Assembly (NCBI GenBank): GCA_902608115.1
Contig: CACLMT010000002.1
Span: 1-64,000, forward strand
Origin: an uncultured SAR86 cluster bacterium
GTDB lineage: Bacteria; Pseudomonadota; Gammaproteobacteria; Magnimaribacterales; D2472
Direction: 5' to 3'
Length of the DNA stretch: 64,000 bases
Part shown: one piece after another, positions 1-64,000 of the stretch
Position numbering within the stretch: position 1 is the first letter of the stretch
How the letters are laid out: every line of letters starts with the position of its first letter
Position numbers and translations under genes: made by a program
The notes under the pieces: model-generated
The model's input: only the letters and a program-made list of their open reading frames with translations
Told to the model about the DNA's origin: nothing
Database searches by the model: none

Positions 1-1
1 A

Positions 2-1531
2 GTAGGCAAAAAAATTGTTTGGGTAGGCGATATTAATCAAAGCAAAAAAATTAAAGGTAAACATGTAAATTATGGAAATAAAGCTATAGCACCTGGGCTA
101 ATAGATGCTCATGGTCATGCGTCATATGTAGCATTTGCTACGCAAGTTGCAAATGTAGCATCACCTCCGGTTGGACCGGTTAAAACAATTGCTGATTTAC
201 AAAATGAGATAAAACAATTTATTAAAATAAAAAACCTTAAACCAGGTGAATGGGTTATTGGTCTAGGTTATGACGATTCATTGTTAAAAGAACAACGACA
301 TCCCACGAAAAAAGATTTAGATGAAATAAGTACCTTAAACCCTATCTTTTTAATTCATGTCTCAAGCCATCTTGGCACAGCTAGTTCACTTGCCCTATCT
401 CTAACAAACATTAACTCAGAAACTCAAGACCCGCCTGGCGGAGTCATAAGAAGATACAAAAACTCATCTGAACCTAATGGAGTCTTAGAAGAAACTGCGG
501 TCTACCCTCTTCAAATGCAAGTAATGAGCTCACATAAGGATCCTCTTGGCAGTGTTATAAAAGCAATGGAAGTTTATGCAAAAAACGGTATCACCACAGC
601 ACAAGATGGCGCATCAAATCCTCAATCAATAGAATTACTTCAAGCTGCAAATGACCAAGGAAAATTAAACATAGATGTAATTGCCTATCCGATTGGTCAA
701 AATGAGTCAGATGACTATGTAAGATCTCTAAATATTGGTAAGTATGATGGGCGATTAAAGATTGGTGGTATCAAACTAATTCTAGATGGGTCCCCTCAAG
801 GAAAAACAGCCTATTTAACTAAACCCTATTTCATACCGCCTCATAACCAAAACAAGAACTACAAGGGTTATCCCCTCATACCACAAAAGACTGTGAATCA
901 ATTAATTAACTTATATTCAATGGCAAAGATTCCTATCATGGCTCACGCTAATGGCGATGCGGCTGCAGACATGCTGATAGAAGCAATAAATAAAGCGGAT
1001 ATACAATATGATCATCGAACTATTATGATTCATGCTCAAACTGTAAGAGAGGATCAAATAGATGCAATGAAAAAACTTGGAATTATTCCTTCTTATTTCT
1101 CAACACATACTTTTTATTGGGGAGATTGGCATAGAGATTCGGTATTTGGTAAAGATAGAGCTATGAGAATAAGTCCAACTCATTCAACTCTTTCAAGAAA
1201 TATGCCTTTTACAGTGCACAATGATGCGCCTGTGGTTCCACCAGACATGATAAGACTACTTTGGTCCACAACAAATCGAATAACTCGCTCTGGAAAAACA
1301 CTTGGAGAAGATCAAAAAATTTCTACGTATGATGCTCTAAAAGCAATGACAATAAATGCAGCATATCAACATTTTGAAGATGATATTAAAGGCACTATTG
1401 AAGTAGGTAAATTAGCTGATTTAGTTGTTTTTTCTCAAGATCCATTAAACATGGCAACTGAAAATTTACTTAATCTTAAAGTTGTGGCGACATATTCTCA
1501 TGGCAAACAAATCTTTATAAATAAAGAATAA
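2..1531 (+). CDS. Amidohydrolase family 3 (YtcJ-like), 5'-truncated by window edge
   Basis: Frame is open from base 2 (VGKKIVWVGD...IAPGLIDAHGHASYV), upstream of the listed start at 281; HGH metal motif, MAHANGDAA, VHNDAPV, GKLADLVVFSQDP. Confidence 0.9.
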   Translation, partial: VGKKIVWVGDINQSKKIKGKHVNYGNKAIAPGLIDAHGHASYVAFATQVANVASPPVGPVKTIADLQNEIKQFIKIKNLKPGEWVIGLGYDDSLLKEQRHPTKKDLDEISTLNPIFLIHVSSHLGTASSLALSLTNINSETQDPPGGVIRRYKNSSEPNGVLEETAVYPLQMQVMSSHKDPLGSVIKAMEVYAKNGITTAQDGASNPQSIELLQAANDQGKLNIDVIAYPIGQNESDDYVRSLNIGKYDGRLKIGGIKLILDGSPQGKTAYLTKPYFIPPHNQNKNYKGYPLIPQKTVNQLINLYSMAKIPIMAHANGDAAADMLIEAINKADIQYDHRTIMIHAQTVREDQIDAMKKLGIIPSYFSTHTFYWGDWHRDSVFGKDRAMRISPTHSTLSRNMPFTVHNDAPVVPPDMIRLLWSTTNRITRSGKTLGEDQKISTYDALKAMTINAAYQHFEDDIKGTIEVGKLADLVVFSQDPLNMATENLLNLKVVATYSHGKQIFINKE

Positions 1532-1542
1532 AGTGACAAAAT

Positions 1543-1590
1543 TGGAGGGCGAACAAGGTTCGAACTGGCGACCTCAACCTTGGAAGAGTT
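1543..1590 (-). pseudogene. Degenerate 3'-half remnant of tRNA-Gly
   Basis: ggttcgaactggcgacctcaaccttgg nearly matches the T-arm/anticodon part of the intact tRNA-Gly at 3574-3649; the 5' half is missing. Confidence 0.65.
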
Positions 1591-1689
1591 ATGCGTTATC
1601 TTGGTCTCTTTCAAGACAAAACCATATAACATTTTTGCTGCTTTCTTGTCATGTATACTCTCATTAAGAAATAGTATTAGGAGAATTTT

Positions 1690-2094
1690 ATGAAAAATCC
1701 AATTGAAACAGCTGTGCTTACTCATTTAGCCGGCTGGAATGCAAATAGCCCAGACTATGGTGATAGAGATAAATGGCTAACTGCTTGGCATCCTGACTGT
1801 GTCTTTCAAGACCCAGTTGGCGGCAAAGAAAAGCATGGAAAAAGAGCCAGAGAAGACACATGGGATAAAGGTTTCCAACCCGGGCATAGTTGGAATTGCG
1901 AACTAGTTTTTATGTCTGTTAATGTCGATCAAGTAGCCGTACATCTAATCAATCATGGGAATATTGATGGTAATACCTTTGATCTAGAATCTATCGAAAT
2001 CTATTGGATTGGTGATTGTGGCAGAATTGTCCGTTGTCACACTTATTTCAATCCAACTGAAGACATGAATCTAGATCCATACTGGACCGTATAG
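1690..2094 (+). CDS. SnoaL-like / NTF2-fold protein
   Basis: 134 aa; DKWLTAWHPDCVFQDPVGG...IYWIGDCGRIVRCHTYFNP pattern; RBS taggag upstream. Confidence 0.75.
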   Translation: MKNPIETAVLTHLAGWNANSPDYGDRDKWLTAWHPDCVFQDPVGGKEKHGKRAREDTWDKGFQPGHSWNCELVFMSVNVDQVAVHLINHGNIDGNTFDLESIEIYWIGDCGRIVRCHTYFNPTEDMNLDPYWTV

Positions 2095-2095
2095 A

Positions 2096-2109
2096 ACTGG
2101 AGCGGGAAA
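2096..2109. repeat. 14-bp direct copy of tRNA-Gly 3' terminus (actggagcgggaaa)
   Basis: Identical to 3572-3585, which covers the CCA end and acceptor strand of tRNA-Gly. Confidence 0.7.
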
Positions 2110-2125
2110 ACTAGGAGGATGTTTT

Positions 2126-3325
2126 TCATTTCTCGTTCCACTTAATCACTTGCAACTCTGGCAAGGGAACCTTTAAACCTTTAGCTTCTACCCATCGCAG
2201 GGTAATGAAACCGAAATTATGTCCACTTGTATCCAACCAATTAGGATGCCCAGGATCTTGATGGGCAACAACAAATTGCACCGAGCCGTCTTTAGAGTAC
2301 TGCACCTCATCTAACGTCAGAGAAGTGGGTCGGTGCAGATAATCTGCAATTTCATGCCAGCGAGATTCCAAAGCAATATTCCAGTAACGAGTATCGGGCG
2401 GCTGCACCCGCATCAACAAAACCTCATCGTCGGCAAGCTGGTAACTACCAATCATATAAAGGTTGTCGTTACCACTAATCGCTCCGCCCAAATTCTCTGA
2501 GGTCGCCTCTATAAAAAAATTAGTTTTCTCCATTAGTTCCGGTAAAACCCTATGATGTAAAGTAGTCAAACTGAAAAACGCATAGCTGGTTCCTATAATG
2601 GCGTCTGCCACTTCTTGGTCAGTAACTGGCCTGAAGGGAAGTACATCACCCAGCACTTCAATATGAAAGCTTGGCAGTTCCTCATGTTCGCGCTGGGCAA
2701 TGTACTGCCGCACCAAAATACCTGATGCATCAACCGGAGTTTGCACCCATTGGCCTGGTATATCAGGTGCTTCCTGACTGAGAATCAACGTGAAGTTTCC
2801 TGCTTCATCAAGGTTTAGTGTTTTATCACTAAGATACGCAAACTGGCGCCGAGGTGTATTACCTTGACCAGCATTGAAGGTTAGCCCCAAGTAGCGGACG
2901 CTACCCACGTTACCAGTAATTTTATAGTCGTACTGCCCATCAATTGCAACAAATTCGTATTCAGCATCTGGATTATCGCCTCCCACCTTGCGCACCAGAG
3001 TGTCCATGCGTTGAAAATGCGGCATTCGGGGATTTGCATCAGCAGCTACTTCTACGCTCATGGCTATCACCCGCAATAACCAGCGCATGCCCTCAGCTGC
3101 TTCCTGTTCAGTCCTGGCATCATTCAGCACCATCCTCCGAGCAGTAGCCAGTGCCTCCTCAAAATCTAATAATGCTTGATGTGATGCTAGAGTTGAATAA
3201 TTCTGATTGGAGCTTACCCCAAAACCCATGAGCGCTGAGTACAAGGCTGGACCACGCGGTACCTGATAACCAAGAACTACACCAATAATAATAAGCAGCA
3301 CCGCGATAAGAAATTTTTTATTCAT
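2126..3325 (-). CDS. DUF1214-type secreted/membrane-anchored protein
   Basis: 399 aa with N-terminal hydrophobic segment; YDYKITGNVGSVRYLGLTFNAGQG and ...YWNIALESRWHE... typical of DUF1214; visibly GC-richer than flanks. Confidence 0.7.
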   Translation of the reverse strand: MNKKFLIAVLLIIIGVVLGYQVPRGPALYSALMGFGVSSNQNYSTLASHQALLDFEEALATARRMVLNDARTEQEAAEGMRWLLRVIAMSVEVAADANPRMPHFQRMDTLVRKVGGDNPDAEYEFVAIDGQYDYKITGNVGSVRYLGLTFNAGQGNTPRRQFAYLSDKTLNLDEAGNFTLILSQEAPDIPGQWVQTPVDASGILVRQYIAQREHEELPSFHIEVLGDVLPFRPVTDQEVADAIIGTSYAFFSLTTLHHRVLPELMEKTNFFIEATSENLGGAISGNDNLYMIGSYQLADDEVLLMRVQPPDTRYWNIALESRWHEIADYLHRPTSLTLDEVQYSKDGSVQFVVAHQDPGHPNWLDTSGHNFGFITLRWVEAKGLKVPLPELQVIKWNEK

Positions 3326-3359
3326 AGCAACTCTTCATATTTTATGTATATTTAGACTT

Positions 3360-3551
3360 ATGAACAACACTATAAAAATAGCTTTAATTATTGCAGTATC
3401 AATTCTGATTGGTGTTATTTATTACTCCCACAATACAGACTATAAAACTTGTGTCAGGGAACAGTATGAACAAATACAAAAAGAGTATGGAGGAGTAAGA
3501 CAAGCACCTGATTATGTTAATCGAAGATGTCAACACCTGATTAAAAAATAG
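3360..3551 (+). CDS. Small membrane-anchored hypothetical protein
   Basis: 63 aa, N-terminal TM segment, in the interval between tRNA-Gly copies. Confidence 0.5.
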   Translation: MNNTIKIALIIAVSILIGVIYYSHNTDYKTCVREQYEQIQKEYGGVRQAPDYVNRRCQHLIKK

Positions 3552-3573
3552 ACTTACATCTTCTTCTGTCTAC

Positions 3574-3649
3574 TGGAGCGGGAAACGAGGTTCGAACTCG
3601 CGACCTCAACCTTGGCAAGGTTGCGCTCTACCAACTGAGCTATTCCCGC
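3574..3649 (-). tRNA. tRNA-Gly(GCC)
   Basis: Reverse complement gives GCGGGAA...TTGCCAA...GGTTCGAAC..TTCCCGC T CCA with complete cloverleaf arms. Confidence 0.95.
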
Positions 3650-3697
3650 TTTTGAGTTGGTTAATATACATCCAAGGAATTTAGCATTCAAGTAGCT

Positions 3698-3979
3698 TTA
3701 ATCAGGATTGAGGGTACCTAATCCTTCTTGTATTCGCTGTCTTTCTCGAAGGCGTTGCTCTTTTTCAAATGTTTTTTCACTCACTTCTTGAAGGTGGTCC
3801 AATTCTTCTTTTGTGTAACAATATTTTTCAGGAATCTTTGTTCCTAAGACTTTTTCTAGTCGACAAATCTTTTCACCCTCTTCTTCATCAGATTTAACTT
3901 CATCAGACAATGCACTCGGATTAGATGCGCACCCTGATACCATAACAATAAGGGAGATTGGTAGTAATATTTTTTTCAT
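3698..3979 (-). CDS. Small lipoprotein, hypothetical
   Basis: 93 aa; MKKILLPISLIVMVSGC lipobox. Confidence 0.65.
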   Translation of the reverse strand: MKKILLPISLIVMVSGCASNPSALSDEVKSDEEEGEKICRLEKVLGTKIPEKYCYTKEELDHLQEVSEKTFEKEQRLRERQRIQEGLGTLNPD

Positions 3980-4036
3980 TTTGATTCCTTTTTTGAGGAG
4001 ATTAATATAACCCTATGAGGATAAGCATTCAAGCAA

Positions 4037-5179
4037 TTATTCTTTACTTAAATTTTCAATAATAGTTTTTGTATCCTCTCCTAAGGAAGGAGCTGTTTTA
4101 TCTATACTTAGTCTCTCATCATCAAATATAGCTGGATGAGAAACAGCATTAAGTTTACCTTGATGGGGACTGGTCATTTGAAAGATTGTTTTACTCGCTT
4201 TAACCTGTGGATGGTTTATTACTTCCTCTCTAGGTGTGGATTCAGCACAAGGAACATCATTAGCTCTTAATGCATTGATGGACTCTTCAACAGTTAGATC
4301 CATAAATGAATACAATGCTTTTGCAACTAACTCCGACATATTTTCACTTCTAGCTGAAGCGTTAACAAAACGAGGATCGGTTTTATATTCAGGCTTTTTA
4401 ATAGCATCAAAAATTCCAAACCACTGGGCATCTGTCATTGCAGCCATGACAAAAAACCCATCCTTTGCAGGTACTAGACTTGAATATGTGGATGATAGTG
4501 GAGGTAATTTTTTAACATCTTTATCTAGCAAAGTTTCATTCATCATTCCATCAGGCCACAAGAAGAAAATTGCTGAATCCAACATAGATAATTTAATATG
4601 ACTTGCTTTGCCTGTTTTCTCCCGCTTATACAGAGCAGCGGTTAGTGCTTGGCAAGCAGTGTAGGCAGTGATTTTGTCAAAAATCAAAGTTTTTATATAG
4701 GCAGGTTTGTCATCACTGGATTGAATGCTTGTCGCCCCTGACATGCCTTGGATTACATGATCGTATGCTGGCGCTGATGACAAAGGACCCTCTTCTCCAA
4801 ACCCAGTAATGGATACATAAATCAAGTTTGGATTGATCTTTATTAAAGCTTCTCTTCCAAGCCCTAATTTCTCATTTACACCTAATCTAAAGTTACTAAT
4901 AAATACATCAGCCTCTTCAACCAATTTTAATAAAATCTTAAGTTCTTTCTTATCTTTAAGATTTAAGTTAAGCGATTGTTTCCCTCGGTTACAGTTTGCA
5001 AAAATAGCTGAAAAACCTCCTTTTTGAGTTCCTAAATAGCGCATAGAATCACCTAGCCCAGTTGGTTCAACTTTGATAACCTCAGAACCTTGGTCACACA
5101 GAATCATTGTTGCCAAGGAAGCTGTGACTATACTTGAAAGTTCTAATATTTTTATTCCTTCTAAAGGTTTATCTTGCAT
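4037..5179 (-). CDS. CoA transferase family III (CaiB/BaiF)
   Basis: LEGIKILELSSIVTASLATMILCDQGSEVIKVEP...GDSMR; YVSITGFGEEGPLSSAPAYDHVIQGMSG. Confidence 0.9.
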   Translation of the reverse strand: MQDKPLEGIKILELSSIVTASLATMILCDQGSEVIKVEPTGLGDSMRYLGTQKGGFSAIFANCNRGKQSLNLNLKDKKELKILLKLVEEADVFISNFRLGVNEKLGLGREALIKINPNLIYVSITGFGEEGPLSSAPAYDHVIQGMSGATSIQSSDDKPAYIKTLIFDKITAYTACQALTAALYKREKTGKASHIKLSMLDSAIFFLWPDGMMNETLLDKDVKKLPPLSSTYSSLVPAKDGFFVMAAMTDAQWFGIFDAIKKPEYKTDPRFVNASARSENMSELVAKALYSFMDLTVEESINALRANDVPCAESTPREEVINHPQVKASKTIFQMTSPHQGKLNAVSHPAIFDDERLSIDKTAPSLGEDTKTIIENLSKE

Positions 5180-5184
5180 GATTG

Positions 5185-5589
5185 CTAAGCCTCCTTATTA
5201 TTAAATTGCTCTAAAGATTCCATCATCTTCTCTTTAACTTTTTCAATTGCTTTTAGAGGTCTAACCATGACTTTAAAATCAATAATCTTACCCTCATCAT
5301 TCCATGTAATTATATCTACCCCATTAACGGAAATTTCATCAATAAAAGTTTCAAACTCAAGAACGCAATAACAGTCTTGAACAATTGTTTTTACATATTC
5401 AAATCGATCCATGTTAAAAGATTCTCCTGCTGACATTAGATATAATTTTGTCATCTCCTTACCTTCAATTGATTTGAATATAACTGGGGAAGAAAAAATT
5501 ACTGACTCATCTAAAATTTCATCTAAGAAGCTAATATCTTCTGACCGATAATTATCTAACCATTTTTGTAAATATTGATCTGTTCTCAT
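5185..5589 (-). CDS. NTF2-like / SnoaL-like protein
   Basis: 134 aa; LQKWLDNYRSEDISFLDEILDESVIFSSPV... WNDEGKIIDFKVMVRP. Confidence 0.6.
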   Translation of the reverse strand: MRTDQYLQKWLDNYRSEDISFLDEILDESVIFSSPVIFKSIEGKEMTKLYLMSAGESFNMDRFEYVKTIVQDCYCVLEFETFIDEISVNGVDIITWNDEGKIIDFKVMVRPLKAIEKVKEKMMESLEQFNNKEA

Positions 5590-5682
5590 AATAAATCTTA
5601 AAAATATTCAGCGAAGATGTGAAAAAATTAGGATATACGAAGCCCTGAAAATAGAATTTTTTAAAATTTTGAAGTTGCTATA

Positions 5683-5811
5683 TTATTTTCTTTGTCTTAA
5701 CTTTCGTAAATGTCGATACTCATTTAACTTCTTTTTCTCAACGAATTTACGTGTAAGATGACGTTTTTTTCTAGCAGCTTCAGATTTTTGAATTCTTAAA
5801 GCTTTATCCAT
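5683..5811 (-). CDS. 42-aa highly basic microprotein (not in supplied ORF track)
   Basis: MDKALRIQKSEAARKKRHLTRKFVEKKKLNEYRHLRKLRQRK*; in-frame stop, AAGAAAG before ATG, in a gap between same-strand genes. Confidence 0.5.
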   Translation of the reverse strand: MDKALRIQKSEAARKKRHLTRKFVEKKKLNEYRHLRKLRQRK

Positions 5812-5926
5812 TCTTTCTTAATATTCTCATATAGAAAAATAGAATGCAAAAAAGAAGATGATTATTTGCTAAGTTTATTTAACCAGATACACACATCAAA
5901 ATTTTATCTCGAACTCATGACATATT

Positions 5927-6883
5927 TTATCCTTGATGGTTACCTTTTTTTTGTGGTAAATAAATTTCTGCCATCATACAACGAACACTCCCACCTGAAA
6001 CATTTTCAATACTATCGATAGGCACACTTAAGATTCTAGCTTTCTTTTCAAGACGAAGAATCTGCTCCTTAGTTAATGAATTTTTTGCCCGTTGAGACAT
6101 AACAATTATATTTTTAGTAGATGCTGTCGTGAGTTCAAGCATATTTCCAGCAAAAGCATTCATTTGGTCAATAGTGAGTTCTACAATTTCATGTCCTGTT
6201 CTTTTGAAACTCTCAAAAACTGTATTGCGCTCATCAGGATTAGGTATCGCTTTACCACATATAACAACAAAAGAATCACCGATACACATTAAAACATTTG
6301 TATGGTAAATCGGTATATCATTTTGATCTACTGCATTAAAGGCAACAATAGTAAAGTTCATCCTTTGAGAAAAATCATCAAGGACATCCAAATGGGTTCT
6401 TGAAGAAATGCAAGCATAAGCAATACGATTAACCCTATCAAGAACTAAACTACCTGTACCCTCAAGGTAATGACCTTCTTTCTCATGATAAGACAAATCA
6501 ACTACCTTACTCACCCTAAATTTATACTCGTCAACAAGCTGATCGATAATATCATGACGACGTTCTGCCCTTCGATTAACAGCTTCCATGGGATAAAGGA
6601 CAACTGTACCATCAGCATGAAAACTCACCCAATTATTAGGAAATATTGCATCTGGTTTAGGCGGTTCTTGTGTATCATTAAATTCAATTACTTCCACTCC
6701 ACACTTTTTAAGTGCAATCGTAAATAATTCAAATTCCTCTAATGCCTTTTCCAGCTGATCAGCGATGCTTGCATCAGTTTTCACCTGAAAACGATTTGAT
6801 GTTCCTGTTAAAGGATTGCCATAAAAACATGTCGGACGAATCATTAGAACGGAAGATGCGAATTGTGATTCTCTATCAGTCAT
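5927..6883 (-). CDS. Amidinotransferase/DDAH-fold hydrolase, CtlX-like (citrulline/arginine-related)
   Basis: MIRPTCFYGNPLTGTSNRFQ; FPNNWVSFHADGTVVLYPMEAVNRRAERR; YLEGTGSLVLDR; GGSVRCMMAEI with terminal Cys motif. Confidence 0.85.
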   Translation of the reverse strand: MTDRESQFASSVLMIRPTCFYGNPLTGTSNRFQVKTDASIADQLEKALEEFELFTIALKKCGVEVIEFNDTQEPPKPDAIFPNNWVSFHADGTVVLYPMEAVNRRAERRHDIIDQLVDEYKFRVSKVVDLSYHEKEGHYLEGTGSLVLDRVNRIAYACISSRTHLDVLDDFSQRMNFTIVAFNAVDQNDIPIYHTNVLMCIGDSFVVICGKAIPNPDERNTVFESFKRTGHEIVELTIDQMNAFAGNMLELTTASTKNIIVMSQRAKNSLTKEQILRLEKKARILSVPIDSIENVSGGSVRCMMAEIYLPQKKGNHQG

Positions 6884-6902
6884 TGTTTATAATAATAACA
6901 AT

Positions 6903-7250
6903 ATGGAAACGTTAAAAGAATTAATTCAAGAGGCTCATTCCTTAATACCTAAAATTTCTTGTAATGAATTCTCTAACAACAAAGACAAATTCTTGATTAT
7001 TGATGTTAGAGAAGCTAGTGAAATTCAGGAAACTGGAATGATTGAAGGTGCTATCAATATTCCTAGAGGATTAATTGAAATGAAACTTACGCCCGGTGAA
7101 AATGATCTTAATTCTAACACTCCAATTGTTGTCTATTGTGGTGGAGGAAGTAGAGCATCATTAGCCGGCAAAACTCTAAAAGAAATTGGTTTTACCTCAG
7201 TTCAAAACTTAGAAGGTGGTTTTAGAGGCTTTAAAAAATTTTCTAGCTAA
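6903..7250 (+). CDS. Rhodanese-like domain protein
   Basis: LIIDVREASEIQETGMIEGAINIPRGLIE... VVYCGGGSRASLAGKTL. Confidence 0.9.
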   Translation: METLKELIQEAHSLIPKISCNEFSNNKDKFLIIDVREASEIQETGMIEGAINIPRGLIEMKLTPGENDLNSNTPIVVYCGGGSRASLAGKTLKEIGFTSVQNLEGGFRGFKKFSS

Positions 7251-8239
7251 TTAAGATCAGGTAATAAAGTTGCCAAATGATCAAATGCTGCTCTTTGATA
7301 CTCAGGACTTGCGCCTGCCATGACCTCACCTTTTACAGCGCAACTTTCATAAGCCACTCTTCTAGCTTTAGGATCAGAAAAATCTAATTCTATATTTTCT
7401 GGATCATAAACTTTCTTAGTATCTCCATTAAGTTTTAATTTACAATTTGCCCAACTATATGCATCAGGCCAAAGCTTTAATGGATTGGGGCCATCAAAAG
7501 AATGAAAGGCATTTGGATATACTTCGATATTAGCATTACCTCCATTTCTATTTATAACGTCAACTAACTCTATACACGGTTTAGGAGGTGTCCAATTATC
7601 TTCTTCTCCAATATAGATTTGCATAAAATCTTCATCCCACTTATTTAGATCAGGGAGAGCTAAACATCCTGGATACCACATAAGATAACCAGAAAAAGAA
7701 GCGTTAGGTTTGTTTAAAGATTCTTGCAAAGGCACCCAAGCATTAAAAAGAGTTGCAGTACCACCTAAACTCCAGCCTGCAGCATATATTTTATTATTAT
7801 CGATTCTAGGATCATCCCATAATAGATTTAAACTCATAGCCATATCATAAATTACACTTTCAGAAGTAACATTAATTTGATTACCCACTGTGCTATTCAC
7901 CCCCCTAGAATCAAAAGGATGCATAGCAAAAACTATAAAATCAGCTTTACGCATTTGTTCAAGATATTCCAAATGATGCGCTCTCCAATTCGAAGATCCA
8001 TGAGATGCAATGATCAAAGAATAAGGCTTTGAGGAATCATAATCATCTGGAAAATGCATAACTCCAAAAATCTCTAAATCTTTTTGAGCACTCAAACCCT
8101 CCCCAAAGATATTTTCAAAACCTAATATATTTTTTGAAGGATAATATATTTTTTCTTGAAGATAGGATGGCTTCTCGGCAACCGAAGAAAAACAACCTAC
8201 AAATAAGGTACCTAGAGCAAGAATAAAGAGATTTTTCAC
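7247..8239 (-). CDS. Secreted alpha/beta hydrolase (dienelactone hydrolase/PHB-depolymerase-like lipoprotein)
   Basis: LFVGC lipobox; SLIIASHGSSNW; AAGWSLGGTATLF nucleophile elbow. Confidence 0.8.
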   Translation of the reverse strand: MKNLFILALGTLFVGCFSSVAEKPSYLQEKIYYPSKNILGFENIFGEGLSAQKDLEIFGVMHFPDDYDSSKPYSLIIASHGSSNWRAHHLEYLEQMRKADFIVFAMHPFDSRGVNSTVGNQINVTSESVIYDMAMSLNLLWDDPRIDNNKIYAAGWSLGGTATLFNAWVPLQESLNKPNASFSGYLMWYPGCLALPDLNKWDEDFMQIYIGEEDNWTPPKPCIELVDVINRNGGNANIEVYPNAFHSFDGPNPLKLWPDAYSWANCKLKLNGDTKKVYDPENIELDFSDPKARRVAYESCAVKGEVMAGASPEYQRAAFDHLATLLPDLN

Positions 8240-8256
8240 CTTTGAAGTTTATCAAA

Positions 8257-8286
8257 AAAAAGAGAGCTTTCGCTCTCTTTTTGATT
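8257..8286 (-). terminator. Hairpin terminator (aaagagagc-tttc-gctctcttttt), possibly bidirectional
   Basis: GAGAGC/GCTCTC stem with A/T tracts on both sides, between two minus-strand genes. Confidence 0.7.
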
Positions 8287-8313
8287 AGTTTAATTAAAAC
8301 TTTCTATATAAAT

Positions 8314-8553
8314 CTATAACACCATCATTGCAAATATATAGAAGATCATAACTGCGTCACTTGGAGTTTCTTCTTTGTAAACAGATTCTTTTATTTCTTT
8401 TGAATCAGCTTTGGAAGGTTCCACTTGAGCTACTTCTTTTTGTGCTACTGGTTCTGAGACCTCTTTAGCTACATCTATATCTGCTGGGTCAACTGGATTA
8501 TCTGCAATTACAAAAAGCGGTAATACCAATAAAGCAAGTTTAAAAAATTTCAT
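8314..8553 (-). CDS. Small hypothetical protein with signal peptide and C-terminal hydrophobic segment
   Basis: 79 aa; MKFFKLALLVLPLFVIA. Confidence 0.5.
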   Translation of the reverse strand: MKFFKLALLVLPLFVIADNPVDPADIDVAKEVSEPVAQKEVAQVEPSKADSKEIKESVYKEETPSDAVMIFYIFAMMVL

Positions 8554-8575
8554 TATTTACCTCATATTATAAAAA

Positions 8576-9265
8576 TTAATTGACACGAATCATTAAATGA
8601 TCAGAGTGATCTTTTACATCTAGTTTTAGATCAGCAAGCTCTGCTTCATGGATTGTAGATAATGCATCCACTTTTTTGCCCCAATCAGCATAACTATCAT
8701 AGCCACAATAAAAATTCCATGTAAGTTCTGGTCCCCAAAAATGTTCTGTCATGTTACAGCCACCAAAAGCCTTATCGTATGCATCAAATAATATTTTTGC
8801 ATTTGCCCTGCTTTCATTATTAGTTAAGTATGAACCGAAAGAATATTTAGCCTCTAAAACATAAGGCGTTCTTTTGGTTAAATTTCTGACGACAACAGCA
8901 GCTAATTTATCTGTATGATCTCCATAAAGTTGTCTATACGTGGATGGTAATGGGGCGCCATCATCATTAATTTTTGCAAATTGATCCCAATCATCAAAAT
9001 AACAATAAGTAAGAAATGATCTATCACCTCCAAATTGGTGTCTTAACATTCCGCAAGAGTTATAACCATTTTTTTCTAAAGTCGAAATACTTCCTAATAA
9101 AGATTTTTTTAAAGTTTCGGGGTTTCCTCCTGCAGGCTGTGTATATGTAGATATATAAACAAAATTATTTTCATGCATGGTTGTATTATTTTCTAACTCT
9201 TCATGATGAGCAGCAAATAAACCTAAGCTGATAACAAAAGCACAAAATGAAAGAATGTGTTTCAT
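8576..9265 (-). CDS. Secreted hypothetical protein
   Basis: 229 aa, signal peptide; two internally similar halves (FLTYCYFDDWDQ / WNFYCGYDSYADW). Confidence 0.6.
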   Translation of the reverse strand: MKHILSFCAFVISLGLFAAHHEELENNTTMHENNFVYISTYTQPAGGNPETLKKSLLGSISTLEKNGYNSCGMLRHQFGGDRSFLTYCYFDDWDQFAKINDDGAPLPSTYRQLYGDHTDKLAAVVVRNLTKRTPYVLEAKYSFGSYLTNNESRANAKILFDAYDKAFGGCNMTEHFWGPELTWNFYCGYDSYADWGKKVDALSTIHEAELADLKLDVKDHSDHLMIRVN

Positions 9266-9367
9266 AATAATTTCTCCTATATAAATTATTTATAAGATTA
9301 GTTTAATCATTAAATATATTTTTTTAAAGTAGTTGAAAAAGAATTCAAGGGCAGATAGTCTTCATGT

Positions 9368-10015
9368 GTGAGAAAACTTCATAAATATCTTAGTTTAGCT
9401 ATTTCAGTTCAATTGTTATTGTGGACAATTTCTGGAATATATTTTTCTTTTAATAAGATTGAGCAAATTAGAGGAGAGCACCTAAGATCAACAGACTCTT
9501 ATGTAACAGAACTAGATTTTTCAACACTCACTTTGCCAAAAGCTGAATCCGTTGAAGTTTTATCACGACCAAGCCGATTAATTATTAAAATTAAGACAAA
9601 TACTGCTGAAGAGTTCTTTAATATTGATGGCTCCAAAGCTGCTCCTCTCACTAAGGATGAAGCTATGTCTATAGTTCGAAAAAAAACGTTACTTAATCCC
9701 TTAAAAGCCGAAAAGATTTCAAATCCCCAAAGAGGGTCAGAATACAGAGGTAGAAAACTACCAATGTATAAAGTTACAACTGATCATAAAAATAACGTTA
9801 ATGTTTATATTGATGAGATGTCTGGGGAAATAGTAGCTATTCGCTCATCCTCTTGGCGACTTTGGGATTTGCTATGGGGTTTTCATATCATGGATTATAT
9901 AGACAGAGACAACTTCAATAACTTTTTAATTAAAATATTTTCGATACTTGCTTTAATTAGCGCAACTTCAGGTATTCTTTTATTTTTTCTATCTCGTAGA
10001 AAATCTACTTCTTAA
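9368..10015 (+). CDS. PepSY-domain membrane protein, GTG start
   Basis: RKLHKYLSLAISVQLLLWTISGIYFSFNKIEQIRGEH ... WRLWDLLWGFHIMDY; C-terminal TM. Confidence 0.8.
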   Translation: MRKLHKYLSLAISVQLLLWTISGIYFSFNKIEQIRGEHLRSTDSYVTELDFSTLTLPKAESVEVLSRPSRLIIKIKTNTAEEFFNIDGSKAAPLTKDEAMSIVRKKTLLNPLKAEKISNPQRGSEYRGRKLPMYKVTTDHKNNVNVYIDEMSGEIVAIRSSSWRLWDLLWGFHIMDYIDRDNFNNFLIKIFSILALISATSGILLFFLSRRKSTS

Positions 10016-10808
10016 ACAATAGAGTCATTCTGTCTGATTCACCTATTGCCTCATATTTAGATCTATCTTTATCTTTTAATCTATATGATGGAGGTAAAGT
10101 CCAGACTCCTTTAGGGTGATCTTTAGTATCCTTGTTGTTTGCATTAATTTCAGATGTTGCAATTAATTCAAAACCAATAGACTCAGCAACCTTAATAGCT
10201 AAAGATTGGGTAACATATCCGCTTGTTTTCATAAAGGCGAGACTTGAGCCTTCGGGTGCACGATGCTCAACCACTCCAAAATACCCGCCAGGCTTTAAGG
10301 CTTGATAAGCTTCATTCATTACTTCCTTCATTGAATCACGAGCAAGCCAATTATGAAGATTTCTGAAAGTTAAAACCATGTCAATTGATTCTGATTGAAT
10401 ATAAGGTTCAGTTGGAGGAATATTACCTGTAACAACTTTAATGCCTTGAAAAAGAGGATTATTTAATACTTTTTTCTCATATGCATCTCTAGAACGTTTA
10501 AAGTATTTACCTGCATCAGGGTTATAGTGAGTTACTACAAGTTTTCCAGAATCTTTGAAATAAGGGCCAAGGATTTCTGTATACCACCCGCCTCCAGCAG
10601 CTAACTCCAAAACACTCATAGATGGATTAATTTGAAAAAATGAAAGAGTTTCATAGGGATGCCTAAATTGATCTCTTTTTACATATAAAGGATTTCTATC
10701 AGGATTGTTAATTGCTGCCTTTAAAAGATCATCTGCAAATGCAAATGAACTAGATAAAAGTCCAAATAAAAAAATATATTTAGAGAATAATTGGTAGGAG
10801 GTTTTCAT
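10005..10808 (-). CDS. Secreted class I SAM-dependent methyltransferase-like protein
   Basis: MSVLELAAGGGWYTEILGPY; MVLTFRNLHNW; ALKPGGYFGVVEHRAPEGS. Confidence 0.85.
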   Translation of the reverse strand: MKTSYQLFSKYIFLFGLLSSSFAFADDLLKAAINNPDRNPLYVKRDQFRHPYETLSFFQINPSMSVLELAAGGGWYTEILGPYFKDSGKLVVTHYNPDAGKYFKRSRDAYEKKVLNNPLFQGIKVVTGNIPPTEPYIQSESIDMVLTFRNLHNWLARDSMKEVMNEAYQALKPGGYFGVVEHRAPEGSSLAFMKTSGYVTQSLAIKVAESIGFELIATSEINANNKDTKDHPKGVWTLPPSYRLKDKDRSKYEAIGESDRMTLLFKK

Positions 10809-10811
10809 ATT

Positions 10812-11081
10812 TTAAAATAGATAAAAAGCTATAGTTTGGATTACTCCAATAATTCCCAACCCACCTAAATAAGACAAACGAGCTATAGAAGGATTTTGAT
10901 GATTCCAAACACCCAACGCTCCAAAGGCACCACAAGCACCTAAAGAGCTAATCCAAAAACCACCCAATCCAAACAAACCCAATAAGCCCAATAATCTTAT
11001 TAAACTACCTGATTGACTTGGATGAACTTTGTTAAGAAGACCTGTTAGACCGATAAGACCAAATAATCCAATCAGCCCCAT
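10812..11081 (-). CDS. Small Gly/Leu-repeat membrane protein
   Basis: MGLIGLFGLIGLTGLLNK... RLLGLLGLFGLGG. Confidence 0.55.
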   Translation of the reverse strand: MGLIGLFGLIGLTGLLNKVHPSQSGSLIRLLGLLGLFGLGGFWISSLGACGAFGALGVWNHQNPSIARLSYLGGLGIIGVIQTIAFYLF

Positions 11082-11085
11082 ACAG

Positions 11086-11325
11086 TTAATCTCTAGGACG
11101 AGACTCGTTAACGACTAATTTTCTCCCATCAACTTCGGCTTCATTTAATGCTTGAATGGCATTTTCAGCGCCATCTGACATTTCAACAAAACCAAATCCA
11201 CGAGATCGATTGGTCTGACGATCTGTGATGACCTTAGCTGAAGTAACAGTGCCATGTTCAGCAAAAATTTGCTCTAGACCTGCATCATCAATACTCCATG
11301 GGAGGTTTCCAACATAAATATTCAT
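11086..11325 (-). CDS. RRM-domain RNA-binding protein
   Basis: MNIYVGNLPWSIDD (RNP2) ... RSRGFGFVEM (RNP1). Confidence 0.95.
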   Translation of the reverse strand: MNIYVGNLPWSIDDAGLEQIFAEHGTVTSAKVITDRQTNRSRGFGFVEMSDGAENAIQALNEAEVDGRKLVVNESRPRD

Positions 11326-11395
11326 AAAATCCCTTTCCTTTTAATGAAAATAAAAAACGAAGTGTACAGTATTTTCTTCAAGAAAACTTAATATA

Positions 11396-12322
11396 TTAAA
11401 GATTTAAAAAATCTAAAGTCTTTTCACCAAACTCTGACCACCACTCCATACCCATCAAATGAATTCGTTTTAAATTAACATCTGAATTATCATCCATTCT
11501 TCTATTAACAAGCCCAGTAGAAGAATTTATTCTTAAATAATTAGATCCGATTAGGTCTCGCGAAATTTCATCAAACATGCTTGATTCCAACATCACCCCC
11601 AAGATATCATGACGAAACCAACTCAAAGCACCCCATTTTGCTGAACTTGGACCATTAATTTTTCTTCGATTAATTCCAGTGCCAATACTTAAAATTTTAA
11701 TTTCACTATTAGAGAACATTTTCTTTGCCTCTGAATAACCTATCAATGAGGGGTTGTTTGCAACAATTCCGCCATCGATCAACCAAGTACCATCATCAAT
11801 CTCATGTGTTGGGTAGTAAATTGGTGCGGCACTAGTAGCGCTTGCAGCACTAACCATCTTAATTCCAGGTGAATCATATGAACTTAACAAGCGAGGTCGA
11901 CGATTTTCAACATCATAGGTTAAAACAGCTACAGGTTTTTTTGACTCTCCTAATGACTTATCTTTGAAATAATCAAAAAAAACCTCTCGTTTGCCTTCAC
12001 CATCATATTTTGGTTTTGTTTGTAAAAATGATGCATTATCCCAAAAAGATTTAGACATAGTTTTCGACAAGTTTTCCTTTGACCAAAATTTCTCTAAATC
12101 AAAACAACTCACCCCACGCCCAGCAATATTTAATGCATTAATACCCCCAGCGCTGGTGCCAATAAAAAAATCAAATACATCAAAAACTTTTTTTCCTGAA
12201 GCAATTTCAAGTTGTTTCAAAAAAACAATCGAAGCAATTGCTCTTACTCCACCCCCATCAAAAGATAAAACTAATTTAGGTTTTCGTTTTATTTGTATGA
12301 AGGAGTTAAAAAAACGACGCAT
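11396..12322 (-). CDS. Patatin-like phospholipase
   Basis: LSFDGGGVRAIASIVFLKQLE, FIGTSAGG, LIDGGIVANNPS. Confidence 0.92.
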   Translation of the reverse strand: MRRFFNSFIQIKRKPKLVLSFDGGGVRAIASIVFLKQLEIASGKKVFDVFDFFIGTSAGGINALNIAGRGVSCFDLEKFWSKENLSKTMSKSFWDNASFLQTKPKYDGEGKREVFFDYFKDKSLGESKKPVAVLTYDVENRRPRLLSSYDSPGIKMVSAASATSAAPIYYPTHEIDDGTWLIDGGIVANNPSLIGYSEAKKMFSNSEIKILSIGTGINRRKINGPSSAKWGALSWFRHDILGVMLESSMFDEISRDLIGSNYLRINSSTGLVNRRMDDNSDVNLKRIHLMGMEWWSEFGEKTLDFLNL

Positions 12323-12334
12323 TATACTTAAGCT

Positions 12335-13126
12335 TTAATGATTAGTTTTATAAATACTATTTAAAGTTTTGCTCAACCTGATAGCAGCCAATGCAATGCG
12401 ATTCTGAACAATGTCAAAATGGCTTTCCATGTATTCATCTGTGGCTATCTCTAAATCATTGTCCCGATATCCAACTGATTGACTCATTGCAATATCTCTG
12501 CTCTCTTGAGCCCAATTTTCAATTTTAGATGAATGATCTATTGATAAGAATGTATGAATTTTCTCTTGAATAACTTCTTCGAATCTATCTGATCCTATGA
12601 CCAATTCCATATGCTCTATAATTTGACCATCCCACATCTTATGCATATTTGTTTTATTTCCATTTGAGAATTTAAGTCTATGTAAATTACCACCTAAATC
12701 ATGAGGATATCCAGCATGCATTGGCTGATGAATATCACCTACAAAATGTCCAACAAACATTAATGCTTCTTGTTTCTTTAAAAAAGATGTTTTAGTATCT
12801 TTTAAAATTTTTATCTGAGAATAAAAGGCATCAAAAATACATCCATTTTTAGGGCAAATTGCTTTAGATACATCCTGTTCTTCATTTGGTAAATTTATGT
12901 AATGCCATGAACGAGTTTCTTTTCTCTCTCCTTTAATCCAGTCTGCCCATAAACAACCTCTACCAAATGAACCAAATTCGTCTATCAATGGATCAATTTT
13001 ATCTGTTACTTCTGATGAGAGTAATTTGTACGCCTCTTCACAAACCAGTGAATGGCCCCTATCCCACCAAGCACCCGCATCAACAGATCCTAGAAATAAA
13101 AAAAATAAAAAAAATCTTTTAATCAA
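12335..13126 (-). CDS. S1/P1-type nuclease
   Basis: AWWDRGHSLVCEEA; SWHYINLP; FVGHFVGDIHQPMHAG; LGGNLHRLKF. Confidence 0.93.
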   Translation of the reverse strand: MIKRFFLFFLFLGSVDAGAWWDRGHSLVCEEAYKLLSSEVTDKIDPLIDEFGSFGRGCLWADWIKGERKETRSWHYINLPNEEQDVSKAICPKNGCIFDAFYSQIKILKDTKTSFLKKQEALMFVGHFVGDIHQPMHAGYPHDLGGNLHRLKFSNGNKTNMHKMWDGQIIEHMELVIGSDRFEEVIQEKIHTFLSIDHSSKIENWAQESRDIAMSQSVGYRDNDLEIATDEYMESHFDIVQNRIALAAIRLSKTLNSIYKTNH

Positions 13127-14334
13127 TTTTTACCTCTTGAATCTGCTGCCTTTGCTATAGCACGAAAAATCGCTACATGGGCATCTTTTGAATATTGACG
13201 TTCTTGATTAAATTTATGATTAGATGAAGTCTTAGCAATTACAACATTGGTAACTGGATCAATATAAATATATTGATTATAAATTCCAGAAGCGGTGTAA
13301 TCAGTACTAGGAAAACCAGGTATCCACCATTGATAACCATAGCCCCATGAATTAGACGAAAGATCATTTTCTCCTGGCAATAGATGTTTTCCGTCAGGGG
13401 TATGAGATGCTTTAACCCATTCAGCAGGAACAATTTGCTCGCCCTTCCAATTACCTTTATTTAAATACAAAAGTCCAAACTTTGCGTAATCTCTTAAGCT
13501 TGCATTTAAGCCACCTAAAGCAACCTCCATTCCAGATCTATCCAACATATAATAAGCGTCATGTTCCATTCCAATTTTATCCCAAATATTTTTTTGTAGC
13601 AGTTCCGTAATTGACTTTCCAGTAACCTCTTGAAGTAACATTGCAAGCATTTGAGTATCAATACTTACATAATGATTATAAGTACCTGACTTTTTTTCAT
13701 TCTTTAAAGTTTTAGCAAAATCTCTCATAGAAGTTCCTTGAGCAATAATTCTTCCAAATCTATTAATATCTGAATTATAGTCGGCATAATCCTCATTAAA
13801 TTTTACCCCTGAAGACATTTGTAAAATATCTTTTATAGGAATACCTTCATAACCTGTTCCATTGAAGTCATTTAAATATTTTGTAATGGGATCTTTTAAA
13901 TCCTCTATTAAGCCTTTATGTAATGCTATTCCAATCAAAGCAGAAAGAAATGATTTGGCTACAGACCATGAGACATGTTTTTGATCTTCAGAATTTCCTA
14001 GCCAATAGTTTTCATAAATTAAATCTCCGTTATGAAGTACAACCATTCCATCCGATCTAAAATAATCTAAAGCTTCTAAAAGATTATGTTCTTTACCGTC
14101 AAACAAATAAACATCAGGAAGCTTAAACTCTCTGGTTTCAAAAACATGTGGTACTTTTGAGGCAGAAATTTTTGAAATTGGAAAGATTTTATCCATATTC
14201 AAAAAGTTAAAAACAATCTTATCTTCATCATAAAGATGGATCATTTTATAAACTCTCAATGCTTGGGGAATGTAAAATATTGCTATACCTATGATAATAA
14301 TAAGAATTAAAATTAGTACTTTATTTATATCCAT
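13123..14334 (-). CDS. Serine hydrolase, class C beta-lactamase family
   Basis: VSWSVAKSFLSALIG (SxxK), YNHYVSIDTQMLAMLLQEVTG, GYGYQWWIPG. Confidence 0.9.
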   Translation of the reverse strand: MDINKVLILILIIIIGIAIFYIPQALRVYKMIHLYDEDKIVFNFLNMDKIFPISKISASKVPHVFETREFKLPDVYLFDGKEHNLLEALDYFRSDGMVVLHNGDLIYENYWLGNSEDQKHVSWSVAKSFLSALIGIALHKGLIEDLKDPITKYLNDFNGTGYEGIPIKDILQMSSGVKFNEDYADYNSDINRFGRIIAQGTSMRDFAKTLKNEKKSGTYNHYVSIDTQMLAMLLQEVTGKSITELLQKNIWDKIGMEHDAYYMLDRSGMEVALGGLNASLRDYAKFGLLYLNKGNWKGEQIVPAEWVKASHTPDGKHLLPGENDLSSNSWGYGYQWWIPGFPSTDYTASGIYNQYIYIDPVTNVVIAKTSSNHKFNQERQYSKDAHVAIFRAIAKAADSRGKN

Positions 14335-14340
14335 ACTTCT

Positions 14341-15085
14341 TTATTGAAACATTGCCCTATCAAAAGCTTCTAAATATTCATTTGAGATCTCTTCTAATTG
14401 TCGCTTGTAACCTTTATGAGTAAAAATATAAAACTCTTTTTGTTGAATTCCTGCAAAAATTGCTTCGGCAGCTTCATTCGGAGAAATAGGGAAAGTATTT
14501 TTTGCATCCGCAGCAGCTTCTTCTAATAAATCATTTGGGTCTTGATCCTCTGCTTGGGTATCTTTTGAAGAATTGGGGGAGATAAAAGTACTATTTATGA
14601 TATTCGTTGTTACCTCACCCGGGCAAACAATACTAACTCCAACATTAGAATGAGTTAATTCTGCTCTCATGGCCGTCATTAAACCCCTAATTCCAAATTT
14701 TGAAGCCGAGTAAAGACTAAGCATTGGGTAAGCAATAAAGCCCGATGTCGAGCAAGTTGCAACAATATGCGATTCATCTCCCGATTCTTTCATTTTAGGT
14801 AAAAATGCCTGGATGGCTGCTTTGATCAATTTTTTTTGCAGCGCTGTAAGCTTTAGCCGCAATACTTAAAGTTGTATCAAGGCTGCAATAATGATCAGGC
14901 TCCTTTAATAAGTAATGGTCAATTGATTCTTTTGCATAAGGTACGTGGGCTTCTAGAACAGATTGACTAGCACCAGGTACTTTTAAAATATTTGAAATGG
15001 CATTAGTGCCACCACCGCTAGAAACAATAACAAACCTAAATGGGCTATTATGAATTTTTTTTATAATTTCAATTTGATCTGTCAT
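14341..15085 (-). pseudogene. Chimeric remnant: truncated CinA-like domain joined out of frame to C-terminal half of a short-chain dehydrogenase
   Basis: 15085..14795 resembles the N-part of a CinA-C domain; 14862..14341 has SDR YSASKFGIRG and no N-terminal Rossmann motif; the frame changes at an A8 tract near 14830. Confidence 0.65.
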
Positions 15086-15138
15086 TTTTTAATGATTCAA
15101 GTGGTTGCATTATATTTTAAGTGCATAATTAAAATACT

Positions 15139-17010
15139 GTGAAAATAAATAAGAAATATATAGATGAGGCGCTTAATGATGCTAGCTTTCCTGTACTAGC
15201 AGCAATACTTGTTCATATCTCAGGTGATATTTCTCTTCTTGAAGATTTACCTAAACCTAAAAAAGCAATTTTAGGAGAAACTCAGGGTTTTCTAACTGAA
15301 GATGAAAAAAAGATTATTAAAGATAAGGCAATAAAATTAATTAATGATTTTCTTATAGATTCAAATCATCAAGAAATATATATTCCCAATGAAGATGACT
15401 TACACACAATTATGAATTATGTATCTGGTGATGTTGTGCCTAAAGAATATGTTCCTATGATGAGTCAAGAATTAAATTTATTACCCTTATCACATAAAAG
15501 CCTTTCTTGTGATGAAAATAATTTACGAGTTCTAGTAATTGGGTGTGGAATGTCAGGAATTTTAACTGCAATCAAACTTTCTGAAAAAAATATTTCTTAT
15601 AAGATTTATGAAAAAAATCATGATGTGGGAGGGACCTGGAATGATAATTCTTACCCTGGTAGTAGAGTAGATATAGCAAATCATTTTTATTGTTACTCTT
15701 TTGAAGAGAATCATGAATGGTCTGAGTATTTTTCTCAACAACCTGAATTAAAAGAGTATTTTAATAATTGTTTTATTAAATACGGTCTTAAAGATCATGT
15801 AAATTTTAATACAGAAGTTATTGCTATGGATTTTAATGAAGATACAGCTACTTGGAAGGTTAAATCATCTCAAGAGGATCAAATAGTTTATGAAGAGTTT
15901 GATTTGGTCGTGTCATGTGTAGGGCAATTAAACATACCTAAAATTCCAAACATAAAAAATTTTAATAAATTTAAGGGAGAGGTTTTTCATTCTTCTAAGT
16001 GGCCTGATAAGGATATTATTTCTAATAAAAAAGTTGCTATAGTTGGCAGTGGTGCAAGCGCATTTCAAATTGTTCCAGCCATTGCACCAGATTGCCAAGA
16101 ATTAACAATTTTTCAAAGATCAGCTCCTTGGATGTTTCCAAATCCTGATTATCATAGAAAGGTCAGTGAAGAAAAAAAATGGCTATTAAAGAATCTTCCT
16201 TATTACTCACGTTGGTATAGATTTTTATTATTTTGGCCTGGTTCCGACCAATTATTATCATCTTTGATTATAGATCCGAATTGGGATCAACATGAATCTT
16301 CTATCAACCAAGAAAATGAATATATGAGAGAATTATTTACAGAAGCTATGCTTGCTCAAATTTCAGATCACTCATTAATTAAAAAAGTTATTCCTAATTA
16401 TCCTCCATTTGGTAAACGCATGTTGCAAGATAATGGATCTTGGTTAGAGGCACTTCATAGAGATAATGTTATTTTGCTTAATGAGGAGGTGAATTGTCTG
16501 CATGAAGGTGGAATAGTTAGTAAAGATCAACTATTGGAATTTGATATTATTATTTTTGCCACCGGTTTTAAAGCTCAAGAATTTTTTATACCAATAAAGA
16601 TTAATGGAGGGGATGGAGATTTTCATTCAATTTATGATGATTCGCCTGAATCATATTTAGGAATTACATTTAGCAATTTACCAAATTTCTTTGCTATGTA
16701 TGGACCAGGTACTAATTTAGCTCATGCAGGTAGTATTATTTTTCATTCAGAATGTCAGATCAGATATATTTGCCAAGCAATAGACCATCTAATTAAAAAT
16801 AATTATTCACAGATTAAGGTTAAACAACAGGTAGTAAAGGAATATCAATCTCGCTTAGAGGAGCAATTAAGTAAAACGGTTTGGCAACACCCCAAGGTAA
16901 ATAGCTGGTACCAAAATTCTCAAGGCAAAGTTGTTACTACTTCTCCTTGGAGGTTGTTAGAATATTGGAATTGGACAAATAATTTTAATCCCGAAGACTA
17001 TGATTTTTAG
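15139..17010 (+). CDS. Flavin-containing / Baeyer-Villiger-type monooxygenase
   Basis: VLVIGCGMSGILTAIKL; NHDVGGTWNDNSYPGSRVD; FKGEVFHSSKWP; VAIVGSGASAFQ; FATGFKAQ. Confidence 0.93.
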   Translation: MKINKKYIDEALNDASFPVLAAILVHISGDISLLEDLPKPKKAILGETQGFLTEDEKKIIKDKAIKLINDFLIDSNHQEIYIPNEDDLHTIMNYVSGDVVPKEYVPMMSQELNLLPLSHKSLSCDENNLRVLVIGCGMSGILTAIKLSEKNISYKIYEKNHDVGGTWNDNSYPGSRVDIANHFYCYSFEENHEWSEYFSQQPELKEYFNNCFIKYGLKDHVNFNTEVIAMDFNEDTATWKVKSSQEDQIVYEEFDLVVSCVGQLNIPKIPNIKNFNKFKGEVFHSSKWPDKDIISNKKVAIVGSGASAFQIVPAIAPDCQELTIFQRSAPWMFPNPDYHRKVSEEKKWLLKNLPYYSRWYRFLLFWPGSDQLLSSLIIDPNWDQHESSINQENEYMRELFTEAMLAQISDHSLIKKVIPNYPPFGKRMLQDNGSWLEALHRDNVILLNEEVNCLHEGGIVSKDQLLEFDIIIFATGFKAQEFFIPIKINGGDGDFHSIYDDSPESYLGITFSNLPNFFAMYGPGTNLAHAGSIIFHSECQIRYICQAIDHLIKNNYSQIKVKQQVVKEYQSRLEEQLSKTVWQHPKVNSWYQNSQGKVVTTSPWRLLEYWNWTNNFNPEDYDF

Positions 17011-18622
17011 ATTGTTTCAGTTAGGTTTATTTTTACTAAGCATAACTATTAGTGCGCAAGAAAATAAGCCAAACGTTATTATTTTTCTTGTTGATGATCT
17101 AGGGTGGGCTGATATATCTCTACGAGGAGCACCAATAGATACTCCTGGTATTGATTCAATCTTTCAAGAGGGCGTTACCTTAGAAAGATTTTATACAACT
17201 CCAATATGTAGTCCAACAAGGGCAGCTTTAATGACTGGAAGAGACCCCTTAAGACTAGGTATTTCATATTCTGTTGTTATGCCATGGATGAATAATGGAG
17301 TGCATCCTGATGAGCATTTTATGCCTGAAACATTTAAGGCAGCAGGATATCAAACAGCAATAGTTGGGAAATGGCACTTAGGTCATTCTCAAGAAATTTT
17401 TCATCCTAATGCTCGAGGTTTTGATAGTTTTTATGGTCATATGCATACCGAGGTTGGTTATTTTCCCCCATTTGCAAATCAGGGCGGTGTTGATTTTCAA
17501 AGAAACGGTAAGACAATTAATGATAAAGGTTATGAGACATTTCTTTTAGCAGATGAAGCAACAAGATGGATTCAGCAAAGAGATAAAAGTAAACCATTTT
17601 TTTTGTATATGCCTTTTATAGCTCCACATAGTCCATTAGAGGCGCCCGATGATTTAGTGGCTAAATATGCTAATTTGAAAGATACGAGAGAGCTTACAAG
17701 AAGTGAAGCAATCGACAGAACAAGAAAATTAAATGGCTTTTCATCAAGCGCTAGACCTATTTATGCTGCTGTAGTTGATGCCTTAGATCAAGCTATCACC
17801 CAGGTTTTAAATATCTTGCAATCAGAAGGGATTGAAGAAGAAACAATTATTTTATTTAGTAGTGATAATGGTGGTGCTGCATATGCTGGTGGAGGAGCAG
17901 ATAATTTTCCTTTGAGAGGAGGCAAGGGTGATACTTATGAGGGTGGTATTAGAGTTATTGCCGCCATGAAATGGAAAGGGCATCTTCCAGCTGAAAAAAG
18001 TTTCTCATCTATAATGACTGTTATGGATGTTTTTCCTACTTTAGCAGGTGCTACAAAAATACCGATGCTTAATAGTAAACAAATATGGGGTAGAAATTTG
18101 TGGCCTGCAATTAAAGCGCAGCAAAAAATCTCTCTTTCCAAAGATGTATTTTTTGCATCCGAAACTCCAATTTATGGAGAGTTCCACACAACTGTTTTTA
18201 ATGACAAGTGGAAACTTGTTCAAGTTATTTCGAGCACATTAATGGAAATTAAAGTTCAAAATAAATTATTCGATATAAACAATGATCCCAATGAATATGA
18301 TGATTTAGCTAGCCAATATCCAAAATTGGTTGAAGTTATGGCTGAAAAAATTAGAAAGTGGCGAGCTTTACATCCTATTTCAGGAATTAGAGCCCAGTTA
18401 GTTCCACCCCCAGGCTGGAGAGCTCCAAAAGATTGGACTAGTTATACTATTCCAGTAAACGAACTTCAAGATGATGCTTCATTAGGTTTTGGAGCGCATG
18501 CCCATCAAATACTTGATTATTTAATCAAAGATCATGGAAGAATAATCTATGATTGTGAGCCTGGTGACTGGGAAAGAGGTAAGTGCAAAGCTCCAAAAGA
18601 TACTGGTCAGCATAAACACTGA
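17000..18622 (+). CDS. Secreted sulfatase (arylsulfatase family)
   Basis: NVIIFLVDDLGWAD; CSPTRAALMTGR formylglycine site; GKWHLGH. Confidence 0.95.
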   Translation: MIFRLFQLGLFLLSITISAQENKPNVIIFLVDDLGWADISLRGAPIDTPGIDSIFQEGVTLERFYTTPICSPTRAALMTGRDPLRLGISYSVVMPWMNNGVHPDEHFMPETFKAAGYQTAIVGKWHLGHSQEIFHPNARGFDSFYGHMHTEVGYFPPFANQGGVDFQRNGKTINDKGYETFLLADEATRWIQQRDKSKPFFLYMPFIAPHSPLEAPDDLVAKYANLKDTRELTRSEAIDRTRKLNGFSSSARPIYAAVVDALDQAITQVLNILQSEGIEEETIILFSSDNGGAAYAGGGADNFPLRGGKGDTYEGGIRVIAAMKWKGHLPAEKSFSSIMTVMDVFPTLAGATKIPMLNSKQIWGRNLWPAIKAQQKISLSKDVFFASETPIYGEFHTTVFNDKWKLVQVISSTLMEIKVQNKLFDINNDPNEYDDLASQYPKLVEVMAEKIRKWRALHPISGIRAQLVPPPGWRAPKDWTSYTIPVNELQDDASLGFGAHAHQILDYLIKDHGRIIYDCEPGDWERGKCKAPKDTGQHKH

Positions 18623-19464
18623 TGAATAAAATACTATTAACTATAATATTCTTATCTTTTCAACTTGAAGCATCAAGAGTAATTGAAAAAACTATTTTTT
18701 CTTATTGGGATAAGCCTGATATAGATATATTTTATTCTGTTCCTGAAACAATCTCTGAAGAAACTAAAATTTTATTTATTATGCATGGAGATTCAAGATC
18801 AGCTGAAAGGTATATAACCGATTGGTTGCCGTTAGCTGAAAATAGAAACGTAGTTTTAATAGCTCCTAAATTTTCTAAAGAGTTCTATAAAGAGTATGTA
18901 TATTTAATGAAATCAAATGAAAAAGGTAGAACTATTTCAGATCCATTCCTTGATTTAGAAAATTCTTTAGGACTATTATTTGATTTCTTTTCATCCAAAT
19001 TAAAGCTTTCAAATAAATCATTTAGATTATATGGATACTCAGGAGGTTCTCAGTTTATCCATCGTTATCTACTTTTTAGTGAAGAACTAAGAATAGATAA
19101 AGTAGCTATGGCAAATGCGGAATTTTATACTTTTGTAGATGATTCAAAAAAGTATCCATTTGGTATAAAAGGTATGCGAGTTTCTGACGATAGGCTTGAA
19201 TGGTTTTTACGATTAAAGGCAGGTGTATTTTTAACTGATCAAAACAATGATGCTAGGCAATCAAACTTGCCCGCAATGAGAAAAGTAAGAAAACAGGGTA
19301 AAAATCGATTGCAAAGAGGAAATAATTTCTTTAATCATTTGATTAAACTAGGTAAAGACAGGAATATCTCTTTTAGATGGCGGTATCACATTGTTCAAGG
19401 AGTTGCTCATGATAATTCAGGTATGAGCGCTGCAGCATCTTCTTTTTTGCTAGAGGATCTTTAA
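18622..19464 (+). CDS. Secreted alpha/beta hydrolase
   Basis: ILFIMHGDSRSAERY; FRLYGYSGGSQFIHRYL; C-terminal VQGVAHDNSGM. Confidence 0.8.
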   Translation: MNKILLTIIFLSFQLEASRVIEKTIFSYWDKPDIDIFYSVPETISEETKILFIMHGDSRSAERYITDWLPLAENRNVVLIAPKFSKEFYKEYVYLMKSNEKGRTISDPFLDLENSLGLLFDFFSSKLKLSNKSFRLYGYSGGSQFIHRYLLFSEELRIDKVAMANAEFYTFVDDSKKYPFGIKGMRVSDDRLEWFLRLKAGVFLTDQNNDARQSNLPAMRKVRKQGKNRLQRGNNFFNHLIKLGKDRNISFRWRYHIVQGVAHDNSGMSAAASSFLLEDL

Positions 19465-19520
19465 TTAGACCTAATTTTATTACTCAGTATTTCTATAAAT
19501 AATTTTTTTGCTTTTTTAAA

Positions 19521-20834
19521 TCATATTGAATTTTTATAGATTACCCCATCTTTCATAACAAAAATTACATTTTCTACGACTTTAATATTAATTATTGGAT
19601 TTGCAGGTAGGGCAATAATATCTGCAAGCATTCCAGGTTTTATCTGACCTAATTTATCTTCAATTCTAAGCAGTTTCGCTGTTTCAATTGTTGCACTTTT
19701 CAAGGCTGCTGTTGACGGCATACCAGCATCAGTCATTAAAATAAATTCCTGCCAGTTATCTCCATGAGCAGATACCCCTGAATCTGTACCAAATGCAATT
19801 TTAACTCCAGCTTTATATGCAGCTTCAAATGTTGATTGTATTTGGGGGCCAATTTTTTCAGCTTTTGGTCTAACTAATTCAGGAAAAAAGTTTGGGATTT
19901 TAGCTTTTTCTGCAACCCAATTTCCAGCCATTATTGTTGGAACATAGTAGGTGCCTTTCTTTTTCATTAATTGCATAACTTCCTCATCCATAAAAGTTCC
20001 ATGCTCTATTGAATTAATTCCAGCTAAAACTGCTCGCTTCATACCTTCTTTTCCATGGGCATGAGCTGCTGTCCATAAACCATAATCATTTGCAGTTTTA
20101 ACTATTGCTGCAAGTTCTTCATCAGTGAATTGAGGGTTTTCTCCTGATTTAGCAACACTCAGAACACCTCCTGTTGCAGTAATTTTTATTCCATCTGTTC
20201 CATCTTTATATCTTTGTCTAACTGCTTTTATAGCATCATTAGGACTATCTATAACTCCTTGCTTAGGGGTAGGTGGTGAATAGCTATCTTTAGACATTCC
20301 ATTAGTTGGATCACCATGTCCTCCCGTAGTTGCAATTGTTTTACCTGATGTAAATATTCTTGGTCCTACCATTAATCCTTCTGATATAGCTTTCCTTAAA
20401 GCTATTGTTTCCATACCTCCATCACCCAAGTTCCTAACTGTGGTAAATCCAGCCATAAGAGTTTTTTTTGCTGAATTTGCAGCGAAAAGAGCACTAAATT
20501 CTGGCTCAACTTTTGATGGTCTTTCTGCTTTTGGCACATATTCTCCTGCTAAATGAACATGCATATCCATGAAGCCTGGTAAGACAAAAGATTGTTTTAA
20601 ATTAATTACTTGATCTTCAGATTTTGTTTTTGCATAACCTTTTGTTATTGATTCAATTTTATTTCCTGAGATACGGATTGTAACCGCCTTAGATATTTCA
20701 CCTGAACTCACATCAATTAGATTCCCAACATGAAGCAAGGTATCCGAGAATGTGAAAGTAGAAATTAAACAGGCAACTAGTAAAGTTATTTTATTCATAA
20801 TCCCTCTATGGCTTGTAAATGTAGTATTTAACAA
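19521..20834 (-). CDS. Secreted amidohydrolase (imidazolonepropionase-like)
   Basis: LPGFMDMHVHLAGEY; AAHAHGKEGMKRA; SIEHGTFMD; IAFGTDSGV; GMLADIIALPANP. Confidence 0.92.
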   Translation of the reverse strand: MLNTTFTSHRGIMNKITLLVACLISTFTFSDTLLHVGNLIDVSSGEISKAVTIRISGNKIESITKGYAKTKSEDQVINLKQSFVLPGFMDMHVHLAGEYVPKAERPSKVEPEFSALFAANSAKKTLMAGFTTVRNLGDGGMETIALRKAISEGLMVGPRIFTSGKTIATTGGHGDPTNGMSKDSYSPPTPKQGVIDSPNDAIKAVRQRYKDGTDGIKITATGGVLSVAKSGENPQFTDEELAAIVKTANDYGLWTAAHAHGKEGMKRAVLAGINSIEHGTFMDEEVMQLMKKKGTYYVPTIMAGNWVAEKAKIPNFFPELVRPKAEKIGPQIQSTFEAAYKAGVKIAFGTDSGVSAHGDNWQEFILMTDAGMPSTAALKSATIETAKLLRIEDKLGQIKPGMLADIIALPANPIINIKVVENVIFVMKDGVIYKNSI

Positions 20835-20892
20835 TACTATTTTTTATAAAAACTTAATAGCTTTGTCTTATATAAACAGTTGATAAAAAGCT

Positions 20893-21870
20893 TTATAGCT
20901 TAATAATTTTTGATTGCAGCTCTTGTCCTAATTTGTTGTGAATAGATAAAGAGATTAAATTTTTTTTAGAATCGATTTCAATAAGACCAAAGTTAACTTC
21001 AGGATACGTGCGACCTATTAAGAGCGGGTCATATTCAACCGCAATTGATGAAGCTTTATTTAGTGAAGAAGATGTTAGCTCTAAAAAAAAATTATTTTGG
21101 TAAATTCCTGATCTATGTCTATCACCAGATAAAGCTATAATTGTTTTATCTTGTGAGGCTAATTTTATTTCTTTAAGAAGTCTTTTTCTTTCATGGGGGA
21201 AGTTAGCCCATTTTTCATATGGATGATTAGTAGCTAAAACTTGAATTGATGAGAGAATAAAAATTATTTCAGCCTCAGAATTTCTAAGTGTTTTCCTGAA
21301 CCATTTCCATTGTTTGTTACCTAAAACAGTCGCATAAGGACTCTTGTTAGGTTGATAATTATTTGTTTTGCCATTCAAAGGAGATCTGAAATATCTTGTA
21401 TCTAAAACAATATATTGAATTTTTTTGTCCTCTATTAATTGAGAGCGTTCAAAATATAATCCTTGTCTTTCCCTTCGAATATCATTAACTGGAATTTTCC
21501 AAAAATCTATAAATAGTTTTTTAGCCTCGTTTTTATTTTTATAATCTCCACCACCATCATTTACCCCATAATCATGATCATCCCAAATTGCAATAATGTC
21601 TTTTTTATTGAGCCAGCTAGGAAAATTACTCTTTTGTTTTGCATAAGCACGTTTCATTTTATCCAAGTTTCCTGATGATGTATCTCCATAAACATTGTCA
21701 CCTAAAAAAATAAAGCCATCTATATTATGTTTCTTGATAGTGATCCATATATCTTGTTTTAAATTTTGATCAATACATGAACCTACTCCTAATTTATATG
21801 CATACAATGAAGGGCTAAATATGGATAAAATATAAACAAGAGCTATTTGTTTACTTAAAGATTTAATCAT
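20893..21870 (-). CDS. Alkaline phosphatase D-like metallophosphatase
   Basis: FIFLGDNVYGD; IAIWDDHDYGVNDGG; IIALSGDRHRSG. Confidence 0.9.
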   Translation of the reverse strand: MIKSLSKQIALVYILSIFSPSLYAYKLGVGSCIDQNLKQDIWITIKKHNIDGFIFLGDNVYGDTSSGNLDKMKRAYAKQKSNFPSWLNKKDIIAIWDDHDYGVNDGGGDYKNKNEAKKLFIDFWKIPVNDIRRERQGLYFERSQLIEDKKIQYIVLDTRYFRSPLNGKTNNYQPNKSPYATVLGNKQWKWFRKTLRNSEAEIIFILSSIQVLATNHPYEKWANFPHERKRLLKEIKLASQDKTIIALSGDRHRSGIYQNNFFLELTSSSLNKASSIAVEYDPLLIGRTYPEVNFGLIEIDSKKNLISLSIHNKLGQELQSKIIKL

Positions 21871-21909
21871 AATGTTATTATTATATTCATTGTTAGGAAA
21901 TCATACACA

Positions 21910-22641
21910 ATGAAAACTATAAACTTTTTTTTCATAATAATAATACTTTTAGGGTGTGATCAAAGATCAAATAATTTAAACAGATTAAGTGATTTAATTA
22001 AACCGCAATATTCAAAACAACAATCATTCTTTAGTTGCTCTTTATTACCAAATCAGACTCTTTCATCAATTGAGATGTTTATCCCATCTTTTGTAGAAAG
22101 TTTTGTAAAGCTAGGAGATAGTTCAGAAGAAATCTTTTTTATTTTCCCAATTCAGAATGCTGAAGTTGAAACATCAAAATTTAAGATTCTACTTAATCAT
22201 GATGAAAATACTTCTATTGATAAAGTAAATTTAACGTTCGCTGCTTTGCAATTTTTTTCTATTGCAGATTGTAATACCAATATACCTACTTTATCAGCTA
22301 CAAACTTTCTGGAATTGTTACCAACGAATAATTCAACTGTAATAGAAATATTGGAATGTGAATATTTACAAAATTATAATTTTGCAACTATGAAGCTTGT
22401 ATTTGATGAGGTCATTAATGAGATTAATAAATATGATCAGAAGGTTGGTATTAGTTATGCAGATAACACATTAGATAATGTTAATTTTCGCTGGATAAAT
22501 AGTTTTGAATCAATAGATAGCAGGAAATCTTTTGTTGAATTATGGCAATCCTCAGTAATTGGTAAAGAAATCCAGGCTCAATTATTAGAACAGTCTAAGT
22601 GTAGGGGATCAGAAATTTATGCAGCTTATAAAGTACTTTAA
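21910..22641 (+). CDS. Lipoprotein, hypothetical
   Basis: MKTINFFFIIIILLGCD lipobox; 243 aa. Confidence 0.6.
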   Translation: MKTINFFFIIIILLGCDQRSNNLNRLSDLIKPQYSKQQSFFSCSLLPNQTLSSIEMFIPSFVESFVKLGDSSEEIFFIFPIQNAEVETSKFKILLNHDENTSIDKVNLTFAALQFFSIADCNTNIPTLSATNFLELLPTNNSTVIEILECEYLQNYNFATMKLVFDEVINEINKYDQKVGISYADNTLDNVNFRWINSFESIDSRKSFVELWQSSVIGKEIQAQLLEQSKCRGSEIYAAYKVL

Positions 22642-22644
22642 TAA

Positions 22645-22839
22645 TTAGATATTAGAAATCTGATCATATAATTTTTTAATACCATTGCTCACAGTCTTTA
22701 GAAATACTACAGGAAAAATTGCATGTATTATTCCTACAATAGATAAAAGAAGAAGTTTTACAGAAATAACAATCACGCGAATAGCGTGTTGAAAGTAACT
22801 AAGGTTTGATTTTTTTAGATGGTGTAAATCAAAGATCAT
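22645..22839 (-). CDS. Small membrane hypothetical protein
   Basis: 64 aa, central hydrophobic segments. Confidence 0.35.
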   Translation of the reverse strand: MIFDLHHLKKSNLSYFQHAIRVIVISVKLLLLSIVGIIHAIFPVVFLKTVSNGIKKLYDQISNI

Positions 22840-22955
22840 ATATTTATTTTAAACTAATTTTTTAATTTTATGTGATGGGTGTTTTATATTAATAGAGATT
22901 TGAAACTAGTTATACTGTGGAGTAAGTTGGTGTAGAATACTTTTCTTCTTTGTAT

Positions 22956-23030
22956 GCGGCATTAGTATAATGGCTAGTATATCTGCCTTCCAAGCAGATG
23001 GTCCGAGTTCGAGTCTCGGATGCCGCACCA
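22956..23030 (+). tRNA. tRNA-Gly(TCC)
   Basis: GCGGCAT...CTTCCAA...GTTCGAGTC...ATGCCGC A CCA. Confidence 0.95.
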
Positions 23031-23085
23031 TTTACTCATTTGTAACATTTAAGCAACCAATTCATGTTAATGTGTTGTGTAATTA

Positions 23086-23868
23086 TTGTATAAAATAAGG
23101 AGGCAAAATATGCGATATTTATTTTTAATTTCACTAAGTTTTGTAAGCTTTTCTCTTTTGGCTACTTCTGAACAATATGTTGTTCGAACTGAAGTAAGTT
23201 TTTGTAAATATAAAGAAGGCAAAAGTTATGATGACGTTATTAAATATTCTAAGAAATATGAAAAGTTTCTGCGTGCAAATGGCTTAAAGTATTCACGGTC
23301 TATTTTTGTACCTGTTATAGCTGGTAATACTGAGCATGACTACGTTCTGTGGGGAACTTGGCCAGACGGTGAAGAAATGTACAAAGAATATGGAGCTTAT
23401 CTTAATGACTATAAAAATATGGGATCTAAAAATCCAGGAATTTGCCATACAAATGTAGCATTTTTTAATACAGGTGCATTGCATTTAAGAATTCCATTTG
23501 AAGAGTATGATCGAGTGCAAATGGTCGAATTTAGAGCGTGTAAATTTACTGATAACTCTTCATGGTCAGAGATACTTCAATTAGCTGCTGATAATGAAGA
23601 AGCTAACATTAAACTTGGAAGGGATGGTTTCGGTGTACATTACCTTCGACCTTATAGAGGATTTGATGCTAATACCCCTTTTGATATGATCACTATGACA
23701 CATTACTATAACCGGAATAAAAGAGCAGAAGCTACAAAAACCTGGCCCAAAATTCGCGATTATAGAATTGAGCATGGGTTTGGAGAAAGATGGAAGAAGA
23801 ACGTAAAGTCTTGCACTCCATGGGACCTTTATTCGATGGAATTTATTTATAATACAAACGATTCATAA
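23086..23868 (+). CDS. Secreted hypothetical protein
   Basis: Internal signal peptide MRYLFLISLSFVSFSLLA; true start probably ATG 23110 after an aggaggc RBS. Confidence 0.65.
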   Translation: MYKIRRQNMRYLFLISLSFVSFSLLATSEQYVVRTEVSFCKYKEGKSYDDVIKYSKKYEKFLRANGLKYSRSIFVPVIAGNTEHDYVLWGTWPDGEEMYKEYGAYLNDYKNMGSKNPGICHTNVAFFNTGALHLRIPFEEYDRVQMVEFRACKFTDNSSWSEILQLAADNEEANIKLGRDGFGVHYLRPYRGFDANTPFDMITMTHYYNRNKRAEATKTWPKIRDYRIEHGFGERWKKNVKSCTPWDLYSMEFIYNTNDS

Positions 23869-23885
23869 ATAAAGGTTTATTAGAT

Positions 23886-23914
23886 AAAAAGGAGGTTTTT
23901 TGCCTCCTTTTTTG
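23886..23914 (+). terminator. Intrinsic terminator
   Basis: aaaaaggagg-ttttt-tgcctcctttttt hairpin plus T-run right after 23868. Confidence 0.85.
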
Positions 23915-23954
23915 TTTTATATAGAATATTCACTCGGATGTTAAAATATAGTTA

Positions 23955-24395
23955 ATGGAAATTAAAATTGTTAATAGCCCTATAGGAAATTTTTCTTCAG
24001 TTTATGGTGAACTAGGCTTAAAAAAATTAATCTATATCAAGCATAATAAGTCTAAGCAGCCAGCCGATAAAAATTTGCAGATATTAATTAATCAATTTTT
24101 TAGTCAACATGGATTACAAGACTTGCCAACATATGAATTGATAGGAACTAAGTTTCAAAAAAAAGTCTGGGATTATTTATCTAAAATACCTAGAGGTACA
24201 ACTGAATCATACTCTAGTGTTGCTAGAAAAATTGGTACCCCTGGTGCGGCTAGGGCTGTCGGGACAGCATGCAGACTCAATCCTATCCCATTATTTATTC
24301 CATGTCATAGAGTTGTGAAAAGTGATAATAGCATTGGAGAATTTGGATTAGGTAAGGATAATAAAAGATTTCTACTAGATTTAGAGAGATTATGA
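23955..24395 (+). CDS. ogt: Methylated-DNA--protein-cysteine methyltransferase
   Basis: VWDYLSKIPRGTTESYSSVARKIG; IPLFIPCHRVV catalytic PCHRV. Confidence 0.93.
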   Translation: MEIKIVNSPIGNFSSVYGELGLKKLIYIKHNKSKQPADKNLQILINQFFSQHGLQDLPTYELIGTKFQKKVWDYLSKIPRGTTESYSSVARKIGTPGAARAVGTACRLNPIPLFIPCHRVVKSDNSIGEFGLGKDNKRFLLDLERL

Positions 24396-24691
24396 GTATT
24401 TATAATAAAATTATTTCTACTTTAAATGGAGCATTTCAAGTTACAGAGTTGCGCCTTGAAAATGAAAGCTCTATGCACAATGTTCCAGCTGATTCAGAAA
24501 CACACTTTAAACTTATCATTGTCTCTAAAGATTTTAATGGGCTAAGTAAAGTTGATCGTCATAAGAATATATATTCTTCTTTAAATGAAATAATGCGCAA
24601 TATTCATGCTTTATCTATTCAAGCCTTTACAATTGAAGAGTATGAAAAAAATCCATCAATACTTATTTCCCCAGATTGCTCTAATAAATAA
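24392..24691 (+). CDS. bolA: BolA family protein
   Basis: ETHFKLIIVSKDFNGLSKVDRHKNIYSSLNEIM...IHALSIQAFT. Confidence 0.9.
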   Translation: MSIYNKIISTLNGAFQVTELRLENESSMHNVPADSETHFKLIIVSKDFNGLSKVDRHKNIYSSLNEIMRNIHALSIQAFTIEEYEKNPSILISPDCSNK

Positions 24692-24699
24692 TTAGTTTT

Positions 24700-27156
24700 A
24701 TGAAGAAAATTTTTCAATTTATTACTTCAAGACCATTATTAATTATGATCTTGATTTTTGGAGTTTTTCTTATAACCTCTCCTGGTCTTCAAAATTTTAA
24801 GTTAGACGCATCATCAGACGCTTTGGTGTTAGAGGGAGATGATGATTTCAAGATTTATAGAGAAACAGGAGAGATTTTTGGCAATTCAGATTTTTTAATA
24901 ATTACTTTTTCACCTCATGGAGATCTCTTTTCTTCAGAATCTCTTTCTACGATTAAATCTCTTGAGATAGAATTAGAAAAAATTTCTTCAGTCGAGTCTG
25001 TTCTTTCAATATTAGATGCTCCAATTTTTTTTCAACCAAAGGTTCCTTTAGCAGATTTAGTTGATAATATTAAAAATCTTGAAACTGAAGATATTGATCT
25101 TATTGCTGCTAAAGATGAGATTTTAAATAATCCTATATATTCAGAGTTAATCATTAGCCCGTCTGGAAAAACAACTGCTATCCAGGTAACCCTCAAAGAA
25201 AATGCTACTTATAGAGATTTAATTAGAGAAAGATATCTTTTGCATGATTCTGATTTAACAAATAAAGAGAATGTCTTACTTCTTAAAGAGGTTAATAAAA
25301 AGATTTCAACTATTAATGATGAAGAATCAAGACAAAGAGATATTTTAATAACAAATATAAGAATGCTTATAGATCAACACTCTAATTCAGGCACTTTGTT
25401 TCTTGGAGGGGCATCTATGATTGCTACAGATATGATGTCATTTATTAAATCCGACTTAGCTGTATTTGGTGCTGGTGTTGCTTTTGTATTTTGTGTAATG
25501 CTTTATCTGTTCTTTCAGAATATTTTGTTTGTTATTTTGCCTCTTGCAAATGCGTTTATGACAACTGTTTTTACAGCAAGTATTTTAGGTTTAATGAATT
25601 GGAAGATCAGTGTTATTTCATCTAATTTTATTGCATTATTGTTGATCCTTACAATCTCTCTTACCGTTCATATATTAGTAAGATTTATTGAGCTTTCTAA
25701 ACAGAGTCAAGATCTAGATGAAATTATAAATAAAACATTAAATCAGATGCTTATGCCATGCTTGTTTGCTGCTTTAACTACAGGAGTAGCCTTTCTTTCG
25801 TTATTAGTAGGTGATATCAAACCCGTTATAGAATTTGGAAAGATGATGTCTGTAGGAATTTTCTTTGCATTTATTTTTACTTTCACATTATTGCCAGTTG
25901 CAATGAAACTTCTTCTTAAAAAAGAAATTAATAAAACTCCATCTTGGATAAATGCTATACCTTCAAAGCTTGGAAATTTAACTTTAATTCATGGAAAATC
26001 AATGGCTGTATTATTTACGGCACTTTCATTGATTATGGTTTTTGGGATCTCAAAGTTAGAAGTTGAAAATAGATTCATAGATTACTTTGATCCAGAAACT
26101 GAAATATATAAAGGAATGCTTTTGTTAGATCAAGAACTAGGAGGAACAGCAACTCTTGAGATCTTAATAGATCAGCCAAAACAAAACCTTGAGGATGAAT
26201 CAGGATCGAGTGATGATGATTTATTCGAAGATGATTTATTCGAAGATGATTCTAGTCAAGCATCTGGTTATTGGTGGAATGCTTCTTCACTTAATAAACT
26301 TGAAGCTATTCATGATTATTTAGATAACATTCCAGAAATTGGTAAAGTATTAAGTGTGGCTAGCGGAGTTAAATTAGCAAGAATGATTAATGATGAAAAT
26401 GATTTAAATGATTTAGAGTTGGCTTTACTAAGATCAGTTTTACCAGAAGATATTAAACAAACTTTATTACATTCCTATATAAATAAGGATGATTCTAAAG
26501 TTAGGATTTCTGCAAGAGTATTAGAGTCAGCAAAATCATTAAATAGAAAGGATTTGCTAGAAAAGATTAATCATGACCTTGTTAATAAATTTAATTTATC
26601 CCCCGATCAATTTAAAGTTACAGGGTTAGCTGTTCTTTATAATAATATGCTTCAATCACTTTTTTCATCTCAAATTAAATCTTTGGGAGTTGTATTTACC
26701 GCTATTGGTATTATGTTGCTTATTCTTTTTAGGTCTTTTAAGGTGATGATAATCGCTCTTATTCCTAATTTAATTACTGCCGGTTCAGTACTTGGGATGC
26801 TAGGATTGTTATCTATTCCTCTCGATATAATGACTATTACTGTGGCAGCTATAAGTGTAGGAATGGCAGTGGATAATACCATTCATTATTTGTTTCGATA
26901 TCGATCTGAGATTCAAAATGGTATTTTGCCAGATGATGTTGTTATAAATGCGCATAATTCAGTTGGTCGAGCAGTTTTTTATACCGCTGCTACGATAGCA
27001 TCCGGGTTTTCTATTTTTGTGCTTTCTAACTTTACACCAACAGTACTTTTTGGAGTCTTTACAGCATTTGCCCTGATAGTTTCTTTTTTTGCGTCCTTAA
27101 CATTGCTACCATTCTTGTTACATTTTTTTAGATTATTTATTCCAAGAGAGGCTTAG
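24700..27156 (+). CDS. RND/MMPL-family exporter
   Basis: 818 aa, two TM-rich halves; GMAVDNTIHYLFRYR; two large periplasmic loops. Confidence 0.92.
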   Translation: MKKIFQFITSRPLLIMILIFGVFLITSPGLQNFKLDASSDALVLEGDDDFKIYRETGEIFGNSDFLIITFSPHGDLFSSESLSTIKSLEIELEKISSVESVLSILDAPIFFQPKVPLADLVDNIKNLETEDIDLIAAKDEILNNPIYSELIISPSGKTTAIQVTLKENATYRDLIRERYLLHDSDLTNKENVLLLKEVNKKISTINDEESRQRDILITNIRMLIDQHSNSGTLFLGGASMIATDMMSFIKSDLAVFGAGVAFVFCVMLYLFFQNILFVILPLANAFMTTVFTASILGLMNWKISVISSNFIALLLILTISLTVHILVRFIELSKQSQDLDEIINKTLNQMLMPCLFAALTTGVAFLSLLVGDIKPVIEFGKMMSVGIFFAFIFTFTLLPVAMKLLLKKEINKTPSWINAIPSKLGNLTLIHGKSMAVLFTALSLIMVFGISKLEVENRFIDYFDPETEIYKGMLLLDQELGGTATLEILIDQPKQNLEDESGSSDDDLFEDDLFEDDSSQASGYWWNASSLNKLEAIHDYLDNIPEIGKVLSVASGVKLARMINDENDLNDLELALLRSVLPEDIKQTLLHSYINKDDSKVRISARVLESAKSLNRKDLLEKINHDLVNKFNLSPDQFKVTGLAVLYNNMLQSLFSSQIKSLGVVFTAIGIMLLILFRSFKVMIIALIPNLITAGSVLGMLGLLSIPLDIMTITVAAISVGMAVDNTIHYLFRYRSEIQNGILPDDVVINAHNSVGRAVFYTAATIASGFSIFVLSNFTPTVLFGVFTAFALIVSFFASLTLLPFLLHFFRLFIPREA

Positions 27157-27157
27157 C

Positions 27158-28264
27158 ATGAGTGGACCTTTAAAAGATATTACTTTGGTTGAATTTGTAG
27201 GAATTGGACCAGGCCCTTTTTGTGGGATGGTTTTAGCTGATCTAGGTGCTGATATTATTCGTATTGATCGATCTGCTCAACATGGACACGGAAATACAAT
27301 TGATTTTCAACATCGCTCTAAATCTTCTTTAACAGCTGATTTAAAAAATCCTGATACAGTACAGGAAATTAAAAAATTATTATCTAAAGTTGATGGGCTA
27401 ATAGAAGGTTTTCGTCCTGGGGTTATGGAAAGGTTAGGTTTAGGGCCAGATGATTGTTTAGCTATGAATAAAAATCTTGTTTATGGAAGAATGACAGGTT
27501 GGGGCCAAGAAGGCCCTTTAGCAAAAACTGCTGGCCATGATATTAATTATATTGCTTTAACTGGAGCTCTCGAAGCCATGGGGCGAAAAGGTGAAACCCC
27601 TCCGCCTCCTTTAAATTTGGTTGGAGATTTTGGTGGAGGAGGAATGTTCCTAGCCTTAGGTATAGTTTCTGCATTATTAAATATAAAAAATGGTGGCAAG
27701 GGGCAGGTTGTTGATGCTGCAATGGTTGATGGTGCATCAGTTTTAATGTCAATGTTTTATGCATTTAAAGCCTCTGGTTATTGGAAAGAGGAACGTGAAT
27801 CCAATATGCTTGATGGCGGCGCTCATTTTTATGACACTTATAAATGCAAAGATGGAAAATTTTTATCTGTTGGAGCTATTGAACCTCAGTTTTATTCAGT
27901 TCTTTTAGAAAAATTAGAGATATCTGATCCAGATTTTCAAGAACAAATGAATCGTGAAAAATGGCCTGAATTAAAGGTAATAATGAAAGAAAAAATAAAA
28001 TTAAAATCAAGAGATGAATGGGCTGAAATATTTGATGGTACTGATGCATGTGTGGCACCAGTGCTTACGTTGTCTGAAGCTCCTGAACATCATCACATGA
28101 AGGCTAGAAAATCATTTATTGAGTTTGAGGGAATTATGCAACCTGCTCCAGCTCCTAGATTTTCTGAATCTAATGCAAAGATTAGACATACACCTGTAAA
28201 AGCCGGACAAAATAATGATGAAATTTGTAAAAAGTTTGATCTAGACAGATCTTGTTTTAGTTAA
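27158..28264 (+). CDS. CoA transferase family III (alpha-methylacyl-CoA racemase-like)
   Basis: LVEFVGIGPGPFCGMVLADLGADIIRIDR; GRMTGWGQEGPLAKTAGHDINYIALTGAL. Confidence 0.93.
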   Translation: MSGPLKDITLVEFVGIGPGPFCGMVLADLGADIIRIDRSAQHGHGNTIDFQHRSKSSLTADLKNPDTVQEIKKLLSKVDGLIEGFRPGVMERLGLGPDDCLAMNKNLVYGRMTGWGQEGPLAKTAGHDINYIALTGALEAMGRKGETPPPPLNLVGDFGGGGMFLALGIVSALLNIKNGGKGQVVDAAMVDGASVLMSMFYAFKASGYWKEERESNMLDGGAHFYDTYKCKDGKFLSVGAIEPQFYSVLLEKLEISDPDFQEQMNREKWPELKVIMKEKIKLKSRDEWAEIFDGTDACVAPVLTLSEAPEHHHMKARKSFIEFEGIMQPAPAPRFSESNAKIRHTPVKAGQNNDEICKKFDLDRSCFS

Positions 28265-29042
28265 AAAATCTTAATGTATTTTGATAGGTAGATTCTTTTA
28301 AAGTATCTATATTTATACCCATTAGCTTGCTAACTTCTTTGGCAATATGAGGTAAATACTTTGGTTCATTGATATTTTTCTTTGGTTTTTTAGGTAAATT
28401 TTTAGGAATAAGATAAGGAGAATCAGTTTCTAGCAACAATCGATTTAGAGGTATATTTTTAATGGATGCTCTAAGATTTTTATTCCTTTTTGCATCGCAT
28501 ATCCATCCAGTTAAACCGATATAAGCTCCAAGATCTAGATAATGATCTAATTCTTTTTGATTTCCTGTAAAGCAATGGACGACAAATCTTGGAAAAGGAC
28601 CATTAATATTTTTAATAATGTTTATAAAATCTTCATGCGCATCTCTTTGGTGAAGATACAGGGGTAGATTAAGCTCCTGTGCAATTTTTATATGCATTTT
28701 AAAAGAATCTCTTTGGATGTCTGGCTTTGATAAATTTCTAAAATAATCTAATCCTGTCTCTCCAATTGCATCTGGGCTTATTTTTGTTAGTATTTTTAGT
28801 AAAGAGTCATAATTTAAATTTTCTATTTCTTTTGCATGATGGGGGTGGATTCCTCCAGTAATATAAAATTTTAATGGATTTTTTAATTTTAATTCTTCAA
28901 TCGGCTTTAGATCACTTAAATTAGAAGAAACTAATACAAATTTTTTCACGTCTACATTCTCAGCATTTAACATGATTTCATCTAAATTTTCTCTTAATGA
29001 AGGGTGGGTAAAATTACACGCAATGTCTATGAATTCAGCCAT
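28257..29042 (-). CDS. tatD: TatD-family metal-dependent hydrolase
   Basis: FIDIACNFTH; AIGETGLDYFRN; LPLYLHQRDAHEDF; VVHCFTGN; LLLETDSPYL. Confidence 0.93.
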   Translation of the reverse strand: MAEFIDIACNFTHPSLRENLDEIMLNAENVDVKKFVLVSSNLSDLKPIEELKLKNPLKFYITGGIHPHHAKEIENLNYDSLLKILTKISPDAIGETGLDYFRNLSKPDIQRDSFKMHIKIAQELNLPLYLHQRDAHEDFINIIKNINGPFPRFVVHCFTGNQKELDHYLDLGAYIGLTGWICDAKRNKNLRASIKNIPLNRLLLETDSPYLIPKNLPKKPKKNINEPKYLPHIAKEVSKLMGINIDTLKESTYQNTLRFFN

Positions 29043-29084
29043 TTTTATTTTCTATCAATTACAATATTCTAATTATCTATCAAT

Positions 29085-29930
29085 ATGAACCAGTTTGATC
29101 AATTTCATTCCGCTTTAGATCTGACTCAAGTTTCTGAGTCAGTTTTTTCATTTAATCCAGATTCAAAATATTTTGTTGGTAATACCCCTCATGGAGGGTA
29201 CTTAATGGCTTTAATGCATAAGGCATTAGTTACTGTTTTACCTCACTCGTGCGCTTTAAATTCAAATATTTATTATTTAGATAGAACGGATGCAGCACCA
29301 GCAGAATTACATGTAGAGATGGTTAGATCTTCAAGAGGATCGTCAGCGGGCCAGGTTAAACTGATTCAAGGCGAACGTTTAACTTGTTTATTTTCTGCTA
29401 TCTGTTCAGACTTTGAATTTATGAAAGGACATGATGGATTGAAAACCCCTTTACCAGATGTTATGAATTCCCTAGACGAAAAGAAATTTAAAGTAATGAA
29501 TTACGAGAATTTAAAAAAAGGATATACCCCATCATTTATTCAACAGCTTGATATATCTGTTTATCCAGATCATGCATGGTGGGACAGAGAATTATCTGTT
29601 GAAAATGCTGAGGCAAGATGTTCGGCATACCTTGAATTAAAAGGTGGGGTTGCTGATGGCTATGTACTATCTTATTTATCAGATATCTTACCTCCAGTTG
29701 TTCAAAATAAATATGGTTCATTGGGTTGGGTTCCAACATTATCACTTACTACAAACATTAGACAATTGCCAACCACATCTAAACTTTTTATTGATGGGAT
29801 TGCAAAAGACATAAATAAAGGATATTTTGAGCAAGATTGCAATATCTGGGATTTGAATGCTAATTTGGTTGCTACGAGCAGGCAATTAGCAAAAATCTTA
29901 AAATCAGAAGAAAAAATTTCTTCATCATAA
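29085..29930 (+). CDS. Acyl-CoA thioesterase-like protein
   Basis: GNTPHGGYLMALMHKAL; double hot-dog length; PAELHVEMVRSSRGSSAGQVKLIQGE. Confidence 0.8.
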   Translation: MNQFDQFHSALDLTQVSESVFSFNPDSKYFVGNTPHGGYLMALMHKALVTVLPHSCALNSNIYYLDRTDAAPAELHVEMVRSSRGSSAGQVKLIQGERLTCLFSAICSDFEFMKGHDGLKTPLPDVMNSLDEKKFKVMNYENLKKGYTPSFIQQLDISVYPDHAWWDRELSVENAEARCSAYLELKGGVADGYVLSYLSDILPPVVQNKYGSLGWVPTLSLTTNIRQLPTTSKLFIDGIAKDINKGYFEQDCNIWDLNANLVATSRQLAKILKSEEKISSS

Positions 29931-29944
29931 TATAAGGAAACCAA

Positions 29945-30799
29945 ATGAAATTTACTGGTACTAAAAACTATGTTTCAACAGAGGACTTAAGCTTAGCTGT
30001 AAATGCAACTATTGCACTTGAGAGACCATTAATTATTAAAGGTGAACCAGGAACTGGCAAAACACTTCTTGCAATTGAGGTTGCTCAAAATTTAGGCATG
30101 GACTTAATTGAATGGCACATAAAATCAACAACTAAAGCTTCTCAAGGATTATATGAATATGATGCAGTAACTAGATTAAGAGATTCACAACTTGGCGATG
30201 AAAGAGTTAAGGATGTTAAGAATTATATTAAAAAAGGAAAATTATGGGATGCCTTTGAATCAGACAAGCAAGTGGTCCTTTTGATTGATGAGATAGATAA
30301 AGCTGATATTGAATTTCCAAATGACTTGCTTCAAGAGCTGGATCGCATGGAATTTTTTTGTTATGAAACAGGTGAGACAATTAAAGCCAAACACCGACCC
30401 GTCATATTTATTACCTCTAACAATGAGAAGGAGTTACCAGATGCATTTTTAAGAAGATGCTTCTTTCATTACATACAATTTCCAGATAGAAAAACAATGA
30501 TAGATATTATAAAAGTTCATTACCCTAGAATTAAAAAGTCTCTTGTTAAGGAAGCCTTAGATATATTTTTTGATATAAGAAAAATACCTGGAATGAAAAA
30601 GAAACCATCTACTTCAGAACTAATTGATTGGTTAAAATTGCTTATGTCCGATGAATTACCTGATGAAATTTTAAAAAATGCTGATCCTTCAAAGGCTATT
30701 CCACCTTTATACGGTGCATTATTAAAAAATGAACAAGATGTTCAATTGCTTCAAAGACTAGCTTTTATGTCAAGACGAGATCAATCTAAATCTAAATAA
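29945..30799 (+). CDS. MoxR-type AAA+ ATPase
   Basis: IKGEPGTGKTLLAIEVA Walker A; VVLLIDEIDKAD Walker B; FITSNNEKELPDAFLRRC. Confidence 0.93.
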   Translation: MKFTGTKNYVSTEDLSLAVNATIALERPLIIKGEPGTGKTLLAIEVAQNLGMDLIEWHIKSTTKASQGLYEYDAVTRLRDSQLGDERVKDVKNYIKKGKLWDAFESDKQVVLLIDEIDKADIEFPNDLLQELDRMEFFCYETGETIKAKHRPVIFITSNNEKELPDAFLRRCFFHYIQFPDRKTMIDIIKVHYPRIKKSLVKEALDIFFDIRKIPGMKKKPSTSELIDWLKLLMSDELPDEILKNADPSKAIPPLYGALLKNEQDVQLLQRLAFMSRRDQSKSK

Positions 30800-31975
30800 A
30801 TGTTAATTAACCTTTTTCACACAGTTAGAGCTTCTGGTGTTCCATGCACTCTCAGAGAGTTGCTTGATTTATTGGGAGCGCTTGAAAAGAAACTAGTATT
30901 TGGTGACATGGATAATTTTTATTTTTTATCTCGGACCATCCTTGTTAAAGATGAAAAAAATTATGATAAATTTGACCGTGCCTTTGAAATCTATTTTAAG
31001 GGTATTGAAAATTTAGAAGATATTTTTCAAGCTTTAATACCTGATGATTGGTTGCGTAAAGCCTTTGAAAAAGAACTTGATCCAGAAGAGCTAAAAAAAA
31101 TTAAATCTTTAGGCGGGTTAGAAAAACTTTTAGAAGAATTTAAAAAAAGAATGGAAGAACAAAAAGAGAGACACGAAGGTGGAAATAAGTGGATAGGCAC
31201 AAATGGAACATCTCCTTTTGGCAATAATGGACAAAACCCTGAGGGGATACGAGTTGGTGGAGAAGGAGGTCAAAAAAAAGCAGTAAAAGTATGGGAGCAG
31301 CGTCAATATCAAAATTTAGATGATTCTGTAGAAATTGGAACTAGAAATATAAAAATGGCCTTAAGAAGGCTTCGTAAATTTGCAAGACAGAGTCTTGATT
31401 ATGAATTAGATATGGAGGGCACAATTAAATCCACTGCAAAAAATGCTGGTATTTTGGATATCAATATGATTCCAGAAAGAACCAACCATGTAAAAGTTTT
31501 AATATTCTTTGATGTTGGAGGCTCTATGGATCCCTATATTAAATTATGTGAAGAACTTTTTTCAGCTATAAAGACAGAATTTAAGCATTTGAAATATTTT
31601 TATTTTCATAATTGTATATATGAGTCTGTTTGGGAGGATAATAGAAGAAGAAGCCAAGAAAGATTTTTAATTCAAAATATTATTAATAAATATGGTTCTG
31701 ATTATAAAGTTATTTTTGTTGGTGATGCGACTATGGCACCATATGAAATTACAAATTCTGGTGGCAGTATTGAGCATTGGAATGAGGAACCAGGAGGCGT
31801 AATAATTAAACGCCTGTGTGAGCATTTTGATAATGTGGCTTGGCTTAACCCAGTACCTGATGATCATTGGGACTATACCTCATCTTTATGTATCATAAGG
31901 GATTTATTAACTCACAGAATGTATCCACTTACATTAAAGGGATTAGAGGAGGGGATGTCTGAATTATCAAAATGA
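30800..31975 (+). CDS. vWA-domain protein (CoxE-like), partner of MoxR
   Basis: VLIFFDVGGSMDPYIKLCEELFSA MIDAS-like; translationally adjacent to MoxR. Confidence 0.9.
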   Translation: MLINLFHTVRASGVPCTLRELLDLLGALEKKLVFGDMDNFYFLSRTILVKDEKNYDKFDRAFEIYFKGIENLEDIFQALIPDDWLRKAFEKELDPEELKKIKSLGGLEKLLEEFKKRMEEQKERHEGGNKWIGTNGTSPFGNNGQNPEGIRVGGEGGQKKAVKVWEQRQYQNLDDSVEIGTRNIKMALRRLRKFARQSLDYELDMEGTIKSTAKNAGILDINMIPERTNHVKVLIFFDVGGSMDPYIKLCEELFSAIKTEFKHLKYFYFHNCIYESVWEDNRRRSQERFLIQNIINKYGSDYKVIFVGDATMAPYEITNSGGSIEHWNEEPGGVIIKRLCEHFDNVAWLNPVPDDHWDYTSSLCIIRDLLTHRMYPLTLKGLEEGMSELSK

Positions 31976-33369
31976 ATATTACTAATAATATTACTAATAC
32001 GACACAAAGTACTGGAATCAAGTGGGGGCCTTTCACTCTTCGTATTCCATTTATCCATATTAAATTAAGAGCACCTGAATTTCTTCAGGGTTTAGTTATA
32101 TCAGGAGCAACTGCATTTGCCGCTGCTCCACTTGCTATGAAGTTAGGATTAACTTTTGATGAAGCGGTTGCTTTAAGTTTAGTTGCAGGAACTTTAATTT
32201 CATCTGGCCCTTTAATTTTTGGTGAACCTATGGCTCCTGGTTGGGTTACACCTGCTGTTCCTATTGTAATGGGAGCTCTTGCTGCGGCTGGTTTTTATGG
32301 TGTTCCACCCGATGGTGCAGAGACCTGTATTGATGGAGTTTGTAAATATAATCCAGAAACATTCCAATTTATGGCTGCAATGTGTTTTGAGTTTACTGCC
32401 CTTATTCTAATTTTAGGTTTAACAGGTTGGGGAAAACTCTTAATTGAAAAAATACCAAATGGTTTAAAAGCAGGAATAATCTTAGGTGCAGCTTTGGCAG
32501 CATTTTATCAGGTATTTTATGTCGATTTCGAAGCGTATTTAGTCCAACCTATTTCAATGACTATTGCAATCGTTCTATGTGTTATTACTACTTTCTCTAA
32601 TCCATTTAAAAAAATAGCTACAAAGAATAAATTTTTTGAAATAGTTGGATCTTTAGGTCTTCTCCCGGGTTTTTTAATAGCAGGTTTCGCTGCATTTATG
32701 ATCGGAGAGATTAACTTTAATATTGAATGGGGATTCAAAATTCCTGCAATTGGAAGTTTGATTGAGAGAACTTCACCTTTTTATATAGGGTTACCAACAA
32801 TTGAAATGTATAAAGATGCTTTTCCATTAGTGATTATTGGATATATGTTGTTATTTGGTGATTTGGTAACAGCAACCGAGGTTCTGAAAGATGCACAAAA
32901 ATATAGAGAAGATGAGAAACTACCCATAGATTTAAATCGTTCTCATCTTTCAGTTGGTATTAGAAATTTACTTGGAGGACTTATTAATCCGTTTTTCCCA
33001 ACACAGGGCGCTCTATGGACGGGTGTTCATGTAGTAGTTGCTGAACAGTGGAAAAAAGGTCCAAAAAACATGCCTTCTATTTTTGATGGCATAGGATCTT
33101 ATTACTTAATGGGTATTCCTTTTCTATATTTCACTTTACCCTTTGTGACACTCATGCAACCTCTTATGGTTATGGCGCTTACTTTAACTTTAATACTTAC
33201 TGGTTTTGCATGTGCATATGTAGCTATGGCTATACCAAAGAAAAATTCAGAGATGGCCACTGCATTACTTGTTGCATTTTTTATAACTTTTTATAGTGCA
33301 TGGGTTGGTTTGCTTATTGGTCTTTTGCTTTCAATTTTTGTTGATGGTCTTGAAGAAGAAACTTTATGA
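31972..33369 (+). CDS. Multi-TM permease, NCS2/SLC23-like
   Basis: 465 aa polytopic; EFLQGLVISGATAFAAAPLAMKLGL; FGDLVTATEVL. Confidence 0.65.
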   Translation: MNITNNITNTTQSTGIKWGPFTLRIPFIHIKLRAPEFLQGLVISGATAFAAAPLAMKLGLTFDEAVALSLVAGTLISSGPLIFGEPMAPGWVTPAVPIVMGALAAAGFYGVPPDGAETCIDGVCKYNPETFQFMAAMCFEFTALILILGLTGWGKLLIEKIPNGLKAGIILGAALAAFYQVFYVDFEAYLVQPISMTIAIVLCVITTFSNPFKKIATKNKFFEIVGSLGLLPGFLIAGFAAFMIGEINFNIEWGFKIPAIGSLIERTSPFYIGLPTIEMYKDAFPLVIIGYMLLFGDLVTATEVLKDAQKYREDEKLPIDLNRSHLSVGIRNLLGGLINPFFPTQGALWTGVHVVVAEQWKKGPKNMPSIFDGIGSYYLMGIPFLYFTLPFVTLMQPLMVMALTLTLILTGFACAYVAMAIPKKNSEMATALLVAFFITFYSAWVGLLIGLLLSIFVDGLEEETL

Positions 33370-34289
33370 GTCAATATGCTTTAGAGATTAAAAACCTAAA
33401 TAAAACCTATGCTTCAGGAGTTGTTGCCTTAAAAGGAATTGATCTAAAAGTATCTGAAGGAGATTTTTTTGCTTTGCTTGGTCCTAATGGTGCAGGCAAG
33501 TCTTCAACAATTGGAATTATTGCTTCTCTTGTAACCAAATCTTCTGGGAAAGTTAAAATTTTTGATATAGATATAGATCAAAATTTCCCTGAAGCTAAGC
33601 GAATGCTTGGGGTTGTTTCTCAAGAAATTAATTTTAATAATTTTGAGAAGGTATTTGATATCGTAACTACTCAGGCAGGATATTATGGAATACCTTTAAA
33701 AGCTGCTAAAGAAAAAACTGAAGTTGTATTAAAACGATTAGGTTTATGGGAAAAAAGAGATGAACAAGCTCGAAACTTATCCGGTGGCTTTAAAAGAAGA
33801 TTGATGATTGCAAAAGCATTAATTCATGAACCAAATTTATTAATTCTAGATGAACCTACAGCCGGTGTTGATATTGAATTAAGAAGAGAAATGTGGGATT
33901 TTCTAAAGGAAATAAATGCCAATGGGACAACCATTATATTAACTACTCATTATTTAGAAGAAGCAGAGCAATTATGTAAAAATATTGCAATTATTGATCA
34001 TGGTGATTTGGTTGAAAATACCAGCATGAAAAATCTTCTAAGTCAGCTCGATGTTCAAGGTTATGTTCTAGATATAGATAAATCACTTGATAGTCCTCCA
34101 TCATTACATAATTATTCTATTTCATTAGAAGATCCCTCCACTCTCAATGTAACAATCAAAAAAAATCAATCAATCAATGATTTATTTAATGAATTATCAT
34201 CAATAGGAATCAAAGTGACTTCAATGAGAAATAAGTCAAACAGATTAGAAGAGATGTTTATTGAAATGGTTAAAAGGGGTTATCAATGA
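33366..34289 (+). CDS. ABC transporter ATP-binding protein (YadG-like)
   Basis: LLGPNGAGKSSTIG; NLSGGFKRRLMIAKAL; LLILDEPTAGVD. Confidence 0.95.
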   Translation: MSQYALEIKNLNKTYASGVVALKGIDLKVSEGDFFALLGPNGAGKSSTIGIIASLVTKSSGKVKIFDIDIDQNFPEAKRMLGVVSQEINFNNFEKVFDIVTTQAGYYGIPLKAAKEKTEVVLKRLGLWEKRDEQARNLSGGFKRRLMIAKALIHEPNLLILDEPTAGVDIELRREMWDFLKEINANGTTIILTTHYLEEAEQLCKNIAIIDHGDLVENTSMKNLLSQLDVQGYVLDIDKSLDSPPSLHNYSISLEDPSTLNVTIKKNQSINDLFNELSSIGIKVTSMRNKSNRLEEMFIEMVKRGYQ

Positions 34290-35065
34290 TAATAAATAAT
34301 GAGATCTTAACCGGATTAACAACTCTCATAAGAAAAGAAATAAAGCGGTTTTTAAGAATCTGGGTGCAAACCCTTGTCCCACCAGCAGTAACCATGTCTT
34401 TATATTTTGTAATTTTTGGTTCATTAATTGGTCCAAGAATTGGCTCTATGGACGGGCTTGATTACATACAATTTATGATACCTGGCTTGATTATGATGGC
34501 AGTTATTACAAATTCTTATGCGAATGTAGTTTCCTCGTTTTATGCTGTTAAATTTCAAAAATCTATTGAAGAATTACTTATTTCACCTATGCCTAATTGG
34601 ACTATTTTATTGGGTTTTGTAATGGGAGGTGTTTGTCGGGGAGTCATAATAGGATTTATAGTTTTTGGTGTGAGCTTATTTTTTTATCCAGCTTTTTCAG
34701 TAGTAAATCCTGGTCTTACCGTTACAGTGTTGCTTTTAACAACTATTCTTTTTTCATTGATGGGTTTTTTAAATGCAGTTTTTGCAGACAGTTTTGATGA
34801 TATATCCGTAATCCCAACCTTTGTTTTAACACCTTTGATTTATCTTGGAGGGGTTTTTTATTCTATAAATATATTACCTGAATTTTGGCGAAATATTTCA
34901 ATGGGAAATCCTATGCTTTATGTAGTAAATACTTTTAGAGAAGGAATGTTGGGTGTTAGTGATGTGTCTATACCATTTGCTCTTTCAATGATTGTATTTT
35001 TTATAATTTTACTAGGCTCTTTAAGTCTTTATCTATTACATAAAGGCACAGGAATACGTCAGTGA
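34286..35065 (+). CDS. ABC-2 type permease (YadH-like)
   Basis: Six hydrophobic segments; follows the ATPase; LTPLIYLGGVFYSINILPEFWRNIS. Confidence 0.93.
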   Translation: MIINNEILTGLTTLIRKEIKRFLRIWVQTLVPPAVTMSLYFVIFGSLIGPRIGSMDGLDYIQFMIPGLIMMAVITNSYANVVSSFYAVKFQKSIEELLISPMPNWTILLGFVMGGVCRGVIIGFIVFGVSLFFYPAFSVVNPGLTVTVLLLTTILFSLMGFLNAVFADSFDDISVIPTFVLTPLIYLGGVFYSINILPEFWRNISMGNPMLYVVNTFREGMLGVSDVSIPFALSMIVFFIILLGSLSLYLLHKGTGIRQ

Positions 35066-35793
35066 AAACTAGATTTCTTGGAAAAAAAACTCCTGGAATT
35101 AGCAAATACTCACCAAAAATTTTAGAAAAGGTTGAGCGAGCCAATATTCAATCAATGAGCTCCTTTTTTGGATGTGATTTTTGGAATGCTTATGAGTTTT
35201 CATTTTTAAATAGTTCTAATCAACCTGTATTGGAAACCTTAGAAATTATCATTCCAATGACTTCATTAAATACCGTTGAATCTAAGTCTTTAAAACTATA
35301 TTTAGCATCGTTCTACAATAAGAAATTTAGTAACATTCAAAATGCTCTTAAGTTAATAGAGAAAGATTTATATAAATTAGTTAAAACAAAGGTATCCGTT
35401 ACCAAAGTTAAAAAACACCCGGAGCCTCCACAGTCCTTGCTTGTAAATAATAAAAAAAATTTAATTCCAAAAAATAAAATTATTAGGTTTGAGGGGTTTA
35501 GATCAATTTGTCCAGTTACCAATCAGCCTGACTGGGCAAACATTTATATTCACTCATCTGACGATCGGATTGATGCAAAAAAATTAAATAGATTACTGAA
35601 ATCGTATAGAGAACATGGAGATTTCCATGAAACTTGTATAGAGTCTATTTTTTTGTTACTCCTTGATGATTTTAAGTTATCCAATGTAACTATTTTTGGA
35701 AGGTTTCTTAGAAGAGGTGGGATAGATATAAATCCTTTAAGGTCAACTCAAAGCAAGTTACTTTTTTCAAATTTCAGAGATTTGTCTCAATAA
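35062..35793 (+). CDS. queF: NADPH-dependent 7-cyano-7-deazaguanine reductase
   Basis: FRSICPVTNQPDWANIYIHS; SYREHGDFHETCIESI; GRFLRRGGIDINPLRST. Confidence 0.93.
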   Translation: MKTRFLGKKTPGISKYSPKILEKVERANIQSMSSFFGCDFWNAYEFSFLNSSNQPVLETLEIIIPMTSLNTVESKSLKLYLASFYNKKFSNIQNALKLIEKDLYKLVKTKVSVTKVKKHPEPPQSLLVNNKKNLIPKNKIIRFEGFRSICPVTNQPDWANIYIHSSDDRIDAKKLNRLLKSYREHGDFHETCIESIFLLLLDDFKLSNVTIFGRFLRRGGIDINPLRSTQSKLLFSNFRDLSQ

Positions 35794-35941
35794 TAAAAGT
35801 ACTGGCAATTGATGAAAGCGGGGCATAGGAAGATATCCATAGATGCTGCATCAAAATTTTCAAATCTTGAATCTATTAAGTTGAATCATGTGGCAATTAT
35901 TTCTCAATTGCATGAATTTGAAAAAAGATATATAAAACAAT

Positions 35942-36403
35942 ATGGATCATTTTATAGAAAAAGCTTTAAATCTTCCTCCTATTGATCAGATAGGATTCGT
36001 CGTTAAAGATATTGAGGCTTCTATCAAACTTTATGATCCTTTATTCGGTCCTTTTTCTACGATGGAACCTGATGAGATGACTTATCTTTATCGTGGGATT
36101 GAAGAACCTTGCAAAATGCGATTAGCATTTGGTAAAACTGGTAATATTGAAATTGAACTCATTGAACTCATCTCAGGCAAATCACCTCATAAAGAATTTC
36201 TAGATGCTGGGCGTGAGGGTATACATCATATCCGTTTCATAGTTGATGATTTAGATAAATCAGTTACTGCTGCAAAAAAACTTAAATTTAAGCCTATCTG
36301 GACCAGAAAATTTGCTGAAGGATTGGCTGTGGCCTATCTCGAAAGGAATAATGACCCTTTATTGATCGAGTTTTTTGAAAATCATGGGACTATGCCAGAG
36401 TAA
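35942..36403 (+). CDS. VOC-family (glyoxalase/epimerase-like) protein
   Basis: IDQIGFVVKDIEASIKLYDPLFGP; GIHHIRFIVDDLDKSV. Confidence 0.88.
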   Translation: MDHFIEKALNLPPIDQIGFVVKDIEASIKLYDPLFGPFSTMEPDEMTYLYRGIEEPCKMRLAFGKTGNIEIELIELISGKSPHKEFLDAGREGIHHIRFIVDDLDKSVTAAKKLKFKPIWTRKFAEGLAVAYLERNNDPLLIEFFENHGTMPE

Positions 36404-36428
36404 CTAGATTGGCAAAAAGAGAAGCAAA

Positions 36429-37322
36429 TTAACCATTTTTTCCTTGTGCATATTCATGCATAGGTCTAATAATTTCATCGGCGTAACGTTGCATCTGATC
36501 AATTTTTTGTTGAATAGTGGATTCCCAACCTATTGAGAATGCAAACGGAGCATTAACAGTAGCTGTCACCCCAAGATCGTAAAGCTTTTTGAGTGTATCG
36601 AGATCATGCTCTATAGTTAATCCTAATATTGTTTCAAATGGTTGATCAGATCTACCTGCTCTCTTACGATAAGTATTTAATTTATTTAATAAATCAGGGA
36701 TCTCATCAGGATGATTTCCAACACCTATAAAACCATCAGCTCTTTTTGCCATTCTCCTCAGTGCAACATCACTAGAGCCTCCCATTAGAATAGGTATACG
36801 ATTCTTTGGAGAGGGGAGAATACGCAATTTTTTAAATTGTATATATTGTCCTTGATATTCAGACCATTCACCTGACCAAAGTAATTCAATCACATCTAAA
36901 CACTCATCATATCTTTTTCCTCTTAACTTAAAATCAAGACCATAAGCTTCATATTCTTCCTGCATCCATCCCACGCCAGCTCCCAGCATAAATCTATCAT
37001 TGGAGAGAATAGCTAATGTTCCTGTAGCTTTAGCGACTTCAATAGGGTTTCTTAAAGGTAAAATGTACACTGCAGTAGAAAGTCTGAGCTTTGAAGTAAC
37101 AGCTGCCATATTAGCTAAAGTTACCCAAGGATCTGGATAATCTCTATCATCACCCATTGGTGCAGTTCCGTCTTCTGAGTAGGGATAGATAGACTTAATT
37201 GTTTTTGGAAAGAATGCATGGTCAGCATTCATAACTCCATAGAAATTATTATCTTCAGCTGCTTTTGCAATTTCTGAATATTGATCAGTTTCAGACCAAA
37301 CAAGCATTTGCCAAAATTTCAT
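36429..37322 (-). CDS. LLM-class flavin-dependent oxidoreductase
   Basis: LATLAKATGTLAILSNDRFMLGAGVGWMQEEYEAYG-type region; PILMGGSSDVALRRMAKRADGFI. Confidence 0.92.
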   Translation of the reverse strand: MKFWQMLVWSETDQYSEIAKAAEDNNFYGVMNADHAFFPKTIKSIYPYSEDGTAPMGDDRDYPDPWVTLANMAAVTSKLRLSTAVYILPLRNPIEVAKATGTLAILSNDRFMLGAGVGWMQEEYEAYGLDFKLRGKRYDECLDVIELLWSGEWSEYQGQYIQFKKLRILPSPKNRIPILMGGSSDVALRRMAKRADGFIGVGNHPDEIPDLLNKLNTYRKRAGRSDQPFETILGLTIEHDLDTLKKLYDLGVTATVNAPFAFSIGWESTIQQKIDQMQRYADEIIRPMHEYAQGKNG

Positions 37323-37386
37323 GAATTATATTTTCCTCCTGAGTAACAATATATATTATATAAATATCATGTAAAATCATCATCCA

Positions 37387-37427
37387 CAGGAGAGATGGCA
37401 GAGTGGTCGATTGCGCTACCTTGGAAA
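37387..37427. repeat. 41-bp direct repeat, left copy (att-like)
   Basis: caggagagatggcagagtggtcgattgcgctaccttggaaa identical to 41290-41330. Confidence 0.95.
37389..37427 (+). pseudogene. 5'-half fragment of tRNA-Ser(GGA); island-boundary direct repeat copy
   Basis: Exact copy of the tRNA-Ser 5' half, ending in the anticodon loop. Confidence 0.95.
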
Positions 37428-37610
37428 ACCTTATAAGCCTTTATTTTCCTGTTACGCCTAATACCAAATATCCCTTAAATACAGCCTTTCTAGGACATTC
37501 TGATATTTGCTGATAATTAGTAAAACAGGGTGATATGGGTAAGAGTTACCCCCAAAGTTACCCTCAAGAGTTTATTACCCAATTAAAAAAGGACTGAGTC
37601 TACAAAAAGA

Positions 37611-37630
37611 CTGGGATGCGAATTAACCCT
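37611..37630. repeat. 20-bp inverted repeat, left arm (ctgggatgcgaattaaccct)
   Basis: Reverse complement matches 39327-39346 with one mismatch. Confidence 0.85.
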
Positions 37631-37970
37631 TTGTATCTTCTGTAGAAGAACCTAGTTCATTACAACGATTTATGATTCCCTTCCAAGGTTCACTTGCCCA
37701 GTCTTTTGGTACTTTCAAAATTTCTGAAGTTGCTACCTCTTTAAATGCAATGTCTCCGACACATATTCTTTGTTGACATAAAGGTTCCTCAACCTGACAA
37801 TTGTTTACAAAAGCAGTCTTCCAACCTAATCGAAAATTATAATCAGATTCATCGCTGTCTATTGATTCAATATTTACATCATAATTACCAACTAAAGAAT
37901 TGAAAAGTAAATGTTTTGTTAGAAGATAAGATATTAAAAATATAATTATAGCCAATAAAAACTTTTTCAT
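37623..37970 (-). CDS. Hypothetical protein with N-terminal TM/signal (island)
   Basis: 115 aa ORF, Cys-rich C-terminal part. Confidence 0.5.
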   Translation of the reverse strand: MKKFLLAIIIFLISYLLTKHLLFNSLVGNYDVNIESIDSDESDYNFRLGWKTAFVNNCQVEEPLCQQRICVGDIAFKEVATSEILKVPKDWASEPWKGIINRCNELGSSTEDTKG

Positions 37971-37976
37971 ATGTTA

Positions 37977-38210
37977 TTACAGTCCTTCTACTCTATTACA
38001 TTTATGCATTTTCCTACTTGTAGTTCTTATGCCTCCCTGAGGACGAATGTAGGTAAAAAATCCTTTGGTCAAAATTAATCCAGTCCGTTCAAGGACGTAA
38101 CTGCTAATGGAGCTTGAGCTTCTGCATTCAACTTCTGATTTACATGAGCTCCACTCTATAAAGTATTCTCTAAAAAGTTGTCTACCACCAGCGTTCAGTT
38201 TTGCACTCAT
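37977..38210 (-). CDS. Hypothetical protein (island)
   Basis: 77 aa ORF in a tight minus-strand run. Confidence 0.4.
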   Translation of the reverse strand: MSAKLNAGGRQLFREYFIEWSSCKSEVECRSSSSISSYVLERTGLILTKGFFTYIRPQGGIRTTSRKMHKCNRVEGL

Positions 38211-38211
38211 C

Positions 38212-38565
38212 TTATTCCCTGATATCTAAAATTTTGCCCCTATAAGTACATGTGGCAACATTTTGATTAGTAGCAATACTAATAGATATAGTTCCAGTTG
38301 CACACAATCTGGCAACCGTTGCAATAAACCATTCTGGTCTGTGATTTACTCCTCCCATATAAATTGAAAGCACATCTCCCTCTTGACAGTTTCCCATCAC
38401 ATTATTGTTTGAAGGTTTCAACTGAATTTTTTTAATATTTTTTACGTGACAAAGATTTGGATGTTTTGTAACAACTAAATTATCAGAGATCTTATTATCA
38501 GTTGCTTCAAGATTTACAGTCTGAAGGGTAAAAATTCCTAATATTAAAATGTTTTTTATTTTCAT
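38212..38565 (-). CDS. Secreted hypothetical protein (island)
   Basis: 117 aa; signal peptide MKIKNILILGIFTLQTVNLEA. Confidence 0.5.
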   Translation of the reverse strand: MKIKNILILGIFTLQTVNLEATDNKISDNLVVTKHPNLCHVKNIKKIQLKPSNNNVMGNCQEGDVLSIYMGGVNHRPEWFIATVARLCATGTISISIATNQNVATCTYRGKILDIRE

Positions 38566-38713
38566 GTTAATTTCCTACTTTGAACACATAAACGATAGAT
38601 AGTTGAATATGTTTAAAGTATAAACTATAAATAGTAGTCAACAAAAAGAGGGGATAGCGAAATGAAAAACATCCTCTACAACCCTCGGTGTGTGTTTGCT
38701 ATAGTTAGAAGCT

Positions 38714-39301
38714 ATGAGAAAACTTCTACCCATTCTGTGTTTATTGATTCTGAGCTCTTGCTCACCCACACTAGAAATTCCATCTGACCAGCTGGTTAAA
38801 AGAAATGGCATTACCTACGAAATTAATTCACAAACTCCGTTTAGTGGAAGAGCAGTTTCTTACTACGAGAACGGTCAAGTAAAGTTCAAAGAAAATTATA
38901 AAGACGGAGACCTGAACGGACCTTATGAGACTTACTATGAGAATGGGCAATTAGAAATTAAAGGAAATTACAAAGATGGAGTGGCTAACGGACTTGCTGA
39001 GGTTTATTTCGAGAATGGTCAATTAAAGAGGAAAGGAAAAGCTAAAGAAGGAAACCAACACGGACTAAGTGAGACTTACTATGAGAATGGGCAATTAGAA
39101 ATTAAAGGAAATTACAAAGATGGAGAAGAAGACGGACTTTTTGAGGGTTACCACGACAACGGTCAATTACAATATAAAGGAGTCTTCAATGATGGAAAAG
39201 CGGACGGAATCATAGAGAAGTACTTCGATAACGGTCAGTTAGAGATTAAATATTGTTTTCAAGAGGGTGAAAGAGTAGACATGTCCTACTGTGAGAAATA
39301 G
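38714..39301 (+). CDS. MORN_2-type repeat lipoprotein (island)
   Basis: Lipobox ILSSCS; repeats of YYENGQLEIKGNYKDGxxxG. Confidence 0.85.
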   Translation: MRKLLPILCLLILSSCSPTLEIPSDQLVKRNGITYEINSQTPFSGRAVSYYENGQVKFKENYKDGDLNGPYETYYENGQLEIKGNYKDGVANGLAEVYFENGQLKRKGKAKEGNQHGLSETYYENGQLEIKGNYKDGEEDGLFEGYHDNGQLQYKGVFNDGKADGIIEKYFDNGQLEIKYCFQEGERVDMSYCEK

Positions 39302-39326
39302 ATAGGTTCTTCCTCATTATACACCT

Positions 39327-39346
39327 AGGGTTAATTCGCACCCCAG
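39327..39346. repeat. 20-bp inverted repeat, right arm (agggttaattcgcaccccag)
   Basis: See 37611-37630. Confidence 0.85.
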
Positions 39347-39438
39347 CATCTTTCTAGCCACAAGCCAGAAAAACCCATGTCATGTCCGTTAATGAATCGG
39401 CTTATCGGCTAGGCGTTCGTTGTATTACAGCAGGGTGC

Positions 39439-39822
39439 TTATTTGCAATTCACTATAGATAAATATTCTGAGGGCCTTTTGGTATTCAACCAAGAAATCC
39501 AACAAGAGTTTATTCCATCACCATTTTTATCCTTTGCAATAACATTCACTTTGAAGACTTTGTAAAGCTTGTTTTTATTGTCATAAACCTTAATTTCATC
39601 TCCAACAGTTATTGAAGTTTTGTTGGTTGAAACATCCCAGCTTACAGATGTTGTCAGGCCAAAAAAATTTTTTTCAGTCAGTGTCATTGCAGAGCTTCCG
39701 CTCCAGTAAGCGCTATTAGAATATGTTTCAGCAAAAGCTCCAAAGCTTATAAAGACCATCAAAACTAAGGTAAGGGTGTTTTTCATGCGTCTTTTAGAGC
39801 ACCTTGCAAGACCCTTCTCCAT
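39439..39822 (-). CDS. Secreted hypothetical protein (island)
   Basis: Real start probably at MKNTLTLVLMVFISFGAFA (ATG ~39786), a signal peptide. Confidence 0.55.
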   Translation of the reverse strand: MEKGLARCSKRRMKNTLTLVLMVFISFGAFAETYSNSAYWSGSSAMTLTEKNFFGLTTSVSWDVSTNKTSITVGDEIKVYDNKNKLYKVFKVNVIAKDKNGDGINSCWISWLNTKRPSEYLSIVNCK

Positions 39823-40438
39823 CTTGAGAGGTGCTTCCCGTAATATTTGTCTTACTTTTTATAAATCTCTTGAGTGAATATTTCATAGGTAGATTATTCA
39901 TGTCTCCACCATTAAGAATATTAGATAAATCAATGCTCCAATTCATTTGCTCTAGTTCGACACGAGTTTGATATTCATCATATTGACTTCCATAAGGCAA
40001 TTTGATTGAAAAAATATACTTCATCACATTGTCGTACCTCTGAAAACTTCCTTCTTGAACATCATCATCTAATAACTGCAGCTCATTTACTGCATCAACA
40101 GTCCTATCTAGCTGTGGATCAAAGTAATAATATGGAGTCCAGCCTTTATGATTATCAAACTTAGTGAGCCAAATATCATTGTTAAAAGCTGAAAGTACTG
40201 AGACTTTTTTTGTATCGTATTTCTCATTCTTCCCTTTCGAATTCATGCTGACATCAGCCTCTACAAAGCAATCTATATAAAATAGCTTCTCCATAGATAT
40301 TTCTTCGAATACTTCAGGCGTAATAGAGCCTGTATTAATATGGTCTATAACTTCATTAAAATAATCTTTGGCTCCATAAACTGTCAAAGATAGTAAAAAT
40401 GGAATTATCAGCAGGAGTTTATTCAAAGGGATCTCCAC
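39794..40438 (-). CDS. Secreted hypothetical protein (island)
   Basis: 214 aa; N-terminal hydrophobic LLLIIPFLLSLTVYGA. Confidence 0.55.
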   Translation of the reverse strand: MEIPLNKLLLIIPFLLSLTVYGAKDYFNEVIDHINTGSITPEVFEEISMEKLFYIDCFVEADVSMNSKGKNEKYDTKKVSVLSAFNNDIWLTKFDNHKGWTPYYYFDPQLDRTVDAVNELQLLDDDVQEGSFQRYDNVMKYIFSIKLPYGSQYDEYQTRVELEQMNWSIDLSNILNGGDMNNLPMKYSLKRFIKSKTNITGSTSQDGEGSCKVL

Positions 40439-40517
40439 TTTCTAAAACCTCATCCATATCTGCAAAAGCTTCAAAGCTTCCAAAAACTAACAAAACTAAG
40501 GCAAGGGTTTGTTTCAT
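40419..40517 (-). CDS. 32-aa secreted-peptide ORF or truncated gene (island)
   Basis: MKQTLALVLLVFGSFEAFADMDEVLESGDPFE*; signal peptide homologous to that of the 39.8-kb gene. Confidence 0.45.
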   Translation of the reverse strand: MKQTLALVLLVFGSFEAFADMDEVLESGDPFE

Positions 40518-40555
40518 ATATTAATTATTCAAGCTATCCAACCGTCTCATTCTTT

Positions 40556-40699
40556 TTAAGCATTAGCTCTTTTTAAAAGATTAGAAAGCCTGTCTATAAC
40601 TTCCTCCTTTTCATTAGGAGTAAAGTTATCTTCAACGGCATGGAGGTTATCAAATAACCTATCAACGATAACATCTTGAAGGGCGATTAGCTTTTTCAT
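40556..40699 (-). CDS. 47-aa hypothetical microprotein (island)
   Basis: MKKLIALQDVIVDRLFDNLHAVEDNFTPNEKEEVIDRLSNLLKRANA*; amphipathic-helix-like. Confidence 0.45.
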   Translation of the reverse strand: MKKLIALQDVIVDRLFDNLHAVEDNFTPNEKEEVIDRLSNLLKRANA

Positions 40700-40714
40700 A
40701 TGGAGTCGATGAAG

Positions 40715-41125
40715 CTAGAATTTATTATCTTTTTCAATAATCTTGCAGTTGCCCCTATGTTCTTGAGGACCGCGAGTAAGTTCCAAAGTTTCTCTATTGA
40801 TGTGGTAAACGGCATATTCTCGACAACCATCGTTCACGGAACAATAGGAAAGAAATAAAGTGCTACTGCTCATTTCTGTCTTTACTTTTTTGATTGTAGC
40901 CATGCCTGCACCTTCTAAATGTTCAATCCAAGCAGTTCTGTTTTCTGTAAAAGTTCCTGTCTTTGCATTCGTATCAATTGAATATTCAAACAGCCAAGGC
41001 TTGCCATCTATTGTCTTGGGTGGTGGGTTGTCACCTAAATTTTCCATTTCACACTCAAAAAAAATCTCTTTTGCAAAAGCACTTGTGGCCATAAGCATTG
41101 TTAATAGTATTGTTAGTTTTTTCAT
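40715..41125 (-). CDS. Secreted hypothetical protein (island)
   Basis: 136 aa; MKKLTILLTMLMATSAFA signal peptide, conserved-looking Cys residues. Confidence 0.6.
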   Translation of the reverse strand: MKKLTILLTMLMATSAFAKEIFFECEMENLGDNPPPKTIDGKPWLFEYSIDTNAKTGTFTENRTAWIEHLEGAGMATIKKVKTEMSSSTLFLSYCSVNDGCREYAVYHINRETLELTRGPQEHRGNCKIIEKDNKF

Positions 41126-41289
41126 AATCTCCCCTTTAAAAATTAGTATGATTAATTAAAGCATAATCTAAGAATTAAACGAAATCGCAACCTCGATGTG
41201 TGTTTGTTATAGTGAGAACCTATGCTTATTTTTGTGCTTCAATTTGTGCTCTTATAATCAACTTAAAGTACAATTCCCTTTCTTATAAG

Positions 41290-41330
41290 CAGGAGAGATG
41301 GCAGAGTGGTCGATTGCGCTACCTTGGAAA
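41290..41330. repeat. 41-bp direct repeat, right copy
   Basis: Identical to 37387-37427. Confidence 0.95.
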
Positions 41331-41381
41331 GGTAGTAACTGGGCAACTGGTTCCGGGGTTCGAATCCCCGTCTCTCCGCCA
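41292..41381 (+). tRNA. tRNA-Ser(GGA)
   Basis: GGAGAGA acceptor / TCTCTCC G CCA; loop TTGGAAA; long variable arm. Confidence 0.96.
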
Positions 41382-41432
41382 TTGGTATCATAATTTAATA
41401 CTTCAACCAATTCTTGGTAAAAGATATCTCTA

Positions 41433-43250
41433 TTAACTAGTTTGGATCCATTTATCAATCAATTCTTCTAAAATAAATAAAGGAACAATGCCTTGATCTA
41501 GAACAATTGAGTGAAAGGTTTTTAAATCAAACTTATCCCCCATCGTATTTTGAGCTTTTTTTCTAAGTTCAAGAATTTTTAACATACCCATTTTGTAACT
41601 AGTGGCTTGGCCTGGCCAAACAATGTAACGTTCAATTTCTACTCTCACTTCTGTATCAGACATTCCTGTTGTTTTTTTCATATATTCCATGGCTTTTTCC
41701 CTGGTCCATTTTTTAAAGTGGATGCCTGTATCAACAACCAATCTATTAGCTCTAAACATTTCACTTTGAAGGACACCAAGTTCGTCGTAAAGATTTTTAG
41801 TCATGCCAACTTCAACTGCTAATTGTTCAGAGTAAAGAGCCCAACCCTCGGTGAAGGCAGAAGTTCTATAACCCATTTTTCTATAGAGCGTTAAATCTTT
41901 ATTTTCTTGATTTAGCGCTATTTGGAAGTGATGACCAGGAACTGCTTCATGGAATGTCAATGTCCTCATTCCAAAAGTAGGGGTTTGTTTGATGTCATAT
42001 AAGTTTGCATAAAAAACTCCAGGACGCGAACCATCTAAGCTAGGGGCTTGATAGTAACCTCCTGCAGCTGTTTTTTCTGAGTATTCTGGTACAGCCCTTA
42101 CTTCTACAGGGCTAGCTGGAAATCTTTCAAAATAGGGCCTCACATCTTCTTCTGCTTCTTTAACCATTTGATTATAATCAGCAACTACAATTTCTTTCCT
42201 ATCAGGAGTGTCTTCATATAGGAAATCTGGATTTTCATTTAAATCATTCATCATCTCGCCAAGTGGCTTATTAACCTCATAACCAAGAGTAGAAAAGATT
42301 TCTTTCATTCTATTTCCAATCCGTTCAACTTCTAAAAGTCCAATTTGATGAATCTCCTCAGCTGTATAATCAGTTGTTGTATAAGATCTTAGTCTAGCTG
42401 CATAGAAAGCATCACCATTTGGAAGAGACCAAACACCGTGACGCTGATTAGCATTTTCATAATTCATTTCCATGAATTCTAAAATTGATTTGTACCCTGG
42501 TTTCACATCTGATTGAATCACTGCGCTTAGTTCATTTATAAGGCTTTCTTTTTTTTGCGAGCTAATATCTAACTCACCAACTTTTTTAATAAATATTTGC
42601 ATTAAAGGATTGTCAGCATCCTCATAAGCAATAAATTCTTTTAACTGCCTGATGACATGATCAAAGACATATTGAGGCGCAAAAATGCCTAATTTTTTTT
42701 GTTCTTTAAGCCAAACTAGATCCGAGTTAAATGAATCATCAAACAGCATTATTCTTTTAATATAATCCGTAGCCTCTCTATAATTTCTAATTGGATGGGT
42801 ATCCGTCATAAATTCGACCAAGTTTAGGTGATTCCCGCTTATTTGATTGAATGGATAAGAGTGGTATCTAAAATTTTCAAATTGGTTAATGCTATTTTCA
42901 GTATCAAATATTGCAATCTTTTGAGTTATCTTTTGAACATCGGATAAATTATTAGGATTGTATTTTTTAAGCATTGAAAGATGTTTAATATTATCTAGGT
43001 GATCTTTTTCACCATCTTCTAAAGTATCAATTGAGAGCTTTTGATTGTGTTTCAAAATTGCATTATATGGATCAAAAATTCCTAAGTAGGTCATAAATTC
43101 TGGAGAATCCAGAAGACTCATGGTTAGTTCTTTGGCGAGATAATGATCTAAAGAGTGCGGCTTCATCAAAAATAAATTAGCCATATACAGTGATACAAAA
43201 GCTAGGCCACCTAAAATGAGGTAGCCAATATATTTAAATAATTTTTTCAT
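41433..43250 (-). CDS. DUF885-family secreted metallopeptidase-like protein
   Basis: LTFHEAVPGHHFQIALNQE (HExxxxH-type); TEGWALYSEQLAVEVG; YIVWPGQATSYKMG. Confidence 0.92.
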   Translation of the reverse strand: MKKLFKYIGYLILGGLAFVSLYMANLFLMKPHSLDHYLAKELTMSLLDSPEFMTYLGIFDPYNAILKHNQKLSIDTLEDGEKDHLDNIKHLSMLKKYNPNNLSDVQKITQKIAIFDTENSINQFENFRYHSYPFNQISGNHLNLVEFMTDTHPIRNYREATDYIKRIMLFDDSFNSDLVWLKEQKKLGIFAPQYVFDHVIRQLKEFIAYEDADNPLMQIFIKKVGELDISSQKKESLINELSAVIQSDVKPGYKSILEFMEMNYENANQRHGVWSLPNGDAFYAARLRSYTTTDYTAEEIHQIGLLEVERIGNRMKEIFSTLGYEVNKPLGEMMNDLNENPDFLYEDTPDRKEIVVADYNQMVKEAEEDVRPYFERFPASPVEVRAVPEYSEKTAAGGYYQAPSLDGSRPGVFYANLYDIKQTPTFGMRTLTFHEAVPGHHFQIALNQENKDLTLYRKMGYRTSAFTEGWALYSEQLAVEVGMTKNLYDELGVLQSEMFRANRLVVDTGIHFKKWTREKAMEYMKKTTGMSDTEVRVEIERYIVWPGQATSYKMGMLKILELRKKAQNTMGDKFDLKTFHSIVLDQGIVPLFILEELIDKWIQTS

Positions 43251-43376
43251 ACAATAATCCTTATTTCTTTTATCCTGATTTAATTAACTCTGTCTAGGTA
43301 TATACCTTTGTTCAGTTAAAAAGGTTGCAACTTCATGTGGTATATTTATTTTACCATTTAACCTAGAGTTTTACGT

Positions 43377-43790
43377 ATGACTAATCCATTTCACCTAGCA
43401 ATACCTGTCAGTGATTTAGATAAAGCAGCAGCATTCTATGAAAATGTAATAGGTTGTAAAAGGGGCAGGGAGGCCAAGCATTGGATTGACTTTGATTTAT
43501 TTGGACATCAGCTTGTATGTCATTATGTAGAGACACCCAGCTCATATCATTCAAATCCAGTAGATGGTGATGATGTTCCAGTGCCACACTTTGGAGTCAT
43601 ACTTAATATCGATGAGTTTGATGTATTGGCAAAACGACTAATAGAGGCAAATCAATCTTTCATTATTGAACCAAGAATTAGATTTAAAGGAAAGTCTGGT
43701 GAGCAGAGAACTATGTTTTTAAAAGACCCAAGCAATAATGCAATTGAATTTAAAGCTTTTGCTAATTTAGATAATTTATTTAAATCCTAA
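43377..43790 (+). CDS. VOC-family protein
   Basis: FHLAIPVSDLDKAAAFYENVIGCKRGRE... FLKDPSNNAIEFKAF. Confidence 0.92.
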   Translation: MTNPFHLAIPVSDLDKAAAFYENVIGCKRGREAKHWIDFDLFGHQLVCHYVETPSSYHSNPVDGDDVPVPHFGVILNIDEFDVLAKRLIEANQSFIIEPRIRFKGKSGEQRTMFLKDPSNNAIEFKAFANLDNLFKS

Positions 43791-44273
43791 ACTTCTAGCA
43801 GCTATTGGGTTAGACATAACCCCTTTATCTATTTTTTGATAAAAGCTAGAGGTTTTTTTAAAAACACTTTCTTTTATTAACCATTTCCCAGATTCTTTTA
43901 TATAAATATCCTTATAAAAGCCAGTTAAATTTAGAGTGATTTTTTTGTTGGTATCTACTAAAAAATAGCTTAATGACCAATGAGCGGATGCATTGTTTTT
44001 TGTAATTTTAATTATTGGATTTTTTCCAGAGTGGTGTTCAAGTAGATGGTCAAAACAGGAAAATACTTTAAATTCATTAACCATTTTTTTTGCTGTATTA
44101 AATATTCCAAAATCTTCATAGTCAATATGAACAGCATTGTGACTAAAGCATTCAATCATTGATTGAGTATCCTTTGTATCACAGGCATCAAAGTAGCGAT
44201 ACTTAAGGTTTTTGATTGCTTCACAATCTTCTAAATGAGTTATTCGTGTGTTTATCGATTGAGATAAATTCAT
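43776..44273 (-). CDS. SnoaL-like / NTF2-fold protein
   Basis: DCEAIKNLKYRYFDACDTKDTQSMIECFSHNAVHID. Confidence 0.8.
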   Translation of the reverse strand: MNLSQSINTRITHLEDCEAIKNLKYRYFDACDTKDTQSMIECFSHNAVHIDYEDFGIFNTAKKMVNEFKVFSCFDHLLEHHSGKNPIIKITKNNASAHWSLSYFLVDTNKKITLNLTGFYKDIYIKESGKWLIKESVFKKTSSFYQKIDKGVMSNPIAARSLGFK

Positions 44274-44338
44274 GTTCTATTCATTATTATATAAATAATC
44301 GCATTGAGCATTGACTTATGAGAGATATTATTATTAAA

Positions 44339-44358
44339 TACTGTATATATATACAGTA
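44339..44358. promoter_or_regulatory. LexA (SOS) box, TACTGTATATATATACAGTA
   Basis: Perfect 20-bp palindrome matching the E. coli-type consensus; TTGACT at 44311; 11 bp before ATG 44370. Confidence 0.88.
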
Positions 44359-44369
44359 TAATTAAAATT

Positions 44370-44606
44370 ATGGATAATATAATACATTTACAATTTACAG
44401 ATCCAATTATTGATGAGTTTGAAGCATTTGTTGATAAAACAGCTGGATTAAAGACCATTGCTTTTAAATACTTTGGTGCTGATAGTGATAAAGCTGCTGA
44501 TTATCTTAATATCGAAAGGCTTGGAAGTTTAAAATCAACTGATAAAATTGACCAATTTCAAGTTGGTAATTTTCAAGAATTTTATCAGCCAGAACTATCG
44601 TTTTAA
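44370..44606 (+). CDS. 78-aa hypothetical protein, predicted LexA-controlled
   Basis: MDNIIHLQFTDPIIDEFEAFVDKTAGLKTIAFKYFGADSDKAADYLN...; immediately downstream of the SOS box. Confidence 0.6.
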   Translation: MDNIIHLQFTDPIIDEFEAFVDKTAGLKTIAFKYFGADSDKAADYLNIERLGSLKSTDKIDQFQVGNFQEFYQPELSF

Positions 44607-44689
44607 GTTTTTAGATAATTAAAGGGTTACTTTTCATCTACTAAATTCTCTATATAATTTTATATAGTTGTCGCATATTTAGATTACTA

Positions 44690-44865
44690 AGGGGATTTGT
44701 ATATGCTTGTTTTGGTACCCTTGCACAGGAGGTGATCTTATTAGTATTTATATTAAATTAGAAATCGGAGGTTTTATCTTCTGACACAGGCTAAATTTCT
44801 GAATTCGTCTACTAGACTTATCTAACTCTAGTAGTTTGAAGCCTCCTTAGGGAGGCTTCTTTTTT
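44690..44865 (+). ncRNA. Candidate small RNA with intrinsic terminator
   Basis: AGAAAT/ATTTCT pairing, perfect CTACTAGA/TCTAGTAG hairpin (44809-44834), then gaagcctcc-ttag-ggaggcttcttttttt. No ORF over 20 aa. Confidence 0.5.
44838..44865 (+). terminator. Strong intrinsic terminator
   Basis: GAAGCCTCC/GGAGGCTTC stem followed by T-run. Confidence 0.9.
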
Positions 44866-44940
44866 AATAAATAAACCCTTTATCACGAGAATAAACATTA
44901 TAATTCTCATTTTTTAACTTTCTAATTCATTATTATTTAT

Positions 44941-45807
44941 ATGGAACTTAAAAATTGGATACTATTAATTGTTCTAGCTGCAATATGGGGCAGTGCATTT
45001 ATGTTCATTAAAATCTCAACAGAAGACTTTGGCCCAAATCTTTTGGTTGCTCTTAGATTGCTTTTAGCTGGAATTATTTTTACACCTTTTTTGCTTCAGA
45101 AAAAAAATAGAATTTACTTTAAATCTTATTTGCCTGGGATTTTGATTTTAGCTATTTTTAATAATGCATTACCTTTTACAATGTTTTCTTATGCCTCTCT
45201 TGGAGCAACTTCTAATATGCTTGCTATTCTTAATGGAGCTACTGCATTAATAACAATGGTAATAGCATTCTTTTGGTTAAAAGAAGCCATATCATTCAAG
45301 CAGTTTTTAGGCCTTATACTTGGTTTTATAGGGATAATTATTTTGGTCAATCCTTTAAATAGTTCCGCAACTATTATGGCAAGTTTTGCAGCTTTAATAG
45401 GAGCATCATGTTATGCGTTTGGTGCAAATTACATTCAGAAGCATCACTTAGATTCAAATAAATTCGTTTTAGTAGGATGGGCTATGTTATTTGGTGGTTT
45501 ATTGATGATCCCATTAGCTATTACAAATCTACCTGATCATTTACCAAGCACAAAGTCTATACTTTCTCTTTTATGGCTTTCAATTATTGCCACAGGAATG
45601 GCATATCTCGTGTTTGTTAAATTAATTGAGAATATAGGAGCAGTTAGAACATCAACAGTGACATATTTAATACCAGTTTTTGGTATTTTGTGGGGTTATA
45701 TATTTTTAAACGAACTTATTACATGGATTATATTGGGTGGTTTTGTTTTTATCATGATTGGCATATATTTAGCTAATTCAAATTTTCAAACTACAGTGGA
45801 GAAATAA
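44941..45807 (+). CDS. EamA-family (DMT) transporter
   Basis: About 10 TM; WGSAFMFIKISTEDFGPNLLVALRLLLAG; VTYLIPVFGILWGYIFLNE. Confidence 0.92.
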   Translation: MELKNWILLIVLAAIWGSAFMFIKISTEDFGPNLLVALRLLLAGIIFTPFLLQKKNRIYFKSYLPGILILAIFNNALPFTMFSYASLGATSNMLAILNGATALITMVIAFFWLKEAISFKQFLGLILGFIGIIILVNPLNSSATIMASFAALIGASCYAFGANYIQKHHLDSNKFVLVGWAMLFGGLLMIPLAITNLPDHLPSTKSILSLLWLSIIATGMAYLVFVKLIENIGAVRTSTVTYLIPVFGILWGYIFLNELITWIILGGFVFIMIGIYLANSNFQTTVEK

Positions 45808-45808
45808 T

Positions 45809-46168
45809 ATGAGTTACACCGAACAAGAATTAGCTAAAGCTGATGAGGTAATACCAAGAGTGAGCCTTACAAATTATAAAAATGATAACAATAGAAAAAT
45901 AATGGTAGATGTAAGACAGTTAGAGGAATTGCAAGCATCTGGAACAGTAAAAGGCGCGCTACATATTCCAAAAGGAGTTATTGAATTTAGAATGAATAAT
46001 AATAAGGATGTACATGAAGATACATCTATTTATGTATTTTGTGCTATTGGTATTAGATCTGCATTAGCAGGATACAATTTAAAAAAAATTGGATATAAAA
46101 ATGTTTTTAATCTTATTGGTTTTCAAGATATCCTTGATCAAGGCGCTGAGATTGAAAGTGTTTCTTAA
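45809..46168 (+). CDS. Rhodanese-like domain protein
   Basis: VDVRQLEELQASGTVKGALHIPKGVIEFR; VFCAIGIRSALAGYNLK. Confidence 0.9.
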   Translation: MSYTEQELAKADEVIPRVSLTNYKNDNNRKIMVDVRQLEELQASGTVKGALHIPKGVIEFRMNNNKDVHEDTSIYVFCAIGIRSALAGYNLKKIGYKNVFNLIGFQDILDQGAEIESVS

Positions 46169-46186
46169 TAAAGGAGTATAAAAATT

Positions 46187-46579
46187 ATGTTTAGTCATAT
46201 TATGGTTGGAGCAAATGATATAGAAGCATCTAAAATTTTTTATGACAAAGTTTTAGGTGTCCTTGGATGTGAGCCTGGATTATTATCAGAAAATTTAACA
46301 GGTCAAAAACGGTACATGTATTTCTTGGACGGCAGTACGTTTTTAATTACTGAACCAATAGACGGAAATCCTTCCACGCATGGCAATGGATCAACTATTG
46401 GTTTTAATGTGCCCGATGAAGTTACCGGAGATACTTGGTATGAAGTAGGCCTAGAGAATGGTGGTACTGATTGCGAAGATCCTCCTGGTGTCAGAGAGGG
46501 CATGGGCGTAAAAATGTATCTTGCTTATTTACAAGATCCATCAGGTAATAAAATTTGCGCACTCAAAAGATTAGCGTAA
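46187..46579 (+). CDS. VOC-family protein
   Basis: FSHIMVGANDIEASKIFYDKVLGVLG; YLQDPSGNKICAL. Confidence 0.92.
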   Translation: MFSHIMVGANDIEASKIFYDKVLGVLGCEPGLLSENLTGQKRYMYFLDGSTFLITEPIDGNPSTHGNGSTIGFNVPDEVTGDTWYEVGLENGGTDCEDPPGVREGMGVKMYLAYLQDPSGNKICALKRLA

Positions 46580-46604
46580 ATTAAATAGATTTTTTTTATT
46601 AAAC

Positions 46605-46681
46605 TGGCACGCCCGGAGAGATTCGAACTCCCGACCCCTTGGTTCGAAGCCAAGTACTCTATCCAGCTGAGCTACGGGCGC
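46605..46681 (-). tRNA. tRNA-Arg(TCG)
   Basis: Reverse complement GCGCCCGTAGCTCAG...CTTCGAA...GTTCGAATC..CGGGCGT G CCA. Confidence 0.95.
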
Positions 46682-46808
46682 TTGTATAGATTATGCATTC
46701 TATTTACTTTAGGCCTGTCAATCAATGTAATTTAATTGTAAAAATAAATGTTGAAAGAATATGCATTGGTTACCATAATAAAGTTTGATTATCATTTAGG
46801 AACAAAAA

Positions 46809-48905
46809 GTGAATAAAAAATTTATCTTGTATTTATTAATTGGCTTAATTATTGGCTGTTCAAAACCTTCTGAAAATTCTTCAGCTTTGCCTGGATCATT
46901 GGATGATTCACAAGATGGATTTTTAAATATTGCTGGTGCAAGAATTGGTCTTGCATCTCAACCAGAAATTGATTGGGATTTTCAAGCAGTTGACCCTTAT
47001 ATGGATGTTAATTCAAAAATAAGCTCCTCTAGAGTTCCTTTGTTTGGTGATTTACATGTCCATACAAAATATTCCTTCGATGCTTATATTTTTGGAACGC
47101 TTGCTAGTCCTGATGATGCTTATGAATTTGCTAAAGGAGCGCCATTACGTCATCCAGCAGGATTTGACATGCAATTAAAAAGACCTTTAGATTTTTATGG
47201 AGTTACAGATCATGGAACATTTTTAGGTCAAGTTGAAGAAGCAGCTACACCTGGAACTGTTTATTATGAAGCACCTTCAAGTATTCAAGTTCGAGATATT
47301 AATTCAGTTGAAAATCTTAATTTATCAACATTTGATGCTAGGAGAGAAGCATTTGGTGGATTTTTATTAAAAACAACTACTGCCCTAAGAGAGGGGAAGC
47401 TTGATATTCGGTATGTGGATAAAGTTAGTAGAACTGCGTGGGCAGACATTGTAGCGGCAGCTGAAAGACATAATGATCCTGGAAAGTTTACAACTTTTAT
47501 TGGTTTTGAATATACAGCCTCAACGCCAGATATGGGTAACTTACATAGAAATGTTATTTTTAGAGGAGATGGAAATAGAATTCCATCTGTACCATATGGG
47601 AGAGCTAATTCTAATTCTCCTGAAGGTCTATGGAATTGGATGGATCGTTTAAGAGAAGATGGTATTGAGAGTATGGCAATTCCACATAATTCAAATGGTT
47701 CCGGTGGCAATATGTTTGCTTTAGTAGATTCAAATGATAAACCTTTCACCAAGGAGTATTCAGATCTGCGATCAAGAAATGAACCCATAGTTGAAATAAC
47801 TCAAGTTAAAGGAACATCCGACACACACCCAGCATTATCTAAAAATGATGAATGGGCTGATTTTGAAATCATGCCCTACAAAGTAGCTACATTAGAGTAC
47901 TCAGAGCCTAAAGGTAGTTATGTTAGGGATGCATTTTTAGAAGGTTTGAGACTGGAAATTCAAAAAGGCTTTAACCCTTACAAGTTTGGATTAATTGGCT
48001 CTAGTGATACTCATACAGGAGCTTCGTCTCAAGACGAGAGCAATTTTTATTCAAAGATTGGGTTATTAGATTCAACGCCTGAGATGAGAGGCTCAATACC
48101 TATAAATAATTCTTTTAGTGAAGAAAACCCAAGCGCTGCTGAAGGGGGTTGTTTTGAGATCAGCCAACCAACTGAAGATGGTGTTGTGGAATATTGTGTA
48201 ACAGCACAAGAGGTGAATGGAGAAATATATATGAATTCATCATCTATCACCTGGGGGGCATCAGGTCTTGCGGGTGTTTGGGCTGAAGAGAATACTAGAG
48301 AGAGCATATACAATGCCCTTCGTCGCAAAGAATCATTTGCTACATCAGGCCCAAGAATGACCATTCGTTTTTTTGCAGGGTTTGATTTAGATAATACTAA
48401 ACTTAATGATATTGATTTAGTTGAACATCTTTATGCAAAGGGTAAATCCATGGGTTCAGACCTTGATGGTATAGCAAAACAAACACCTCTATTTTTTGTT
48501 TGGGCTGTTAGAGATTCATATTCAGCTCCATTACAACGAATTCAGATTATTAAAGGATTTATTGATGTAAGTGGGAATCCTCAAGAAGAGGTCTTTGATG
48601 TGACTTGTTCTGATGAAGGAACTCCAGATCCAATAAGTCATAGATGCCCAGATAATAATGCAAAAGTTGATATTTCTAATTGCGCCTTCTCACAAGATAT
48701 TGGAGCTACAGAATTAAAGTCTTTTTGGAGTGATCCTACGTTTAAGGTTGATCAACGTGCTTTTTATTATGTTAGAGCACTTGAAAATCCAACCTGTAGA
48801 TGGAGTACTTGGGATGCAATAAGAAATAATCTTGACCCTAGATCTGATATGCCAAAAACTATTCAAGAGCGAGCTTGGTCATCACCAATTCATTATATTC
48901 CTTAG
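46809..48905 (+). CDS. DUF3604-family lipoprotein (PHP-like)
   Basis: LIIGCS lipobox; PLFGDLHVHTKYSFDAY; DFYGVTDHG; GLIGSSDTHTGASS. Confidence 0.9.
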   Translation: MNKKFILYLLIGLIIGCSKPSENSSALPGSLDDSQDGFLNIAGARIGLASQPEIDWDFQAVDPYMDVNSKISSSRVPLFGDLHVHTKYSFDAYIFGTLASPDDAYEFAKGAPLRHPAGFDMQLKRPLDFYGVTDHGTFLGQVEEAATPGTVYYEAPSSIQVRDINSVENLNLSTFDARREAFGGFLLKTTTALREGKLDIRYVDKVSRTAWADIVAAAERHNDPGKFTTFIGFEYTASTPDMGNLHRNVIFRGDGNRIPSVPYGRANSNSPEGLWNWMDRLREDGIESMAIPHNSNGSGGNMFALVDSNDKPFTKEYSDLRSRNEPIVEITQVKGTSDTHPALSKNDEWADFEIMPYKVATLEYSEPKGSYVRDAFLEGLRLEIQKGFNPYKFGLIGSSDTHTGASSQDESNFYSKIGLLDSTPEMRGSIPINNSFSEENPSAAEGGCFEISQPTEDGVVEYCVTAQEVNGEIYMNSSSITWGASGLAGVWAEENTRESIYNALRRKESFATSGPRMTIRFFAGFDLDNTKLNDIDLVEHLYAKGKSMGSDLDGIAKQTPLFFVWAVRDSYSAPLQRIQIIKGFIDVSGNPQEEVFDVTCSDEGTPDPISHRCPDNNAKVDISNCAFSQDIGATELKSFWSDPTFKVDQRAFYYVRALENPTCRWSTWDAIRNNLDPRSDMPKTIQERAWSSPIHYIP

Positions 48906-48909
48906 TCAA

Positions 48910-49911
48910 TTGAGTAGTATTTTTAAGCCTCAGCGACAATGCTTAGCAGTAGTTGTATTATTTTTTTCAATCACTCTAGTTTCTGAAACTTTTACTAATA
49001 CCAACCATGTTCCTAATGACAAGAGTTTTGGAGATTTTTTGAAATGGACTTTAGATGGAAAGAATGATCCTGAAAAAATACAAATTGAAACTTCAAACCA
49101 ATGGCAGCTACTGACTTTCGAAGATACTAATTATGCAGTTTGGGTAGGGCATGCAACTTACCTTATTAATAACGGTGACCTTAACATTCTGACAGATCCT
49201 ATTTTTTCAGAACGTGCATCACCTTTTTCATGGCTAGGCCCAAAGAGAATGATACCTCCAGCAATTCCATTAAAAGATCTTCCAAAAATTGATGTGGTGG
49301 TTATTAGTCACAATCATTACGATCACTTTGATATACCATCTCTGAAGAAATTATATGAGCTGAATTCTGAAACAATTTTTTTAGTTCCTCAAGGAGATAA
49401 AAGACGGTTAAAGAGGGCTGGTATAACGTATGTGCATGAATTTTTATGGTGGGAAAATATTCAAATTCAAGATACAACTTTTACCTTTACACCGGTACAG
49501 CATTGGTCAAAGAGAGGATTATATGATCGAAATAAAAGTCTTTGGGGTGGTTGGTTTATGCAAGCTAAGGACTTAAAACTTTATCATGCGGGTGATACAG
49601 GCTACTCGAATGATTTTGTAACTACTAGAGATCAGTTAGGATCTCCAGATTATTCTTTTATACCTATAGGCGGGTATGATCCTAGATGGTTTATGAAACA
49701 TGCGCATGTAAATCCTGAAGAGGCAGTACAAATTGCGATAGATTTAAAAAGCTCTTACTCATTTGGTATGCATTGGGGTACATTTATTTTAACTGATGAG
49801 CCAGTGACTGAACCTCCAAAGAGAATTGAGGTGACTTTAAAAGATCAAGGTTTTGAGACTAGTTTTTTTAGATCTCCAAAACCTGGTGAATTACTTAAAT
49901 TAAGCAATTAA
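48910..49911 (+). CDS. MBL-fold metallohydrolase (NAPE-PLD-like); TTG start proposed
   Basis: VVISHNHYDHFDIPSL; YHAGDTGYSNDF; MHWGTF. The listed start at 48832 overlaps the previous gene. Confidence 0.85.
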   Translation: MSSIFKPQRQCLAVVVLFFSITLVSETFTNTNHVPNDKSFGDFLKWTLDGKNDPEKIQIETSNQWQLLTFEDTNYAVWVGHATYLINNGDLNILTDPIFSERASPFSWLGPKRMIPPAIPLKDLPKIDVVVISHNHYDHFDIPSLKKLYELNSETIFLVPQGDKRRLKRAGITYVHEFLWWENIQIQDTTFTFTPVQHWSKRGLYDRNKSLWGGWFMQAKDLKLYHAGDTGYSNDFVTTRDQLGSPDYSFIPIGGYDPRWFMKHAHVNPEEAVQIAIDLKSSYSFGMHWGTFILTDEPVTEPPKRIEVTLKDQGFETSFFRSPKPGELLKLSN

Positions 49912-50044
49912 ACCAATACAATCTTTTTATGAATTAATTAGATATGTTGGTTGAAGTTTTGGAAATGTGTTGCAAAGAGCCACTCAGAATTAAATTATTA
50001 AAGCCAGCCCATATTAATAGATTAAGAGAGTATGCTCTAGCTCT

Positions 50045-51166
50045 TTATTGAACCGTCCCAAAAGCGAGCTCTGTTACTTCAAATAATGCTGTATTTAAAT
50101 CTGACATTATCTCACCACTTTCTGTTTGAGTTATTTCTAATTTTCTATTGATGCGGTCTAGTTCGTTTTGAGGAATGCTATCTAGATCGTCTCGATATAA
50201 TAAGTATAAATCAGCTATATCTAGGTGAAGCTGTATGACATCAGTTGTATTATTTATATAACTTTTTGCAAGATATTCTATTGCAGAGATTTTTGGAGAG
50301 AAATGACTTATTGAATCATCAAGAGCAACAAGCTGATTCAAGGTTTCTATAAAAGATTTTAGATTTATAAAAATCTCACGTTTTATTTGATTATATTCTT
50401 CATATTTAACTGTTACTCCTTGGTGAATCTTTGAAACAATATCTGGATTTAATTTTTCAGTACTTAAATGAAAAGCTTGAAGTCTTGTTGTGTCTGCAAG
50501 AAATTTTGCTCCATAAATTTCAATATCAATAATAATTTTAGATAAGTTAAAATCTGGCAAATATAGTTTATTTAATTCAAGGTTTTCTGCAATCAATAAT
50601 ACAAAGTCAGCACTCAGGAAGTATGATTTAGCTGAGAGTTGATCATATTGATAGTAATCTTGCTCGATAATTATCTTTATTTGATTTTCAGATATTTCTG
50701 CAAGTTGTTTCATATGGTCATCAAGCTTCTGAATTAGCTGATAGCTTGCTTTATATAGCGGCATATAAACTTTAATGCCTGAAGAAGATTTTAATTTTAT
50801 GTTATTAAATTCTTTTTGAAATTTATTTTGTTCTCTATAAATTCTATCTTGTAGTATCTCAAGACTTTCAAACATCTGTTGTTCAGATATCTTGTCGCTA
50901 TAAAAATCATTTGTAAGAAGATAATTAATTTCATACTGAAGAGTATTTTGGTAAGCAACAGCATCTACTGCTTTTTGAAAAATTAATACAAAAGTCTGCA
51001 TTTCTTTTCTTGATATTGGATTTTCCATTATCTCTCCAATTTCTTCTAAGGTTAGCTCTTTAATATCAGCTTTAATTAGCTCTGAAAAAGGAATTAATAA
51101 AATTATAAACAGTGAAAAAGCAAGAGTTTTTTTAAAGATTTTGTTTTTTGATAGCATATATTGCAT
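50045..51166 (-). CDS. Secreted helical hypothetical protein, divergent from the MORN-caspase gene
   Basis: 373 aa; hydrophobic N-terminus; 30-bp divergent intergenic gap. Confidence 0.6.
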   Translation of the reverse strand: MQYMLSKNKIFKKTLAFSLFIILLIPFSELIKADIKELTLEEIGEIMENPISRKEMQTFVLIFQKAVDAVAYQNTLQYEINYLLTNDFYSDKISEQQMFESLEILQDRIYREQNKFQKEFNNIKLKSSSGIKVYMPLYKASYQLIQKLDDHMKQLAEISENQIKIIIEQDYYQYDQLSAKSYFLSADFVLLIAENLELNKLYLPDFNLSKIIIDIEIYGAKFLADTTRLQAFHLSTEKLNPDIVSKIHQGVTVKYEEYNQIKREIFINLKSFIETLNQLVALDDSISHFSPKISAIEYLAKSYINNTTDVIQLHLDIADLYLLYRDDLDSIPQNELDRINRKLEITQTESGEIMSDLNTALFEVTELAFGTVQ

Positions 51167-51195
51167 AATTAATACTACTCTATTAATTGAAATAA

Positions 51196-53196
51196 ATGAA
51201 AAAGTATTCCTTTTTTATAGTTTTAAGTCTATTTTCAGTATGGGTATTCTCTAATGAGAATTATCAGTGTGATGCTGTTGATGATGACTTAACTGGGCTT
51301 GTTTGTATTTCATCTGATAAGAAATATTCAACGGTTTCAAAATTAACTCAACTAGGCTCAACCTATAATGCCTCTATAACATTTCCTGATGATGGTGATA
51401 CCTGGGAAGTTGAGGTCAATCAATCCAACATTAAAATTTCCATGAATGATGATGAATCATTTTTTGGCAAAATTAAAAATAAAAGAATTTTTGGCACCTT
51501 GGTTAGAAAAAACTTTTCAAGGACTGATGCTGAGCTTGTAGGATCTGGAATGACGGGTGAGGCAGATATTTTCTATGATAATGGAGATACCTTTAAAGGA
51601 AGGATAAAAGATAATCTTCGAGAAGGATTGGGCGTATATACTTTTGCTTTGCTTGATGGACAAGAAAATCCAGAATTTACAGAGTGTATTTATAAAGAAG
51701 ATGAATGCCAAACAGGAAAATATTACTTCGATACTGGAACAACATATCAAGGCGACTTTGAGGATGGGTTTTTCCATGGCGAGGGTGTTTACCGATATAA
51801 TCATGGCGCGATCTATACAGGAACGTTTGCTTATGATTCCAGAAGAGGATATGGGGAATATTTTTATGAAGAGGGGTCAAAACTATCGCACTACAAGGGA
51901 TATTACATAGATAATAAACAACATGGCCCTGGTGAAACTATGTGGTCTGGAGATGGAATACCTGGTTACGGTGATCGTCTTATTAAATATCACGTTGGTC
52001 AATACAAAGATGGAGAAATGACTGGTCAAGGTGTTTTTTTAGATTTTGAAAAAAGAATTATTTATCAAGGAAATCTCCTGGAAGGTTCCAGGCATGGTGC
52101 AGGCACAACTTTTTTGCAAGATGAGGAGGGTAGGCTTTTTTCACATAGTGGTAACTATAAAGATGATCTTCTTAACGGTTTTGGGAAAATACATTATTCA
52201 GATGGAGCAACATTTGAAGGCAATTATTCAGAAGGACAACGAAGTGGTCTTGGAGTTTTGATTGATCCAATTATAAGCACAGTTAGTACAGGGATTTTTT
52301 CGAATGGCGAACTAAATGGCATGGGAAAGGAAGAGGTATTTAATGCAGATGGAAGTTCTGCATTTGTTTTAGAAATTAACTTTCTTAATGGAGAGAAGCA
52401 TGGGCGTGGACTAGTTACTTTCAATGATGGTTCAACTTTTTATGCTAGATATATTGATGGTGAGTATCAAGGGGAGCTGGAAGAATTACAGGATCCCCCA
52501 GTACCCATAAATGATAGATTAGCTTTAGTAATAGGTAATGATAATTATTTAAGCAGTCCCTTAAATAATGCTGTTTCGGATTCTATTGGAATATCGGATC
52601 AACTTAAAAAGTCAGGATTTGAAGTGATTTATGTTTCCAATGCTACTTATGAATTATTTCAAAAGGCAATTAGCGAATTTAGAAATAGATTAGAATTAAT
52701 GGGTCCAACAACAACTGCTCTTTTTTATTACGCTGGACATGCTGCTCAAGTTGATGGAATAAATTATCTTAACCCTATTGATTCTGAGATATCTAGTAAA
52801 TTTGAACTATATACAAAAGCTATAAATATGAATGATATTTTCTCCGTCGTTTCAGAACATGTTGATAGGGTAAAAATTGTTATTTTAGACGCTTGTCGAA
52901 ATAACCCATATCCTAGTTTTATCAGGTCAGCATCAACTGGATTAGCACAAATGACTGCTCCAGACGGAACAATTATTGGCTACTCCACCAGTCCAGGCAA
53001 AGTATCCCTAGATGGAGAAATAAACGGTTATGGAATTTATACTGGAAATTTAATAAGTGCTATGAATGTTCCTGGGAGAACTATTGAAGAAGTTTTTAAG
53101 GAAACTACAAGAGCAGTTAAAACTTTAACAAATAATAAACAAGTTCCTTACACATCCACTACTTTATCAGGTAATTTTTATTTTATAGAAGATTAA
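51196..53196 (+). CDS. Secreted MORN-repeat protein with C-terminal caspase-like (C14) protease domain
   Basis: Signal peptide; MORN motifs (YQGDFEDGFFHGEGVYRY, YTGTFAYDSRRGYGEY, FEGNYSEGQRSGLGV); RLALVIGNDNY; FYYAGHA (His) and VILDACRNNP (Cys). Confidence 0.92.
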   Translation: MKKYSFFIVLSLFSVWVFSNENYQCDAVDDDLTGLVCISSDKKYSTVSKLTQLGSTYNASITFPDDGDTWEVEVNQSNIKISMNDDESFFGKIKNKRIFGTLVRKNFSRTDAELVGSGMTGEADIFYDNGDTFKGRIKDNLREGLGVYTFALLDGQENPEFTECIYKEDECQTGKYYFDTGTTYQGDFEDGFFHGEGVYRYNHGAIYTGTFAYDSRRGYGEYFYEEGSKLSHYKGYYIDNKQHGPGETMWSGDGIPGYGDRLIKYHVGQYKDGEMTGQGVFLDFEKRIIYQGNLLEGSRHGAGTTFLQDEEGRLFSHSGNYKDDLLNGFGKIHYSDGATFEGNYSEGQRSGLGVLIDPIISTVSTGIFSNGELNGMGKEEVFNADGSSAFVLEINFLNGEKHGRGLVTFNDGSTFYARYIDGEYQGELEELQDPPVPINDRLALVIGNDNYLSSPLNNAVSDSIGISDQLKKSGFEVIYVSNATYELFQKAISEFRNRLELMGPTTTALFYYAGHAAQVDGINYLNPIDSEISSKFELYTKAINMNDIFSVVSEHVDRVKIVILDACRNNPYPSFIRSASTGLAQMTAPDGTIIGYSTSPGKVSLDGEINGYGIYTGNLISAMNVPGRTIEEVFKETTRAVKTLTNNKQVPYTSTTLSGNFYFIED

Positions 53197-53204
53197 TTTT
53201 CTTT

Positions 53205-53229
53205 GTAACAAAACTCTCTCTTGCTCGTA
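53205..53229 (+). promoter_or_regulatory. ECF-type promoter: GTAAC-N16-CGTA
   Basis: gtaacaaaactctctcttgctcgta upstream of the STYG-repeat gene. Confidence 0.75.
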
Positions 53230-53276
53230 GTATTTATATAAGGCAATTACGCTTTGTATGTAAAAAGGAAAATTCT

Positions 53277-53597
53277 ATGAAAAAACTACTTTTAACAACC
53301 ATGATCGCTTTTGGATCAATGGGGGCTCAAGCAAGCTATAACTACTTAAACTCATACACCTATGGAAATAATACAAGTACCTACGGTCAAGTTGGTGGTA
53401 ACAGTGTCAACTTATCAACCTCTAGATATGGAAATAATATATCTACCTATGGAAGTATTGGTAGCAGCTCTGTAAATATTTATAGCAACAGCTATGGCAA
53501 CACTACATCCACATATGGCAATGTAGGATCTTCTAGAATTAATGGCCAAAGTTCTACTTACGGGAATTCAACAAATTCTTGGTGGACTATAGACTAA
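53277..53597 (+). CDS. Small secreted S/T/Y/G/N-repeat protein
   Basis: Signal peptide MKKLLLTTMIAFGSMGAQA, then about 3.5 copies of SxYGNxTSTYGxVGSSSVNxxS. Confidence 0.75.
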   Translation: MKKLLLTTMIAFGSMGAQASYNYLNSYTYGNNTSTYGQVGGNSVNLSTSRYGNNISTYGSIGSSSVNIYSNSYGNTTSTYGNVGSSRINGQSSTYGNSTNSWWTID

Positions 53598-53676
53598 TTA
53601 ATTTTTTATACATGCCCTTGATTACTCGAGGGTATGTATATTTCAAATAGATAGATAAATATGCAAGAATACCTTA

Positions 53677-54150
53677 ATGACAAATTTCGAAAGTATGCTT
53701 TTTTCAGACGGTCTGAGGGTTAAGCTTATGAATATTGCCATGTCTAGAACTTTCAATCGATTCGATGCTGAGGACCTTGTGCAAACCACGTACCTCAAAG
53801 CAATTGAGAAACAAGATCAGTTTTCTGGTGAAAAGATAGATCCCTGGATTGTTACTATCTTGAAAAATACATTTATTGATTCAACACGCAAGAAAAAACC
53901 GGATCTTCCGGGTGATGATCTACCAGAACTGACAGAAGATGGCGATCAGGAAAACACCTTACTAGAGAGAGACCGTGATATGTGCTTTGAAAAACTTGAT
54001 GAGGTAGAAAGGGATGTCATTGCCATGAAACAAACAATGAGTTATAAGGAAATTGCTGATTTTCTTCAAATAAAAGCAAGTTCAGTGCGAGTAAAGCTAT
54101 TGCGAGCAAAAGAAAAATTTATGATTTGTATGGATTTTGATAATGACTGA
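53677..54150 (+). CDS. ECF-type RNA polymerase sigma factor
   Basis: RFDAEDLVQTTYLKAI region 2; MSYKEIADFLQIKASSVRVKLLRAKEKF region 4. Confidence 0.92.
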   Translation: MTNFESMLFSDGLRVKLMNIAMSRTFNRFDAEDLVQTTYLKAIEKQDQFSGEKIDPWIVTILKNTFIDSTRKKKPDLPGDDLPELTEDGDQENTLLERDRDMCFEKLDEVERDVIAMKQTMSYKEIADFLQIKASSVRVKLLRAKEKFMICMDFDND

Positions 54151-54802
54151 TCAAGATAAAATTTTAATCATGTCCTATTTGGATAATGAGCTTGATGCGA
54201 AAGAAATCTCTGAGATTGAATTATTAATTGCTAGCGATTCAGATGCTCAAGATTATCTCAATCAACTTAAAATGACCAATAATGAGGTGGATGCGTTTTT
54301 TAACTCTGATGATATGAAGCTACTAGATGCTTCTATATCTGAATTTGTTGAAAGCTTTAAACCGAAACAAGCAGCATCTTTTGTAAATTTTAGCAATGTT
54401 CTTGCAGGCTTCTTTACTCCCAAACAAGCTCTAAGCTACTCATTTACAGCTGCACTTTTTTTAGTAGTAGGTTTATTTTTTCAAGATCTTACCTATAAAG
54501 AAATATTATTTGATTTGAATGGTGATATTTATGAAAAACAAGTTTTTATTACAAGGGGCGTAAGTGTTAATGTTGGCCTCAAAGATGAAATACATGCAAT
54601 GATCTATGAAATGGTTCAAAACAATTCTCCTGAAGGTAATTTAACCTATGGTTCGAGTGTTTATGCTATATTTCTTGAAGATAAAACCATTGAAACAGAT
54701 TCTTTAAATTGTTATGCAGGCCAGTATTTTATTGCGGGAGAAAACCAAGAATTCATTTTCTGCGAATCCCAGCAGGACACTTCTCTTATTTTTATTAATT
54801 AG
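54143..54802 (+). CDS. Putative membrane anti-sigma factor
   Basis: Starts ATGACTGA overlapping the sigma stop; LIMSYLDNELDAKEISEIELLIASD; one TM (ALSYSFTAALFLVVGLFF). Confidence 0.75.
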   Translation: MTDQDKILIMSYLDNELDAKEISEIELLIASDSDAQDYLNQLKMTNNEVDAFFNSDDMKLLDASISEFVESFKPKQAASFVNFSNVLAGFFTPKQALSYSFTAALFLVVGLFFQDLTYKEILFDLNGDIYEKQVFITRGVSVNVGLKDEIHAMIYEMVQNNSPEGNLTYGSSVYAIFLEDKTIETDSLNCYAGQYFIAGENQEFIFCESQQDTSLIFIN

Positions 54803-54919
54803 TTTTTCGTATTCACACCTCCTTACTTTTCAAGAGGCTTTACCTATAGCTGATAATCGTTACATTAATCATTTTGTTGTTTAAGGAGATACATTGCTTA
54901 TAGCATTTTATAAACTTCT

Positions 54920-54944
54920 GTAACATTCATACTTAACAACCGTT
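54920..54944 (+). promoter_or_regulatory. Weaker ECF-type promoter candidate: GTAAC-N16-CGTT
   Basis: gtaacattcatacttaacaaccgtt, 62 bp upstream of the stronger 54982 copy. Confidence 0.35.
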
Positions 54945-54981
54945 CAACTCATGTAAACAGAGGATTGCAACGAAAGTTTAA

Positions 54982-55006
54982 GTAACAAACTCACTCTTTA
55001 ATCGTA
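54982..55006 (+). promoter_or_regulatory. ECF-type promoter: GTAAC-N16-CGTA
   Basis: gtaacaaactcactctttaatcgta, 27 bp before ATG 55033. Confidence 0.8.
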
Positions 55007-55032
55007 GTAAGCCTATACATGGAGTATTAAAT

Positions 55033-56601
55033 ATGAAATTTTTAACAAAACAATCTTCTTCACACATGCTATATGTATTTGCATGGTCTTTAGAAATAAT
55101 CTTATGCCTATGTGGTATTTTAATTGCATTTACTTTGTCATACCTTGGTATGGTCAGCTTAGAAGGTGATCAACAATTTTCCCAAGCCCAGTATTTAACT
55201 ATGGGGATTGCTTTTTTACCGCTTTTTGCTATTGCCTTAACTGAGCTATTAAAGATTCCAGCAGTAACAGGATTTGTCTATGCAAAGTCTTTAAAAACAA
55301 AGTTAATAGCAGGATTTTTTCTCTTAGCGGTGTGTATTCTCACTTTTGAAACTATGTTTTCTGGTCAGGAGCAAGCTTTTGCCTTAAGAACAGAGCAAAT
55401 CAAAGTAGAGAAGGAGGATGAAAATCGAATAGTTGAAAAAATGCAACTTATTGATAGTCAAGTTGAGTCAATCTCAGGATTATCGCTTGCACAAATTAGA
55501 AAGCACTCAAGCAATGGACTAAAGATCCAATTACAACCACTCGAAACTCAAATTACGGAACTGCGAGTTCGTGAAAATGAATTAAAGATCTCAATGAATC
55601 CAGCAGAAATTGAAGAACAAAAAAGGCAAATTAATAATCTTGAAAAAAACAAAGATAGATTGTTTGTTCAATATCAACAAGAATTAAACAGTTTGAATTC
55701 TGCGCTTAATCAACTGAATAAAAATGAGCAAAATGAATTAAAAGACACTATCATCTTCAAAAATTCTATTAGAAAAAAATATTCAGATCAAAGAGCTGGG
55801 TTAAAAGCAGAAAAAGCAGCTCTAAAATTGGCTCTTGATACAAAAGTTAAATCAATAGATACAAAAATATCTACTGCTGATAATCTAATTGCAGATTACA
55901 GTAAACCAAACCCTAAAGTGATAGCTGATCTTAATATCGTTAGTGCACAGATATTAGCACTACAACAAGAAATCAAATTAAGAATTGATAAAGCCAATAA
56001 AGAAGTAGATGTAACCCTTGCTAATACATCTTCTAATAAACTAAGAATCAATCAATTGCAATTGTCCAAAGTAGAGTTGGGCGCAGAATTAAATTCTGTT
56101 AGAGATAGTATTGCTTCACGTTCAAATAAATCAAACATTCATAGGTTGGCTGCCTTGTATTATGGTATAGATAATCCGGCTGACCTCTCACAGGAAGATA
56201 TTTCTATTTTCGCATTGATATTCATGGCTAGCATTGCATTTGTGGTCGCTGTAGCAGGCCCCCTTATTGCTTTTATATCTCTTAGAAATTACGTTGAGGG
56301 AGATGCACCTAAGCCTAATAAAACAGCTTTGGCAATTAGAAAGGCTGCTGTAGCTTTAAGAAGAAGACTGCTTAAGCCTAAAGTTATTACCAAAATTAAT
56401 GAGGTTGAAGTTGAAAAAGAAATTATTAAAGAAATACCAGTTGAAAAGGTTGTTTATGAAAAGGTAGAGGTGCCAACACCATTTGAGGTTACTAAATTTG
56501 TCGGTGTTCCTGTACCCACTGATCCTAAAGATCTTCCTTCGCCGCCAGAAATAGACGTCGAGAAGGTCAATAACTTATTAGATCAAGGGGAAGCAGCATG
56601 A
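55033..56601 (+). CDS. Polytopic membrane protein with long coiled-coil region
   Basis: 3 N-terminal TM, ~230-aa K/E/Q-rich coiled coil, 1 TM, then EVEVEKEIIKEIPVEKVVYEKVEVPTPFEV tail. Confidence 0.7.
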   Translation: MKFLTKQSSSHMLYVFAWSLEIILCLCGILIAFTLSYLGMVSLEGDQQFSQAQYLTMGIAFLPLFAIALTELLKIPAVTGFVYAKSLKTKLIAGFFLLAVCILTFETMFSGQEQAFALRTEQIKVEKEDENRIVEKMQLIDSQVESISGLSLAQIRKHSSNGLKIQLQPLETQITELRVRENELKISMNPAEIEEQKRQINNLEKNKDRLFVQYQQELNSLNSALNQLNKNEQNELKDTIIFKNSIRKKYSDQRAGLKAEKAALKLALDTKVKSIDTKISTADNLIADYSKPNPKVIADLNIVSAQILALQQEIKLRIDKANKEVDVTLANTSSNKLRINQLQLSKVELGAELNSVRDSIASRSNKSNIHRLAALYYGIDNPADLSQEDISIFALIFMASIAFVVAVAGPLIAFISLRNYVEGDAPKPNKTALAIRKAAVALRRRLLKPKVITKINEVEVEKEIIKEIPVEKVVYEKVEVPTPFEVTKFVGVPVPTDPKDLPSPPEIDVEKVNNLLDQGEAA

Positions 56602-57500
56602 ATGCGGCAATTTATGATTCAAGTGCCGTTGATGTATACATCCTAGAGCAAATTAAAAGGGAGCAAGAAATCACCAGAACTCGATCAATAGAAAACTTTG
56701 CTAAAGAGGCTCCTTTTTTACTATTACTCTGGGGTGGTCGGCTATTAGCAATTGGTTTATTAGTCCTTTGTATTGGATATGCAATTAAATTAGCTCTCAG
56801 CTGGCATCATATTGATGAAACTATTAATTCTTACCCATCTCCTTCTGTTCATACCGGATATCAAACAGATGCAATCAGCAAAGAGGATACTGTATTTGAT
56901 GTGGAAGCAATCCTTTCAGGAACTAACGGAAATAATCAAAGTAGGGGATCAATATCAAATCCAGCGGAGATTACCAAAGACAGTCCGTTGCCAATAACAT
57001 CAGTTGAACAAGGTAACGTTCAAGATAGTAATGGGCCTGCTTCAGATGTTATTGAGTCTGGTATTGATAGTTCTTTTTCTGGGCCATCATTGGATCATGA
57101 TAATAGTCAAAGCTCATCGAATACAGAGTCACAACAATCAATTCAAAGCAATCCAGAATTGAAAACTACTCAAGAGCATGAAATGGATAATAAAAATAAT
57201 ATTGCACCACCAGAAGAAGATACTATTAGACATTATACGGTTTTTGATCGAATTCCCTTTGACGGTAAGTCTATTAAAACAGTAATAGTTGGAAGGAAGT
57301 TTAATGAACCCGGTGGGCCGCTGATAGAAAAATATTGTTATTTCAAAGTTCCAAAGTCTAAGGATATTTACGATTCAATTTATTTCATAAGAGATACTTC
57401 TAAAGGTAGGCACGAACTCCCAATTACACAGAATTTATCAAAATTTCTAAAAATAGAGTATCAAGAATTATTAGATGCCAAATCAAAATGCAAAATTTAA
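56598..57500 (+). CDS. Single-TM protein with Ser/Asn/Gln-rich linker and C-terminal domain
   Basis: ATGA overlap with previous gene; TM LLAIGLLVLCIGYAIKLAL; disordered linker. Confidence 0.65.
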   Translation: MNAAIYDSSAVDVYILEQIKREQEITRTRSIENFAKEAPFLLLLWGGRLLAIGLLVLCIGYAIKLALSWHHIDETINSYPSPSVHTGYQTDAISKEDTVFDVEAILSGTNGNNQSRGSISNPAEITKDSPLPITSVEQGNVQDSNGPASDVIESGIDSSFSGPSLDHDNSQSSSNTESQQSIQSNPELKTTQEHEMDNKNNIAPPEEDTIRHYTVFDRIPFDGKSIKTVIVGRKFNEPGGPLIEKYCYFKVPKSKDIYDSIYFIRDTSKGRHELPITQNLSKFLKIEYQELLDAKSKCKI

Positions 57501-58141
57501 AAAAATATTTTTTACTTAGCTTTGTATTTCTTCTTGCAGTTCAAGGCTTTGCTGATGGTACGCAGATTTATAATGCTAAGGTTGATGGAGTAGTTTTAAT
57601 TCTTGGAGAGGGTGGTTTAGCCTCGGGTGCAATTATTAGCAAAGAAGGTCATATTCTTACAAATTGGCATGCTGTTTATGGGAATGAAAATATGAATATT
57701 TTTATTCTAGGAGTGGGTGAGGTTGAAGATAATACCTATCAAGCTCAAGTTTTAAAACTGAGCCAATCACAAGATTTAGCACTATTAAAAATAATAAACC
57801 CACCCAGAAATCTTAATGTCCTTAGATTAAGCAAAGTTATTCCTCAAATTGGATCAGCAGTTCATGCTATTGGTCATCCTCAGGGTGAGATCTGGACATA
57901 TGGCCACGGTTATATCAGTCAACACAGAGATAACTATGAATGGAGTTACAAAGATTCTGATGAAATTTTCACTGCTGATGTATACCAGATGGATGCTCCT
58001 ATCTATGAAGGTAATTCAGGAGGACCTTTATTGAACAAATTTGGAAATATTGTCGGCATTAATTCATTTGGCTATCAGAATAAACAGGGTTTGAATTATG
58101 CAGTCAGCGTCAAAGAGATTATTAAATTTTTAGCAAATTAA
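57488..58141 (+). CDS. Secreted trypsin-like serine protease
   Basis: ILTNWHAVYG (His), DLALLKI (Asp), YEGNSGGPLLNKFGNIVGINSFG (Ser). Confidence 0.93.
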   Translation: MQNLKKYFLLSFVFLLAVQGFADGTQIYNAKVDGVVLILGEGGLASGAIISKEGHILTNWHAVYGNENMNIFILGVGEVEDNTYQAQVLKLSQSQDLALLKIINPPRNLNVLRLSKVIPQIGSAVHAIGHPQGEIWTYGHGYISQHRDNYEWSYKDSDEIFTADVYQMDAPIYEGNSGGPLLNKFGNIVGINSFGYQNKQGLNYAVSVKEIIKFLAN

Positions 58142-58151
58142 ATAATTATTT

Positions 58152-58176
58152 GTAACAAACTTATTTATCAATCGTA
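58152..58176 (+). promoter_or_regulatory. ECF-type promoter: GTAAC-N16-CGTA
   Basis: gtaacaaacttatttatcaatcgta, same spacing as the 53205 and 54982 sites. Confidence 0.78.
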
Positions 58177-58199
58177 ATAATTAGGTAGTTGGTTAGAAA

Positions 58200-58310
58200 T
58201 TAACCTCCCACTAATCGACTCAAGGGCTGGTGAAATTCCAGATAAATAGCGAGCTAGATTTATAACACTATTTCTCCTACCTGTTATAGCTCGCTGTTTC
58301 GGTGGGATAA
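58200..58310 (+). ncRNA. Structured 5' leader / candidate small RNA downstream of an ECF promoter
   Basis: Outer TCCCAC/GTGGGA (58206-11/58302-07), CTGG/CCAG hairpin (58227-41), AGCGAGCT..ATAACA/TGTTAT-AGCTCGCT long hairpin (58248-95). Confidence 0.5.
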
Positions 58311-58333
58311 AAAAATTTAAACAAAGAAATTAC

Positions 58334-59296
58334 ATGTCAAAAATACCATTAAACGAAACCAGCACAGAATTAAAAAATTACCTGCTTGCAAAGTCATACT
58401 TGGAATATATTCAATGGCAGCTAGCTGACTTAGACTTATTTACGTCTTTTGTTCCAATTGTAGAACGAGCTGCAAAATATGGTCAATTGCAAGAACGATT
58501 GATTAATTTAGACGAATCAATTTCTAACGCCTATCAATTTAGAGATTTTACAAGCGAGATATCTAAAGATGCCTTTGATTTGTTGATTGCTCACACAATA
58601 AATTTTTACAATTACATCAACAATCAAGTAAAAAATTGTTTGAATGCCAGTAAAAAGTCTGATGATATTAATGCTGCTGACATACACTTTTTTACAACTT
58701 GTATAAAAAAATGGGATCTTTATAAAACTCTTTTACCTAGCGATCATTATGAGATTGGCTTTTTAGATGCAGCTATTTTTTCAACTCGTGCTTTTTTAGA
58801 GGGATTCAAGGACGAGTCTTGTTACAAAATTGGCGAAGAGTTATCCATGAAATCAATGGATGAATTAGAAAAGATATATATTTCTATCACTCAAAACACT
58901 TATCTAGTTGATGAATATGCTTCACTGAAAATATTGAACAAGGATACCAGCGATGATCAAGAAGATTTTAATAAGTTTCTTGGTCTGCATTTAGTCTCTA
59001 TAGCGTGGAGTTATCGCCAGAGTCATTTATCTGCAAAAATATTTAAAAGTTTAATTGTTGATGCAGAACAATTATCTGAGCAAGAGGTTGATGTTTTGAT
59101 AGGGTTTTGTGAATCGATAAGCACCGATTACATGGAGGCTTCAGCTGCTAAAACACAAATATTTCTCATCATTATTAAAAAGATATTTGATGTAGCGGGG
59201 TGTGAACTTCGAGAAGTTGATCTATTTTATCCTCCTAATGAGCCTGAAGAGATTTTTAATTCCAAAGAGTTTAAATATCTCAGAGATCTTCTATGA
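58334..59296 (+). CDS. Hypothetical helical protein, candidate ECF regulon member
   Basis: 320 aa, no signal peptide, downstream of the ECF promoter and structured leader. Confidence 0.6.
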   Translation: MSKIPLNETSTELKNYLLAKSYLEYIQWQLADLDLFTSFVPIVERAAKYGQLQERLINLDESISNAYQFRDFTSEISKDAFDLLIAHTINFYNYINNQVKNCLNASKKSDDINAADIHFFTTCIKKWDLYKTLLPSDHYEIGFLDAAIFSTRAFLEGFKDESCYKIGEELSMKSMDELEKIYISITQNTYLVDEYASLKILNKDTSDDQEDFNKFLGLHLVSIAWSYRQSHLSAKIFKSLIVDAEQLSEQEVDVLIGFCESISTDYMEASAAKTQIFLIIIKKIFDVAGCELREVDLFYPPNEPEEIFNSKEFKYLRDLL

Positions 59297-59394
59297 ACAA
59301 AATTGTAAGAGTTAAATGCTTACCAAGTGCATACAATCATTCTTATAATATAATTATTAATCCTTGAAGAATTTATAAATATCCATTTCAAAGT

Positions 59395-59763
59395 TTAGTT
59401 TATATCCAATGCGTACTCTCTAAGAATTTTGAGAGGAACTAATTCTAAGGTTTTGATATGCGTCTTAGTGAGATAAATTTTTGGAGCGCAATTTGCTTCA
59501 AAGGCTTCCACCCATCTTGGAGCACACAAACACCAATCATCTCCTGCTTTAAGACCTGGAAAACCATATTCTGTCACGGGTGTTGAAAGATCATTACCCT
59601 TGTATTTAGAAAAAGCTAAAAATTCCTCAGTCATGTTAACGCAAACTGTGTGTATGCCATGATCGGATTCATAAGTTTCGCAATAACCACTGCGGGTAAA
59701 ACCTGTGATTGGATTTTCACAGCAAACTGTCATTACTTCTCCAAAAACATTTAACTGATCCAT
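59395..59763 (-). CDS. DUF2237-family protein
   Basis: NVFGEVMTVCCENPITGFTRSGYCET...DHGIHTVCVNMTEEFLAFSKYKGNDLSTP; GDDWCLCAPRW. Confidence 0.93.
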   Translation of the reverse strand: MDQLNVFGEVMTVCCENPITGFTRSGYCETYESDHGIHTVCVNMTEEFLAFSKYKGNDLSTPVTEYGFPGLKAGDDWCLCAPRWVEAFEANCAPKIYLTKTHIKTLELVPLKILREYALDIN

Positions 59764-59819
59764 TAAAAGATTATACGATTTATTTACTTAATGAGATAAA
59801 TTAACTAGGTCCTAGAGAT

Positions 59820-60065
59820 CTAAAAAAAAATAGGTCCAGATACCTCTATTTTAGAAGCGTTAAGCAAATTAAAAAATCGTTCCCATAAGTCTTGTTGATG
59901 TTTTTGTTTCAAGTCATTTGGAAAACCTACTGATCCGCAACTACCAACTCTTACCCAGGCACTGGAAAATCTAAGGTATGGGTCTTGCTTAAATGTGAAA
60001 TAGTATGCGCATGAACCAGTATTCAGGGTTACATGATAAATAGTTTTTTTGTCGTTTTTATTCAT
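59820..60065 (-). CDS. Small hypothetical protein
   Basis: 81 aa ORF with its own RBS (ggagaaaa). Confidence 0.5.
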   Translation of the reverse strand: MNKNDKKTIYHVTLNTGSCAYYFTFKQDPYLRFSSAWVRVGSCGSVGFPNDLKQKHQQDLWERFFNLLNASKIEVSGPIFF

Positions 60066-60191
60066 TTTTTCTCCATTAGTTGTTGAATAACCACATCATT
60101 TTTCCACCTTGCCGGAGTCGGCAGGTTGGAGAGGAATTTAATCCTGCTCTTGATGCTTGTGTATTATATCAATTTTTTGAAAATAATCATT

Positions 60192-61400
60192 TTATATTTT
60201 AGCTCTATTGATAAAGGGAAGAACTCCTAGGTTTAGGATAGAGTAAATTAATAATCCTGAAGAAATTTGAGTCATTACTGATTCTTGATAAGTGACAAGA
60301 TAAATCAATAAACATAAGCTTATCCTTATCGTTTCTGCTAAATAACCTGTTTTATTATCAAGCCATAAAGATGTGCAATACATTGTAAAAGCCATCATAG
60401 CAATGGTGATGCAAAGTTGTTGATAATTTAATTCTCCGCTCTCAAGTAACACAAGACCCACATAAGTCATAGATATAAATTGAAAGAATGCATAAATTTT
60501 AATCTTTGAAGGAACTACTGGGTTGTACTTCTTAAATGTCTCTGGATTAAAATTATCATTTGATTCAGGGTATGGGAGGCTGCTAGGTTTCCAACCAGTT
60601 CTTGCAAAGGGAACATGAATTTTTTCTTTCCAATTTTGTGCATTCCACATATCTTTAAAGATACTTACATAAATATGTAGGTTAGCCCAAATAGGATTAA
60701 AGGTGTTTAAGGTTCCCCTAATCCCATAAATACAAGCTTCATTTTCATCTTCTTCTTTAAAGGTTCCAAACATCCGATCCCAAACAATAAAAACTCCACC
60801 ATAATTTTTATCAATATAGTTTTCATTTTGTGCATGATGAACTCTATGATTCGAAGGTGTTACAAACAATAACTCATACCAACCTAATTTAGGAATATGC
60901 TCGCTGTGCACCCAAAATTGATAAATAAGATTAATGGAGGCAACGCTCACAAAAACGTAAGAGGGCACTCCAATCCAAAATACTGGGATATAAAAAACCC
61001 AAGTAAGCAGCGCCCCTGTTCCAGTTTGTCTTAGAGCTGTACTTAAGTTGTAATCTTCACTTTGATGGTGAGCAACATGTGATGCCCAAAAGATTTGTCT
61101 TTCATGGCTTATCCGATGAAACCAGTAATAAAAAAAATCATAAACAACAAATGCAAAAACCCATGTTAACGGAGAAGAGGCATCCATTCGCCATAATGCA
61201 AAATAAGTTTCTGTTAAGTAAAAGACATAACCACCAAGACCTATAAAGATAAGATTATTTGCTGATCTAAGAGATCCCATAAACAAGCTACTAATAGCAT
61301 CGTTTAATCTATAGGTATTATTTTTCTTAATCACACCATAAGCCAACTCAATTAATATAGCTAATAGAAAAAAAGGAACCGCATAAGGCACATAGTCCAT
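60192..61400 (-). CDS. Sterol desaturase / fatty-acid hydroxylase family membrane protein
   Basis: His boxes FHRISHE, SHVAHHQSEDYN, HRVHHAQNENY. Confidence 0.93.
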   Translation of the reverse strand: MDYVPYAVPFFLLAILIELAYGVIKKNNTYRLNDAISSLFMGSLRSANNLIFIGLGGYVFYLTETYFALWRMDASSPLTWVFAFVVYDFFYYWFHRISHERQIFWASHVAHHQSEDYNLSTALRQTGTGALLTWVFYIPVFWIGVPSYVFVSVASINLIYQFWVHSEHIPKLGWYELLFVTPSNHRVHHAQNENYIDKNYGGVFIVWDRMFGTFKEEDENEACIYGIRGTLNTFNPIWANLHIYVSIFKDMWNAQNWKEKIHVPFARTGWKPSSLPYPESNDNFNPETFKKYNPVVPSKIKIYAFFQFISMTYVGLVLLESGELNYQQLCITIAMMAFTMYCTSLWLDNKTGYLAETIRISLCLLIYLVTYQESVMTQISSGLLIYSILNLGVLPFINRAKI

Positions 61401-61453
61401 AGTTAAAATTATAAAAGCTAATTAAACTATTGTGTAATATCTACAGAAGAGTA

Positions 61454-62791
61454 TTAAATTTTTACTGGCATTTCTTGAATGGCATGAACAAAGTTGTTGG
61501 GAGCAACCTTCCATTCTCCATTCATGTGAATATCAGGAAAACGAGATAAAATTTGTTTATAAGCTTCTTCTAATTGCATTAGAGCAACAGGTTTACCGAT
61601 GCAAGTATGTCTCCCAATTCCAAATGCTAAATGTTTATCAGCATTCTCCCTTTCAATATCAAATTGATTTGGATTCATAAAAACTGATGGATCCCTGTTA
61701 GCTGCTCCATACCACATAATAATTTTTTCTCCTTTACCAATTCGCTGTTCACCAATTTGTGTTTCACACGTTGAAGTCCTTCGCATGTGCATAACAGGTG
61801 ATACCATCCGAATACATTCTTGTAAAAAATTAGGCATTAAATCTTTATTCTTTAATAACTTTTCTTTTTGATCAGGATTCTCAGTAAGGAGCTTTATAGC
61901 ACCGCTTAATGTATTTCTAGTTGTATCATTGCCAGCAAAAATAATTAATAACCAAGAACCATCAAGAAATTCTGGACTAAGTTTTTGACCTTCTAGTTCA
62001 GCGTTAGCAATTGCTGACAATAAATCATTTGCTGGATTTTTTCTTTTAGAATTTAGAATATCTCTACCATATTCAAACATCTCATCAACCATGTTATTAA
62101 ACATGTTAATCATGTCAGTGTTAGGGGTTTTATTGGCTCGTAATTTTAGTTGTTCAATTTGCATGTATTGGGCTAACTCTAAAAACTCCATCCATGTTAC
62201 TAGCTTTGGTCGATCTTCATCGGGGATGCCGAGTATTTCAGACAATGTAAAGATAGGTAGTTGTTGTGAAAACTCATGAACAAAATTAAATTCTTTTTTA
62301 GTTTCCATAGCATCAAGGAGAATAGTAACTTTTGTTTGAACTTTAGTTCTTAAATCAGCGATATAATCTGGCTTAAAAAAAGGCATATGCTCTCGTCTTA
62401 GATTTATATGTAAATCACCATCAAGGTTGAGCATGTGGTCAATTGATGATGGCCATAACTTTGGGTGGCGTCTTTCTTCACTTCCAAGAGTCATTAGAGT
62501 TGCAGTACCAATTTGTGAAGAGAAAGTTTTAGGATCTGATGACACTTTTATAATATCTTTATAGCGTGTTAAAGACCAAAAACCTGGTTCCACATCAGCT
62601 AAAAAAGCTGGGTGAAAATATATAGGCGCTAATTTACGCATTTTTTCAAAGTGTTCGTAAGGCGGACCTTTTGTAAAAATATTTAAATCTGAAAAATTTA
62701 TTTCAGCTTTATAGTTATAAATAAGAGGGTACTTGTTTGGATTGAATTGAGTTTTGATAACCTCTTTGCTAATCGAAATTGGTTGATTCAT
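61454..62791 (-). CDS. Cytochrome P450
   Basis: FAGNDTTRN I-helix; LAFGIGRHTCIGKPVA heme-Cys motif. Confidence 0.96.
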   Translation of the reverse strand: MNQPISISKEVIKTQFNPNKYPLIYNYKAEINFSDLNIFTKGPPYEHFEKMRKLAPIYFHPAFLADVEPGFWSLTRYKDIIKVSSDPKTFSSQIGTATLMTLGSEERRHPKLWPSSIDHMLNLDGDLHINLRREHMPFFKPDYIADLRTKVQTKVTILLDAMETKKEFNFVHEFSQQLPIFTLSEILGIPDEDRPKLVTWMEFLELAQYMQIEQLKLRANKTPNTDMINMFNNMVDEMFEYGRDILNSKRKNPANDLLSAIANAELEGQKLSPEFLDGSWLLIIFAGNDTTRNTLSGAIKLLTENPDQKEKLLKNKDLMPNFLQECIRMVSPVMHMRRTSTCETQIGEQRIGKGEKIIMWYGAANRDPSVFMNPNQFDIERENADKHLAFGIGRHTCIGKPVALMQLEEAYKQILSRFPDIHMNGEWKVAPNNFVHAIQEMPVKI

Positions 62792-64000
62792 TATTTAATG
62801 ATTACTATTTGTCCAAGATTTAGATTTCTAATTGGTTCTTCAATTTTTTCTAGGTCCCCAACAATCAACCAAGTCCATTGATTTGGTTTAATGTATTTTT
62901 GTGCTTTGGCTTGAACTTGTTCTAATGTAGGCTTGTCTAGCAATTGAGGTAATTGATTTAAATAATTTAAATCTCTGTTGTAAATTACTATATCTGAAAC
63001 GCCACTTTTTAAGGCTCCTAAAGTCTCAAACCGACCAGGAAGTCTTAAGGTTTTTGAAGCTTTTCCTTTAGCTAACTCCTCATCCGTTACCATGTTTGTT
63101 GAAAGATATGCGTCATACTCTTTTATAATTTCAGATATTGATTCTGAAGTTTTATCTGTTTGAACAGGAGCTGTTACTAGCATAGCTCTTTGACCTTTAG
63201 CATCACTTAATCGAGTTCTTACGCCATACGACCAACTTTTATCTTCTCTAAGGTTCATATTCAGTCTAGCTGTAAAACTGCCTCCAATTGCATAATTCAT
63301 ATAATCCAGTTCAATTTCTTCATTTGTGGCTGTGGGAGGTAAAAGTTGGCCAGCCACAATATACGATTGTTGAGCATTTGGTTTGTCTATCAGATATACG
63401 ACCCTAGTTATTGGAAGAGGGACCTTTGATAAAGTTTTTAGAGGATTGCTTGAAATATCTGTCCAATCCCCAAATTTTTCTTCTAGCATTTCTACAATCT
63501 TATCTAGAGCAATATCACCAGCTACTACAAAAGTAAGGTTATTTGGATTGATAGCTCTTTTATGAATATCAACAATGTTATCTCGAACAATTGCTTCAAT
63601 TGTTGATGAGACACCACTTCCAGTTAAAGGTTTTCCATAAGGGTGATCCTCTCCATAAAGCAATTTACCTATATTTCTATAAGCTATTGAAACGGGTCTA
63701 TTTTCCTCTTGGATAATAGATGCAAGCGTTTGTTTCTTAATCCTATTTATTTCATCAACAGGGAAGGTTGGGTGGATTAAAGCTTCTTTAGCAAGATCTA
63801 AAGTTTTTGAAAGATTAGAGTTTAATGATGACAAGGAAACAAATGAAGTATCTAAGCCTGAACCAAAACTCAAATTTGAACCTAGCGAATCCAAGGCTTC
63901 ATCAAACTTGAGAGAAGAGTATTTTTTAGTACCTTCATTTAACATATCCATCATAAAGTTTGTATAACCAAGCTCTTTAGGATTTTCTTGTGCATATCCA
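62791..64000 (-). CDS. M16-family peptidase-like (C-terminal domain), truncated by window end
   Basis: Frame is open to base 64000 (GYAQENPKELGYTNFMMDMLNEGTKKYSS); RIKKQTLASIIQEENRP; no HxxEH in this half. Confidence 0.88.
   Translation of the reverse strand, partial: GYAQENPKELGYTNFMMDMLNEGTKKYSSLKFDEALDSLGSNLSFGSGLDTSFVSLSSLNSNLSKTLDLAKEALIHPTFPVDEINRIKKQTLASIIQEENRPVSIAYRNIGKLLYGEDHPYGKPLTGSGVSSTIEAIVRDNIVDIHKRAINPNNLTFVVAGDIALDKIVEMLEEKFGDWTDISSNPLKTLSKVPLPITRVVYLIDKPNAQQSYIVAGQLLPPTATNEEIELDYMNYAIGGSFTARLNMNLREDKSWSYGVRTRLSDAKGQRAMLVTAPVQTDKTSESISEIIKEYDAYLSTNMVTDEELAKGKASKTLRLPGRFETLGALKSGVSDIVIYNRDLNYLNQLPQLLDKPTLEQVQAKAQKYIKPNQWTWLIVGDLEKIEEPIRNLNLGQIVIIK

What the first reader, a model, noticed from the sequence alone, without database searches (positions are those of the whole stretch)
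37387..41381. Integrase-less island inserted in the anticodon loop of tRNA-Ser(GGA)
A 41-bp exact copy of the tRNA-Ser 5' half (37387-37427) ends precisely in the anticodon loop (TTGGAAA). The intact gene lies 3.9 kb downstream (41290-41381). The interval holds only small hypothetical/secreted ORFs. Tyrosine recombinases are known to use anticodon-loop crossovers, but here the 5' rather than the 3' half is the displaced piece, so the functional tRNA would be expressed from element-derived upstream DNA. No integrase ORF is present.
Basis: partly seen in the sequence, partly recalled or inferred. Interest (0 to 1): 0.75.

Follow-up and report, generated by a model that had tools for sequence, protein, structure and literature searches.

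The report
Integrase-less SAR86 island in tRNA-Ser gene
A short stretch of foreign DNA has inserted into a serine tRNA gene of a SAR86 ocean bacterium and itself supplies the front half and the upstream DNA of the working tRNA gene; it belongs to a family of such insertions in SAR86, most of which no longer carry the enzyme needed to insert.

Summary
In detail: an exact 41-bp copy of the tRNA-Ser(GGA) 5' half (37387-37427) ends at the last base of the 7-nt anticodon loop. The only intact gene (41292-41381) lies 3.9 kb downstream, with no integrase between. The host is SAR86. In the same genus G010 has the same arrangement with different cargo but the same ends; G012 is its empty site (flanks 97-98% identical, overlapping by exactly the 39-bp tRNA half). 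Other cases sit at tRNA-Ser(GGA) and tRNA-Ser(TGA) in two genera. G096/G093 give a second before/after pair, in which a 15-kb element with an intact tyrosine integrase next to the tRNA inserted beside an integrase-less one. Of ten delimited insertions one has an intact integrase, three keep only its C-terminal end and six have none. All bring a new 5' half plus upstream DNA, a polarity reported for about 4% of catalogued tRNA islands. Most share paired end repeats and a conserved ~90-bp left-end module. The window's left and right repeats differ, so it may be a deletion fusion of two tandem elements, now immobile. Best reading: a relict, integrase-less (CIME-like) member of a 5'-half-targeting SAR86 island family. 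Mobilisation in trans is untested.

The parts
37372..37377 (+). -10-like TAAAAT of the original tRNA-Ser promoter, now upstream of the orphan half
   Evidence: Same hexamer at a similar distance in empty sites of relatives (gTAAAATgc..GGAGAG); no promoter assay
37387..37427 (+). Displaced 5' half of tRNA-Ser(GGA), left att junction
   Evidence: 41/41 identical to 41290-41330
37428..37569 (+). Left end of the element, with paired repeats GTTACCC at 37545 and 37557 (12-bp spacing)
   Evidence: First ~100 bp conserved in G010 (95% over 137 bp); tandem 7-mers
37570..37659 (+). Conserved left-end module (ATTACC..CTCTAG..CGAAT.ACCC..AGAACCTA)
   Evidence: cmsearch E 2e-19 with model R1, which this copy helped to build; present at all other left ends examined except that of G089
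37623..37970 (-). Cargo ORF, 115 aa, hydrophobic N-terminus
   Evidence: no Pfam/PHROG/PADLOC hit
37977..38210 (-). Cargo ORF, 77 aa
   Evidence: no family hit
38212..38565 (-). Cargo ORF, 117 aa, signal-peptide-like N-terminus
   Evidence: no family hit
38656..38719 (+). Promoter-like module (CCTCGGTGTGTGTTTGCTATAGT..ATG) in front of the MORN gene
   Evidence: within f1 (108 genomes) this motif occurs only in element-bearing genomes
38714..39301 (+). MORN_2-repeat lipoprotein-like cargo gene, 195 aa
   Evidence: PF07661 E 1.9e-29
39298..39363 (-). Inverted, truncated second copy of the left-end module
   Evidence: model R1 E 5e-8; this copy was not used to build the model
39439..39822 (-). 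Cargo ORF, 127 aa, signal-peptide-like
   Evidence: no significant family hit
39794..40438 (-). Cargo ORF, 214 aa
   Evidence: no family hit
40715..41125 (-). Cargo ORF, 136 aa, signal-peptide-like
   Evidence: no Pfam hit
41161..41227 (+). Second promoter-like module next to the right end
41232..41250 (+). Paired right-end repeats TTGTGCT (41232, 41244), same as G010's at both of its ends
41269..41274 (+). TACAAT, -10-like hexamer supplied by the element in front of the restored tRNA
   Evidence: Right-end DNA shared with G010 and G014, not with empty sites
41290..41381 (+). Restored tRNA-Ser(GGA), right att junction
   Evidence: ARAGORN 41292-41381

Best explanation
The interval is an integrated island of a SAR86 family of tyrosine-recombinase elements that use tRNA-Ser genes as attB. 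Recombination takes place in the 7-bp anticodon loop. The element's attP carries the tRNA 5' half and a promoter-bearing upstream segment, so on insertion the original promoter and 5' half stay on the left and the working tRNA gene is rebuilt on the right from element 5' half plus host 3' half (shown by before/after pairs in relatives; inferred for the window). The insertion was presumably catalysed by an integrase of the type still present in the G093 element, encoded next to the right end, whose gene has since been lost here (inferred). The mismatched paired repeats at the two ends suggest that the present 3.9 kb is a deletion fusion of two tandem elements (inferred). What remains is a CIME-like, integrase-less relict carrying small, mostly secreted or membrane-type proteins. 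It would move only if a matching integrase were supplied in trans.
For: 41-bp duplication ending at the loop. G010 has the same site and ends with different cargo; G012 is its empty site, flanks 97.4% and 97.9% identical, alignments meeting with a 39-bp overlap at the loop. G096 to G093: element 1 identical at 99.4% over 5.9 kb; the 15-kb element 2, with an intact 374-aa-frame PF00589 integrase next to the tRNA, lies between it and the tRNA with a 40-bp overlap. Integrase C-terminal remnants abut the tRNA-side end in G014, G102 and G105. The same paired repeats occur at both ends in five elements, 0 of 2000 shuffles each. The left-end module is in 25 of 204 SAR86-order genomes; a strict pattern for it gave four hits (three in elements already delimited, the fourth led to the G096 element), with none for the reversed pattern. 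Tandem arrays in G093 and G009. Deletion scars with element right ends in G005, G006, G013 and G014.
Against: No close relative of the window strain itself with an empty site was found; the upstream neighbour (LLM oxidoreductase) was found there only in this genome. No integrase matching this exact tRNA-Ser(GGA) specificity and repeat type was found in an intact element; the intact one targets tRNA-Ser(TGA). The window's left and right repeats differ, so the island as it stands may not be a single element. No excision, circle or promoter activity was measured.
Confidence: 0.87

Rival explanations
1. A still-mobile non-autonomous element: it keeps working att sites and is excised and integrated by an integrase supplied in trans by a co-resident or incoming full element, as MITEs use a transposase.
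For: Integrase-free members are frequent and G010's keeps matching repeats at both ends. An autonomous and an integrase-less element sit side by side in G093 with the same left end.
Against: The window's own end repeats do not match each other, G093 element 1, G096 and G089 show no right-hand repeats, and no non-Xer integrase is in the 78%-complete genome.
Confidence: 0.2
2. A local tandem duplication of the tRNA-Ser region followed by decay of one copy, with unrelated DNA in between.
For: Such duplications occur; the left half keeps its own promoter-like sequence.
Against: The duplication stops at the anticodon loop in this and the comparable loci, the interval's ends are conserved between loci with different cargo, and precise empty/occupied pairs exist.
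Confidence: 0.03
3. Assembly chimera: two contigs joined wrongly at the repeated 41 bp.
For: The genome is a draft in 37 contigs and the repeat is short.
Against: Independent assemblies of other SAR86 genomes show the same architecture with the same ends at the same tRNA (G010 = AG-313-A10).
Confidence: 0.03
4. A phage satellite (VEIME-, PICMI- or tycheposon-type) whose integrase and packaging genes were lost or are provided by a helper phage.
For: Small size, no structural genes, streamlined marine host; the fuller G093 element carries a RepA-like AAA_25 ATPase, HTH_17 and endonuclease VII. The conserved left-end module could be a packaging or transfer signal.
Against: No significant phage-family hit with an assigned function for the cargo tested, no DNA match in phage records; scans of viral contigs for the right end, the module and the integrase returned no answer.
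Confidence: 0.15

Closest known systems
tRNA-targeted genomic islands of tyrosine integrases (Islander definition, PMC4383910)
   Same: tDNA plus displaced fragment of it in the same orientation bounding the island; anticodon-loop site
   Different: Islander requires an integrase gene inside; here none. The displaced fragment is the 5' end: 159 of 3919 Islander islands against 3760 with a 3' fragment
CIME (cis-mobilizable element; PMC5704250, PMC3146451)
   Same: att junctions kept, integration genes lost, tandem accretion with integrase-bearing elements at the same kind of site
   Different: No conjugative parent known; polarity is 5' half; end repeats of the window mismatch
pTN3-like archaeal elements (PMC8371274)
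   Same: attB is the 5' half of a tRNA gene and the restored tRNA takes its promoter from the element; said to be seldom met in bacteria
   Different: pTN3 integrases are suicidal (gene split by integration); the G093 integrase is intact after integration and the window has none
Tycheposons of marine Prochlorococcus and Methylophilaceae (PMC10872708 cites them; primary paper not held)
   Same: tRNA-bounded cargo islands with a tyrosine recombinase in streamlined marine bacteria; niche cargo in larger relatives
   Different: In the Methylophilaceae description the island starts with the tRNA and the recombinase follows; here the integrase lies 5' of the tRNA. Homology not tested
tRNA-dependent lysogeny phages (PMC10865867)
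   Same: Element must ensure that the split tRNA gene is replaced
   Different: Those phages carry a separate whole tRNA gene; here the split gene itself is rebuilt

Membership tests
tRNA-integrated tyrosine-recombinase island | Intact tRNA gene and same-orientation fragment ending at a known crossover sublocation | tested here: met
tRNA-integrated tyrosine-recombinase island | Fragment on the side to which integration displaces it (5' fragment upstream) | tested here: met
   same in the delimited relatives
tRNA-integrated tyrosine-recombinase island | Integrase gene inside the island | tested here: not met
tRNA-integrated tyrosine-recombinase island | Empty site in relatives with precise junction | tested here: met
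   For the same tRNA: G010/G012. For the window's own cargo only at genus level
CIME | Both att junctions kept, integration and transfer genes absent | tested here: met
CIME | Accretion with an integrase-bearing element at the same site | tested here: inconclusive
   Shown for relatives at tRNA-Ser(TGA); not for the window locus
CIME | Demonstrated mobilisation | not testable with these tools
   needs excision or transfer assay
pTN3-type 5'-half integration | Restored tRNA is fronted by element-derived upstream DNA | tested here: met
   Sequence only:
pTN3-type 5'-half integration | Integrase gene split by integration | tested here: not met
   G093 integrase intact; none in window
Tycheposon | Tyrosine recombinase next to the complete tRNA | tested here: not met
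   absent in window; present in G093 element 2 on the 5' side
Phage satellite | Packaging, capsid or helper-response genes, or presence in virions | tested here: inconclusive
   no PHROG with an assigned function among significant hits; viral-contig scans for the right end, module and integrase failed

The most novel reading that the evidence does not exclude
SAR86 has a distinct class of largely non-autonomous islands, defined by a conserved ~90-bp left-end module and 5'-half tRNA targeting, that lose or share integrases and move catabolic cargo (a probable alginate/uronate locus of 15 kb, a glucan locus, fatty-acid genes) as well as small cassettes. The class is passed over by island finders that require an integrase. 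The left-end module would be a signal recognised by a helper (recombination, packaging or transfer).
Probability: 0.3. Interest if true: 0.78.

Novelty: new variant of a known kind. Interest (0 to 1): 0.6.

Why it matters
SAR86 is an abundant surface-ocean lineage with small genomes and little described mobile DNA. A recurrent insertion hotspot in two tRNA-Ser genes, with natural before/after pairs, tandem accretion and cargo that includes whole polysaccharide-use loci, gives a concrete route for niche genes to move in such genomes. It is also a bacterial case in which the element supplies the 5' half and upstream region of the tRNA gene, a polarity seen in about 4% of catalogued islands. Because most members lack an integrase, standard island finders reject them.

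Tried and rejected
XerC/XerD as the integrase: only Xer-type recombinases are in the genome, but the duplicated site is a tRNA anticodon loop, not dif-like; not pursued. G020:C7 529-aa integrase (Arm-DNA-bind_3): on a short phage-like contig with no tRNA half; set aside. Viral-contig searches for the right end, the left module and the integrase got no answer from the server; one earlier exact-pattern scan with the left end found nothing. Integron-like reading of the repeated modules: the 5'-type modules sit at gene starts like promoters and no integron integrase was seen; not pursued further. Promoter and terminator consensus scans were no better than shuffles. Composition gives no clear island signal. 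Primary papers on tycheposons and on tRNA sublocations (Williams 2002) are not held. Half searches near weaker module hits in G074 and G026 found none.

Full report
OBSERVATION. The 41-bp copy is exact (37387-37427 = 41290-41330) and stops at the last base of the anticodon loop. ARAGORN finds one intact tRNA-Ser(GGA), 41292-41381. The interval holds seven small ORFs; only the MORN_2 protein has a Pfam family. There is no integrase, not even a remnant recognisable with relatives' integrases, and the whole 78%-complete genome has only two Xer-type PF00589 genes.

SAME SITE IN RELATIVES. The host is SAR86: the matching relative G010 is the record 'uncultured SAR86 cluster bacterium isolate AG-313-A10'. 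Among 27 genomes of the genus, most that show the locus have a single tRNA-Ser(GGA) behind an ABC permease gene. G010 has the half, a 2.4-kb interval with other small ORFs and no integrase, then the intact tRNA. Its left flank plus half matches G012 at 97.4% over 1044 bp and its tRNA plus right flank at 97.9% over 1000 bp. The two alignments overlap by exactly 39 bp in G012, which is the empty site. The element ends are shared between window and G010 (95% over 137 bp at the left; right end) while the cargo is not. G005, G006, G013 and G014 keep only a right end in front of the tRNA, without a half: deletion scars.

THE FAMILY. G105 (another genus) has a 1.3-kb insertion at tRNA-Ser(GGA) whose tRNA-side end carries the last residues of a tyrosine recombinase. 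At tRNA-Ser(TGA) the same layout occurs in G014 (1.95 kb, integrase C-terminal remnant) and G102 (2.1 kb, remnant). G089 has a 14.9-kb integrase-less element with a TonB receptor, FCD-type GntR regulator, chondroitinase-B-like lyase, heparinase/alginate lyase, cupin, SDR, PfkB kinase and UxuA, probably an alginate/uronate locus. G096 has one 5.9-kb element with a response regulator and histidine kinase. G009 has 16.1 kb between two halves. G093 has two in tandem: the G096 element (99.4% identical over 5.9 kb) and, between it and the tRNA, a 15-kb element with sugar-use genes, AAA_25 ATPase, HTH_17, endonuclease VII and an intact integrase ending about 110 bp before the tRNA. Against G096 this is a second before/after pair, with a 40-bp overlap. 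Counting G093 element 1 and its G096 counterpart separately, ten insertions are delimited: one intact integrase, three remnants, six without (window, G010, G089, G009 element 1, G093 element 1, G096). For G089 and the G093/G096 element the absence rests on ORF inspection and similarity to relatives' integrases, not on a genome-wide PF00589 search.

ENDS. In five elements the same 7-mer or longer unit occurs as a pair spaced 11-12 bp at both ends (0 of 2000 shuffles each), the layout of arm-type integrase sites. In the window the left pair (GTTACCC) and right pair (TTGTGCT, as in G010) sit at the expected places but differ. G093 element 1, G096 and G089 lack the right pair. Inside the left pair lies a conserved module of about 90 bp (A1). 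A sequence model of it finds copies in 25 of 204 genomes of the order; where the left side is readable most strong hits follow a tRNA-Ser(TGA) or (GGA) 5' half, and one (G056) follows a tRNA-Ala(GGC) 5' half. Several other hits (for example G026, G074, G130) had no recognisable half. The strict pattern gave four hits and none for the reversed control; three lay in elements already delimited and the fourth led to the G096 element. The window has a second, inverted, truncated copy (39298-39363, E 5e-8) and two related promoter-like modules (38656-38719, 41161-41227); that motif is confined to element-bearing genomes within the family.

MECHANISM. Shown: insertion in the anticodon loop; the original 5' half and upstream region left behind; the working tRNA rebuilt from an element-derived 5' half and upstream DNA; recurrence at two tRNA-Ser genes; tandem accretion; loss of the integrase gene in most members. 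Inferred: catalysis by the G093-type integrase, arm function of the repeats, promoter function of the -10-like hexamers (TACAAT 41269, TAAAAT 37372), fusion of two elements in the window, present immobility. Not known: whether integrase-less members are still moved in trans, and what the left-end module does.

KNOWN WORK. Islander counts 159 islands with a 5' fragment against 3760 with a 3' fragment and rejects candidates without an integrase (PMC4383910). A review states that tRNAs restored with an element promoter are characteristic of archaeal pTN3-type integrases and seldom met in bacteria (PMC8371274). CIMEs and accretion are established (PMC5704250, PMC3146451). So the parts are known kinds; the combination as a recurrent family in SAR86 is a new variant. 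The full-text searches did not bring up a description of it; that is not proof of absence.

Noticed in passing
window 35942-37322: Glyoxalase-like and LLM-oxidoreductase genes stand where relatives have an ABC transporter; the LLM protein's best matches in the genus are only about 40% identical.
   Followed up: partly
window 41382-41432: Relatives have about 1 kb with two genes between tRNA-Ser and DUF885; in the window only 50 bp, so a deletion here or an insertion there.
   Followed up: no
L209 (G089:C2:161000-179900): 15-kb integrase-less element that looks like a complete alginate/uronate utilisation locus.
   Followed up: partly
L180+L151 (G093:C4:21774-42795): Tandem pair of 5'-half elements, the tRNA-proximal one with intact integrase, RepA-like ATPase and endonuclease VII.
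   Followed up: yes
L262 (G056:C29): Left-end module behind a tRNA-Ala(GGC) 5' half: the family may use other tRNA genes.
   Followed up: partly
L179 (G005:C2:3000-22000): Element scar upstream of tRNA-Ser(TGA) fused to GMC-oxidoreductase-like and transporter-like genes.
   Followed up: no
L110 (G020:C7): Short phage-like contig with a 529-aa integrase (Arm-DNA-bind_3) and small secreted proteins resembling island cargo.
   Followed up: partly
L003 (G000:C18:15710-15919): MORN-repeat homologue of the island's MORN protein elsewhere in the same genome.
   Followed up: no

What the first reader, a model, noticed from the sequence alone, without database searches (positions are those of the whole stretch)
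50045..59296. Candidate undescribed envelope stress/conflict system: MORN-caspase, ECF sigma/anti-sigma, STYG-repeat protein and coiled-coil/trypsin operon
Seen: contiguous genes encode a secreted MORN-caspase, an STYG-repeat secreted protein, an ECF sigma with a membrane anti-sigma, a coiled-coil membrane operon ending in a trypsin-like protease, and another promoter-linked protein. Shared promoter-like motifs tie the units together. Established: caspase-like (C14) and trypsin-like proteases recur with regulatory proteins in bacterial conflict and signalling loci, and ECF/anti-sigma pairs can be activated by proteolysis. Inference: an envelope-sensing proteolytic circuit in which a protease releases the sigma factor, which then drives the STYG protein and the trypsin operon.
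Basis: partly seen in the sequence, partly recalled or inferred. Interest (0 to 1): 0.9.

Follow-up and report, generated by a model that had tools for sequence, protein, structure and literature searches.

The report
Caspase-linked single-locus sigma factor circuit
A tiny marine bacterium carries a self-contained switch in which a sigma factor and its membrane inhibitor appear to control only their own gene cluster, always together with an exported caspase-type protease, which makes it a CRISPR-free counterpart in outline of the protease-to-transcription circuit known from one CRISPR type.

Summary
The genes are there, and most of the linkage is real. An ECF sigma/anti-sigma pair, a 4-TM coiled-coil protein, ORF7, a trypsin and the STYG protein form a conserved module. 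Of 203 genomes in the order, exactly three, in three genera, carry this sigma (257-285 bits; next best 84) and strong coiled-coil matches. The same three are the only genomes with a caspase-clan protease: two have an exported TPR-CHAT protein, and the window has MORN-caspase (C14) instead. The promoter GTAACA-N14-TCGTWRW occurs 3, 3 and 4 times in these genomes, always inside the locus; 21 genomes without the locus hold 3 sites together. This points to a self-directed, single-locus ECF regulon. Most likely, an exported caspase-fold protease acts on the periplasmic half of the anti-sigma factor, and sigma then drives STYG, the coiled-coil/ORF7/trypsin operon and ORF9. The cleavage step is inferred, and the trypsin is an alternative protease. 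The logic resembles Craspase (Csx29-Csx30-sigma), but without CRISPR and on the periplasmic side; it is not a member of that family. ORF1 is not supported as part of it. A role in conflict or defence is plausible but not shown.

The parts
51196..53196 (+). Exported MORN-repeat caspase (Peptidase_C14; dyad H515/C567); stands in for the exported TPR-CHAT protease of the related loci
53205..53232 (+). ECF promoter 1 (GTAACAAA-N12-TCGTAGTA), 72 bp before the STYG start codon; same position in G030
53277..53597 (+). STYG: small exported Ser/Thr/Tyr/Gly/Asn-rich 22-residue-repeat protein; 71% identical homologue in G030
53607..53640 (+). Strong hairpin between STYG and sigma (-21.4 kcal/mol, z -6.7), terminator/attenuator-like; equivalent hairpin in G030
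53677..54150 (+). ECF sigma factor (regions 2 and 4)
54137..54802 (+). Membrane anti-sigma factor: helical cytoplasmic N-terminus, one TM (about 97-115), periplasmic alpha+beta domain with two conserved Cys (192, 209); the ORF call starts at a TTG inside sigma and M3 is the better start
54982..55009 (+). ECF promoter 2, 51 bp before the coiled-coil operon; same position in G030, GTAACA-N14-TCGTTAA in G063
55033..56601 (+). Membrane coiled-coil protein (3 N-terminal TMs, about 270-residue coil, 1 TM, conserved EVPTPxEVTKFVxVPVPT tail)
56598..57500 (+). ORF7: single-TM protein with a conserved C-terminal beta-rich domain (well-predicted, about residues 210-300)
57488..58141 (+). Exported trypsin-like protease, HtrA/DegS-type catalytic domain without PDZ; 48% identical in G030 and G063
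58152..58179 (+). ECF promoter 3, 182 bp before ORF9
58334..59296 (+). ORF9: 320-aa protein of unknown family, predicted regulon member in this genome only

Best explanation
The locus is a compact accessory signalling module of SAR86-type marine gammaproteobacteria. An ECF sigma factor is held by a one-TM anti-sigma factor whose sensor half lies in the periplasm. An exported caspase-fold protease, MORN-C14 here and TPR-CHAT in relatives, is switched on by an unknown envelope cue and cuts the periplasmic half of the anti-sigma (inferred); general site-2 proteases would finish its degradation (inferred). Freed sigma transcribes only GTAAC-N16-CGT promoters inside its own locus (strongly supported by sequence). 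In the window these are STYG (with read-through past a hairpin into sigma/anti-sigma, giving feedback, inferred), the coiled-coil/ORF7/trypsin operon, and ORF9. The output would be an envelope-localised complex of a membrane coiled-coil protein, ORF7 and a trypsin, plus a secreted repeat protein (inferred).
For: Coiled-coil, CHAT, C14 and sigma searches over 203 genomes of the order single out the same three genomes; the chance that the protease set equals the coiled-coil set is about 7e-7 if genomes are treated as independent. Gene order is conserved: G030 = STYG, sigma, anti-sigma, TPR-CHAT, coiled-coil, ORF7, trypsin; G063 = the same genes without STYG, with two CHATs. In G030 the CHAT ORF overlaps the end of the anti-sigma ORF by 13 nt. 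Catalytic His/Cys are kept in all four proteases. The promoter pattern has 3, 3 and 4 sites, all inside the loci, against 3 sites in 21 genomes without the locus. In other gammaproteobacteria, 6 of 13 CHAT ORFs of 1000 aa or more, but only 1 of 29 shorter ones, have an ECF sigma within 4 kb, several with a membrane anti-sigma. Foldseek hits for the anti-sigma include cytoplasmic MucA bound to AlgU. Precedent: a TPR-CHAT protease cuts Csx30, an inhibitor of an ECF sigma (PMC10028731).
Against: No cleavage, expression or binding data exist. The trypsin is also an exported protease in the same locus and could be the site-1 protease. The MORN-caspase gene carries no copy of the motif and lies outside the core operon. 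The anti-sigma assignment rests on position, topology, sub-threshold zf-HC2 matches and weak structural hits (E 0.7-0.9). Only three instances of the full module are known. Sigma, anti-sigma and coiled-coil models were built from those three genomes, although the first coiled-coil search used the window protein alone.
Confidence: 0.55

Rival explanations
1. The trypsin (HtrA/DegS-type domain) is the anti-sigma protease, as in the sigmaE-RseA-DegS pathway; the caspase/CHAT protein is an effector or maturation protease under the same regulatory roof.
For: The trypsin is exported, conserved at 48% identity with intact triad in all three loci, and matches HtrA/DegS profiles; it is in the sigma-driven operon, so it could give positive feedback.
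Against: The match covers only the catalytic domain, with no PDZ and no membrane anchor (217 aa). Outside this order, ECF plus CHAT pairs occur without the coiled-coil/ORF7/trypsin operon, so there the caspase-fold protease is the sigma's partner.
Confidence: 0.25
2. The sigma/anti-sigma pair controls assembly of a surface structure: STYG repeats form a beta-rich secreted polymer, and the coiled-coil/ORF7/proteases export or trim it. No proteolytic sensing of the anti-sigma is involved.
For: STYG is a secreted 22-residue-repeat protein with its own sigma promoter and a terminator-like hairpin right after it, suggesting high expression; the operon products are envelope proteins.
Against: STYG is missing from the G063 locus although the rest of the module is present, so it is unlikely to be the common purpose.
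Confidence: 0.15
3. The MORN-caspase is an unrelated neighbour acquired by chance; only sigma/anti-sigma/coiled-coil/ORF7/trypsin form a system.
For: It has no sigma promoter, C14 is found in no other genome of the order, and the caspase domain resembles those of marine Rhodobacteraceae plasmids at about 40%.
Against: It is the only C14 in the order and sits next to the only such locus that lacks CHAT, while both other loci have CHAT and no other genome has either.
Confidence: 0.1

Closest known systems
Type III-E CRISPR Craspase/CASP circuit (Cas7-11, TPR-CHAT Csx29, Csx30, CASP-sigma/RpoE, Csx31)
   Same: Caspase-clan protease plus ECF sigma plus an inhibitor of that sigma encoded together; several sigma sites within the own locus (PMC10028731)
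   Different: No CRISPR-like repeats in the loci and no Cas protein among the matches; proteases carry export signals; the inhibitor is a membrane anti-sigma with no sequence match to any solved structure; the CHAT proteins hit separase weakly, not Csx29
SigmaE-RseA-DegS-RseP and AlgU-MucA envelope stress pathways (regulated intramembrane proteolysis)
   Same: ECF sigma, one-TM anti-sigma with cytoplasmic helices and periplasmic domain, exported trypsin-like protease; weak structural hits to MucA
   Different: Caspase-fold protease linked to the pair; regulon confined to one locus; trypsin lacks PDZ; periplasmic domain unrelated to RseA by the searches made
Known caspase-family gene with sigma-factor neighbourhoods (metacaspase operons of Myxococcus and others, PMC3501461; ECF54 with CHAT, PMC8999054; EACC2-caspase with ECF, PMC8195603)
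   Same: Caspase-fold protease next to a sigma-70/ECF gene
   Different: ECF54 is described as lacking an anti-sigma; the EACC2 arrangement includes ECF plus a DUF1822 TPR protein; none is described with the coiled-coil/ORF7/trypsin operon or with C14 taking the place of CHAT
MORN-metacaspase architecture in an aquatic metacaspase survey (PMC4933709)
   Same: MORN repeats N-terminal to a caspase domain
   Different: No sigma or operon context found in the passage read

Membership tests
Type III-E CRISPR Craspase | Cas7-11 (gRAMP) and CRISPR array | tested here: not met
   No CRISPR-like direct repeats in the three loci; no Cas family among Pfam/NCBIfam/PADLOC hits of the genes scanned
Type III-E CRISPR Craspase | TPR-CHAT protease | tested here: inconclusive
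   CHAT present in the two related loci but C14 in the window; the CHAT profile finds separase weakly and not Csx29 among solved structures
Type III-E CRISPR Craspase | Csx30-like inhibitor of the sigma factor | tested here: not met
   Anti-sigma profile's best PDB match is an unrelated chaperonin at E 1.9; it has a TM segment and periplasmic domain. Limit: I did not confirm that a Csx30 chain is in that PDB copy
ECF sigma / membrane anti-sigma pair | Sigma regions 2 and 4 | tested here: met
   PF04542 E 8e-12, PF08281 E 1.3e-8; SigW/SigE structures
ECF sigma / membrane anti-sigma pair | Downstream anti-sigma with cytoplasmic helical domain, one TM, outer domain | tested here: inconclusive
   Topology and position fit; zf-HC2 sub-threshold in relatives (E 0.02-0.04); MucA hits with E 0.7-0.9, prob 0.77-0.93; model pLDDT 57
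ECF sigma / membrane anti-sigma pair | Own promoter motif in target genes | tested here: met
DegS-type site-1 protease | Trypsin domain plus PDZ and membrane anchor | tested here: not met
   217-aa protein matches only the catalytic part of DegS/DegP models
Peptidase C14 (caspase/paracaspase) | Domain above cut-off with His/Cys dyad | tested here: met
   108 bits against cut-off 21.4; H515/C567; MALT1 best solved caspase relative
EACC1-associated caspase systems | NF047832 above cut-off | tested here: not met
   34 bits against cut-off 140
Known anti-phage defence system | A PADLOC system's specific protein models matched | tested here: not met
   Only generic protease hits

The most novel reading that the evidence does not exclude
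A CRISPR-free, periplasm-facing caspase-to-ECF-sigma immunity or conflict switch: an exported caspase/CHAT protease senses attack at the cell envelope, cuts the anti-sigma and induces an envelope effector complex (coiled-coil/ORF7/trypsin). The protease is exchangeable (CHAT or C14) around a fixed regulatory and effector core, and the circuit would be related in logic to the sigma/protease arm of type III-E CRISPR systems.
Probability: 0.25. Interest if true: 0.85.

Novelty: new variant of a known kind. Interest (0 to 1): 0.6.

Why it matters
Caspase-clan proteases and ECF sigma factors have been noted as neighbours in bacteria, and Craspase is the one system in the papers read here where such a protease is shown to relieve inhibition of a sigma factor. 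A streamlined marine genome that keeps a sigma factor devoted to its own caspase-linked locus gives a compact, testable case outside CRISPR. The swap of CHAT for C14 around the same sigma, anti-sigma and effector genes is natural evidence that the caspase fold is the functional input. It could help explain what exported bacterial caspases and CHAT proteins are for, which is largely unknown.

Tried and rejected
Phage or plasmid origin: no coiled-coil relatives in phage, plasmid or IMG/VR collections. Wide spread of the effector operon: none outside the order in 369 class genomes or in genome contigs with the coiled-coil patterns; the sigma-pattern scan of genome contigs found only one locus with the module, G030's own contig. 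CHAT remnant in the window gap 54802-55033: an open frame with a signal-like stretch overlaps the anti-sigma end as CHAT does in G030, but similarity to CHAT is not above shuffles (p 0.08-0.87 for that frame), so no claim is made. ORF1 as part of the system: no relatives in the loci scanned and no motif. Membership in Craspase, EACC1 or a PADLOC system: rejected. An early wrong spacer in the pattern search (14-18 instead of 12) was corrected. Fold searches gave no significant hit for ORF7.
Full report
WHAT IS THERE. The window lies in a 1.25-Mb, 78%-complete genome in 37 contigs. The order is, to my knowledge, SAR86: the same-family genome G030 matches contig ARRL01000002.1 of single-cell genome SCGC AAA168-P09 (contig length 279,251 in both). 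I know that organism as SAR86 from memory; the taxonomy and paper look-ups did not confirm it. All nine ORFs of the finding are real ORFs at the stated coordinates. [quoted passage not shown] the others have no family above cut-off.

PROMOTERS. GTAACAAA-N12-TCGTARTA occurs at 53205, 54982 and 58152, and nowhere else in the genome at up to two mismatches, while the reversed pattern gives 13 hits. In G030 the same sequence stands before the STYG gene and before the coiled-coil gene, 73 and 49 bp from the start codons, against 72 and 51 bp in the window. In G063 the related form GTAACA-N14-TCGTTAA precedes the coiled-coil operon and the sigma gene. A common pattern (GTAACA-N14-TCGTWRW), written after seeing eight of these sites, finds 3, 3 and 4 sites in the three genomes, all inside the locus. 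Two of them were not known before: one before a secreted 201-aa protein in G030 and a tandem copy before the G063 coiled-coil operon. In 21 genomes without the locus it finds 3 sites together. Because the pattern was partly derived from these sites, their number is biased; the absence of sites elsewhere in the three genomes is not. This is the signature of an ECF sigma that controls only its own locus.

CONSERVATION. The coiled-coil protein, searched first with the window sequence alone and then with a profile over 203 genomes, has strong matches only in G000, G030 and G063, plus one weak match in G001 without sigma or protease. CHAT occurs only in G030 and G063, C14 only in G000. The sigma profile gives 285, 284 and 257 bits in the three and at most 84 bits elsewhere. 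The genomes belong to three genera and two families. G030 reads STYG, sigma, anti-sigma, TPR-CHAT (1106 aa), coiled-coil (frameshifted in this assembly), ORF7, trypsin, second trypsin with a peptidoglycan-binding domain; G063 reads sigma, anti-sigma, CHAT, coiled-coil, ORF7, trypsin, plus a second CHAT. A hairpin lies between STYG and sigma in both window and G030, consistent with strong STYG expression and limited read-through into sigma.

THE PROTEASE. All four caspase-clan proteins have apparent signal peptides and keep the His/Cys dyad. In the window the CHAT is absent and the MORN-caspase stands upstream. The caspase domain is nearest to MALT1 among solved caspase structures and about 40% identical to caspase-family proteins of marine Rhodobacteraceae plasmids. 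In the wider class, 56 of 369 sampled genomes have CHAT. Among the loci I inspected, 6 of 13 long CHAT ORFs but 1 of 29 short ones have an ECF sigma within 4 kb, several followed by a membrane anti-sigma, none with the coiled-coil/ORF7/trypsin operon. So long exported CHAT plus ECF is a recurrent pair, and the effector operon is the local addition.

MECHANISM. Shown by comparative sequence: module integrity, promoter specificity, protease co-occurrence. Inferred: anti-sigma binding, cleavage, identity of the protease, and output function. The anti-sigma has cytoplasmic helices, one TM and a periplasmic alpha+beta domain with two conserved cysteines; Foldseek lists cytoplasmic MucA with probability 0.77-0.93 but E 0.7-0.9. 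The most likely sequence is: envelope cue, caspase/CHAT cleavage of the periplasmic domain, sigma release, transcription of the locus. The trypsin may act downstream or compete for the site-1 role.

COMPARISON. Craspase shows the same logic biochemically: Csx29 cuts Csx30, which inhibits an ECF sigma with three strong motif matches in its own locus (PMC10028731). The present locus lacks CRISPR repeats and Cas proteins, its proteases are exported, and its anti-sigma is a membrane protein, so it works like Craspase at most; it is not a member. Other caspase-sigma neighbourhoods are on record: Myxococcus metacaspase operons (PMC3501461), ECF54 with CHAT (PMC8999054), EACC2 with ECF (PMC8195603). 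I judge it a new variant of a known kind. Full-text search covered open-licence papers only, and the main ECF classification paper was not held.

CONTEXT. The patchy distribution, the integrase-like (sub-threshold) and AAA_25 genes flanking the G030 copy, and the tRNA-Ala and DUF3427/NOV_C protein near the G063 copy suggest an accessory island. That is compatible with defence but does not show it.

Noticed in passing
window 60066-60161 (-): SAM-I/IV riboswitch (RF01725, 79 bits) directly upstream of an 81-aa ORF of unknown family at 59820-60065.
   Followed up: no
window 58180-58325: The leader between promoter 3 and ORF9 folds better than shuffles (z -2.9, 3 of 200 shuffles as good); it could be a structured leader or small RNA, with no Rfam match.
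   Followed up: partly
L020:48-1097 and L020:14434-15456: Integrase-like ORF (Phage_integrase E 5e-4, below cut-off) and AAA_25 ATPase flank the G030 copy of the module, suggesting an integrated element.
   Followed up: partly
L021:8542-12541 (G001, same genus): A 24%-identical membrane coiled-coil protein with neighbouring small ORFs but no sigma or protease next to it: a possible second family context.
   Followed up: no
L019:14691-14972 and L019:5252-6550: In G063 a sigma-type promoter faces a divergent DUF4258 gene, and a DUF3427/NOV_C protein (domains often seen in restriction-type systems, from memory) lies next to the module.
   Followed up: no
window 54700-54880 (+, overlapping the anti-sigma end): Short open frame with a signal-peptide-like stretch at the place where G030 starts its CHAT gene; possible remnant, not statistically supported.
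   Followed up: yes
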